In this document: positions 1 through 38,634 of the stretch, one piece after another | Numbering within the stretch: the first letter of the stretch is position 1 | How the letters are laid out: each line of letters starts with the position of its first letter | DNA from: Wocania arenilitoris | Lineage (GTDB): Bacteria; Bacteroidota; Bacteroidia; Flavobacteriales; Flavobacteriaceae | Length of the DNA stretch: 38,634 bases | Assembly (NCBI RefSeq): GCF_021728535.1 | Contig: NZ_JAKKDU010000021.1 | Span: 1 to 38,634, forward strand | Reading direction: 5' to 3' | Program-made: the position numbers and the translations under genes | The notes under the pieces: model-generated | Databases searched by the model: none | The model's input: only the letters and a program-made list of their open reading frames with translations | What the model was told of the DNA's origin: nothing

Positions 1-157
1 TACCCCCTTGTTTGTAGTGCGCCCATATTTTATTGACAGATCGCTCTGTAATGCCAAATACTTCACTGGCTTGTTTTTGGGTTCCTAATTTTTTCAGTAA
101 ATACTGTGCTACACGAAACCTTCGTTTTTTCTTGTGCAAATTTGTTTTTTCGCTTCT
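1..157 (-). pseudogene. Truncated transposase-like helix-turn-helix N-terminus
   Basis: Read on the minus strand, this stretch encodes a basic leader (HKKKRRFRVAQYLL) followed by a helix-turn-helix-like segment (GTQKQASEVFGITERSVNKI) ending in WAHYKQGG at the window edge. The pattern resembles the N-terminal HTH of IS630-type or related transposases, which bind the element ends. The frame is open from 157, just after an in-frame stop at 158-160, and no ATG is available. A TTG at 139-137 could start it. A second frame just upstream (GTG, then YKEAKK) would join if one base were added in the adenine run near 145-150, so the 5' end may be frameshifted. It could also be a stand-alone DNA-binding protein; the rest lies outside the window. 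Confidence 0.45.
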
Positions 158-503
158 TTATACACTAAAGATGCTAAAAATAATTATAATGAGAACTAAA
201 TTATGCTCTTATTAATAAATCGTTTTTTATTGTATTAAGATTCACGAAGATAACACTTAGTTAAATTTTTATCAATACCATTTATCTGTGATTATTTGTT
301 GTTCGTCATTAAAAATAGGTTGTATATATATAATTTTTTTTAGCAAGCATATTATTCAATATTTTGCTGTTTATAATACTATTATTGCTTAATAATTAAT
401 TTTAAAATAAACCGATTTGTTAAATGAAAAAGATTCAAGCTAAATTAACTCCTCAAGAATAATCTTGAAACAATCAAAAATTAAAAACTAATTCAAAAAA
501 ATT
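158..503. other. Upstream region of susC, no gene seen
   Basis: This AT-rich stretch of about 346 bases lies between the transposase-like fragment and susC. I see no convincing coding frame in it and no exact TAnnTTTG element. It must carry the susC promoter and leader. The only clear structure is the dyad at 453-468, listed separately. Confidence 0.5.
453..468 (+). promoter_or_regulatory. Perfect dyad in the susC leader
   Basis: TCAAGA and TCTTGA form a perfect 6-base inverted repeat around ATAA, 35 bases before the susC start. A further TTCAAG at 434-439 gives a direct repeat with CTCAAG (452-457) at 18-base spacing. It could be a regulator site or a leader hairpin. LytTR regulators usually bind spaced direct repeats, so a link to the response regulator at 10031-10753 is conceivable but is inference only. 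Confidence 0.3.
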
Positions 504-3500
504 ATGATTCAAAAATTACTTAAACTCATGTTTGTGTTTTGCTTGTTAAGTATGCAAAGCTTACAAGCGCAAAGCACAATTACTGGAACTATTACAGATA
601 GCGCAACTGGAATTCCCTTAGGAGGTGCCAATGTTATTGAAAAAGGAACCACAAATGGCGTTTCTACAGATTTTGACGGTAACTATAGTATTACTGTTTC
701 TAGCTCTACAGCTACTTTAGTTATTTCTTATATTGGTTATACCAACCAAGAGATTGCAGTTAATAACAAATCAACTATCAACGTATCTTTAGTTGAGGAT
801 GCTAGTCAACTAGATGAAGTTGTTGTTACTGCACTTGGTATTAAAAGAGAGCGTAAATCTTTAGGATATGCCGTTCAAGAAATAAAAGGTTCATCAATAG
901 CAGAACAGAAAGAACCTAACATGGTTAATGCATTGTCAGGAAGAATTACAGGTTTACAGGTTGTTAAATCTAGTAACGGTCCTGCTGGATCTTCTAAAAT
1001 TGTATTAAGAGGATATAGCTCGTTAACTAATGATAACCAACCATTAATAGTTGTTGATGGAACGCCAATGGATAATTTTACAGGTTCTACAAATGAGGGT
1101 TTCTGGAGTCCATCTGCCGATTTAGGTAATGGTATAGCCGATATTAACCCAGAAGATATTGAGACCTTAACGGTATTAAAAGGTGCATCTGCGGCTGCAT
1201 TATATGGTTCGCGAGCAGGTAATGGTGTTATTTTAATTACCACTAAAACGGGTAAATCTAATAACGGTTTAGGAATCTCTTACTCGTCTACCGTTGGTTT
1301 CCAAAGTATTTTTACATCACCGGATTTACAGAGCAGCTTCGGACAAGGTTCTCTTGGTGTTTACGATGAATATGGTCAATCTAGCTGGGGACCAAAAATT
1401 GAAGGTCAAACAGAAACAGGAGATGAGCAAGGATCAGTTGTTTTTGATAGAGCTTACGATAATATAGACAACTATTATAATGGTGGCTTTAGTCAGCAAC
1501 ACAGTCTGTCTTTTCAAAATCAAACAGAAAATGGTTCTATATATACATCGGCCAATTATTTAGAAGATGAAGGTATTTCACCATCGGCTACATTAGAGCG
1601 TTTAAATTTAACAGCTAGAGGTGTTTCTAAATTTGGTGCTAATAAAAATTGGTCTGTAGATACTAAAGTACAGTATAACAAAACAACGGCCAATAACAGA
1701 CCAAGAACTGGATTTGGTGCATTAAGCCAATACCAAACTATAATAAACTTTCCACGCTCTAGAGATATCAGACAATACTCTGCTGGCGTAGATGAATTTG
1801 GTAATCAAATTTGGTTTGATCCTAACTCAAACCAAATTAACCCGTATTGGGCAAACAAAAGACGTTTAAGCTGGGACTCTAGAGATAGATTTATAATGAC
1901 AGGAACATTAAACCATGATTTTAATGATTGGTTAAGAGGGGAAGTAAGAGCTGGTATAGATATTTACACCACTAATACAGAATCTAAAGTATTTGCAGGA
2001 ACTTCTAGCAACTCAACTTATGGTTTAGGCAAGAGAACATTTAATGAACAAAACTATAGTATGTTATTAACTGCCTCTAAAGACAATTTATTTGGTAAAT
2101 TTGGAGGATCGGCTTCTATTGGTGGAAATTTAATGTCTCAAGAAAGAAGTGGTTTAAGTAGTAATTCAGGAACCTTATTAGTGCCTAATTTGTTTAGCTT
2201 AAATAATGGAGTTAATCCAGCAAGTGTGTCTCAAAGCTTTAGCGAAAAGAAAATTAACTCAGTTTATGGGCTTTTCTCTTTAAACTATGACGGATATGCC
2301 TTTTTAGAATTTACAGGACGTAATGATTGGTCATCAACGCTTAGCGAAGCAAACAGATCTTTCTTCTATAATTCTGTTAATGCATCTCTTGTTATTTCGG
2401 ATATGATAACAAAAAATGGTGGTGAATTACCAAGTTGGTTTACTTTTGGTAAACTAAGAGGTTCTTATGCAGAGGTAGGTAATGACTTAGCACCTTTCCA
2501 ATTACAAAATGCATTTAACATAGGAAATGACGCTTTAGGAAATACGACAGCTTCTTCACAAAATACACTACTTAACCCTGATATTGTTAATGAGTTAATC
2601 AAATCTTATGAAGTTGGTTTAGAGGCGCGTTTCTTTGATAATAGAATAGGTTTAGATTTGGCATGGTACAAGTCTAATGCAACAAATCAGCTAATTAATC
2701 TTCCATTAGACCCTTTTAGTGGGTTTAACAATAAAAAGGTTAATGCTGGTGATATTCAAAACACAGGTATTGAGGCTACTTTAAAAGCCAGAATCTTAGA
2801 TAATGAAGATGGTTTAACCTGGGATATGGACTTTAATTATTCAAGAAACGAAAACACGATTGAAGCTTTAGCGGATGATGTTGTAACATTTAACTTAAGA
2901 ACTTTTGACAACTTTAGTATTACTGCCGATGTTGGTCAAGATTATGGGGTTATTGTTGGTACAAAATACCAAAGAGTTGAAGATGAGTCTAGCCCATTTT
3001 TTGGAAGAATTTTAGTTGATGCTGATGGATTGCCATTAGCTACATCGTCATCAGAAAAAGAAGTATTAGGAACACAAGTACCTGATGCCTTATTAGGTAT
3101 TACAAATATGTTAACTTACAAAAACTTCTCTTTTAGTTTCCTTTTTAATGCAAGTATTGGTGGAGAGATTTTCTCTGGTACTAACCACGCTTTACAACGA
3201 TCTGGTCTAGGTGCCGTAACCGTTGTTAATGGAGACCGAGCTCCTGTAGTGTTTAATGGTGTTGTAGATGATGGTGCTGGTAATTTAAGTGAAAATACTG
3301 TTGGTGCTACACCACAAAACTTATGGGCTGCTATTACTGGACGTTCTGGAAACTTGGGTATTACTGAAGCTAATGTATACGATGCTACTCATATAAGGTT
3401 AAGAAATGTAAATTTAACTTATAACTTTGATAAAGATTGGTTAGACAAAACGCCTTTTAAAGGCTTATCTCTTGGAGTTTCTGCCAACAATGTATGGATG

Positions 3501-3629
3501 ATTACAAGTCATCTAAATGGTGTGGATCCTGAAGCTGTAAACGGTACAAATACCAATGCTACAGGTTTTGAGAACTTAGCACCACCAACAACGAGAACTG
3601 TATTTTTGAATATAGCTGCTAAATTTTAA
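504..3629 (+). CDS. SusC/RagA-type TonB-dependent outer-membrane transporter
   Basis: A 1041-residue TonB-dependent outer-membrane transporter that would import oligosaccharides or other polymers bound by its SusD partner. It begins with a signal peptide (MIQKLLKLMFVFCLLSMQ, cleaved after LQAQ). A carboxypeptidase-regulatory-like beta-sandwich covers about residues 26-110 (GTITDSATGIPLGGANV, FDGNYSI). The LDEVVVTALGIKRE box follows, then the plug domain (about 115-245, with SGRITGLQV, LRGYSSL, LKGASAAALYGSRAGNGVILITTK). The rest is a 22-strand-type barrel ending in an aromatic residue (AAKF). Length is normal for the family. The start has no Shine-Dalgarno sequence, as usual in Bacteroidota. 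The SusD gene follows after 14 bases, so the two are co-transcribed. The substrate cannot be read from the sequence. Confidence 0.96.
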   Translation: MIQKLLKLMFVFCLLSMQSLQAQSTITGTITDSATGIPLGGANVIEKGTTNGVSTDFDGNYSITVSSSTATLVISYIGYTNQEIAVNNKSTINVSLVEDASQLDEVVVTALGIKRERKSLGYAVQEIKGSSIAEQKEPNMVNALSGRITGLQVVKSSNGPAGSSKIVLRGYSSLTNDNQPLIVVDGTPMDNFTGSTNEGFWSPSADLGNGIADINPEDIETLTVLKGASAAALYGSRAGNGVILITTKTGKSNNGLGISYSSTVGFQSIFTSPDLQSSFGQGSLGVYDEYGQSSWGPKIEGQTETGDEQGSVVFDRAYDNIDNYYNGGFSQQHSLSFQNQTENGSIYTSANYLEDEGISPSATLERLNLTARGVSKFGANKNWSVDTKVQYNKTTANNRPRTGFGALSQYQTIINFPRSRDIRQYSAGVDEFGNQIWFDPNSNQINPYWANKRRLSWDSRDRFIMTGTLNHDFNDWLRGEVRAGIDIYTTNTESKVFAGTSSNSTYGLGKRTFNEQNYSMLLTASKDNLFGKFGGSASIGGNLMSQERSGLSSNSGTLLVPNLFSLNNGVNPASVSQSFSEKKINSVYGLFSLNYDGYAFLEFTGRNDWSSTLSEANRSFFYNSVNASLVISDMITKNGGELPSWFTFGKLRGSYAEVGNDLAPFQLQNAFNIGNDALGNTTASSQNTLLNPDIVNELIKSYEVGLEARFFDNRIGLDLAWYKSNATNQLINLPLDPFSGFNNKKVNAGDIQNTGIEATLKARILDNEDGLTWDMDFNYSRNENTIEALADDVVTFNLRTFDNFSITADVGQDYGVIVGTKYQRVEDESSPFFGRILVDADGLPLATSSSEKEVLGTQVPDALLGITNMLTYKNFSFSFLFNASIGGEIFSGTNHALQRSGLGAVTVVNGDRAPVVFNGVVDDGAGNLSENTVGATPQNLWAAITGRSGNLGITEANVYDATHIRLRNVNLTYNFDKDWLDKTPFKGLSLGVSANNVWMITSHLNGVDPEAVNGTNTNATGFENLAPPTTRTVFLNIAAKF

Positions 3630-3643
3630 AAAAAAGAAAAATT

Positions 3644-5551
3644 ATGAAAAAAGTATTAAGTAAAACAATGGCACTATTTTGTGCAACCCTATTGGTTTTT
3701 TCTTGTAGTGATTTTGAAGAAATCAATGAGAACCCATTAGCTGCAACAGCAGAGCAAGTAGAAGTAGAATTTTTTATTAATAACTCCATTGGAGGCGCAC
3801 AGCAAAACCCTCATATTGCAGAACGTATTTTTGTACTATATTGGAAAGATGCTTCTAGAACCTCCAGATTAGGAGTGCTTTCTCATGGGGGGTTTAACGA
3901 TGGTTGGACAAATGACTACTTTAACGGCTATGTATCTAAATGGTTACTTAACGCCACAAATGCAATTAACGTAGCAGAAGAGAAAATCGCTACTGGTAAT
4001 GTTAAAGAATATACCGAGAATGTTATGCATATCGCAAGAATTTGGAGAGTGTACATTATGAGTGAAATGAGCGACACTTTCGGTCCAATTCCAATTGATG
4101 GTTTTAAAGGTGAAAACCCTGCTTATAACAGCGTAGAAGAAGTTTATACATTTATGCTTGATGAATTAAAAGATGCTGTTAGTAAAATTGACGACACAAA
4201 CGCTTTTAAACCAGATCCAAATCTAGATCCAGCTTTTGGCTATGACTACGATAAATGGAAGAAATATGGTAACTCAATGAGAATGCGTTTAGCTATGCGT
4301 TTATCTGAAGTTGCTCCTGCACTTGCTAAACAACACTTTGAAGAAGCAGCCAATAGTGGGCAAATTATTGCTACATCTGCAGATGATATGCGCGTGTTTT
4401 CTGGTGGTGGATGGAACAATTACACAAACCCACAGTCTAGACAATGGAATAGCCACTATATAACGCCAACGTACAGAAATTTAGTTGTAGGGTTAGGTAG
4501 TGTAACATCTATGGAGCAATTGCCAGCTGATGATCAAGTTAATATTAAACCTGCTGGTTATTTGGGTAAGAGATTTGAAAATCATTTTTCAATGCTTACT
4601 AACGATCCTGCTAAAGGTTTCTTTTTAGATGGTTTACCAAATACTATAGATCCTAGATCTTATAAAACATTCCCAATCCCTGGAAACGTTGATGACACTA
4701 ATTATAGTAATTACCCAACATGGAGTAACAACCATACAGTAACCGAAAGAACTTTACTTGATGATAATGGTGATGAGTTAATGACAATTGACGCTGCCTT
4801 TACTTATAATGCTACAGCAGCTGGAAATACTGGTGAACCAGGTTCGAAAAACCGATTAATAGGTCCTGGATCTTGGCCACGTTTAGGTCTTGATTTCAGA
4901 CATGGAGAAAGTGAGCGTATCTTTTTCCCATCTTGGGAAACGCATTTCTTAATTGCTGAGGCTTATACTAGAGGTTGGAATACCCCAATAACTGGTAAAG
5001 ATGCTTACGAAACAGGAATTGCAGAAAGCTTTGCTTACTATGGTGTTTCAGATCATTTAGCAACCTATATAGCTTCTGAAGATTATAACAACAACGGTAC
5101 ATCAGTAAGCTGGGATCATACAACTGAACCTCCTGCAAGTGTAACTATGGACTATGTTGATGGATATACAGACACTCCAGGTACTTTTGAATACACGTAC
5201 CCAAATAACACGATTTACGAAGGTGGTAACGTTAAAAACGATCTTTTAACTAAAATTATTACACAAAAGTTTATCGCATCAAGTGCGTGGATACCTCTTG
5301 AATTATGGAATGATCACAGACGTTTAGGGTTACCTTTCTTTGAAAACCCTGCAGTTGAAGATCCATTCCCAAATATGCCACAATTAAATCCTGGGAATGT
5401 AATGTCTAATCAAGTTAACTTCTTTGGACAACGTGTAAAATACCCTTCGTCTTTTGTTAATAATATTCCTAATGGTCACGCCCAAGCTGTTCAGCACTTA
5501 GGTGGTCCAGACGAAGTTCACACACCATTATGGTGGGCTAAACAAAATTAA
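3644..5551 (+). CDS. SusD/RagB-type nutrient-binding lipoprotein
   Basis: A 635-residue surface lipoprotein that forms the lid of the SusC transporter and captures glycan. The signal peptide ends in the lipobox LVFSC, with Cys21 lipidated, followed by SDFEEINENP, typical of the SusD-like family 2 (PF12771-type). Other matching stretches are KYGNSMRMRLAMRLSEVAP (about 204-222), a FPSWETHFLIAEAYTRGW helix near 430, and a C-terminal QKFIASSAWIPLELWNDHRR segment typical of the family's last repeat. It begins 14 bases after susC and is followed by a strong terminator, so susC-susD is a two-gene unit whose transcription probably stops before the FG-GAP gene unless there is read-through. Confidence 0.95.
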   Translation: MKKVLSKTMALFCATLLVFSCSDFEEINENPLAATAEQVEVEFFINNSIGGAQQNPHIAERIFVLYWKDASRTSRLGVLSHGGFNDGWTNDYFNGYVSKWLLNATNAINVAEEKIATGNVKEYTENVMHIARIWRVYIMSEMSDTFGPIPIDGFKGENPAYNSVEEVYTFMLDELKDAVSKIDDTNAFKPDPNLDPAFGYDYDKWKKYGNSMRMRLAMRLSEVAPALAKQHFEEAANSGQIIATSADDMRVFSGGGWNNYTNPQSRQWNSHYITPTYRNLVVGLGSVTSMEQLPADDQVNIKPAGYLGKRFENHFSMLTNDPAKGFFLDGLPNTIDPRSYKTFPIPGNVDDTNYSNYPTWSNNHTVTERTLLDDNGDELMTIDAAFTYNATAAGNTGEPGSKNRLIGPGSWPRLGLDFRHGESERIFFPSWETHFLIAEAYTRGWNTPITGKDAYETGIAESFAYYGVSDHLATYIASEDYNNNGTSVSWDHTTEPPASVTMDYVDGYTDTPGTFEYTYPNNTIYEGGNVKNDLLTKIITQKFIASSAWIPLELWNDHRRLGLPFFENPAVEDPFPNMPQLNPGNVMSNQVNFFGQRVKYPSSFVNNIPNGHAQAVQHLGGPDEVHTPLWWAKQN

Positions 5552-5572
5552 TATAATTTAAATTTATATTGT

Positions 5573-5612
5573 TAAAAGGGAGAATCTATATGATTCTCCC
5601 TTTTATATTTTT
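5573..5612 (+). terminator. Rho-independent terminator after susD
   Basis: A perfect 13-14 bp stem (AAAAGGGAGAATC at 5574-5586 with GATTCTCCCTTTT at 5592-5604, plus the T5573-A5605 pair) encloses the 5-base loop TATAT and is followed by a T-rich tail. It lies 22 bases after the susD stop codon. Confidence 0.9.
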
Positions 5613-5650
5613 TATATTTATCATTAATTAATTATTAAAAAAATAGTGTT

Positions 5651-8600
5651 TTGAAAAAAAATATTCTCTTTACAATTTTAAGTCTTATCCTAGTTAATTG
5701 TAATCAAAACAAATCGTATAAAACCTTAAAAACAATAGAAAAGAAAACGTCTAATAGTACTACGCTATTTTCTTTAATTGCTAATGATAAAACAAATTTT
5801 ACTTTCAAGAATAACGTTGAAGAAACACCAGATTTAAACTTTTTAAATTTTGGTAATATTTATAATGGCGGAGGCGTTGCTACAGCAGATTTCAACAATG
5901 ATGGTTTAGTAGATGTGTTTTTTGTTGCTAATCAAAATTCAAACAAACTCTATTTAAACGAAGGCGGTTTTAAATTTAAGGATATTACAGAAACTTCTGG
6001 ATTAAAAGATGCTATAGGGTGGTCTACAGGTGTATCAGTGGTTGATATTAATAATGATGGGTGGCTGGATATTTACATATGTAAATCAGGGTCTAATCAA
6101 ACAACCTTTTCAAAAGAAAACAAACTATTTATTAATCAAAAAAACAACACCTTTATTGATAAAGCCAAAGGTTGGAAAATAAATGACCCTGGTTTTAGTA
6201 CGCAATCCTATTTTTTTGATTTTGATAAAGATGGTGATTTAGACCTGTATTTAGTAAACCACAGACCAGACTTTGAGAATACTGGTAGGCTTAATATGCG
6301 CATCGAGAGAGATTATTCAAGGTTAAGCTCGGACATATTATATAGAAATGATGGTTCTTCATTTACTGAAATAACGCATGAAGCAGGTATAGTTAACAAA
6401 GCTTTTGGCTTAAGCGCATCAATAGGCGATTTTAATAATGATGGCTGGCCAGATATTTATGTGTGTAATGATTTTTTGACTCCAGACAAACTGTACATAA
6501 ATAATAAAAATGGCAAGTTTACCGATGAGATTTTAAATAGAATTAAACATACGTCTTTTAGCAGTATGGGATCAGACTATGCTGACTTAAACAACGATTT
6601 ACATCCAGATTTATTTGTATTAGAAATGGCATTTGAAGACCATGTGCGCAGTAAACAAAACATGGCATCAATGAATACAAATAATTTTAACAACTTAGTT
6701 AAAAATGGTTATAACCATCAATACATGGTAAACACATTGCAGCTTAATAGAGGAAATGGGAATTTTAGTGAAATAGCTCAAATAAGTGGATTAGCGAAAA
6801 CAGACTGGAGTTGGACACCATTAATTGCAGATTTTGATAATGATGGACTCAAAGATATTTTTGTTTCTAATGGTATCTTAAAAGACATGGCAAATCAAGA
6901 TTTTAGAACCGAATTAAGTAAAAGATTTAAACAAAAAAACAAACCTAGCTTTAAAGAAATAACAGATTTGCAACCTTCTACAAAAATTCAAAATTATGCC
7001 TTTAAAAATGAAGGCAACTTAAATTTTTCTAAAAACCCAGAAAATTGGGGTCTAAAAGAAAAAACCCAATCAAACGGTGCCGCCTATGCCGATTTTGATA
7101 ACGATGGTGATTTAGATTTAGTAATAAATAACATTAACGACACACCACTACTCTATCAAAATAATGATACTAATAACTTTATTCAAATTAAACTAAAAGG
7201 TGATGATAAAAACAAATTTGCCATAGGTTCTAAAATTGCCGTTACCGCAAATAATATAAAACAATATCAAGAATTATATACTAGCAGAGGTTTTATATCT
7301 TCTGTAGAAAACATTATAAATTTTGGTGTTGGAGATGCCGCTAATATTGATGAGATTTTAATTGAATGGCCTAATCAAAAAATAACTAAACTTACAAATA
7401 TTAAATCGAATCAAATCATTTCTGTGAATCAAGAAAATGCTATTTCATCAGGAGTCACTAATGAAAGTTTACCAAAAACACTATTACAAAAAGACAGTCC
7501 TTACAAACAGGGTATTGCTTATAAGCATAATGAAAATGACTTTAATGACTATAAAAAGCAAATTTTGTTACCACACAGTCAGTCAACAAATGGTCCGTTT
7601 ATAGATAAATCTGATGTTAACGGAGATGGTTTAGAAGATTTTTTTATTGGCGGTGCAAAAGGTCAAAGTGGAGAATTATACTTTCAAGATGAGAATAGTA
7701 AATTTATAAAACAAGACACAAAAATCTGGCAAGAAGATAAAGAATATGAAGATTTAGGTGTGCTATTTTTAGACATTGACAATGATAAAGACAACGATCT
7801 TTATGTGGTTAGTGGTGGTGCAGAGTTTGAAGAAAACAGCAATCTATACCAAGATAGAATTTATATAAACGATGGTAAAGGCAACTTTAGTAAAGGTAAA
7901 AATATACTCCCTAAAATCACTTCTAGTGGGCAAACTATTAAAGCTTCAGATATTGATAATGATGGTGATTTAGACTTATTTGTTGGAGGGCGAGTAATAC
8001 CTGATAAATACCCATATGCGCCAGAGTCTTACATCTTAATTAACGAAAATGGCAAGTTTTATAATAAAACAAAAACTATAGCTCCTGCAATTAAAAATGT
8101 GGGGCTTGTAACGGATGCTATATTTTCAGATTATGATAATGATAGCGATGAAGATTTAATTGTTGTGGGAGAATGGATGCCAATAACAATTTTTGAAAAC
8201 AACAACGGAACATTAAAGCCAATTGAAAACAACTCTTTAAAAAACACAGAAGGGATTTGGTTTAGCATTGAAAGTGTAGATATTGATAATGATGGAGATA
8301 TAGATTATTTTGTTGGAAACTTAGGACTAAACACAAAATATAAAGCCAGTACTAAAAAACCTTTTCATGTATTTTGTGATGATTTTGATAATTCTGGAAC
8401 TTATGATATTGTTTTAACTTCAAATTATAAAGGCACTTTAGTGCCATCAAGAGGGCTAGAATGTTCATCGCAGCAAATGCCTTTTATTAAAGATAAATTT
8501 CCAACATTTACAGAGTTTTCTGAAGCTTCTCTTGAAGATATTTATGGTAAAGTAGCTTTAGAAAAAGCACTTCATCTTAAAGTACATATGCTTAATAGTG

Positions 8601-8959
8601 TATTTTTAGAAAATGATGGCGGTGGTAATTTTAGCATTAAAAACTTACCTAAAATGCTTCAAATTGCACCAATTATGGATTTTGAGTTTATTGATATTAA
8701 TAATGATAATCAAAAAGAAATTATAGCAATTGGCAATCATTATAATGCCGAAGTTGAAACAGTACGTTATGATGCTTCTTTAGGCAGTATTTTATCTTAT
8801 AAAAACAAGACTTTTGAAATTATTGATATGGAGGAAACAGGTTTTGTTAACATAGGAAATTCAAAAGATATTATAGCCATTAACAAAAAAGAAGGCTCTA
8901 CAATACTTATTACTAATAATGATGATAGAGTTAATTTGTTTAATTTACACAATAAGTAA
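5651..8959 (+). CDS. Large FG-GAP/VCBS-repeat lipoprotein with ASPIC/UnbV domain
   Basis: A 1102-residue surface lipoprotein starting at TTG. No in-frame ATG precedes the lipoprotein signal (ILFTILSLILVNC, Cys17), so TTG is the best start. It carries at least a dozen calcium-binding DxDxDG-type loops of beta-propeller repeats (for example DFNNDGLVD, DINNDGWLD, DFDKDGDLD, DVNGDGLED, DIDNDGDLD). These are split into two sets by an ASPIC/UnbV domain at about 507-590 (FIQIKLKGDD, NFGVGDAANIDEILIEWPNQ). This CRTAC1-like architecture of about 1100 residues is common next to SusC/SusD pairs in Flavobacteriaceae. Its role is unproven; binding of a polymer at the surface is the usual guess. It starts about 40 bases after the susD terminator, and the histidine kinase gene follows after 13 bases. 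Confidence 0.9.
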   Translation: MKKNILFTILSLILVNCNQNKSYKTLKTIEKKTSNSTTLFSLIANDKTNFTFKNNVEETPDLNFLNFGNIYNGGGVATADFNNDGLVDVFFVANQNSNKLYLNEGGFKFKDITETSGLKDAIGWSTGVSVVDINNDGWLDIYICKSGSNQTTFSKENKLFINQKNNTFIDKAKGWKINDPGFSTQSYFFDFDKDGDLDLYLVNHRPDFENTGRLNMRIERDYSRLSSDILYRNDGSSFTEITHEAGIVNKAFGLSASIGDFNNDGWPDIYVCNDFLTPDKLYINNKNGKFTDEILNRIKHTSFSSMGSDYADLNNDLHPDLFVLEMAFEDHVRSKQNMASMNTNNFNNLVKNGYNHQYMVNTLQLNRGNGNFSEIAQISGLAKTDWSWTPLIADFDNDGLKDIFVSNGILKDMANQDFRTELSKRFKQKNKPSFKEITDLQPSTKIQNYAFKNEGNLNFSKNPENWGLKEKTQSNGAAYADFDNDGDLDLVINNINDTPLLYQNNDTNNFIQIKLKGDDKNKFAIGSKIAVTANNIKQYQELYTSRGFISSVENIINFGVGDAANIDEILIEWPNQKITKLTNIKSNQIISVNQENAISSGVTNESLPKTLLQKDSPYKQGIAYKHNENDFNDYKKQILLPHSQSTNGPFIDKSDVNGDGLEDFFIGGAKGQSGELYFQDENSKFIKQDTKIWQEDKEYEDLGVLFLDIDNDKDNDLYVVSGGAEFEENSNLYQDRIYINDGKGNFSKGKNILPKITSSGQTIKASDIDNDGDLDLFVGGRVIPDKYPYAPESYILINENGKFYNKTKTIAPAIKNVGLVTDAIFSDYDNDSDEDLIVVGEWMPITIFENNNGTLKPIENNSLKNTEGIWFSIESVDIDNDGDIDYFVGNLGLNTKYKASTKKPFHVFCDDFDNSGTYDIVLTSNYKGTLVPSRGLECSSQQMPFIKDKFPTFTEFSEASLEDIYGKVALEKALHLKVHMLNSVFLENDGGGNFSIKNLPKMLQIAPIMDFEFIDINNDNQKEIIAIGNHYNAEVETVRYDASLGSILSYKNKTFEIIDMEETGFVNIGNSKDIIAINKKEGSTILITNNDDRVNLFNLHNK

Positions 8960-8972
8960 ATAAGTTTATAAA

Positions 8973-10034
8973 ATGAAAAGCACTTTCACTATCTTTAAAA
9001 ACAAAATAAAAACAACTATTCCTCTAAAATACCATGTTGTATTTTGGGTTAGTTATTTTATTTTTAATGTTATAAGATGGGGTAGTTATAATAACGATTT
9101 TATTTACTCATTAAAATCGAATCTTATAGAATTTCCAATACACATTATATTGGTTTATTTAAACATTTATTATTTTATTCCTAAATTCATTTTAAAAGAC
9201 AAATACATTGCCTTTATATTAAGCTTAGTTACGGCACTAATAACATCCTACTTTTTAAGACTTGGTTTAAATTTTATTTTTGTCTCTAACGAAATATGGA
9301 TTAGTATGTATTCTACAATGCCAAATCAATCCATGTTTAATCATTTTATATCAGAGTTTATTGGTCAAATATATGTAATAGCATTTGCCTCTGCTATAAA
9401 AATTATAGTAGAATGGAGTATTGAAAAAAAAAGAAATGAAAAACTTTCGCAACTACAATTAAGTACCGAGCTAAAGTTTTTAAGAACACAGGTTCAACCA
9501 CATTTTTTCTTCAACACTTTAAATAATCTATATGCATTAGCACTTAACAAATCAAACAGTTTGCCTAGACTCATCTTAAAGTTATCTAACATGATGGAGT
9601 ATGTGCTTTATGATGTAACCGACTCAAAAGCAGATCTACTAGAAGAAATAAGTCATATAAACAATTATATTGATATTGAAAATCTTAGATTTAAAGACAA
9701 AATTGATACAGAATTGCATATTACAGGCGACTTAGAAGACGTTAAAGTTCCACCATTATTACTTATTACATTTGTTGAAAACTGTTTTAAGCATGGGTTA
9801 AAAGGCAATGATAAAATTATTATAAAAATGAATTTTGAGATTATTAATAAAAAATATCTTGAGTTTAAAATATCTAATAATTTTAATCCCTTGGCTATAA
9901 ACAATGAAAAAAAAGGTATCGGAATTTCTAACTCATTAAGACGGTTAAAACTCTTATTTGCAAAAGATTTTATATTGCAGCCTAGTATTAATAACGATAT
10001 TTATAGTATATTTTTAAAAATCCCTGTGAGATGA
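8973..10034 (+). CDS. LytS/YehU-type sensor histidine kinase
   Basis: A 353-residue inner-membrane histidine kinase. Four hydrophobic segments lie within about residues 20-150 (for example YHVVFWVSYFIFNVI, IEFPIHIILVYLNIYYF, AFILSLVTALITSYFLRL, FIGQIYVIAFASAIKI). A short linker leads to the His_kinase (PF06580) motif LRTQVQPHFFFNTLNNL, where His177 is the predicted phosphorylation site. The ATPase domain has PPLLLITFVENCFKHGL, with Asn270 in the N-box, and KGIGISNSLRRL as the G-box. No periplasmic sensor domain is evident, so sensing probably occurs through the membrane part. The stop codon overlaps the start of the response regulator gene (ATGA), so the two are translationally coupled. Its position after the SusC/SusD/FG-GAP genes suggests it regulates them, which is inference. 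Confidence 0.93.
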   Translation: MKSTFTIFKNKIKTTIPLKYHVVFWVSYFIFNVIRWGSYNNDFIYSLKSNLIEFPIHIILVYLNIYYFIPKFILKDKYIAFILSLVTALITSYFLRLGLNFIFVSNEIWISMYSTMPNQSMFNHFISEFIGQIYVIAFASAIKIIVEWSIEKKRNEKLSQLQLSTELKFLRTQVQPHFFFNTLNNLYALALNKSNSLPRLILKLSNMMEYVLYDVTDSKADLLEEISHINNYIDIENLRFKDKIDTELHITGDLEDVKVPPLLLITFVENCFKHGLKGNDKIIIKMNFEIINKKYLEFKISNNFNPLAINNEKKGIGISNSLRRLKLLFAKDFILQPSINNDIYSIFLKIPVR

Positions 10035-10753
10035 CAATTAAGTGTATTATTATTGACGATGAGCCTTTAGCCATAAGCGTTATAGAGAATCATTTAAAAA
10101 ATTTCGATAATATTGAAGTTGTAGAAACCTTTAGCAACCCATTAAAAGCATTTGGTGTTTTACAACAAGAAAAAATAGATCTTGTTTTTTTAGACATTAA
10201 TATGCCTCAAATGACTGGCTTTACCTTTATTGAAAATTTAAACTTTAAACCATTAATAGTAATAACCACTGCTTATAGAGAATATGCTGTAAAAAGTTTT
10301 GAGTTAGATGTGCTTGATTATTTAGTAAAACCAATACCGTTTAATCGGTTTTTAAAAACAATAAATAAAGTATATCAGCAAATATATGCTAATGCAAATT
10401 CTGGAGACATGAGTTTAAACCAAGAACCTCATATTTTTTTAAAGGTTGATAAAAAGTTAGTTAAAGTTAACCTCAATGATATTTTGTTTATTGAAAGTTT
10501 AAAAGATTACATTAAAATAGCTACAACACTAGGCGATTATGTAGTACACAAATCGCTTACAGCTATTTCTGAAGAGTTACCACAATCAAATTTTATACGT
10601 GTACATCGTTCATATAATATTTCAATAAATAAAATTGTTGCTTTAGAAGGCAATACTATTGAAATTGCTGGTAGAAGAATCCCTATTGGAAGAAACTATT
10701 TAAAGCAAACCAAAGAACGCATATTTAATATTAAAGAAGACAAGCAAATCTAG
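10031..10753 (+). CDS. LytTR-family response regulator
   Basis: A 240-residue response regulator paired with the kinase just upstream, sharing 4 bases with it. The receiver domain (about 1-120) has the acidic pair Asp9-Asp10 (IIIDDEPLA), phospho-acceptor Asp55 (LVFLDINMPQ), the TTAYREYAVKSF switch segment and the conserved lysine in DYLVKPI. A LytTR DNA-binding domain fills about 135-235 (ILFIESLKDYIKIAT, FIRVHRSYNISINKI, RRIPIGRNYL). LytTR proteins bind spaced direct repeats upstream of their targets. The target is not visible here, but the susC leader repeats at 434-468 are a candidate. Confidence 0.95.
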   Translation: MTIKCIIIDDEPLAISVIENHLKNFDNIEVVETFSNPLKAFGVLQQEKIDLVFLDINMPQMTGFTFIENLNFKPLIVITTAYREYAVKSFELDVLDYLVKPIPFNRFLKTINKVYQQIYANANSGDMSLNQEPHIFLKVDKKLVKVNLNDILFIESLKDYIKIATTLGDYVVHKSLTAISEELPQSNFIRVHRSYNISINKIVALEGNTIEIAGRRIPIGRNYLKQTKERIFNIKEDKQI

Positions 10754-10810
10754 TTTTTGGACGATTTAATATTTAAGTCTCTTTTTTTAAACCAGATAAA
10801 ATATTAAAAA

Positions 10811-11908
10811 ATGGAAATAAAACAAAGAATTGTATCTGTAGATATTCTTAGAGGATTTACCATTTTAGTAATGGTTTTAGTTAACACTCCAGGAACTTGG
10901 AGTAAAGTTTACACACCATTACTTCATGCAGATTGGCATGGGCTAACTCCAACAGATTTAGTGTTTCCGTTTTTTTTATTTATTGTTGGTATTTCAATTT
11001 CGTTTGCTTACAAAAACAAACCTAAAATTTGGCCAACCTATAAAAAAATTGTCATTCGTAGTTTAAAACTTATTGGTCTTGGGTTGTTTTTAGCTTTATT
11101 TTTACCCTATTTCCCATTTGTAAAAGACTTTGAAGCTTTAAGATTTCCTGGTGTTTTGCAACGTATTGGTGTTGTATTTTTAATATCTTCTATTTTATTT
11201 ATAAACTTCAATTGGAAAACTTTACTAACAATTAGTATATTCATTTTAATTGGTTATTGGCTGTTTTTAGGTTTTATACCACTACCCAATGGAAGTTTAC
11301 CAACTTTTGATAGAGCACCTAATAATTGGGCAAATTATATAGATTTAAAAGTTTTAGGAAAGCATATGTGGAAAGCAGACTATGATCCTGAGGGTGTTTT
11401 AAGCACATTACCTGCAATTGCAACCTGTATTTGTGGAATTTTGGTTGGTGGTATTTTATCCAACAAAAACATTAATAAGTTAATTTATTTGCTAATTACT
11501 GCTATATCGTTATTAGTCTGTGGCTATATTTTAAGCATATGGTTTCCTATTAATAAAGCCATTTGGAGCAGTAGCTTTGTATTAGTAACGAGCGGTTGGG
11601 CAACTTTAATTTTATCTATTATTTACTGCCTTACAGATGTGCTAAATTGGAAATTTGGTAGTATTTTTAAGTATGTTGGTTATAATGCTATAATAATTTA
11701 CTTTTTATCCAGTTTTATATCTAAATGTTTTTATTTAATAAAAGTCAATCCGCAACAAAGTATTCACTCTTGGCTATACAACAACATATTTGTTCAATCT
11801 TTTTTAGCCGATAAATTATCATCTCTTCTTTATGCATTAACTGTAGTATCTTTCTATTTATTTCTAGGATATATACTCTATAAGAAAAAGATATTTATCA
11901 AGGTTTAA
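10811..11908 (+). CDS. NagX-like DUF5009/HGSNAT-type membrane acyltransferase
   Basis: A 365-residue polytopic membrane protein with about ten hydrophobic helices. The N-terminus (RIVSVDILRGFTILVMVLVN, then HADWHGLTPTDLVFPFFLF) is the signature of the DUF5009/heparan-alpha-glucosaminide N-acetyltransferase-like family, called NagX in bacterial amino-sugar loci. The conserved His in HADWHG is the likely catalytic or acetyl-carrying residue by analogy with lysosomal HGSNAT. Other family segments are FPGVLQRIGVVFL and DPEGVLSTLPAIATCICG. It would transfer acetyl groups across the inner membrane to amino sugars, or act in sugar uptake; the exact bacterial function is not settled. It lies 57 bases after the response regulator on the same strand and may be the last gene of that unit. 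Confidence 0.85.
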   Translation: MEIKQRIVSVDILRGFTILVMVLVNTPGTWSKVYTPLLHADWHGLTPTDLVFPFFLFIVGISISFAYKNKPKIWPTYKKIVIRSLKLIGLGLFLALFLPYFPFVKDFEALRFPGVLQRIGVVFLISSILFINFNWKTLLTISIFILIGYWLFLGFIPLPNGSLPTFDRAPNNWANYIDLKVLGKHMWKADYDPEGVLSTLPAIATCICGILVGGILSNKNINKLIYLLITAISLLVCGYILSIWFPINKAIWSSSFVLVTSGWATLILSIIYCLTDVLNWKFGSIFKYVGYNAIIIYFLSSFISKCFYLIKVNPQQSIHSWLYNNIFVQSFLADKLSSLLYALTVVSFYLFLGYILYKKKIFIKV

Positions 11909-11924
11909 ACACCTTACTTACTTA

Positions 11925-12048
11925 GAAATAACTGTAAAAGAAAACGCTTTTTTCCTTTCTGCCTCAATAGAATAAGAAACCGTAACTAAGGCTATGCTTT
12001 ATTTTTTGTACAAATAAAAAAATCATTATTTTCTTTTACAGTTATTTC
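11925..12048. repeat. Perfect 20-bp inverted repeat between convergent genes
   Basis: GAAATAACTGTAAAAGAAAA at 11925-11944 has its exact reverse complement at 12029-12048, with 84 bases between the arms. Outside the arms the symmetry continues imperfectly (CTTACTTA on the left, AAATAAG on the right). The interior has a smaller possible pairing, GCCT (11961-11964) with AGGC (11989-11992). It fills most of the gap between the NagX-like gene and the convergent gene at 12064-12510. It could act as a bidirectional terminator, but a loop this long is unusual. A miniature inverted-repeat element is the alternative, although no clear target duplication is seen. Confidence 0.75.
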
Positions 12049-12063
12049 AAATAAGAAATAGTA

Positions 12064-12510
12064 TTATTTATTTCTTTTAAAAATATAACGTGTTATGAAA
12101 ATACCCTGATTATCACCTTTACCAGCACTTTCTACAGCACTAGTTACAAAAGCAAGCTCCCAACCTTCTTCAATCATAGTATTAATTTTAGAAGTTATTA
12201 TAGCATCATTTGCAGCTATGTTTTGAAAACGAATGCCACCAAGATTAAAGAAGTTTAATAGCTTAGTTTCATCAAAACCTTTAACTCTTATTTCTCCACG
12301 TTTAGATTTGTTTCGTGTATTATCCTCTTCTGTTTGGGTACTCGTGTACTCTTTGTAATCTTTCTCTTCGTTGGCGCTAATAATTCTAGAACGCCCTAAA
12401 CCACTAGGAACAATAGATTCTACACTAGTTACAACTTTGTACTCTACTTGAGCACTTGCATCAATAAATGCAAAAAGGCCAATAGCCAAAACAATAAGTA
12501 ATTTTTTCAT
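12064..12510 (-). CDS. Small secreted protein of unknown function, DUF4177-like
   Basis: A 148-residue protein with a clear signal peptide (MKKLLIVLAIGLFAFIDASA, cleaved before QVEYKV), so it is periplasmic or secreted. The mature part starts with EYKVVTSVES and ends with MIEEGWELAFVTSAVES and ITRYIFKRNK. The pattern EYKVV, then GWEL, then FKR resembles small DUF4177-type proteins, but the middle, rich in charged residues and threonine, has no counterpart I recognise. It is a single gene, convergent with the NagX-like gene and divergent from rsgA. No function can be assigned. Confidence 0.75.
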   Translation of the reverse strand: MKKLLIVLAIGLFAFIDASAQVEYKVVTSVESIVPSGLGRSRIISANEEKDYKEYTSTQTEEDNTRNKSKRGEIRVKGFDETKLLNFFNLGGIRFQNIAANDAIITSKINTMIEEGWELAFVTSAVESAGKGDNQGIFITRYIFKRNK

Positions 12511-12585
12511 GTTGTTTGTTTTTGTAATAATTAATAATTTACAAGTTTAACTAATATCTATGCCAAATAAAATATTTATTAGTTT

Positions 12586-12593
12586 TACTTTTG
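12586..12593 (+). promoter_or_regulatory. -7 promoter element of rsgA
   Basis: TACTTTTG matches the Bacteroidota -7 consensus TAnnTTTG and ends 8 bases before the rsgA ATG at 12602. It lies inside the longer open frame that begins at 12560, which argues for the downstream start and a near-leaderless mRNA. No clear -33 TTG is present. Confidence 0.55.
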
Positions 12594-12601
12594 AAAAATA
12601 T

Positions 12602-13552
12602 ATGACAGGACGCGTTTATAAATCTACAGGCAGCTGGTACACCGTTAAAACCGAATTAGGTGAGACTTACGAATGCCGTATAAAAGGGAAATTTCGCATA
12701 AAAGGAATAAAAAGTACTAACCCTATTGCTGTGGGCGATGTTGTAGATTTTGAGTTGGAAACTGATAATGACCAAGATTCAGGGGTTATTTACAATATTC
12801 ACGAAAGAGCCAATTATATTGTTAGGAAATCTGTAAACCTATCTAAACAAACCCATATTATTTCTGCAAATATCGATCAGGTGTTTTTAATGATTACTAT
12901 TAATAATCCACCAACATTAACCAGTTTTATAGATCGGTTTTTAGTAACTGCCGAGGCGTATTCTATAAAACCCATTTTACTTTTTAATAAGATAGATACT
13001 TATGATGAAGCTACGTTAAATGAAGTAAAGTACTTCGCTCACATTTACAGAAAAATCGGGTATGAATGTATAGGAATATCTGCTACTACAGGAAAAAACG
13101 TTGATAAAGTAAAAGCTGCAATGCAAGGTAAAGTAAATGTTTTTTCTGGGCATTCAGGTGTTGGTAAATCCACACTTATCAATGTTATTGAACCTTCGCT
13201 AAATATCAAAACTAAAGAAATTTCAACGCAGCATATGCAAGGACAGCATACTACCACTTTTGCAGAAATGTTCGATTTAAGTTTTGATGCTAAAATTATA
13301 GATACACCCGGAATAAAAGGTTTTGGTGTTGTAGATATGGATAAAGAAGAAGTTGGCGATTATTTTCCTGAGATATTTAAATTAAAGCAAGCGTGCAAAT
13401 TCAATAATTGTTTACACACTAAAGAGCCAAATTGTGCAGTTAAAAAAGCGCTGGATGATGATGAAATAGCATTTTCGCGCTACCGCAGTTATTTGCAAAT
13501 TATTGAAGGTGAAGATGTACACTACAGAACCGATATTTGGGATAAAGAGTAA
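12602..13552 (+). CDS. rsgA: Ribosome small-subunit-dependent GTPase RsgA
   Basis: A 316-residue circularly permuted GTPase that assists late 30S subunit maturation. An N-terminal OB fold (TGRVYKSTGSWYTVKTELGE) is followed by the GTPase motifs in permuted order: G4 LLFNKID, G1 GHSGVGKST (about 183-191), then the switch region with QHTTTFAEM and G3 IDTPGIKGFG. The C-terminal zinc-binding segment has the Cys/Cys/His/Cys pattern in ACKFNNCLHTKEPNCAV. The frame is open from an ATG at 12560, but MTGRVYKSTG is the conserved beginning and a -7 promoter element sits just before it, so 12602 is preferred. It is followed by a repeat-rich intergenic stretch. Confidence 0.95.
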   Translation: MTGRVYKSTGSWYTVKTELGETYECRIKGKFRIKGIKSTNPIAVGDVVDFELETDNDQDSGVIYNIHERANYIVRKSVNLSKQTHIISANIDQVFLMITINNPPTLTSFIDRFLVTAEAYSIKPILLFNKIDTYDEATLNEVKYFAHIYRKIGYECIGISATTGKNVDKVKAAMQGKVNVFSGHSGVGKSTLINVIEPSLNIKTKEISTQHMQGQHTTTFAEMFDLSFDAKIIDTPGIKGFGVVDMDKEEVGDYFPEIFKLKQACKFNNCLHTKEPNCAVKKALDDDEIAFSRYRSYLQIIEGEDVHYRTDIWDKE

Positions 13553-13574
13553 ATTAGTTTAATCGAAAAGAATT

Positions 13575-13724
13575 CCCGTATGCTTGCATCGGGGTTTCCG
13601 CTGAAATTGTCATTCCCGTGAAAACGGGAATCTAAATAATAGAATTTTGTTTTTGACTATAAGGTCAAAATGTGTTACATTGAGCTTGTCGAAATGAAAC
13701 TAGCGAAACCTGTGCTGAGCGCAG
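13575..13724. repeat. Cluster of REP-like intergenic hairpins
   Basis: Four small hairpins sit one after another between rsgA and the sialidase gene. CCCG-T-ATGC/GCATCGGG spans 13575-13593. ATTCCCGT (13612-13619) pairs with ACGGGAAT (13624-13631). TTTTGAC (13651-13657) pairs with GTCAAAA (13664-13670). CTGTGC (13710-13715) pairs with GCGCAG (13719-13724) with one wobble. The ATTCCCG hairpin, and the stretch around CATTGAGCTTGTCGAAATG and CTGAGCGCAGTCGAAG, look like dispersed intergenic repeats common in Flavobacteriaceae (from memory). A degenerate copy of the ATTCCC unit occurs at 23724-23748. Confidence 0.65.
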
Positions 13725-13791
13725 TCGAAGCATACCATGTGAATAGTTGGTTTCAAGAAATTCTTTATTTAAATTTTAAAATCTATTCTTG

Positions 13792-14949
13792 ATGAGATAC
13801 TTTGTATTTATAATGAGTTGTTTACTATTTCTGAATTGTAACAATAAAAAATCGAATATTTCAACTGAAAAAAAAGAAGTAAAACCTCAAGAACCGTCTG
13901 TATTCAACACCTTATTTAAAAATGGTGATCATGGCTATGCCTGTTATAGAATACCTGCAATTGTTACCACCAATAACGGAACAGTTTTAGCGTTTAGTGA
14001 AGCTCGAAAAAAAGGATGTTCAGATACTGGCGACATTGATTTAGTAATGAAAAAATCTTCTGATAATGGTATAACGTGGAGTAATCTTAAAATTATTTGG
14101 GATGATAAAGCTAATTTTTGTGGTAATCCAGCTCCTGTAGTTGATAGAGAAACAGGCACTATTCATTTACTTTCAACATGGAACAATGGTAATGATCATG
14201 AATCAGAAATTATTAACGAAACAAGTATTGAAACCAGATTAGTATATCATTTAAAATCAACAGATGATGGAGTAACATGGTCTGAACCTAAAAATATTAC
14301 TGAAAGCACAAAAGAAGATGATTGGACATGGTATGCAACAGGTCCAGTTCATGGTATTCAGCTTGAAAAAGGGGTGCATAAAGGGCGATTAGTAATCCCT
14401 TGCGATCATATTGAAAAGGATTCAAAAAAGTACTATTCGCATGCTATTTACTCTGATGATCATGGGGAAACTTGGAAACTGGGAGAGAGTACACCAGCAG
14501 ATCAAGTCAATGAGTGTACAGTTGCCGAATTAACAAATGGAGATTTACTACTTAATATGCGTAATTACGATAGAAAGGCAACCAAAGCAAGACAAATAGC
14601 CATAAGTAAAGATGGAGGAGTAACTTGGATTAATCAAAAATTTGATATTGAATTGCCAGAACCAAGGTGCCAAGGTGCGCTATTATCTATTAAAAACAAC
14701 AATAAAAATGTGTTATTATTTACAAATCCTGCCGATTCTTTAGCTAGAGTTAATATGACGCTTTCAGTAAGTTTTGATGATGGTTTAAATTGGGATAAAA
14801 AGCTATCTATTTATAAATCTCATTCGGCTTATTCAGACCTTACCGAGTTAAAAAACGAGAATATTTTAGTGTTATATGAGGCTGGTATAAGTGGTGCTTA
14901 TGAAGGGATACACTACAAAATTATTGATAAAAATCTTATTTTTAATTAA
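13792..14949 (+). CDS. Exo-alpha-sialidase lipoprotein (GH33-type)
   Basis: A 385-residue sialidase that would release terminal sialic acid or a related nonulosonate from glycans. The N-terminus is a lipoprotein signal (RYFVFIMSCLLFLNC, Cys16), placing it in an outer or inner membrane leaflet. The family's RIP motif occurs as CYRIPAIVTT, followed by FSEARKKGCSDTGDIDLVMK. Five Asp boxes are visible: SSDNGITW, STDDGVTW, SDDHGETW, SKDGGVTW and SFDDGLNW. These mark a six-bladed propeller. The ATG at 13792 is preferred to the TTG directly before it. The dtd gene starts 13 bases downstream on the same strand. The SusC/SusD block and NagX-like gene about 2 kb upstream fit a sialylated or amino-sugar substrate, but rsgA and the minus-strand gene separate them. 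Confidence 0.92.
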   Translation: MRYFVFIMSCLLFLNCNNKKSNISTEKKEVKPQEPSVFNTLFKNGDHGYACYRIPAIVTTNNGTVLAFSEARKKGCSDTGDIDLVMKKSSDNGITWSNLKIIWDDKANFCGNPAPVVDRETGTIHLLSTWNNGNDHESEIINETSIETRLVYHLKSTDDGVTWSEPKNITESTKEDDWTWYATGPVHGIQLEKGVHKGRLVIPCDHIEKDSKKYYSHAIYSDDHGETWKLGESTPADQVNECTVAELTNGDLLLNMRNYDRKATKARQIAISKDGGVTWINQKFDIELPEPRCQGALLSIKNNNKNVLLFTNPADSLARVNMTLSVSFDDGLNWDKKLSIYKSHSAYSDLTELKNENILVLYEAGISGAYEGIHYKIIDKNLIFN

Positions 14950-14962
14950 GGGTTGTTAGTAA

Positions 14963-15415
14963 ATGAAAGTAGTCATTCAACGTGTAATAAAAGCAAGTGT
15001 AACCATAAAAGGTAAAAAAGTTGCTTCAATTGAAAGCGGTTTTTTAATATTACTTGGTATTATAAATGAAGATACTCAAAGCGATATCAATTGGCTTTCA
15101 AATAAAATAGTAAATCTTCGAATTTTTGGAGACGAAAATGGTGTAATGAATCATTCTCTTTCAGATTTTAAGGGCGATGTTATTGTGGTAAGCCAATTTA
15201 CTTTGCACGCATTAACTAAAAAAGGAAATAGACCAAGTTATATTAAAGCAGCAAAACCAGATGTTGCTATTCCGTTGTATAAAGCCTTTGTTGATCAGTT
15301 AGAATCAGATTTAGGTAAACCAATTCAAACTGGTGAGTTTGGAGCCGACATGAAAGTAGAATTAATAAACGATGGACCAGTAACCATTATAATCGATTCT
15401 AAAAATAAAGTCTAG
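14963..15415 (+). CDS. dtd: D-aminoacyl-tRNA deacylase
   Basis: A 150-residue cytoplasmic enzyme that hydrolyses D-aminoacyl-tRNAs (and Gly-tRNA-Ala), protecting translation from D-amino acids. It starts with the family's MKVVIQRV strand and has the active-site motif SQFTLHA with the following KKGNRPSY loop. The C-terminal cross-subunit motif reads NDGPVTI, where the usual form is NxGPVT. Length is standard. Its stop codon directly abuts the TTG start of the next gene, so the two are probably translated together. Confidence 0.96.
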   Translation: MKVVIQRVIKASVTIKGKKVASIESGFLILLGIINEDTQSDINWLSNKIVNLRIFGDENGVMNHSLSDFKGDVIVVSQFTLHALTKKGNRPSYIKAAKPDVAIPLYKAFVDQLESDLGKPIQTGEFGADMKVELINDGPVTIIIDSKNKV

Positions 15416-15949
15416 TTGGCGTCGATTTTCGGACATAGTGCTGTTGGTTTTACTTTAGCAAAACTTATTGATAAAAAGAATGGTAGATTATTGCTGTTCC
15501 TTGCTATTTTCTCAACCATATTGCCAGATTTTGATGTAATAGGTTTTAAATTTGGTATATCTTATTCACATGTATTAGGTCATAGAGGTTTTACACATTC
15601 AATTGTTTTTGCAGTTTTATGGACACTCATTTTAATATTTACACTAGGCAGAAAAAACAAACTAATTTGGTTTTTAGTTATATTTTTGTCTACAATGTCT
15701 CATGGTATATTGCATGCAATGACGAGTGGAGGCGAAGGCGTTGGATTCCTAATTCCGTTTAATAACATTAGATATTTTTTTCCTTTTAGAGAAATAGTAG
15801 TATCTCCACTTGGGCTGAAAAACTTTTTTTCAGAATGGGGCACCCAAGTTATTTTAAGTGAAATAAAATATGTGATTCTCCCTTGTTTTTTTATATTAGC
15901 CGTAAGAATTTTAATTAAAAAGGTAAAGAAAACATTTCTTAAAATATGA
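15416..15949 (+). CDS. DUF457/YdjM-type membrane-bound metal-dependent hydrolase
   Basis: A 177-residue inner-membrane protein with about four to five hydrophobic segments. The conserved histidine and aspartate motifs of the DUF457 (YdjM) family are present: GHSAVGFTLAKL near the start, TILPDFDVIGF, and HVLGHRGFTHSIVF. These residues probably bind a metal near the membrane surface. The substrate is unknown; relatives are annotated as putative metal-dependent hydrolases. The start is TTG, immediately after the dtd stop codon. No internal ATG comes before the first conserved motif, so TTG is well supported. Confidence 0.85.
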   Translation: MASIFGHSAVGFTLAKLIDKKNGRLLLFLAIFSTILPDFDVIGFKFGISYSHVLGHRGFTHSIVFAVLWTLILIFTLGRKNKLIWFLVIFLSTMSHGILHAMTSGGEGVGFLIPFNNIRYFFPFREIVVSPLGLKNFFSEWGTQVILSEIKYVILPCFFILAVRILIKKVKKTFLKI

Positions 15950-15981
15950 TTTCCCTCATATAAATAAAGGTTTTATTCCTT

Positions 15982-15989
15982 TAGATTTG
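15982..15989 (+). promoter_or_regulatory. -7 promoter element of the DUF3857 operon
   Basis: TAGATTTG matches TAnnTTTG. Its final TTG is also the first possible start codon of the downstream frame, so that TTG is unlikely to be translated; the ATG at 16017 is the better start. No -33 TTG is evident. Confidence 0.5.
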
Positions 15990-16016
15990 CTTTTTTATTT
16001 TGTTAAAAACCAATCA

Positions 16017-17924
16017 ATGGTGTTAAAACCTATAGTTAATATTATGTTGCTATTAGCAACGCTTACCGCTTTTTCGCAAGACGATTTATATTCCAGTTTA
16101 ACAATTCCAGATGACTTAAAAAAAGGAGCCAATGCAGTTGTAAGGCTAAATGAGATGCATGTTGTGATAGAATCCCAAAATAAAATATTAATATCACTCG
16201 ATAGAGTTGTTACTGTTTTTAATGAAAAGGGGAATCAACACCTTCAAGCTGGAGTTGGTTATGATAATCATATAAAGGTAAAAAAAATTGAAGCTGTTAT
16301 TTTTGATGAAAATGGAGAAGTGCTAAAGAAAAAAAAGAAAAGAGACTTTATTGATTATAGTGCCGTAGATGGAGGAACACTTTATTCTGATTCTAGAGTT
16401 TTGTTTTTAGGCTATACACCAATTAATTATCCATATACAGTAAAGTTTAGTTATGAAGTTGAATCAGTAAATACTGCAGCTATTCCAACTTGGAGACCAA
16501 TTAATAGTTACTTTTTAAGTGTTGAAAAAGATAGTTTTATTTTAAATGATCAAGCTAATCTAGGTTTAAGATCTAAAGAAATAAGTTTTGATGAATTTCA
16601 AGTTAAAAAGTCCACTTCAAGTAATACGCTAAGCTATACTATCTCAAATGTACCACCAATAAAACCAGAAGATTTAAGTCCTAGTTTAAATAGTATTACA
16701 CCTTATGCAATGGTTGCAGTAGAAAAATTTCATTTTAATGGAGTAGATGGACATGCAAAAAACTGGAATGAGTTTGGTAATTGGATTAGAAACTCGCTTT
16801 TAAAGGGTAGAAATGAGGTAACTGAAAAAACGAAACAGCAAATTTTAGATTTAGTAAAAGGTATAGATAACCCCATTGAAAAAGCAAAAAAAGTTTATGA
16901 GTTTGTACAAAACAATACAAGATACATTAGTGTTCAAGTTGGTATTGGTGGTGTACAGCCTATAGCAGCTTTAGAAGTTGATAATTTAAAGTATGGCGAT
17001 TGTAAGGGCTTAACTAATTATACGCAATCACTTCTTAGTATTGCTGGAGTAAAATCGTATTACACAGTAGTAGAAGCCGGAAAGGAAATAATAGACTTTG
17101 ATACTGATTTTGCGTCTTTAGAACAAGGGAATCATATTATTTTAGGAATTCCTAATAACGACGAAATGATATGGTTAGATTGTACAAGTCAAATACATCC
17201 TTTCGGATTTATTGGCGATTTTACAGATGATAGAAAAGTATTGGTCATAAAACAAGATTATAGTGAAATTTTAAAAACTATCAATTATCCCGATAGTATC
17301 AATTATCAATTTACTAAAGCAGATATTAAATTAAGTGTTGATGGAAGTATAAACTCAGAAGTTACAATTAAAACTAAAGGTGTACAATATGATAATAGAT
17401 TTTATATTGAAAGAAAATCTAAGAAAGATATTGATGAATATTATAAAGAGTATTGGGGTAATGTTAATAATTTAGAAATAAATGATTATTCTTTTGAGAA
17501 CGATAAAGAAGATGTTGAATTTACTGAAAAGATAAAATCTCGTGCTCAAAACTATGGTTCTATAAACGGAGATAGACTCATTTTTGCTCCAAATGCTTTC
17601 AATAAAAATTCATTTATACCTAACAGATACCGTAATCGTAAATTACCAGTTGAGATACAAAGAGGATATTTAGATGAAGATAGTTTTAGTTACACAATTC
17701 CAAATGAATATGTGATTGAATCACTTCCAGAAAATGTTTCAATAAAAAATAAATTTGGAGAATATTTTATTGAATTTATACAAGATGGTAATAAAATACT
17801 CTACAATAGGAAGTTAAAGATTTTAAAAGGGAAATACCCTAAATTAGAGTATGATTTATATAGAAATTTTAGAAAAAAAATTTCGAAAATGGATAACTAT
17901 AAAATAATATTAAAAAAACTATAG
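16017..17924 (+). CDS. DUF3857 and transglutaminase-like protein, intact triad
   Basis: A 635-residue exported protein with a signal-like N-terminus (VNIMLLLATLTAFSQ). A DUF3857 beta-domain covers about residues 40-215. It is followed by a transglutaminase-like cysteine-peptidase fold at about 280-390. The catalytic triad is complete: Cys329 in KYGDCKGL, His373 in GNHIIL, and Asp388 in MIWLDCTSQ. A C-terminal beta-rich segment follows (VEIQRGYLDEDSFSYTIP). Proteins of this build are widespread in the Bacteroidota periplasm, and their substrate is not known. The start at 16017 is chosen because the earlier TTG lies in the promoter element. A paralogue follows after 4 bases. Confidence 0.88.
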   Translation: MVLKPIVNIMLLLATLTAFSQDDLYSSLTIPDDLKKGANAVVRLNEMHVVIESQNKILISLDRVVTVFNEKGNQHLQAGVGYDNHIKVKKIEAVIFDENGEVLKKKKKRDFIDYSAVDGGTLYSDSRVLFLGYTPINYPYTVKFSYEVESVNTAAIPTWRPINSYFLSVEKDSFILNDQANLGLRSKEISFDEFQVKKSTSSNTLSYTISNVPPIKPEDLSPSLNSITPYAMVAVEKFHFNGVDGHAKNWNEFGNWIRNSLLKGRNEVTEKTKQQILDLVKGIDNPIEKAKKVYEFVQNNTRYISVQVGIGGVQPIAALEVDNLKYGDCKGLTNYTQSLLSIAGVKSYYTVVEAGKEIIDFDTDFASLEQGNHIILGIPNNDEMIWLDCTSQIHPFGFIGDFTDDRKVLVIKQDYSEILKTINYPDSINYQFTKADIKLSVDGSINSEVTIKTKGVQYDNRFYIERKSKKDIDEYYKEYWGNVNNLEINDYSFENDKEDVEFTEKIKSRAQNYGSINGDRLIFAPNAFNKNSFIPNRYRNRKLPVEIQRGYLDEDSFSYTIPNEYVIESLPENVSIKNKFGEYFIEFIQDGNKILYNRKLKILKGKYPKLEYDLYRNFRKKISKMDNYKIILKKL

Positions 17925-17928
17925 AGTT

Positions 17929-19869
17929 ATGATTAAAAAAGTATATTTTTTTGTGTTTGTTATTTCTTTTCAATTAAGCTTAGGTCAAGAGATTGAGTTT
18001 GGTAAAGTAACAAAAGAAGAGCTGTTAGAAGATGTTTATGCGCCAGATAAATCGGCCAATGCAGCTATCTTGTTTCAACAACAAAAAACTTACTTCAATT
18101 CAACATACGGTGCAAACGAGTTAATAACTGAGATTCATAAAAGAATCAAAATTTATAATGGTGATGGTTTTGATTATGCAACTGAAGTAATAAACTTATT
18201 TAGAGCAGGAAGTAGTGCAGAAGTTGCAAGAAAAATTAAGGCTTATACTTTTAATATTGAAAACGGCAAGGTAAAGAAAACCGAGTTAGAAAAAGATCAA
18301 ATTTTTAAATCAAAATTAAGTTATAACTACAATCAAGTTAAACTTACAATGCCAAATGTAAAGGAAGGTTCTGTTATAGATATTAAATATCAAAAAAGGT
18401 CACCTTTTATCTGGAGTATTGATGAATTTGTATTTCAGTACGATATACCCATAAAAAAGCTAGAAGCAGAAATTAGAACCCCTAAAGGATTTAGGTTTAA
18501 CACAACAAATAAAGGTCATATAACTTTTTTTCCTAAACGAAGTACAAAAACTGATAATCGTTTAGGTATGCAAGTAGTTATAAACAAGTATTTTTTAAAC
18601 AATGTTCCAGCGCTTAAAGAGGAAAGTTATGTAGACAATATTAATAACTACAGAGCTGGGGTTATGTTTGAACTGGTTTCAGTTGAATTTCCGGGATATT
18701 TTAAAAGCTATTCTCAAACATGGAAAGATGTGGCAAAAACTATTGGTAGTTCAGATGATTATAAAAACCAACTAGATAAAACTAATTCTTTTGATGATGA
18801 ATTAGATGATCTTATTTCAGGAAAGACTGATCAAGTAGAAAAGATGAAAGTTATTTTTAAATACATTAAGGATAATTTAAAATGGAATGGTATAGATGGA
18901 AAATATTTTTTCAATGGTATTCGTAAAACCTTAAAAGAAAAAAAGGGTAATGTAGCCGATATAAATTTAACACTAGTAGCTATGTTAAGATATGCTGGAA
19001 TTGATTCAAACCCGGTTATATTAAGTACAAAAGACAACGTAATACCTTTCTTTCCAACCGTTGATAGATTAAATTATGTTATCGCCTATGCAGTTATAAA
19101 TGAAAAGAAATATTTTTTAGATGCAACTGAAGAATTTAGCGATATTAACTTGCTGCCAGTTAAAGACTATAATTGGAAAGGGATTTATATTGATAACAAT
19201 AAACTAATATGGAAACAAATTGATATAAGTAGCCCTGAGCAGGCTGTTGCTCAATATTCCATTAATGCTAATTTAAATGAAGACGGGGAAATCAATGGAA
19301 AGCTTAGTGCAAGATATACAAAACATAATGCACTTGAATTTAGAAAAGAATATAAAGACCAAGATGAAGAAAGTTTTATTGCTAGTAAAGAAAAATCATT
19401 AGATAATATTGAAATATCAAATTATACAGTAAAAAACACTGATAGTTATGAAGGTTTTGTTGCAGAATCTTTTGAATATTATCAAGAAAATGGAGCTGAT
19501 TTTGTTGATGGTAAAATTTATATTCAACCATTATCTTTTCTTAGTTTAGAAGAAAATCCTTTTAAGCTAGAAGAAAGAAAATTCCCTGTAGATTTTGGGT
19601 ACCCTTTTGCAAAAAAATATATGGTTAGTATTGCATTTCCTGAAGGTTATACTGTTGAATCAACACCCGAACCTGTTAGATTGAAAATACCAAACGATTT
19701 AGGAGAACTCAAATATATTCCAAGAGTAACTGAAAAGAATATTCAATTAATTTTTACTTTTGATATAAAAAAACCTAGAATAATGACAGATAACTATTTG
19801 TTTTTAAAGCAGTTTTTTAATCAAATGATAATAAAGTGTAAAGAACAAATCGTATTAACCAAAGCATAA
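17929..19869 (+). CDS. DUF3857 and transglutaminase-like paralogue, triad lost
   Basis: A 646-residue exported protein with a signal peptide (MIKKVYFFVFVISFQLSLG). It has the same order as its neighbour: DUF3857 (about 40-215, with DIKYQKRSPFIWSIDEFVFQ), a transglutaminase-like fold (about 290-400) and a beta-rich C-terminus. At the catalytic cysteine it reads KKGNVADIN (Val342 where GDC would be expected), and Tyr383 in LNYVIAY replaces the histidine, while Asp398 in FLDATEEF remains. It is therefore probably not a protease or transglutaminase and may act as a binding or partner subunit. It starts 4 bases after the active paralogue and its stop overlaps the next start by one base (TAATG). 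Confidence 0.86.
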   Translation: MIKKVYFFVFVISFQLSLGQEIEFGKVTKEELLEDVYAPDKSANAAILFQQQKTYFNSTYGANELITEIHKRIKIYNGDGFDYATEVINLFRAGSSAEVARKIKAYTFNIENGKVKKTELEKDQIFKSKLSYNYNQVKLTMPNVKEGSVIDIKYQKRSPFIWSIDEFVFQYDIPIKKLEAEIRTPKGFRFNTTNKGHITFFPKRSTKTDNRLGMQVVINKYFLNNVPALKEESYVDNINNYRAGVMFELVSVEFPGYFKSYSQTWKDVAKTIGSSDDYKNQLDKTNSFDDELDDLISGKTDQVEKMKVIFKYIKDNLKWNGIDGKYFFNGIRKTLKEKKGNVADINLTLVAMLRYAGIDSNPVILSTKDNVIPFFPTVDRLNYVIAYAVINEKKYFLDATEEFSDINLLPVKDYNWKGIYIDNNKLIWKQIDISSPEQAVAQYSINANLNEDGEINGKLSARYTKHNALEFRKEYKDQDEESFIASKEKSLDNIEISNYTVKNTDSYEGFVAESFEYYQENGADFVDGKIYIQPLSFLSLEENPFKLEERKFPVDFGYPFAKKYMVSIAFPEGYTVESTPEPVRLKIPNDLGELKYIPRVTEKNIQLIFTFDIKKPRIMTDNYLFLKQFFNQMIIKCKEQIVLTKA

Positions 19870-20195
19870 TGGATATAAAAAATGCACAAAAAATAGTTGA
19901 CGATTGGATAAATGAACATGGTGTACGCTATTTTAATGAGCTAACTAATATGGCACAATTAACAGAGGAAGTTGGTGAGGTGGCCCGTATTATAGCACGT
20001 CGTTATGGTGAACAAAGCGAAAAAGAAAGTGATAAAAACAAAGATTTAGGAGAAGAACTTGCCGATGTGCTGTTTGTGGTTTTATGTCTAGCAAACCAAA
20101 CGGGAGTAGATTTGCAAAAAGCGTTTGATAAAAGAATGGATAAAAAAGCAAAACGAGACCACGATAGGCATCATAATAACGAGAAATTAAAATAA
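19869..20195 (+). CDS. MazG-like nucleotide pyrophosphohydrolase
   Basis: A 108-residue cytoplasmic all-alpha NTP pyrophosphohydrolase of the MazG superfamily, which cleaves nucleoside triphosphates to monophosphate and pyrophosphate for house-cleaning. The metal-binding motifs are visible as LTEEVGEVARIIARR (EExxE helix) and LGEELADVLFVVLCLAN (ExxD helix). The C-terminal tail is highly charged (KKAKRDHDRHHNNEKLK). Its start overlaps the preceding stop codon by one base, so it is the third gene of the DUF3857 operon, although a functional link is not obvious. A terminator hairpin begins 16 bases after its stop. Confidence 0.92.
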   Translation: MDIKNAQKIVDDWINEHGVRYFNELTNMAQLTEEVGEVARIIARRYGEQSEKESDKNKDLGEELADVLFVVLCLANQTGVDLQKAFDKRMDKKAKRDHDRHHNNEKLK

Positions 20196-20203
20196 TTTAT
20201 AAT

Positions 20204-20211
20204 TATCTTTG
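20204..20211 (+). promoter_or_regulatory. -7 promoter element of aroA
   Basis: TATCTTTG matches TAnnTTTG and ends directly before the terminator stem at 20212. Initiation from it would begin inside the hairpin, 38 bases before the aroA ATG. Confidence 0.5.
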
Positions 20212-20238
20212 ACGCTTCTAATTTTAGAAGCGTTTTTT
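20212..20238 (+). terminator. Rho-independent terminator of the DUF3857 operon
   Basis: ACGCTTCTAA (20212-20221) pairs perfectly with TTAGAAGCGT (20224-20233) around a minimal loop, followed by a run of T. It ends transcription from the upstream operon just before aroA. Confidence 0.85.
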
Positions 20239-20249
20239 AATAGGTAATA

Positions 20250-21473
20250 ATGAATTTCACACTACATAAGTCGGTAATAAAAAAACAATCAATAATAGAA
20301 ATAACAGGTTCTAAAAGCGAATCGAACAGATTATTACTACTACAAGCATTATTTCCTGAGTTTCAATTACAAAATGTTTCAAATTCAGATGATAGTAATT
20401 TAATGACTAAAGCACTTGCATCAAAAGAACAAGTTGTCGATATACACCATGCAGGAACCGCTATGCGATTTTTAACCGCTTTTTTTGCTGTTGAAGAAGG
20501 GCGAGAAGTTGTACTTACGGGATCTAAAAGAATGAAAGAACGCCCTATTAAAATTTTGGTAAAAGCTTTACAAGAATTAGGAGCAGATATTAGTTATAAT
20601 GAAAATGAAGGTTTTCCACCGATAAAAATAAAAGGAAAAAAGTTAACTAAAAATAAAGTGTCGTTACAGGCTAATGTAAGCAGTCAGTACATATCAGCAC
20701 TATTACTTATAGCTTCAAAACTAGAAAATGGTTTAGAATTATCACTTAAAGGTGAAATCACTTCTATTCCTTACATAAAAATGACATTAAGCTTGTTAGA
20801 AGAGATTGGTGTTAAATCAACTTTTATAAACAACACAATTACTGTAAAACCCAATACAGAAAACCCAAAACCTAAAACCTTAATCGTAGAATCAGATTGG
20901 TCATCAGCATCCTATTACTTTAGTATTGCTGCTTTAAGTGAAATTGGAACCGAAATCACTTTGTCATCATACAAAAAAAATTCGTTGCAAGGAGATTCTG
21001 TATTAGTTGATATTTACAAAGCATTTGGCGTTGAAACGGTTTTTACCAACAATTCAATTAACTTAAAAAAGAAAACCCAAAACCTAGAACCCAAAACTTT
21101 TAATTTAGTAAATGCACCAGATATTGCACAAACTATAGCTGCAACTTGTTTTGGTTTAGGGATAGCATGCCATTTAAAAGGACTACACACTTTAAAAATA
21201 AAAGAAACAGATAGATTAGTTGCGTTAAAAACCGAAATTGAAAAGTTAGGTGGAAAAGTAGATGTTACAAACGATACACTTTACTTACATCCATCAAATT
21301 CAATTAAAGAAATGGTTACAATCGCAACGTACCATGATCACAGAATGGCTATGGCTTTTGCGCCTTTAGCATTAAAAACATCAATTATTGTAGAAGATGC
21401 TACGGTGGTTTCAAAGTCGTATCCAACATTTTGGAATGATTTAAAATCCATAGGGATCAAAATAACACAATAA
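20250..21473 (+). CDS. aroA: 3-phosphoshikimate 1-carboxyvinyltransferase (EPSP synthase)
   Basis: A 407-residue enzyme of the shikimate pathway that joins phosphoenolpyruvate to shikimate 3-phosphate. Recognisable motifs in order are ITGSKSESNRLLLLQAL (substrate-binding Lys and Ser), HAGTAMRFLTAFF (the usual NAGTA loop with His in place of Asn), GSKRMKERPIK, SSQYISALLL, DWSSASYYF, KIKETDRLVALKTEIEKLGG and YHDHRMAMAFAPLAL. It is slightly shorter than the E. coli enzyme. Two loops, NTENPKPKT and KKTQNLEPKT, are encoded by heptamer-repeat DNA listed separately. It has its own promoter element and appears to be transcribed alone. Confidence 0.95.
   Translation: MNFTLHKSVIKKQSIIEITGSKSESNRLLLLQALFPEFQLQNVSNSDDSNLMTKALASKEQVVDIHHAGTAMRFLTAFFAVEEGREVVLTGSKRMKERPIKILVKALQELGADISYNENEGFPPIKIKGKKLTKNKVSLQANVSSQYISALLLIASKLENGLELSLKGEITSIPYIKMTLSLLEEIGVKSTFINNTITVKPNTENPKPKTLIVESDWSSASYYFSIAALSEIGTEITLSSYKKNSLQGDSVLVDIYKAFGVETVFTNNSINLKKKTQNLEPKTFNLVNAPDIAQTIAATCFGLGIACHLKGLHTLKIKETDRLVALKTEIEKLGGKVDVTNDTLYLHPSNSIKEMVTIATYHDHRMAMAFAPLALKTSIIVEDATVVSKSYPTFWNDLKSIGIKITQ
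20846..20880 (+). repeat. Heptamer tandem tract A inside aroA
   Basis: Five phased 7-base units run from 20846 to 20880: AAAACCC, a degenerate AATACAG, AAAACCC, AAAACCT and AAAACCT. They encode part of the loop NTENPKPKT. It shares the 16-mer GAAAACCCAAAACCTA (20859-20874) with tract B, in a different reading frame. Confidence 0.8.
21065..21099 (+). repeat. Heptamer tandem tract B inside aroA
   Basis: Five phased 7-base units run from 21065 to 21099: AAAAAAG, AAAACCC, AAAACCT, AGAACCC and AAAACTT. They encode the loop KKTQNLEPKT. The 16-mer at 21071-21086 is identical to one in tract A, but it is read in another frame. Confidence 0.8.
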
Positions 21474-21488
21474 TAATTAGTTATTTAC

Positions 21489-21520
21489 TTGACAACCCCT
21501 ATTTGCAGATTGTATATTTG
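21489..21520 (+). promoter_or_regulatory. Promoter of queA
   Basis: TATATTTG (21513-21520) matches the -7 element, and TTG at 21489-21491 (within TTGACA) lies 21 bases upstream as the -33 element. The queA ATG follows 30 bases after the -7 element. Confidence 0.65.
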
Positions 21521-21550
21521 CAACTTTCTTAAAATAAATAAACATTACAT

Positions 21551-22600
21551 ATGAAATTATCACACTTTGGTTTTAATTTACCAGAAGAATTATTAGCAGA
21601 ATATCCAGCAGAGAACAGAGACGAATCGCGTTTAATGGTTTTAAACAGAAAAGAGCAAACCATAGAGCACAAAATGTTTAAGGATCTTATAGAATATTTT
21701 GATGAAGACGATGTAATGATTCTTAATAACACCAAAGTTTTCCCAGCTAGATTATATGGCAACAAAGAAAAAACAGGTGCTAGAATTGAAGTATTTTTAT
21801 TAAGAGAGTTAAACGAAGAGCAACGCCTTTGGGATGTTTTAGTAGATCCTGCAAGAAAAATAAGAATTGGTAATAAATTATATTTTGGAGAAGATGAAAC
21901 CTTAGTAGCAGAGGTTATTGATAATACTACATCTAGAGGACGTACCTTACGTTTTTTATATGACGGATCTTATACCGAATTCCGTAGAAAATTAACCGAG
22001 CTTGGAGAAACACCGCTGCCAAAGTACATAAAACGTGATGTTGAACCAGAAGATGAAGATCGCTATCAAACTATTTTTGCTAAAAATGAAGGCGCAGTAG
22101 CAGCACCAACAGCAGGATTACACTTTTCAAAGCATTTGTTAAAACGCTTAGAAATTAAAGGTATTAATTTTGCCGAAGTAACACTGCATGTAGGTTTAGG
22201 TACATTTAATCCAGTTGAGGTAGAAGATCTTTCTAAGCATAAAATGGATAGCGAAGAACTAAGAATAGACGAAAAAGCAGTAAACACTGTAAACACTGCT
22301 TTAGATAATAAAAAGCGTGTTTGTGCAGTAGGTACAACGGCAATGAGAGCTATAGAAAGTGCAGTATCATCAAACGGGAAACTAAATGAATTTGAAGGTT
22401 GGACCAATAAGTTTATTTTTCCTCCTTACGATTTTAGTATTGCAAATTGTATGATTACAAACTTTCATACACCAAAATCTACATTATTAATGATGGCGTC
22501 TGCATTTGCAGGACACGACTTTATTAAAAAAGCTTATGATGAAGCTGTAAAAGAAAAATACAAGTTTTATAGCTATGGCGATGCTATGTTAATCATATAA
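21551..22600 (+). CDS. queA: tRNA preQ1(34) S-adenosylmethionine ribosyltransferase-isomerase
   Basis: A 349-residue cytoplasmic enzyme that transfers and isomerises the ribosyl group of S-adenosylmethionine onto preQ1 in the tRNA anticodon, giving epoxyqueuosine. Typical segments are [103 protein letters not shown] and [19 protein letters not shown]. Length is normal. It has its own promoter and is followed by a strong terminator, so it is a single-gene unit. Confidence 0.97.
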
Positions 22601-22610
22601 TTCACAAACT

Positions 22611-22640
22611 AAAAAAGCCTCTTAAGAAAGAGGCTTTTTT
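22611..22640 (+). terminator. Rho-independent terminator after queA
   Basis: A perfect 13-bp stem (22611-22623 with 22628-22640; core GCCTCTT/AAGAGGC) has a 4-base loop and A-run/T-run flanks. It is a symmetrical terminator, 10 bases after the queA stop. Confidence 0.93.
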
Positions 22641-22662
22641 ACTTATGCTGAATCCCTTTTAT

Positions 22663-22670
22663 TATTTTTG
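22663..22670 (+). promoter_or_regulatory. -7 promoter element of rlmN
   Basis: TATTTTTG ends 7 bases before the ATG at 22678 and lies inside the longer frame that opens at 22645. This supports the downstream start and a near-leaderless mRNA. Confidence 0.5.
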
Positions 22671-22677
22671 CAATTCC

Positions 22678-23718
22678 ATGGAAATCAAGAAAAAAGACAT
22701 ACGTGCATTAACCAAAGAGCAGTTAAGAGATTTCTTTGTAAAACAAGGCGATAAAGCCTTTAGAGGCAATCAAGTTTACGAGTGGTTATGGCAAAAATCG
22801 GCGCATAATTTTGAGGATATGACCAATGTTTCAAAAGAAACACGCCAAATGCTCGAAGACAACTTTGTTATAAATCATATCAAGGTTGATACTATGCAAC
22901 GCAGTAATGATGGCACTGTAAAGAATGCTGTTCGTTTACACGATGGATTAATTGTAGAGTCTGTTTTAATACCAACAACAACCCGAACAACAGCTTGTGT
23001 GTCTAGTCAAGTAGGTTGCAGTTTAGATTGTAAATTTTGCGCCACAGCTAGATTGAAACGCATGCGTAATTTAAATCCAGACGAAATTTACGATCAAGTA
23101 GTTGCTATAGATAACGAAAGTAAATTATACTACAATCGCCCGTTAAGCAATATTGTATTTATGGGCATGGGCGAACCACTTATGAATTACAATAACGTAA
23201 TTAAAGCTATTGATAAAATTACATCGCCAGAAGGTTTAGGTATGTCGCCAAAGCGTATAACACTTTCAACCTCAGGAGTGCCAAAAATGATTAAAAAAAT
23301 GGCTGATGATGCCGTTAAATTCAATTTAGCAGTGTCGTTACATTCTGCTATTGATGAAGTTAGAACAACCATTATGCCTTTTAATGAAACCTTTCCTTTA
23401 AAAGATTTAAAAGAATCTTTAGAATATTGGTATGCTAAAACAAAACGTAAAATTAGTTACGAATATGTTGTTTGGAAAGGTATAAACGATACTCAAAAAG
23501 ATATTGATGCCTTTGTAAAGTTTTGCAAATACGTACCATGTAAAGTTAATATTATAGAGTATAATCCAATTGATGATGGCGATTTTCAACAAGCAACAAA
23601 CCAAGCCTTAGAAGATTATATAAACACACTTGAAAAAAACAGAATTGTAGTCAACGTTCGCCGTAGTAGAGGTAAAGATATTGATGCCGCTTGCGGGCAA
23701 CTAGCCAATAAAAGTTAA
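22678..23718 (+). CDS. rlmN: 23S rRNA (A2503-C2)/tRNA methyltransferase RlmN
   Basis: A 346-residue radical-SAM enzyme that methylates C2 of A2503 in 23S rRNA and A37 in some tRNAs. The iron-sulfur cluster cysteines are Cys114, Cys118 and Cys121 in VGCSLDCKFCATARL. FMGMGEPLMNYNNV, ITLSTSGVP and LAVSLHSAIDEVRTTIMP are typical. Cys339 near the C-terminus (DAACGQLA) is the methyl-carrying residue. The frame is open from 22645, but MEIKKKDIRALTKEQL at 22678 is the conserved beginning and the promoter element overlaps the upstream part. It is flanked by the queA terminator and a degenerate repeat. Confidence 0.96.
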   Translation: MEIKKKDIRALTKEQLRDFFVKQGDKAFRGNQVYEWLWQKSAHNFEDMTNVSKETRQMLEDNFVINHIKVDTMQRSNDGTVKNAVRLHDGLIVESVLIPTTTRTTACVSSQVGCSLDCKFCATARLKRMRNLNPDEIYDQVVAIDNESKLYYNRPLSNIVFMGMGEPLMNYNNVIKAIDKITSPEGLGMSPKRITLSTSGVPKMIKKMADDAVKFNLAVSLHSAIDEVRTTIMPFNETFPLKDLKESLEYWYAKTKRKISYEYVVWKGINDTQKDIDAFVKFCKYVPCKVNIIEYNPIDDGDFQQATNQALEDYINTLEKNRIVVNVRRSRGKDIDAACGQLANKS

Positions 23719-23723
23719 ACCCT

Positions 23724-23748
23724 GTTATTCCTAGGAAGGTGGGAATCT
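23724..23748. repeat. Degenerate copy of the ATTCCC repeat
   Basis: This stretch aligns without gaps to 13609-13633: both read GT, then ATTCC, nine bases, then GGGAATCT. The second arm is kept but the first has decayed (ATTCCTAGG), so the hairpin is weakened. It follows the rlmN stop by a few bases. Confidence 0.55.
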
Positions 23749-23782
23749 TATTAATAATTCTCTCATATTTCATTTGAAATAG

Positions 23783-23790
23783 TATCTTTG
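23783..23790 (+). promoter_or_regulatory. -7 promoter element of the polyprenyl synthase gene
   Basis: TATCTTTG matches TAnnTTTG and ends 8 bases before the ATG at 23799, which predicts a near-leaderless mRNA. Confidence 0.55.
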
Positions 23791-23798
23791 AATCTTCA

Positions 23799-24776
23799 AT
23801 GAAAATAGTAGAACAAATAAAGCAACCTATTGCCTACGAAATGGATCTTTTCGAGCAGAAGTTCCAGCTTTCTATGTCTAGTAAAGTCGCTCTGCTTAAT
23901 CGCATTACCCATTATATAGTTAATCGAAAAGGGAAGCAAATGCGCCCAATGTTTGTGTTTTTAGTCTCTAAAATGATATCAAATGGTGAGGTTAGCGAAC
24001 GCACCTATAGAGGTGCTTCGGTAATTGAGTTGATTCATACCGCTACTTTGGTGCACGATGATGTGGTTGACGATAGTAACCGTCGTCGAGGTTTTTTCTC
24101 TATAAACGCCCTTTGGAAAAACAAAATTGCAGTTTTAATAGGCGACTATTTACTATCTAAAGGGTTGTTGCTATCGATTGATAATAACGATTTTGATTTG
24201 CTAAAAATTATTTCAATTGCTGTTCGAGAAATGAGTGAAGGCGAACTACTTCAAATTGAGAAAGCCAGAAAATTAGATATTACAGAAGCTATTTATTACG
24301 AGATAATTCGTCAAAAAACAGCAACACTTATTGCGGCGTGTTGCAGTTTGGGTGCAGCATCGGTAAAACCAGATTCGCAAGATGTTGAAACGATGCGAAA
24401 GTTTGGAGAGCTTATAGGTATGGCATTTCAAATAAAAGACGATTTGTTTGATTATGGCGAAACGCAAATAGGCAAGCCAACAGGTATTGATATTAAGGAA
24501 CAAAAAATGACTTTGCCATTAATTCATGTGCTAAATAAAGCTGATAAGAAAGATAAACGTTGGTTAATAAACGCTATAAAAAATCATAATAAAAACGCTA
24601 AACGCGTTAAAGAAGTGATTGCTTTTGTAAAAGAAAATAAGGGTTTAGATTATGCTATTAACAAAATGAAAGCGTTTCAAAACGAAGCCTTACAATTGTT
24701 AGAAATATACCCAGATTCAGAATATAAAAATTCACTAAAACTTATGGTGAATTATGTCATTGAAAGAAAGAAGTAA
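23799..24776 (+). CDS. Polyprenyl diphosphate synthase (long-chain trans-prenyltransferase)
   Basis: A 325-residue cytoplasmic prenyltransferase that extends allylic diphosphates with isopentenyl diphosphate, probably making the side chain of menaquinone. Key motifs are GKQMRPMFVFL, the first aspartate-rich motif LVHDDVVDDSNRRRG (Asp87, Asp88, Asp91), the GDYLLSKG segment, and the second aspartate-rich motif FQIKDDLFDYG (Asp214, Asp215, Asp218), followed by GKPTGIDIKEQKMTLPLIH. It fits the IspB/HepT-like class; chain length cannot be told with certainty. It is a single gene with its own promoter element. Confidence 0.94.
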   Translation: MKIVEQIKQPIAYEMDLFEQKFQLSMSSKVALLNRITHYIVNRKGKQMRPMFVFLVSKMISNGEVSERTYRGASVIELIHTATLVHDDVVDDSNRRRGFFSINALWKNKIAVLIGDYLLSKGLLLSIDNNDFDLLKIISIAVREMSEGELLQIEKARKLDITEAIYYEIIRQKTATLIAACCSLGAASVKPDSQDVETMRKFGELIGMAFQIKDDLFDYGETQIGKPTGIDIKEQKMTLPLIHVLNKADKKDKRWLINAIKNHNKNAKRVKEVIAFVKENKGLDYAINKMKAFQNEALQLLEIYPDSEYKNSLKLMVNYVIERKK

Positions 24777-24799
24777 TTACTAAACTAGTTTTCTACAGA

Positions 24800-24904
24800 T
24801 TAATAATTTTTAGAGTTTTCTTCAATAGTTTTTTTAAGGCGAGTAAGATTAGTTATTTCTTGATTTTTAATAAAACTTCCCGTAAAAGCTATAGTAAGGT
24901 ATAT
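24800..24904 (-). pseudogene. Possible remnant of a gene 3' end
   Basis: In the gap between the polyprenyl synthase gene and the convergent DUF1569 gene, a short minus-strand frame reads like protein (AFTGSFIKNQEITNLTRL, then KKTIEENSKNY, stop). It has a stop codon directly at its 5' side and no start. Just upstream another frame (NACCLKSNKYTLL, stop) might belong to the same decayed gene after a frameshift. The complementary plus-strand frame is also open and ends QKEQLAFQELSDSF at about 24984. Neither strand has a start codon. I do not recognise the family, and chance is a real alternative in DNA this AT-rich. Confidence 0.25.
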
Positions 24905-25047
24905 TTATTAGATTTCAGACAGCACGCATTCAAAGTAAAACAGAAAGAACAACTAGCTTTTCAAGAATTAAGTGATAGTTTTTAATTACTTCAATTAAAT
25001 GATTAATAGTAGAATATCCATAATGTTTTGTAAGATGCTTCTAAACG

Positions 25048-25500
25048 CTAAACTCCAAATTGAGTTAAATGATGGTCTAAATGTTTGTATTGCATTTTAC
25101 CCCATTGCTTAGTTGTGAAATCTCCAAAAAGCGGATGTGTTGGCCAGCATTTCTTTTCTTTTAATTGCGAAAACTCATTAATAACATGTATTAATTTTTC
25201 TTTTTGACTTGTAAAATCTTGAGCATCTGTAATTCTAAATTCTCGTACGGTACTTAAATTTTTTTGCCAAGGCTTGTTATTATACATAGTAGATTTAAAA
25301 AGTTTAAATAAAAGTTTTTTTGCAAAACCAATTTTGGTGTTTAATTGTAAAGTGCCATTGGCAACTTCCAATGGTTTTTGGCAATGTGTTAGCATTTGCG
25401 CTACATCCATTTTCCCCCAATTAGGTTGAGAAATTTCATTTAAGTTTTGTATTCTATTTAAAATGCTTTGTTGATTTTCAGTTTCAAATAAAGACTTCAT
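25048..25500 (-). CDS. DUF1569 (DinB-like four-helix) protein
   Basis: A 150-residue cytoplasmic protein of the DUF1569 group, related to DinB/YfiT four-helix proteins that hold a metal with three histidines. The family start (IQNLNEISQPNWGKMDVAQM, then LTHCQKPLEVA) is visible. The end HPLFGDFTTKQWGKMQYKHL, then DHHLTQFGV is characteristic, with His in LTHCQ and HLDHHL as likely ligands. The function of the family is unknown. It is a single gene, divergent from radC with a 49-base shared promoter region. Confidence 0.88.
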   Translation of the reverse strand: MKSLFETENQQSILNRIQNLNEISQPNWGKMDVAQMLTHCQKPLEVANGTLQLNTKIGFAKKLLFKLFKSTMYNNKPWQKNLSTVREFRITDAQDFTSQKEKLIHVINEFSQLKEKKCWPTHPLFGDFTTKQWGKMQYKHLDHHLTQFGV

Positions 25501-25514
25501 ATTTTGTATTTTAA

Positions 25515-25545
25515 TTGCACCTGAAATTTACAATATTTATCTTTA
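25515..25545 (+). promoter_or_regulatory. Promoter of radC
   Basis: TTG at 25515-25517 and TATCTTTA at 25538-25545 are 20 bases apart, a good fit to Bacteroidota -33/-7 spacing. The radC ATG comes only 4 bases after the -7 element, so the mRNA is predicted to be leaderless. Confidence 0.6.
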
Positions 25546-25549
25546 ACCA

Positions 25550-26248
25550 ATGCAAGATAAACCATCATCGTTTTCAATAAAAAATTGGGCGCAAGACGAT
25601 CAACCTCGAGAAAAATTACTTTATAAAGGTAAGAGGGTTTTAAGTGATGCCGAGTTAGTAGCTATTTTAATTGGCTCGGGTAATAGAGAAGAAAGCGCCG
25701 TAGCATTATGTAAACGTATTCTAGCAGCTGTAGATAATAATTTAAGCAAATTAGGAAAGCTGTCTGTTGAAGAATTAATGGCATTTAAGGGCATTGGTGA
25801 GGCAAAAGCAATAACCATTACTGCGGCATTGGAGTTAGGTAGAAGGCGAAGAGGCGAAGAGGCTTTAAAAAAAAATAAAATTACTTCAAGTGCATCAGTT
25901 TTTGAGCTGATGCAACCCATAATTGGCGAGTTAAAACACGAAGAGTTTTGGATTATTTATTTAAATAATTCAAATAAGATCATTCAAAAAAGTCAATTAA
26001 GTAAAGGTGGTATTACAGGAACTTTAGTTGATGTACGGTTGGTATTAAAAAACGCATTGCAGGTTGGTGCTACTGGTTTAATTTTAGCACACAATCATCC
26101 ATCTGGTACTTTAAAACCTAGTGAGGCAGATAAACAAATAACAAATAAATTAAAAACAGCAGCACAAATTTTAGATATAAAAGTGTTAGATCACTTAATT
26201 ATAACAGAAAAAGCATACTTTAGTTTTGCTGATGAAACTTTATTGTAA
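25550..26248 (+). CDS. radC: RadC/JAB-domain protein (UPF0758)
   Basis: A 232-residue protein with an N-terminal helix-hairpin-helix region (LSVEELMAFKGIGEAKAITI) and a C-terminal MPN/JAMM metalloprotease-like domain. The zinc motif HxH-x10-D is complete: His181, His183 and Asp194 in LAHNHPSGTLKPSEAD. EEFWIIYLNN supplies the usual upstream glutamate. Despite its name, a DNA repair role is not established; the fold suggests a metallopeptidase or nuclease-like activity. The next gene starts directly after its stop codon, so it heads an operon with the DUF7033-like gene and yjjG. Confidence 0.95.
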   Translation: MQDKPSSFSIKNWAQDDQPREKLLYKGKRVLSDAELVAILIGSGNREESAVALCKRILAAVDNNLSKLGKLSVEELMAFKGIGEAKAITITAALELGRRRRGEEALKKNKITSSASVFELMQPIIGELKHEEFWIIYLNNSNKIIQKSQLSKGGITGTLVDVRLVLKNALQVGATGLILAHNHPSGTLKPSEADKQITNKLKTAAQILDIKVLDHLIITEKAYFSFADETLL

Positions 26249-27550
26249 ATGCTATTAGTTTATACCCATAAAATAACCCCTAGATTAAAATATGCTTTTA
26301 AACATATTTGTACCAGAATACTAGGTGTAAAAGTTTCGTTTACTACAAAAATAGAAGAGTTTATTGCTCACGATAGTTTAAAAATGTCTTATACAAGACA
26401 ACAATTGGGTAATGAATTTTTTATTAAAAGCCATGATATTTTATTTGAACAAGGCCTTTCAGATGTTGATATTCATGTGCATAATTGGGGCGATACTAAA
26501 GGCTTTTTTTTTAATGGTGATAAAAGTGCCATTCCATTTGATATTTTTGCAGCATCCTTTTATTTATTATCACGTTACGAAGAGTATTTGCCACAAGTAA
26601 GAGACGAATACGGGCGCTTTATGGCAACTGAAAGCATTGCTTTTAAGTATGATTTTTTACATCAACCGGTGGTTGATATTTGGGCTTTAAAATTTAAAGA
26701 AACCTTACAAAACAATTTTCCCGATTTTAGTTTTCCTAAAAAGAAGTATAGTATAAAACCTATAATTGATGTGCCAAGTCCATATAACTATAAACTAAAG
26801 GGTATTATTAGAACTTTTGGGGGCGCATTAAAAGATGTAATACGATTTAAGTTTAAAAGTTTGTATGATAGATTTATGGTACTTTTTGGTTTAAAGCATG
26901 ACCCTTTTGACACGTTTAAGTATATTATAAATAAACAAAAGCAAAGTAAGTTTAAATTTATATTTTTCTTTTTAATTGGTTCGTACTCTACTTACGATAA
27001 GGGTGTTAATGCTAATAAAAAGAAATTTATATCGCTTATAAAACAAGTAGCAGATTATTGCAACGTTGGATTAAAAATATCATTTTTCGCAATTGATAAT
27101 GTTGCTGTTTTAAAGAAAGAGAAGCTACAGATGGAAGGCATAATAAATACCAATTTAAAAGCCTCAAGACAATCGTATTCTAAGCTTAACTTACCAGAAT
27201 CTTACAGAAACCTTATTGAACTTGAAATTGAACAAGATTACACAATGGGTTATGTAAACCACATAGGTTTTAGAGCAGGATCTTGTACACCATTTTTGTT
27301 TTACGATTTAGATTACGAAATACAAACACCTTTAAAAGTATATCCCTATCATCTTATGGATTACGCATTATTAAAAAACAAATCGCTATTAGACAAAAAG
27401 AAAGATTTAAATCGCATTATAAATCAGGTAAAACAAGTAAACGGAGAGTTTGTGCCTATATTCCATAACTACACATTTAGTGAAGAGCAACGGTGGCGAG
27501 GTTTTAAAGAGTTGTTTAATATGATATTAGATTCGGTAAATGAAGATTAA
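26249..27550 (+). CDS. DUF7033/polysaccharide-deacetylase-like protein
   Basis: A 433-residue protein without a signal peptide. The N-terminal half (MLLVYTHKITPRLKYAFKH, FIKSHDILFEQGLSDVDIHV, PFDIFAASFYLLSRYEEYLP, DEYGRFMATESIAF) matches the DUF7033 domain that precedes NodB-like deacetylase folds in Bacteroidota. The second half contains DVPSPYNYK, FFLIGSYSTYDKGVN, IGFRAGSCTPFLFYDLD and VPIFHNYTFSEEQRWRG, which fit strands of such a fold. The IDVPSPY motif may take the place of the catalytic Asp-Asp motif, so activity is uncertain. It is adjacent to radC without a gap and overlaps yjjG by 11 bases. Confidence 0.75.
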   Translation: MLLVYTHKITPRLKYAFKHICTRILGVKVSFTTKIEEFIAHDSLKMSYTRQQLGNEFFIKSHDILFEQGLSDVDIHVHNWGDTKGFFFNGDKSAIPFDIFAASFYLLSRYEEYLPQVRDEYGRFMATESIAFKYDFLHQPVVDIWALKFKETLQNNFPDFSFPKKKYSIKPIIDVPSPYNYKLKGIIRTFGGALKDVIRFKFKSLYDRFMVLFGLKHDPFDTFKYIINKQKQSKFKFIFFFLIGSYSTYDKGVNANKKKFISLIKQVADYCNVGLKISFFAIDNVAVLKKEKLQMEGIINTNLKASRQSYSKLNLPESYRNLIELEIEQDYTMGYVNHIGFRAGSCTPFLFYDLDYEIQTPLKVYPYHLMDYALLKNKSLLDKKKDLNRIINQVKQVNGEFVPIFHNYTFSEEQRWRGFKELFNMILDSVNED

Positions 27551-28229
27551 AGGAGTTACAGATATTTTTTTTGATTTAGATCATACACTCTGGGATTTTG
27601 ATAAAAACTCTGCATTAACATTCGATAAAATTTTTAAACTTAATAATATTGACGCGAATTTGAGTGAATTTTTATCGTGCTACCAACCCATAAACTTAAA
27701 GTATTGGAAACTTTACAGAGAAGAGAAAATAGATAAAGCTTCGTTGCGATTTGGGCGATTAAATGATGCTTTTACTGCAATAAATTTTAATATTGAAAAA
27801 GAACTTATTAATCAACTTTCAGAAGATTACATTACATATTTAAGTAGCTTTAATCATTTATTTGAAAACACTTTCGAAATTTTAAAGTACTTAAATACCA
27901 ACTACAATCTTCATATTATAACGAATGGTTTTAGTGAAGTTCAACATAAAAAACTAACAAAAGCAAATATTAATCATTATTTTAAAACCGTAACAAATTC
28001 TGAAACAGTAGGCGTTAAAAAACCAAATCCTAAAATTTTTAAATATGCATTGAAAGTTGCTAATGTAAAAGTAGACCAATCTGTAATGATTGGAGATAGC
28101 TATGAAGCAGATATACTTGGAGCATTAAATGTTGGTATGGACGCTATTTATTTTGGTAGTTATAGCAATGTGTTAGCAGGTAAGCTTAAACAAGTAAATA
28201 ATTTAATTCATTTAAAAAAGTACCTATAA
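27540..28229 (+). CDS. yjjG: YjjG-family HAD pyrimidine nucleotidase
   Basis: A 229-residue HAD-superfamily phosphatase of the YjjG type, which removes phosphate from non-canonical pyrimidine nucleotides. Motif I is FFDLDHTLWDFD (Asp12 nucleophile, Asp14 acid), motif II IITNGFSE, motif III VGVKKPNPKIF and motif IV MIGDSYEADILGA. The alpha-helical cap covers about residues 20-85. Its start overlaps the preceding gene by 11 bases. The following lipoprotein gene starts 39 bases later. Confidence 0.92.
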   Translation: MKIKGVTDIFFDLDHTLWDFDKNSALTFDKIFKLNNIDANLSEFLSCYQPINLKYWKLYREEKIDKASLRFGRLNDAFTAINFNIEKELINQLSEDYITYLSSFNHLFENTFEILKYLNTNYNLHIITNGFSEVQHKKLTKANINHYFKTVTNSETVGVKKPNPKIFKYALKVANVKVDQSVMIGDSYEADILGALNVGMDAIYFGSYSNVLAGKLKQVNNLIHLKKYL

Positions 28230-28268
28230 CTATAATATCTTTTAGGTTGTAACCGTTTTACTTAAACT

Positions 28269-28835
28269 ATGATAAAGAAATTTTTAAAGCACCTATTAGT
28301 TGCTGTTATTTTTTTTGTTTTTACAAATTCCTGTACAAAAGAGGTCGATTTTAATCAAGCAAAAGATTTAGTACTAGAACCCATTGTTGCTTCAGATTTA
28401 ATTTTTTTTAAAGCACCAGCTATTAAATTTAATGTTAATGGTGTCGAGTTAAGCACTGTTCGAGATTCAGTAATTATTGATTTGTTTAATCGAGATTTTG
28501 TTGTAGAGAATTTAGTAAAAGCAGAATTCGTGTTCGAAACTAAAAACTCAATCAACAGAGCTTTTAATGTTCAGGTCGATTTTTTAGATAGTTTTGATGC
28601 GCTAAGACACTCCTTTTCGATTTCTACATTAGCCTCTCCAACAAATAATGATATTACTGTAATGCATACCGAAGTATTTGAAAACGCATCGCTTGATGAT
28701 TTGAAATCTTCTAATAAAGTAGTGCTCACAGTACAAGCATTGTCTAGTGGGGCGCTATTAAACGATAACACACAGGGTAGAATTCAACTAAAATCTAAAG
28801 GTATATTTTATTTAAAAATTGAAGTATCTGAATGA
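28269..28835 (+). CDS. Lipoprotein of unknown function
   Basis: A 188-residue lipoprotein with the signal IKKFLKHLLVAVIFFVFTNS before Cys22 (lipobox TNSC), followed by TKEVDFNQAKDLVLEP. The mature part is beta-rich (APAIKFNVNGVEL, VDFLDSFDALRHSFSIS, VVLTVQALSSG, IFYLKIEVSE) without motifs I recognise. Its stop overlaps the start of the DUF5723 gene by 4 bases (ATGA), and that gene overlaps the next by 11 bases. The three probably form one envelope complex or pathway. The function is unknown. Confidence 0.85.
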   Translation: MIKKFLKHLLVAVIFFVFTNSCTKEVDFNQAKDLVLEPIVASDLIFFKAPAIKFNVNGVELSTVRDSVIIDLFNRDFVVENLVKAEFVFETKNSINRAFNVQVDFLDSFDALRHSFSISTLASPTNNDITVMHTEVFENASLDDLKSSNKVVLTVQALSSGALLNDNTQGRIQLKSKGIFYLKIEVSE

Positions 28836-30238
28836 GGAAAACAAGTTTGTTATTTAGTTTAATAACCTGCTTGTCTTTTTCACAAAACAAGCAAATACTT
28901 TATGGATTTTCTGAGATCCCTCAGTCTCTTTTGCAAAACCCTGGAGGCTTAGTTAAAAACGATTGGTATTTTGGTTTGCCATTATTATCACATATTCATG
29001 CAAGTGGGGGCTCATCTGGAATTTCTATCTACGACCTTTTTGCAAAAGACGAACAAGATTTTAATATAAAGCTTCAAAAAGCGGTAAATAAATTAAAACC
29101 AAACGATTTTTTTACCTTAAACCAGCAATTAGAAATTTTTTCTGGAGGTTTTGCTATTGGACCTAGCTATAATAAAAATAAATATTTAAGTTTTGGTTTA
29201 TATCAAGAAACAGATTTTATAGCTTACTTTCCTAAAGATGTTGCAATTTTAGCTTTAGAGGGTAATGCCAATAATATTAATAAACCATTTCAATTAAATC
29301 ACATTAATTTTAGTGGTGAAGTACTTTCTGTTTTTCATCTCGGATATAATAAAAAAGTAAATAGGAATTTTACATATGGTGTTAGAGGAAAAATATATTC
29401 AAGTATTGTTAACGTTAATTCAACTAAAAACAGAGGTTCGTTTATAACTACAAATGGAGAAAATAATTTTTATAGTCATATTTTTAATTTAGATTTTGAA
29501 TTAAGAACATCTGGATTAAATAGTATAACGGAAGATAATTCAGAATTTTCAGCAAAAGATGTAATTAAAAGAACTTTATTAGGAGGAAACTTAGGCTTAG
29601 GTTTCGATGTTGGTTTTACATATAATTTAACAAAGCAGTGGACTGTAGATGCTAGCTTATTAGATGTTGGATTTGTGAGACACAATAAGGATATAAAAAA
29701 CTACGAAATAGATGATGTATATAACTTTGAAGGCATAAACCCGCTTTTTCCAGAAACCAGTAACGGGCAAACGGCTGAAGATTATTGGAATGAAGTAGGC
29801 GAAGCTTTTAAAGATTTATTTGAGGCTGATAGTACTACAACAAAATATACCACTTGGCGACCAATAAAACTTAACGCATCACTCAATTATGCTTTTGGTA
29901 AAAAAAAGTATAAAGATTGTAAGTGTTTAAAAGAAGATTCAGGTTACCAAAATGCTGTTGGTATGCAGCTTTATACAATAAACAGACCCAAACAACCACA
30001 AGTAGCATTAACAGCATATTATTACAGACGGTTGTTTAATGGACTAAGTGCTAAAGCCACTTATACTATAGATTCTTATTCGTTTAACAATGTAGGTTTA
30101 GGTGTTTCTGCATATTTGGGACCGCTTAATTTTTATGTTATGGCAGATAATTTTTTGCAATATAAAAACATTTATAACACACAAAGTGTATCTTTACAAT
30201 TAGGTTTTAACTATATATTTAATAAAAATGAAAACTAG
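28832..30238 (+). CDS. DUF5723-family outer-membrane barrel protein
   Basis: A 468-residue protein with a short signal sequence (LLFSLITCLSFSQNKQ). The N-terminal motif PQSLLQNPGGLVKNDWYFG, then LPLLSHIHASGGSSG is the hallmark of the DUF5723 family, which is predicted to form an outer-membrane beta-barrel. Alternating polar and hydrophobic strands run through the rest (YFYVMADNF-like segments, AYYYRRLFNGLSAKATYT), ending in LQLGFNYIFNKNEN. Relatives are associated with gliding or envelope functions, but no role is established. It is translationally coupled to the genes on both sides. Confidence 0.85.
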   Translation: MRKTSLLFSLITCLSFSQNKQILYGFSEIPQSLLQNPGGLVKNDWYFGLPLLSHIHASGGSSGISIYDLFAKDEQDFNIKLQKAVNKLKPNDFFTLNQQLEIFSGGFAIGPSYNKNKYLSFGLYQETDFIAYFPKDVAILALEGNANNINKPFQLNHINFSGEVLSVFHLGYNKKVNRNFTYGVRGKIYSSIVNVNSTKNRGSFITTNGENNFYSHIFNLDFELRTSGLNSITEDNSEFSAKDVIKRTLLGGNLGLGFDVGFTYNLTKQWTVDASLLDVGFVRHNKDIKNYEIDDVYNFEGINPLFPETSNGQTAEDYWNEVGEAFKDLFEADSTTTKYTTWRPIKLNASLNYAFGKKKYKDCKCLKEDSGYQNAVGMQLYTINRPKQPQVALTAYYYRRLFNGLSAKATYTIDSYSFNNVGLGVSAYLGPLNFYVMADNFLQYKNIYNTQSVSLQLGFNYIFNKNEN

Positions 30239-31094
30239 ATTACTCGCTACCCTTATAACTTGTTTTATTATTACTAACGCACTTTCTCAAACCAATTTAA
30301 ACGATTATAAGTATATAATTGTTCCTAAAAAATTTGATTTTTTAAAGAAAGAAGACCAGTACCGTTTAAATTCGTTAACCAAGTTTTTGTTTGAAAAGTA
30401 TGGATTTACCACCTTGCTAGAAGGAGAAAATTATCCAGATGATTTTAAGCAAAATCGTTGTTTGGGGTTAAAGTCTAATGTTATAAAAGATTCGGGAATG
30501 TTTAAAACAAAGTTAACAGTTGCGTTAAAAGACTGTAACGACCAAGTAGTTTTTACATCCAAAGTAGGAGAAAGTAGAATAAAAGAATACGATAAATCTT
30601 ATAATGAAGCCTTGCGAAATGCTTTTAAATCGTTTGAAAACATTAATTATAGCTATGTACCGAATAGTAAAAATGAAACTACTGTTGCAAAAATAGCCGA
30701 TGAACCTAAAAAAGAAATAGCTCAAGAAATCCAGAAATTAAAAGAAGAAATTAAAACGCTTAAAAAAGAAAAAGAAAAGGCTGTTGAAGTTGTTAAAACA
30801 CAAGCTAAAGAAGTAAAACCTGAAGCTAAAGTTGTTGTAGAAGAAAAAAAACCAATTAAAGAAATTGTTATAGAAGGTGTTTCTAATGTATTATACGCTC
30901 AAGAAATAGCAGATGGCTTTCAGTTGGTCGATAGCAGCCCAAAAGTGGTATACAGAATTAAAAACACCAACTTAAACCATGTGTTTTTAATTGAAAATAA
31001 AAGTGCTATTATTTACAAAAAAGGAGAAGATTGGGTTTTAGAGTTTTATAAAGGTAATACTTTAGTGCAGCAAACTTTAAATATTAAATTTTAG
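30228..31094 (+). CDS. Secreted coiled-coil protein of unknown function
   Basis: A 288-residue exported protein with a signal peptide (TRLLATLITCFIITNALS, then QTNLNDYKYIIVP). The first domain (about 25-140: KFLFEKYGFTTLLEGENYPD, LTVALKDCNDQVVFTSKVG) resembles small periplasmic alpha/beta folds. A charged coiled coil spans about 160-210, with lysine- and glutamate-rich heptads (EEIKTLKKEKEKAVEVVK). A C-terminal beta segment follows (GFQLVDSSPKVVYRIKNTNL). It overlaps the DUF5723 gene by 11 bases. Its 3' end runs into a heptamer-repeat tract and the convergent rarA gene. I cannot name a family. Confidence 0.8.
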   Translation: MKTRLLATLITCFIITNALSQTNLNDYKYIIVPKKFDFLKKEDQYRLNSLTKFLFEKYGFTTLLEGENYPDDFKQNRCLGLKSNVIKDSGMFKTKLTVALKDCNDQVVFTSKVGESRIKEYDKSYNEALRNAFKSFENINYSYVPNSKNETTVAKIADEPKKEIAQEIQKLKEEIKTLKKEKEKAVEVVKTQAKEVKPEAKVVVEEKKPIKEIVIEGVSNVLYAQEIADGFQLVDSSPKVVYRIKNTNLNHVFLIENKSAIIYKKGEDWVLEFYKGNTLVQQTLNIKF

Positions 31095-31099
31095 TATAT

Positions 31100-31127
31100 A
31101 CCAACAACCAATGACCAACACCTAATA
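31100..31127. repeat. Heptamer tract between convergent gene ends
   Basis: Units ACCAACA (31100-31106), ACCAATG (31107-31113) and ACCAACA (31114-31120) repeat with an exact 7-base period, followed by a degenerate CCTAATA. The tract fills the 27-base gap and runs through the rarA stop codon (31122-31124). Confidence 0.65.
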
Positions 31128-32399
31128 CCCATATTTATCTTTCCAGCGCTGTTTTAAAAACTCACGATGTGCATGTTCTCGAACGTTATTTCCAGGGTCG
31201 TAAAGCTTCGAGTTTTTTATCTCCTCGGGTAAAAATTCTTGATTAGCAAAGTTATTATCATAGTTATGTGCATACTTATAATTATCGCCATAACCGAGTT
31301 CTTTCATGAGTTTGGTTGGAGCATTTCTAATCTCTAAAGGCACACTTAAATCACCAGTCTCTTTTACCAATTGTTGCGCATTGCCAATAGCTTTATAAGC
31401 GGCATTACTTTTTGGCGAACAAGCTAAATAGGTAGCACACTGGCTTAAAATAATTCTAGATTCTGGGTAGCCAATGGTCGCTACCGCTTGAAAAGTATTG
31501 TTAGCAATTACTAAAGCCGTGGGGTTAGCATTACCAATATCTTCGCTTGCCGATATAAGCATACGGCGCGCAATAAACTTAACATCTTCGCCGCCTTCAA
31601 CCATACGCGCCAACCAATACACCGCAGCATTAGGGTCACTACCGCGAATGGATTTTATAAATGCAGAAATAATATCGTAGTGCTGTTCGCCTGTTTTATC
31701 GTAGCGTACAGTATTATTCTGAATTTTTTGTAAAACAGCATCATCAGTAATTGTTACGCTATCAGATTCAAATGAATTTACAATAAGCTCAAAAATATTC
31801 AACAGTTTTCTAGCATCGCCGCCCGAGAGTTTTAAAAGCGCGTTGGTTTCTTTTAAATTAATGTTTTTTTTAGAAATTAATTCGTCATTATCAATGGCGC
31901 GTTTTAAAAGAGTTTCTAAATCCTTTTTATCAAAAGCATTTAAAATATAAACCTGACAACGCGATAAGAGTGCCGAAATAACTTCAAAACTAGGGTTTTC
32001 AGTCGTAGCACCAATAAGGGTAATCCAACCTTTTTCAACGGCTTGTAACAAGGAATCTTGCTGCGATTTACTAAAGCGGTGTATTTCATCAATAAACAAA
32101 ATCGGATTTTTAGTAGTAAATAATCCGCCACTTTGCTTCGCTTTGTTAATCACGTCCCGAATATCTTTTACACCAGAGTTTATAGCACTAAGTGTGTAAA
32201 ACGGTCTGCCAGATTCGGTTGCAATAATATTGGCAAGCGTAGTTTTTCCGGTTCCTGGTGGTCCCCAAAAAATCATCGACGGTATTAAGCCCTGTTTTAT
32301 GTGCTGCGTTAAAGCACCATGCTTGCCAACCAAATGTGTTTGGCTCACATAATCCTCTAAAATTTTAGGTCTTAAACGTTCAGCTAAGGGCTCATTCAT
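31122..32399 (-). CDS. rarA: Replication-associated recombination protein RarA (MgsA)
   Basis: A 425-residue clamp-loader-like AAA+ ATPase that acts at stalled replication forks. It begins with the conserved NEPLAERLRPKILEDYVSQT. Walker A is WGPPGTGKTT (Lys52), Walker B is ILFIDEIHRFSKSQQD, and sensor 1 is LIGATTENPSFEV. The C-terminal tetramerisation part has HYDIISAFIKSIRGSDPNAA and ALYWLARM-like segments (VYWLARMVEGGEDVKFIARR), ending in HREFLKQRWKDKYGY. The frame is open 10 codons further upstream, but the conserved start and a TAATTTTA element 5 bases before it support 32399. It is divergent from the rhomboid gene. Confidence 0.95.
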   Translation of the reverse strand: MNEPLAERLRPKILEDYVSQTHLVGKHGALTQHIKQGLIPSMIFWGPPGTGKTTLANIIATESGRPFYTLSAINSGVKDIRDVINKAKQSGGLFTTKNPILFIDEIHRFSKSQQDSLLQAVEKGWITLIGATTENPSFEVISALLSRCQVYILNAFDKKDLETLLKRAIDNDELISKKNINLKETNALLKLSGGDARKLLNIFELIVNSFESDSVTITDDAVLQKIQNNTVRYDKTGEQHYDIISAFIKSIRGSDPNAAVYWLARMVEGGEDVKFIARRMLISASEDIGNANPTALVIANNTFQAVATIGYPESRIILSQCATYLACSPKSNAAYKAIGNAQQLVKETGDLSVPLEIRNAPTKLMKELGYGDNYKYAHNYDNNFANQEFLPEEIKNSKLYDPGNNVREHAHREFLKQRWKDKYGY

Positions 32400-32417
32400 A
32401 ACTGTAAAATTAAAACA

Positions 32418-32436
32418 ATTCCTTTGCAAAAGGAAT
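32418..32436. promoter_or_regulatory. Perfect palindrome upstream of rarA
   Basis: ATTCCTTT and AAAGGAAT form a perfect 8-base inverted repeat around GCA, 18 bases before the rarA start codon and next to its likely promoter. It could be an operator or just a local hairpin. Confidence 0.35.
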
Positions 32437-32462
32437 CTCTACACCAATAATTTTTTTGTTTT

Positions 32463-32550
32463 GGGCGTGCCCCCGAAAAAAATCGGGGTCGGGCTTTACG
32501 TTATAAGTCCTCGCTGCGCTGTGGGCTTTCCACTCCAATCCCTCACTCAC
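32463..32550. repeat. GC-rich structured intergenic element
   Basis: The gap between rarA and the rhomboid gene carries a GC-rich island unlike its surroundings. It starts with GGGCGTGCCC (32463-32472) and has a hairpin CCCCGA/TCGGGG (32471-32476 with 32483-32488). It continues through GGTCGGGCTTTACG, CCTCGCTGCGCTG and GTGGGCTTTCCACTCC to CAATCCCTCACTC. From memory, the frame GGGCGT-GCCC, GGTCGGGCTTT, CAATCCCT recurs in intergenic regions of many Flavobacteriaceae. Its function is unknown. Confidence 0.6.
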
Positions 32551-32595
32551 TATCTGCCATTTTAGCACCTAATTAAAACATGGTTAACTATTTGC

Positions 32596-32603
32596 TATCT
32601 TTA
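32596..32603 (+). promoter_or_regulatory. -7 promoter element of the rhomboid gene
   Basis: TATCTTTA ends 5 bases before the ATG at 32609, which predicts a leaderless mRNA. No -33 TTG is seen at the usual distance. Confidence 0.45.
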
Positions 32604-32608
32604 TTTCA

Positions 32609-33355
32609 ATGAATAATAAGGAACATTTTAAATTCTCGACAGGCGTAATCGCATATCCCATATTTTTTGTGCTAATTATATGGTTGGTGTTTTGGTTCGA
32701 GGTACGTTTTGGTGTAAACTTTAATAAATATGGCGTTTACCCTCAAACATTAAAAGGATTAAGAGGTGTGGTTTTAAGTCCGTTTATTCATGGAGATATT
32801 CAGCATATATACCATAATACCGTTCCGTTATTTGTATTATCCACAGCGTTATTTTATTTCTATCGTCCTATAGCTTGGAAAGTCTTATTCTTTGGTATTC
32901 TCATTTCAGGGTTTTTAACTTGGTGTATTGGCAGACCATCGTATCATATTGGTGCTAGCGGACTTATTTATGTGCTAGTTAGTTTTACTTTCTTTAAAGG
33001 TGTTTTTGCAAAGCATTATAGATTAATAGCCTTATCGTTATTAGTAGTTTTTCTATACGGAAGCATGATTTGGTACGTTGTGCCAGTTGAAAAGGGTGTT
33101 TCGTGGGAAGGTCATTTATCAGGCTTAATTACAGGCTTGTTGTTTGCTTTATTCTTTAGAAAAGAAATTGCAAAACCTAAAAAATATGCTTGGGAACACG
33201 AAAATTACAATGAAGACGAGGATCCTTTTTTAAAACATTTTGATAAGGATGGTAATTTTATAGAAATCCTTGAACCTGAAGTAGAAGAGGAGTTACCTAT
33301 TATAAATTATACTTATAAGGAAGAATCAAGAACAAAGAATCAAGACGGTAGATAA
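32609..33355 (+). CDS. Rhomboid-family intramembrane serine protease
   Basis: A 248-residue inner-membrane protease with six hydrophobic helices. The catalytic serine is Ser117 in HIGASGLIYVLV and the partner histidine is His169 in SWEGHLSGLITGLLFALFF. The upstream loop HGDIQHIYHNTVPLFVLS carries the conserved His and Asn of the oxyanion region. After the last helix comes an acidic cytoplasmic tail (HENYNEDEDPFLKHFDKDGN). The final residues (EESRTKNQDGR) are encoded by a heptamer tract and may be an extension acquired with it. Substrates are unknown. It is a single gene, divergent from rarA. Confidence 0.92.
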   Translation: MNNKEHFKFSTGVIAYPIFFVLIIWLVFWFEVRFGVNFNKYGVYPQTLKGLRGVVLSPFIHGDIQHIYHNTVPLFVLSTALFYFYRPIAWKVLFFGILISGFLTWCIGRPSYHIGASGLIYVLVSFTFFKGVFAKHYRLIALSLLVVFLYGSMIWYVVPVEKGVSWEGHLSGLITGLLFALFFRKEIAKPKKYAWEHENYNEDEDPFLKHFDKDGNFIEILEPEVEEELPIINYTYKEESRTKNQDGR

Positions 33356-33363
33356 AAGAAGGT
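33322..33363 (+). repeat. Heptamer tract at the 3' end of the rhomboid gene
   Basis: Six phased 7-base units all begin with AGA. Units 1 and 3 are AGAATCA, unit 2 is AGAACAA, unit 4 AGACGGT, unit 5 AGATAAA and unit 6 AGAAGGT. The tract covers the last 11 codons, supplies the stop codon (33353-33355) and continues 8 bases beyond it. Confidence 0.7.
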
Positions 33364-33455
33364 CGCAAAACATTTAAAATTTTTCAGAATACAATAAGTT
33401 CTATTTCATAAAAATAGTGATGATGAAAAATAAAAATGGCATCAAAAGATGGACA

Positions 33456-33483
33456 TCGTAATTCGTAAATCAAAAACCGTCAA
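33456..33483. repeat. Heptamer tract at the 3' end of rlmB
   Basis: Units TCGTAAT (33456-33462) and TCGTAAA (33463-33469) are followed by the more degenerate TCAAAAA and CCGTCAA, ending exactly at the rlmB stop codon (33484-33486). It is weaker than the other tracts because only two units match well. Confidence 0.5.
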
Positions 33484-34218
33484 TTAACGACGTTGCCTTA
33501 CAACTTCATATAAAAAAGCACCACAAGCGACAGACACATTTAAAGATTCAATATCGCCTAATAAAGGAAGTTTAGCTTTAGCATCAACTACTTTTAAAGT
33601 TGATGGGTTGATACCTCTACCTTCCGATCCCATAATAATGGCACAAGGCTCTGTAAAAGACACATCGTATAAAGTATCATTAGTTTTTTCGGTTGCAGCA
33701 ATTACTTTAATACCTGAAGCTTGCATATAAAACACAGCGTCTTTTATATGGTCTACCTTACAAATGGGTATTTTAAAAACTGCTCCTGCACTTGTTTTTA
33801 TGGTGTCTCCATTTACTGGAGCGCCGCCTTTTTTTTGAATGATGATACCATCAACACCTGTACATTCTGCCGTTCTAATAATAGCTCCAAAATTACGAAC
33901 ATCACTTAGTTGATCTAATAGCAGGAACAAAGGCGTTTTCCCAGACTCCATAACGTTCAAAACCAATGTCTCTAAGTTATGAAAAGCGATAGGGGATATT
34001 TGTGCAACTGCTCCTTGGTGGTTCTTTTTAGTTAAGCGATTGAGTTTTTCAACAGGAACATAAGATTTATTAATACTATTTCTGTTAATAAGCGATTCCA
34101 ACTCTTTAAACAGCTCACCTTGTAACCCTTTTTGAAGAAATACTTTGTCTATTGTTTCGCCTGCATTTATGGCTTCTATAATGGCACGAATACCAAAAAT
34201 TTGTGTTTGATCTTGCAT
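33484..34218 (-). CDS. rlmB: 23S rRNA (G2251-2'-O)-methyltransferase, TrmH/SpoU family
   Basis: A 244-residue SPOUT methyltransferase that most resembles RlmB, which methylates the ribose of G2251 in the 23S rRNA P loop. The N-terminal substrate-binding domain (IFGIRAIIEAINAGETIDKV, LTKKNHQGAVAQIS) precedes the knotted catalytic domain. Its motifs are DQLSDVRNFGAIIRTAE (motif 1, with the catalytic Arg), IMGSEGRGI (motif 2) and IESLNVSVACGAFLYE (motif 3). A TATCTTTA promoter element ends 4 bases before its ATG. It converges with the rhomboid gene and diverges from the haloperoxidase fusion gene. Confidence 0.92.
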   Translation of the reverse strand: MQDQTQIFGIRAIIEAINAGETIDKVFLQKGLQGELFKELESLINRNSINKSYVPVEKLNRLTKKNHQGAVAQISPIAFHNLETLVLNVMESGKTPLFLLLDQLSDVRNFGAIIRTAECTGVDGIIIQKKGGAPVNGDTIKTSAGAVFKIPICKVDHIKDAVFYMQASGIKVIAATEKTNDTLYDVSFTEPCAIIMGSEGRGINPSTLKVVDAKAKLPLLGDIESLNVSVACGAFLYEVVRQRR

Positions 34219-34222
34219 GGGG

Positions 34223-34230
34223 TAAAGATA
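34223..34230 (-). promoter_or_regulatory. -7 promoter element of rlmB
   Basis: On the minus strand this reads TATCTTTA and ends 4 bases before the rlmB ATG, again predicting a leaderless mRNA. Confidence 0.5.
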
Positions 34231-34352
34231 TAAAAGTTACCATTATAAAATTTAAATTATCTAAAGCGATAATTAGTTCAATGGACATTTTCTATTTTTA
34301 ACCCAAAAGAGGGTCTATTATTTTTTGTAAATTTATAGAAAAGTTAATCTAC

Positions 34353-37300
34353 ATGTTATTGAAAAAAAACACTAAATATTTTATTTTATTATTAGCAATT
34401 TTAGTAATCAATGTCGTAAATGGCCAGATTAATTTTATAGATAGGGCAGAAAGCTCAGGTTTGGGTATATCTTGTGGAACAACTTATCTAGGTAATGGAG
34501 TGTCCTTTTATGACTATAACAATGATGGCTATGATGATTTAACCTTTGCAACTGAAGATGGACAAAACATAAGGTTTTTTAAAAATACGGGTAGTAATGG
34601 TTTTATTGAAGAACATCTTAATATTTCTGAATTAAACTATCAAACTAAACAAGTTAATTGGGTAGATATAGATAACGACGGAGATAAAGATTTATATGTT
34701 ACGAGTGATACGAATGGAAATAGATTATTTGTAAATGATGGCAATTTAAACTTTATTGACATTACGAATTTTTCAGGTTTACCCGAGCAAAATATATTCA
34801 CTTATGGAGCATCTTGGGGGGATTATAACAATGATGGTTACTTAGATGTTTTTATTTGTAGTTTTGATTCTAATAAAGCAATTCCAAATTTTCTTTATAA
34901 AAATAATGGTGATAACACATTTACTAATGTAAGTGAATCTGCTGGTATAAGTTCTTTAGGGCATTTGTCTTTTTGTGCTGCTTTTTTTGATTATAATAAC
35001 GATGGTTGGCAAGATATTTATATATCTAATGATAGGATTTTTAATCCTAATATTTTATACAAGAATAACGGCGATGGTACGTTTACTGATAAAAGTCAGG
35101 AATCTAAATCTGATATAAGGATAGACGCAATGTCCGTAACCATTGATGACTTTGATAACGACGGTTGGTTTGATATATATGTAACTAATTCTCCTGATGA
35201 TGGCAATGTTTTTTTAAGAAATAATGGAAATGGCACTTTTACCGATATAGCTCCATCCACTGGAACCAAAGTTTTTGGTGTTTGTTGGGGAGCAGTTTTC
35301 CTGGATGCTGAAAATGATAAAGATTTAGACTTGTACGTTAGTAGTTCGTTAAACGGGACTTCAGTTTATAATTCCTCTGTTTTTTTTGAGAATTTAGGCG
35401 ATAATAAATTTCAAAGTGATATAAATGTAGGGTTTTTTAATGACAATAAGCCCAGTCATTCAAATGCAATTGGAGATGTAAATAATGATGGTTTATACGA
35501 TATTATTGTGTCTAATACGGATGATGAGTTTATTAATCTTTGGATGAACGAATCTGTTACTAACAATAATTGGTTAAGGATAGAATTAGAAGGAACTGTA
35601 AGTAACCGAGATGGAATAGGATCGGTAATAGAGATTTCTGCAAACGGTACAAAACAATACCGTTATACGTTGTGTGGAGAAGGGTATTTATCTCAAAACT
35701 CGTCATACGAAATATTTGGGGTTGGGAGTAATACTTTAGTAGATTATGTTAAAGTAAAATGGTTAAGTGGTATTGAAGACTATTATTATAACGTTGATGT
35801 TAACCAATCACTAACTTTAAAAGAAGGTACTGGCAGTAAGGCTACCCCTGTATATGGATGCGTGAATCCTAATTCGTGTAATTTTAATCCTGATGCGACT
35901 GTTGATGATGGTTCATGCGTTTTTGCGGAGTCAGGAAATATTTTAGGTAATTCTAGTTCTAATCCACTGAGAACAGAGAAATATACTCATAGTTTAACTG
36001 ACAGAGAAGCATACTTTTGGACGGTTGTGAATGGAGAAATTCTTGATGGACAAGGGACAAATACAATTAGTGTTAAGTGGGATATAGCCTCTAAAGGTGT
36101 TGTTTCGGTTGTTAATAAGAATGATAATTGCATGTCTAACACTGTTTCTTTAGAAGTACCCTTATCTATAAATTTGCGTTTAGAAGATGCTAATTATTCT
36201 ATAGCAAGATTATGGAATGAACTATTGCTGGAAGCTATAAGGACAGATTATGCAAGACCTACAGTTCATGCTCGAAACCTGTTTCATACAAGTGTCGCAA
36301 TGTATGATTCGTGGGCCATTTATAATAAGAATAATGAAGCTTATTTAATTGGTAAGGATTTACATGGTTTTATTTGTGACTTTGATGGCTTTTCACATTC
36401 TGTAGATTATCAGGTTTCTGATGCAGTTAATAAAACTTTAAGTTTTGCTGTTTATAGGTTGTTAGAGCACAGGTTTAGAAAATCTCCAAACTGGGAAACT
36501 ATTTCAAAACGCTTAGATGAGTTAATGGAGCTACTAGGTTATGATATTAATTATGATTCTATTGACTATTCAAATGGAGAACCTGCTGCTTTAGGCAATT
36601 TTATTGGAGCTAAAATAATTGAATATGGACTTCAAGATGGTTCGAATGAATTAAATGGGTATACCAACGAATATTATTTTCCTGTAAATGAGTCTTTAGC
36701 TCCAATTGTTAGTGGCAACGAAACCATTTCTAACCCTAATAGATGGCAACCACTTTCATTAGATGTGTATATTGATCAAAGTGGGAATATAGTGTCTCCT
36801 ACTAATTCTGTTCCAGAATTTTTGAGTCCAGAATGGGGTAATACGCTTCCTTTTTCTTTGAAGGAGAACGATTTGAGTGTTTATTCTCGAAATTCAAACA
36901 GTTATAGAGTATACCATGACCCTGGAGCACCTCCTTTTATAGATGCAGAAGATGCTTCTTTATCTAATGTGTACAAGTGGGGGTTCTCTTTGGTTTCCAT
37001 TTGGAGTTCTCATTTGTCTCCTATTGATGGTGTAATGTGGGATATATCTCCGAAATCTATAGGTAACATAGCATCAAGTTCTTTTCCTAATGATTTTTAT
37101 GCTTATAAAGATTTTTATAAGCAGATTGAAGGAGGAGATATTGGTAATGGCCACAATTTAAACCCAATTACAAACCAAGCTTATATCGAGCAAATAGTGC
37201 CTAGAGGGGACTATACTAGGGTTTTGGCTGAATTCTGGGCTGATGGCCCCGACTCAGAAACCCCTCCAGGACATTGGTTTGTTTTGTTAAATTATATTAA

Positions 37301-38309
37301 TGACCACCCATTAATTCAAAAGAAATTCGAAGGGAACGGTTCTGTTTTAAGTGATATTGAATGGGAAGTAAAGTCCTATTTTATATTGGGAGGAGCTATG
37401 CATGATGCAGCTATTGCTGCATGGGGTATTAAAGGGTGGTATGACTATATACGTCCTATTTCTGCTATTAGATACATGGCAGGTAAAGGTCAAAGCTCTG
37501 AAACAAATATGGATAATTTTGATATTGATGGTATGCCTTTAATGGATGGATTTGTTGAGGTAGTTGGTGAAGATGACTCTTTGGCTGGAGATAATGGTGA
37601 AAATGTAGGCAAGATTAAACTATATGCTTGGAGAGGTCATAGTTATATTCAAGATGCAGAAACAGATGAAGCCGGTGTTGGTTGGATTCTTGCTGAAAAT
37701 TGGTGGCCGTACCAACGTCCATCATTTGTTACTCCTCCGTTTGCTGGCTATGTTTCTGGACACTCAACTTATTCGAGAGCTGCTGCCGAAATTCTTACTA
37801 GGTTAACAGGTTCTCCTTTTTTTCCGGGAGGACTTGGAGAGTTTCATGCTAACAAAAATGAGTTTTTAGTTTTTGAAGAAGGACCTAGTCAAGATATAAT
37901 ATTACAATGGGCTACATATAGAGATGCATCTGATCAGTGTAGTCTTTCAAGAATATGGGGGGGCATCCACCCACCTATGGATGATATACCTGGAAGAATA
38001 ATAGGAGAGAAAATAGGAGTAGAAGCGTTTGATTTTGCAAAGAAGTATTTTAATAATAAAACTGAAGAGGAAGTTAAAATGATGGCATTTCCCAACCCAG
38101 TGAGTGAATCGGATAAACTATTTATTAACAATACAAATGAAGGAATGGAATTTGAACTATTTAATTTGCAAGGTAAGAGTGTAGCCATAGATTTTGAGTT
38201 TAATAAGACAAATTATCAAACTAAGATAGCGTTTGTTGGAAGTTTGACTACTGGAATTTATATACTAAAGACTGAAGGAAAGTTTTGGAAGATTATAGTG
38301 ATGAATTAG
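34353..38309 (+). CDS. FG-GAP/ASPIC-UnbV and vanadium haloperoxidase fusion with T9SS signal
   Basis: A 1318-residue secreted protein with a signal peptide (YFILLLAILVINVVNG). Residues about 25-400 hold FG-GAP/VCBS propeller repeats with calcium loops (DYNNDGYDD, DIDNDGDKD, DYNNDGYLD, DFDNDGWFD, DVNNDGLYD). An ASPIC/UnbV domain follows (about 405-487), then a short Cys-rich motif YGCVNPNSCNFNPDATVDDG (about 500-519) and a PKD-like domain (about 530-605). Residues about 607-1240 form a vanadium-dependent haloperoxidase/PAP2 domain with the full signature: KGWYDYIRP (Lys1027, Arg1034), SGHS (His1137), and SRIWGGIHPPMD (Arg1200, His1206, Asp1210). The C-terminus (MAFPNPVSESDKLFI, GIYILKTEGKFWKIIVMN) is a type A T9SS sorting domain. 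Vanadate-dependent halide oxidation, or phosphatase activity, at the cell surface is inferred. Confidence 0.9.
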   Translation: MLLKKNTKYFILLLAILVINVVNGQINFIDRAESSGLGISCGTTYLGNGVSFYDYNNDGYDDLTFATEDGQNIRFFKNTGSNGFIEEHLNISELNYQTKQVNWVDIDNDGDKDLYVTSDTNGNRLFVNDGNLNFIDITNFSGLPEQNIFTYGASWGDYNNDGYLDVFICSFDSNKAIPNFLYKNNGDNTFTNVSESAGISSLGHLSFCAAFFDYNNDGWQDIYISNDRIFNPNILYKNNGDGTFTDKSQESKSDIRIDAMSVTIDDFDNDGWFDIYVTNSPDDGNVFLRNNGNGTFTDIAPSTGTKVFGVCWGAVFLDAENDKDLDLYVSSSLNGTSVYNSSVFFENLGDNKFQSDINVGFFNDNKPSHSNAIGDVNNDGLYDIIVSNTDDEFINLWMNESVTNNNWLRIELEGTVSNRDGIGSVIEISANGTKQYRYTLCGEGYLSQNSSYEIFGVGSNTLVDYVKVKWLSGIEDYYYNVDVNQSLTLKEGTGSKATPVYGCVNPNSCNFNPDATVDDGSCVFAESGNILGNSSSNPLRTEKYTHSLTDREAYFWTVVNGEILDGQGTNTISVKWDIASKGVVSVVNKNDNCMSNTVSLEVPLSINLRLEDANYSIARLWNELLLEAIRTDYARPTVHARNLFHTSVAMYDSWAIYNKNNEAYLIGKDLHGFICDFDGFSHSVDYQVSDAVNKTLSFAVYRLLEHRFRKSPNWETISKRLDELMELLGYDINYDSIDYSNGEPAALGNFIGAKIIEYGLQDGSNELNGYTNEYYFPVNESLAPIVSGNETISNPNRWQPLSLDVYIDQSGNIVSPTNSVPEFLSPEWGNTLPFSLKENDLSVYSRNSNSYRVYHDPGAPPFIDAEDASLSNVYKWGFSLVSIWSSHLSPIDGVMWDISPKSIGNIASSSFPNDFYAYKDFYKQIEGGDIGNGHNLNPITNQAYIEQIVPRGDYTRVLAEFWADGPDSETPPGHWFVLLNYINDHPLIQKKFEGNGSVLSDIEWEVKSYFILGGAMHDAAIAAWGIKGWYDYIRPISAIRYMAGKGQSSETNMDNFDIDGMPLMDGFVEVVGEDDSLAGDNGENVGKIKLYAWRGHSYIQDAETDEAGVGWILAENWWPYQRPSFVTPPFAGYVSGHSTYSRAAAEILTRLTGSPFFPGGLGEFHANKNEFLVFEEGPSQDIILQWATYRDASDQCSLSRIWGGIHPPMDDIPGRIIGEKIGVEAFDFAKKYFNNKTEEEVKMMAFPNPVSESDKLFINNTNEGMEFELFNLQGKSVAIDFEFNKTNYQTKIAFVGSLTTGIYILKTEGKFWKIIVMN

Positions 38310-38634
38310 TTTAAATTTGTTGACATATTTGGGCTTTAAAAGAATAATAATTTAAAGGGTATATAGGTGTTTTGAAATAATAGTCTATGAATTTTAATTA
38401 ATTATGAAGAACACTAAATTCCAAGTCGGACTTAATTTTCAGGTTATTGGCGGTGCGGGTTTTAAAGGATATCAACAATATTTCGTTAGACTTGACCTTG
38501 CTTTTACTTTTTATACCAATTTAAATTCATAAAGTCGTATTGAAAGCATTTGTATAATGGTAATTACTCGTTATGGATTTAATAAGGTCATTACTCATAT
38601 TGTTGACGCTATTGTGTAGCCATTTTTTTAAACT
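38310..38634 (+). other. Right-edge intergenic region
   Basis: About 325 AT-rich bases follow the haloperoxidase gene. A weak hairpin, CTTTAAA (38334-38340) with TTTAAAG (38351-38357), lacks a T run and is not a convincing terminator. The only coding candidate is the 42-residue frame listed separately. The repeated ATTACTC near 38565 and 38590 is probably chance. Confidence 0.4.
38404..38532 (+). CDS. Short frame, possible barrel-protein fragment
   Basis: This is a 42-residue frame starting at ATG (MKNTKFQVGLNFQVIGGAGF, then KGYQQYFVRLDLAFTFYTNL). The alternating polar and hydrophobic pattern resembles outer-membrane beta strands, but there is no signal peptide and no family I can name. It may be a remnant of a larger gene or a chance frame. 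Confidence 0.2.
   Translation: MKNTKFQVGLNFQVIGGAGFKGYQQYFVRLDLAFTFYTNLNS

Follow-up and report, generated by a model that had tools for sequence, protein, structure and literature searches.

Vanadium-dependent haloperoxidases (VHPOs) yield reactive halogen species, much like bleach, which need a target, and the role of the extracellular VHPOs in bacteria is poorly understood. The gene described here lies in a 38,634-nucleotide stretch of DNA from Wocania arenilitoris (contig NZ_JAKKDU010000021.1, hereafter the window), and its product combines a putative VHPO with a β-propeller. Two questions are raised by this locus, namely whether the C-terminal half is indeed a haloperoxidase rather than a phosphatase, and what the propeller might contribute to it.

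The open reading frame begins with ATG, contains no internal stops, and is confirmed as a real, conserved gene rather than a chance frame, without sign of breakage. Neither the frame, which is uninterrupted, nor the dN/dS ratio points to a broken gene; that ratio is low relative to the protein from Snuella sedimenti (L017), the nearest among the relatives compared, whose VHPO part is 87% identical to that of the window protein. The NG86 dN/dS value is 0.086 overall and ranges from 0.067 to 0.181 by region, with the dS of 2.25 for the sorting domain being saturated. Scans for promoters (17 promoter-like sites versus 22.1 expected from shuffles) and for terminators (0 found versus 2.1 expected) were uninformative.

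The domain arrangement is outlined in Table 1. The first-pass annotation had described FG-GAP loops, an ASPIC domain, a Cys-rich motif, a vanadate site, and a type A sorting domain of the type IX secretion system (T9SS) in one frame, and this architecture was borne out by Pfam, TIGR04183, and the motif scan. The residue numbers given there for the vanadate motifs are likewise correct, with K1027, R1034, H1137, R1200, H1206, and D1210 all in place. The propeller is characterized by six Dx[DN]xDG loops, the first residues of which are 54, 105, 157, 213, 266, and 375, and by our reading of the DSSP string of the model the predicted strands are compatible with seven blades. The Pfam scores for FG-GAP_3 and FG-GAP are 148.1 and 44.2 bits, respectively, both above the curated cut-offs. 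A like Cys-rich motif is observed in 42 of the 54 fused relatives discussed below when the pattern is loose, and in 24 of 54 when it is strict; none of the 26 other relatives, one of which (L046) ends at a contig edge, has it. The PKD_6 domain was absent from the earlier description. SprA, the T9SS component searched for, is encoded in the same genome (2731 bits).

Table 1 Features of the propeller-VHPO gene and its product, numbered by residue and by window position.
Feature	Residues	Window position	Strand	Evidence
Whole gene, propeller-ASPIC-Cys-PKD-VHPO-T9SS protein	1318 aa	34353..38309	+	
Probable Sec signal peptide	1-24	34353..34424	+	Judged by eye from sequence
FG-GAP β-propeller, six Dx[DN]xDG loops	~27-405	34431..35567	+	Pfam, motif scan, structure model
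ASPIC/UnbV domain	421-488	35613..35816	+	UnbV_ASPIC 47.4 bits, cut-off 23.4
Cys-rich motif YGC...DDGSC	501-522	35853..35918	+	Motif scan
PKD-like domain	549-601	35997..36155	+	PKD_6 27.2 bits, cut-off 25
VHPO part	612-1235	36186..38057	+	Sequence search, model, fold and profile matches
DUF6851 match within VHPO part	687-800	36411..36752	+	Pfam 28.4 bits, above curated cut-off
Conserved stretch EFWADGPDSETPPGHW	960-975	37230..37277	+	13/16 positions invariant, 77 sequences
Vanadate motif 1, K1027...R1034-P1035	1027-1035	37431..37457	+	Motif scan, alignment, profile comparison
Vanadate motif 2, PPFAGYVSGH	1128-1137	37734..37763	+	Motif scan, alignment, profile comparison
Vanadate motif 3, SRIWGGIHPPMD	1199-1210	37947..37982	+	Motif scan, alignment, profile comparison
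T9SS type A C-terminal sorting domain	1246-1309	38088..38279	+	Por_Secre_tail 30.0 bits, above curated Pfam cut-off; TIGR04183 30.3, threshold 23

The vanadate motifs follow the layout K1027-X6-R1034-P, SGH ending at H1137, and SR(1199-1200)-X5-H1206-X3-D1210, and the three patterns are present in 80 of 80 loci. In an alignment of 77 sequences (that of the window and 76 of the 80 loci), K1027, R1034, S1135, G1136, H1137, H1206, and D1210 are identical throughout, and R1200 is kept in 76, the remaining one being an X from a record with N bases. The second VHPO bundle is recognized by the Pfam model VCPO_2nd at 34.5 bits, which is above the curated cut-off. The structure of the VHPO part was modeled with a pLDDT of 90.7 and a pTM of 0.93, and a search with this model against the PDB returned 17 chains at E ≤ 0.001. 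These chains belong to five proteins, NapH1 (best 1.4e-17), XhnO11, NapH3, the Zobellia iodoperoxidase, and the Curvularia chloroperoxidase, every one of which is a VHPO or, in the case of NapH3, a VHPO homologue. Likewise, a profile search against the PDB gave five matches at E ≤ 1, all labelled VHPO, NapH1, or NapH3. Family and predicted fold thus support the C-terminal half as a VHPO rather than a PAP2 phosphatase, in keeping with the original assignment. The fold matches and the aligned motifs are also compatible with a grouping of the predicted ligands about a single oxyanion site. The statement that characterized haloperoxidases lack the propeller is also consistent with the 17 chains, which are 410-576 residues long; the solved NapH1/XhnO11-type chains are too short to leave room for a propeller as well.

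The first-pass annotation had also allowed for a surface acid phosphatase, in which a PAP2-type site would act on phosphate esters while the propeller bound a phosphorylated polymer. VHPOs and PAP2 enzymes have a common active site, a structure of the Curvularia apo-chloroperoxidase (3bb0) is titled as catalysing dephosphorylation, and the PAP2 model (PF01569) does register in the window protein with an E-value of 0.097. The score, however, is 12.9 bits against a cut-off of 27.2. Furthermore, among the 36 members scanned (the window protein and 35 of the 54 fused relatives), PAP2 reaches E ≤ 0.001 in two, whereas VCPO_2nd is found in all 36, and no PAP2 phosphatase appears among the 17 significant fold matches or the five PDB profile matches. 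The shared site notwithstanding, this alternative is weakened, and we consider it improbable.

The nearest solved folds are those of the NapH1/XhnO11-type VHPOs (3w35/3w36 and 9l8x, with E-values of 1.4e-17 and 6.4e-17), and 9l8x is the top sequence match as well; the identity in these fold alignments is 17-18%. The relatives of the window protein have SGH where 9l8x displays SGS. Also among the nearest folds is NapH3 (8cxl, 3.0e-16), a VHPO homologue that, by its PDB title, catalyses an α-hydroxyketone rearrangement, and it could be imagined that the window protein likewise acts without redox chemistry, by rearrangement or otherwise, on a particular substrate presented by the propeller. For the selective Streptomyces chloroperoxidases of the NapH1 type, PMC13198595 reports Ser/Thr in place of the motif-2 His, as in NapH1 and Mcl24, whereas here SGH is found in 77 of 77 sequences and the full K/R/SGH/R/H set is kept, as it is in all 57 sequences of the iodoperoxidase type. 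That set would still be compatible with a non-redox reaction, but a non-halogenating role strikes us as very unlikely.

The Zobellia galactanivorans vanadium iodoperoxidase (4cit/4usz), a chain of ∼450 residues without a propeller, has the same three motifs, SGH included. Profile-profile comparison with the Zobellia-type iodoperoxidases gave a probability of 97.5 and an E-value of 5.1e-12, with the three motifs in register. The window protein itself is a distant relative of 4cit (20 bits), the orthologue in this genome being another gene (685 bits). The VHPO fold is also held in common with the Curvularia inaequalis vanadium chloroperoxidase (1vni etc., best E-value 1.3e-10; 12-13% identity), which lacks the propeller, ASPIC, and sorting domains. 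Counting from the motifs, W1024 and F1130 presumably occupy the places of Trp350 and Phe397 in the Curvularia enzyme, and EFWADGPDSETPPGHW may contain the counterpart of its Asp292. In the algal vanadium bromoperoxidases a His lies seven residues before the motif-2 His; the window protein has instead F1130, which is invariant (alignment A5 column F519).

The propeller and ASPIC domain resemble murine CRTAC1 (cartilage acidic protein 1, 9etn), with a fold match of E 1.2e-25, a TM score by target of 0.73, and a sequence match of 9.5e-11. In both proteins an FG-GAP propeller is followed by ASPIC, but CRTAC1 has no VHPO part. It carries a C-terminal EGF-like tail, for which no Pfam match is observed in the window protein. 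A model of residues 27-1226 has a pTM of 0.61, so no fixed packing of the propeller on the enzyme is supported, and such an arrangement was dropped. The same domain pair occurs in stand-alone FG-GAP/ASPIC proteins of the Bacteroidota of ∼1100 residues (e.g. window positions 5651-8959). Five copies in this genome form their own group in the propeller tree (100/100); three of the five examined lie in SusC-SusD operons, and thus the propeller is not VHPO-specific. One of the five adjoins an iodoperoxidase gene.

The propeller-VHPO fusion recurs in many relatives and is no one-off. When proteins of the same architecture were listed, as the first-pass annotation had suggested, it was found in 54 of the 80 relatives compared, a count that rests on a propeller-only model built from alignment A4, in which 46 of the 80 loci are represented. 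This architecture is widespread among Flavobacteriaceae and is also present in other Bacteroidota; a literature search found no published description of it. FG-GAP, ASPIC, DUF6851, and VCPO_2nd are present in 36 of the 36 members scanned, and the T9SS tail in 32. Eight loci measure ∼1105-1130 residues from the first ATG and were considered as shortened genes, but the upstream frame is open and the propeller is present there. The propeller is missing from 25 of the 80 relatives, in five of which MopE repeats replace it, and it is therefore dispensable for the enzyme; L046, which is truncated at a contig end, is not counted among these 25.

Fifty-six of the 57 fused rows fall into one clade, with L053 outside, which contradicts a single origin of all fusions; the L053 fusion looks separate from the main one. 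The AU tests on the VHPO data, run separately for the window type and for L091, rejected placing either alone outside the fused clade (p = 0.0015 and 2.2e-5, respectively). With the propeller data, in contrast, the group of the window type, L036, and L019 that emerges from the VHPO data was rejected (p = 3.4e-7). Since the window protein takes different positions in the two trees, its propeller has probably been exchanged, or has evolved very rapidly, whereas the catalytic part was retained. Note that a sister-group relationship of the window propeller with the main fused ones was not rejected (p = 0.149), so that exchange with a distant propeller falls short of proof and what is rejected is the VHPO-derived grouping. 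The tree positions of L091, L042, and L062 are unsure due to their long propeller branches.

Propellers of this kind also accompany a second VHPO type, in this case as the products of separate genes. The orthologue of the crystallized Zobellia iodoperoxidase in this genome is positioned directly behind a stand-alone FG-GAP/ASPIC gene, and such a neighbor adjoins 42 of 57 iodoperoxidase-type loci versus 1 of 29 control loci. It is missing from the flanks of the other 15, which include 10 of the 19 loci outside Flavobacteriaceae. Four residues after the vanadate His, all 57 iodoperoxidase-type sequences have Ala, Gly, or Ser rather than Asp. The spread of the fusion, the separate history of its propeller, and this second pairing were points absent from the first-pass annotation.

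It could be argued that the propeller is passive, providing only stability or surface display without any choice of target, and that its differing history reflects drift. The relatives that lack the propeller or carry MopE repeats in its place, along with the long propeller branches, would fit such a role. Purifying selection on the propeller between the window protein and L017 (NG86 dN/dS = 0.076), the apparently separate fusion in L053, and the pairing of another VHPO type with the same kind of propeller argue otherwise, and we regard a passive propeller as rather unlikely, though less so than the two alternatives above.

The best explanation, and one that appears fairly likely from the sequence comparisons and models, is that the window protein is a cell-surface VHPO with a built-in binding module, the propeller serving to attach it to a substrate or to some partner. 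The protein would leave the cell by Sec and then by the type IX system, for which the sorting domain is observed. By analogy with known VHPOs, the two-bundle enzyme would carry vanadate on H1206, surrounded by K1027, R1034, S1135, G1136, and R1200, and H1137 would function as the acid-base residue; the conserved site and fold suggest H2O2-driven halide oxidation. The CRTAC1-like calcium-loop propeller and ASPIC domain may anchor the enzyme to a surface partner protein, matrix, or polymer, with the Cys-rich/PKD segment serving as a stalk to the enzyme. Polymer tethering, oxidative chemistry on algal glycans, and defence, as put forward in the first-pass annotation, would be conjectural roles. 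The enzyme would then be the constant part and the propeller the changeable aiming part, and thus the same chemistry may reach different targets in different species.

A broader proposal is offered more tentatively, as possible but doubtful: FG-GAP/ASPIC propellers may be general aiming partners of the extracellular VHPOs of Bacteroidota, the first type by fusion with exchangeable propellers and the second, that of the Zobellia iodoperoxidase, by a conserved two-gene unit. Jointly these would form a system for halogenation at the cell surface, with the propeller, perhaps together with SusC-SusD partners, picking the substrate or site.

The combination of propeller and VHPO hints at the target of the halogen chemistry of these bacteria. 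A propeller partner that recurs, as part of the chain in one VHPO type and as the product of an adjacent gene in the other, provides a handle, in that the propeller ligand may reveal where this chemistry goes. The bacterial CRTAC1-like proteins would gain a testable role, and the different propellers on one catalytic core would constitute a natural series.

The gene at 34353-38309 on the forward strand is a single uninterrupted open reading frame encoding 1318 residues. The first-pass annotation had described a propeller, an ASPIC/UnbV domain and a vanadium-dependent haloperoxidase (VHPO) joined in one T9SS-exported protein. Indeed, FG-GAP_3, FG-GAP and the five Pfam families listed in the table all match above their own cut-offs in one frame, and the motifs proposed in that annotation were all found, once their positions were checked, at the residues assigned to them. 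The NCBIfam scan agrees on a type A T9SS sorting domain and gave no other match. The core T9SS protein SprA is encoded in the same genome, and the window's fused protein would be exported to the cell surface. Upstream, on the other strand (33484-34218), lies what we take to be an rlmB-like methyltransferase gene, and because of this opposite orientation the VHPO gene probably has a promoter of its own. Since the window is the entire contig C14 (38634 bases), sequence further downstream of the VHPO gene cannot be read.

Domains, structural matches and paired genes
Feature	Location or PDB entry	Strand	Basis
UnbV_ASPIC	residues 421-488		Pfam, above cut-off
PKD_6	residues 549-601		Pfam, above cut-off
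DUF6851	residues 687-800		Pfam, above cut-off
VCPO_2nd	residues 1178-1235 (best stretch)		Pfam, above cut-off
Por_Secre_tail	residues 1246-1309		Pfam, above cut-off
NapH1	3w36		Foldseek, E 1.4e-17
XhnO11	9l8x		Foldseek, E<=0.001
NapH3	8cxl		Foldseek, E<=0.001
Zobellia iodoperoxidase	4usz, 4cit		Foldseek, E<=0.001
Curvularia chloroperoxidase			Foldseek, E<=0.001
Iodoperoxidase orthologue and FG-GAP/ASPIC gene	L012:6391-10998	-	own genome, contig C34

The predicted model of the enzyme part (residues 612-1235, built on 77 sequences; pLDDT 90.7, pTM 0.93) displays a VHPO fold. Among the best 50 of 89 Foldseek matches to the PDB at E<=10, 17 chains lie at E<=0.001, all from the five proteins in the table; the next row is an algal bromoperoxidase (E 0.088). 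Searching the PDB by sequence and by profile returned VHPOs of the same kinds plus 9ptr, a further VHPO. A PAP2-type surface phosphatase had been offered as the alternative; the significant fold matches of the C-terminal part fall among these five proteins, and PAP2 scores under its Pfam cut-off. A profile comparison with Zobellia-type iodoperoxidases (20 sequences out of 57 fetched) placed the three vanadate motifs in register with an E-value of 5.1e-12, and pattern searches located all three in 80/80 related loci. In an alignment of the window's enzyme part with those of 76 of the 80 loci (L028, L032, L068 and L075 excluded), K1027, R1034, S1135, G1136, H1137, H1206 and D1210 are identical in 77/77 sequences and R1200 in 76/77, the remaining row having an X in L081, a record containing N bases. 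The enzyme part would bind vanadate and oxidize halides. W1024 and F1130 presumably occupy the places of Curvularia Trp350 and Phe397, as counted from the motifs. The algal bromoperoxidase type has a histidine where the window's protein has F1130, which speaks against this type. NapH1 and Mcl24 are reported to carry a serine or threonine at the motif-2 histidine position (PMC13198595), whereas the conservation of H1137 indicates that the window's family retains the histidine. Halide preference cannot be told here: one Rhodopirellula VHPO, which clusters near the iodoperoxidases, is reported in a preprint (PMC12871659) to chlorinate instead and to prefer bromide.

A scan of genome contigs with the enzyme part gave at least 590 matching stretches, 552 of them relatives, and the best 80 of these 552 were kept. 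The fusion is conserved: searched with a model of the propeller alone, 54/80 loci have it in one reading frame with the enzyme part, with 25 lacking it and one more, L046, cut by a contig end. FG-GAP, ASPIC, DUF6851 and VCPO_2nd each occur in 36/36 scanned fused members (the window's protein and 35 of the 54), accompanied by a T9SS tail in 32, PKD_6 in 20 and PAP2 at E<=0.001 in two. A Cys-rich motif encoded at 35853-35918 of the window is tied to the fused form, recurring in 42/54 fused relatives with a loose pattern (24/54 with a strict one) and in 0/26 of the other loci. Within the Flavobacteriaceae, 85/299 genomes contain the enzyme part at E<=1e-20; of the 99 listed matches, 49 fall within open frames at least 1250 residues long, the length of the fusion and a proxy only, 39 in frames of 700-1249 residues and 11 in shorter ones. 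A phylum-wide draw gave 22/395 genomes at E<=1e-30. The window's own genome encodes a second fused copy (L011:5897-9940, minus strand) with an enzyme part 66% identical, and G006 and G240, genomes assigned to the same genus, gave no enzyme part at E<=1e-20. Tandem pairs of fused genes are present at L024:4063-12139 and L037:4069-12123.

Other arrangements of the same enzyme also occur. In L065, L069, L078, L080 and L096 it is followed by MopE-type metal-binding repeats (PF11617; four to eight matched stretches) and a T9SS tail, an alternative fusion. In L062, SusC, SusD, a separate propeller-ASPIC gene and a propeller-less VHPO gene are consecutive on one strand, the last two separated by ~15 bases; in L092 a separate propeller gene and the VHPO gene are ~15 bases apart, on opposite strands and tail to tail. 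Unfused VHPOs of the family were observed in L077, L081, L082, L086, L089 and L090, records titled KSB1, Gemmatimonadetes, Caldithrix and Neomarinimicrobiota.

In the enzyme-part tree (82 sequences: the 80 loci, the window and its paralogue, with L046 treated as fused), 56/57 fused rows form one side of a branch with an SH-aLRT of 99. The exception, L053, is placed among the unfused sequences; in the propeller tree, its propeller and the separate one of L092 are sisters (100/99), so a second fusion event is likely. The enzyme and propeller halves of the window type (the window's protein with its closest relatives, L017 from Snuella sedimenti and L018) have conflicting histories. Against 44 other fused proteins, the enzyme part of the window's protein averages 64% identity, close to the 65% among 42 of them (L053 and L091 left out), whereas its propeller is 32% identical versus 46% within the 42. 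With enzyme data, AU tests reject placing the window type alone (p 0.0015) or L091 alone (p 2.2e-5) outside the fused clade. For groups taken from the enzyme trees, the propeller data reject the window type with L036 and L019 (p 3.4e-7), grouped at 98/95 by the enzyme, the wider grouping adding L071 and L061 (p 0.0009), and L091 with L064, L070 and L075 (p 0.0009). On these rejections, propeller exchange would best explain the conflict. Very fast propeller evolution is a less likely explanation. A position of the window's propeller as sister of the main fused propellers was not rejected by the propeller data (p 0.149).

For residues 27-1226, a model based on 47 sequences (pLDDT 83.2) has a low pTM of 0.61, and thus does not predict how the propeller and enzyme halves are placed relative to each other; the link between them may be flexible, or too shallow an alignment may be responsible. 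In the PDB this model matches murine CRTAC1 best (E 1.2e-25, TM by target 0.73), followed by VHPOs, the propeller of a fungal lectin, integrins and further propellers. Dx[DN]xDG blade loops are calcium-binding in integrin and some other propellers (PMC3123361).

Another VHPO type is paired with the same kind of propeller. The window's genome encodes a 447-residue protein (L012:6391-7734, minus strand) that is orthologous, at 685 bits, to the Zobellia iodoperoxidase of crystal structure 4cit, and directly upstream, abutting it on the same strand, is the gene for a 1087-residue FG-GAP/ASPIC lipoprotein (L012:7735-10998). Such a gene lies immediately upstream on the same strand in 42/57 Zobellia-type iodoperoxidase loci, these being best-scoring loci rather than a random draw and including non-independent relatives. 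The pairing holds for 26/30 in the family set (the top 30 matches from 120 Flavobacteriaceae genomes) and 16/27 in the phylum set (27 further loci out of the top 30 from 296 genomes), the latter comprising 7/8 inside the Flavobacteriaceae and 9/19 outside. As a control, the flanks of the rlmB-like gene, nominally 1500 bases as for the iodoperoxidase loci (shorter in two of 30 loci), contained an FG-GAP/ASPIC gene in 1/29 loci, the window being excluded because its flank contains the fused gene. No published account of the pairing is known to us.

Three of the five stand-alone FG-GAP/ASPIC genes examined in the window's genome sit in SusC-SusD operons, one of these operons being that at 504-8959 of the window. 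SusC, a SusD-like protein, a 1102-residue FG-GAP/ASPIC protein, a histidine kinase and a LytTR response regulator are encoded in order at 504-10753 and possibly form one functional unit. Near L017, L018, L036 and L053, a set of SusC, SusD and a 300-residue protein (without a Pfam match in L017) adjoins the VHPO gene. The same set lies at the very start of own-genome contig C32 (L155:294-5812, minus strand), and as its orientation is that seen beside the VHPO gene in L017, this set may have been next to the fused gene before the contig break at the window's end.

A literature search of open-licence full texts found no description of a propeller-VHPO fusion. In Zobellia, an iodoperoxidase is reported to be raised on a brown alga (PMC9296495), which is consistent with an algal setting but concerns a different protein. 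The window's protein is quite probably active as a haloperoxidase, and the chances that the propeller truly aims the putative enzyme appear evenly balanced. Weighing these two judgements, we somewhat favor, as the best account overall, a surface haloperoxidase that would be aimed by its propeller.
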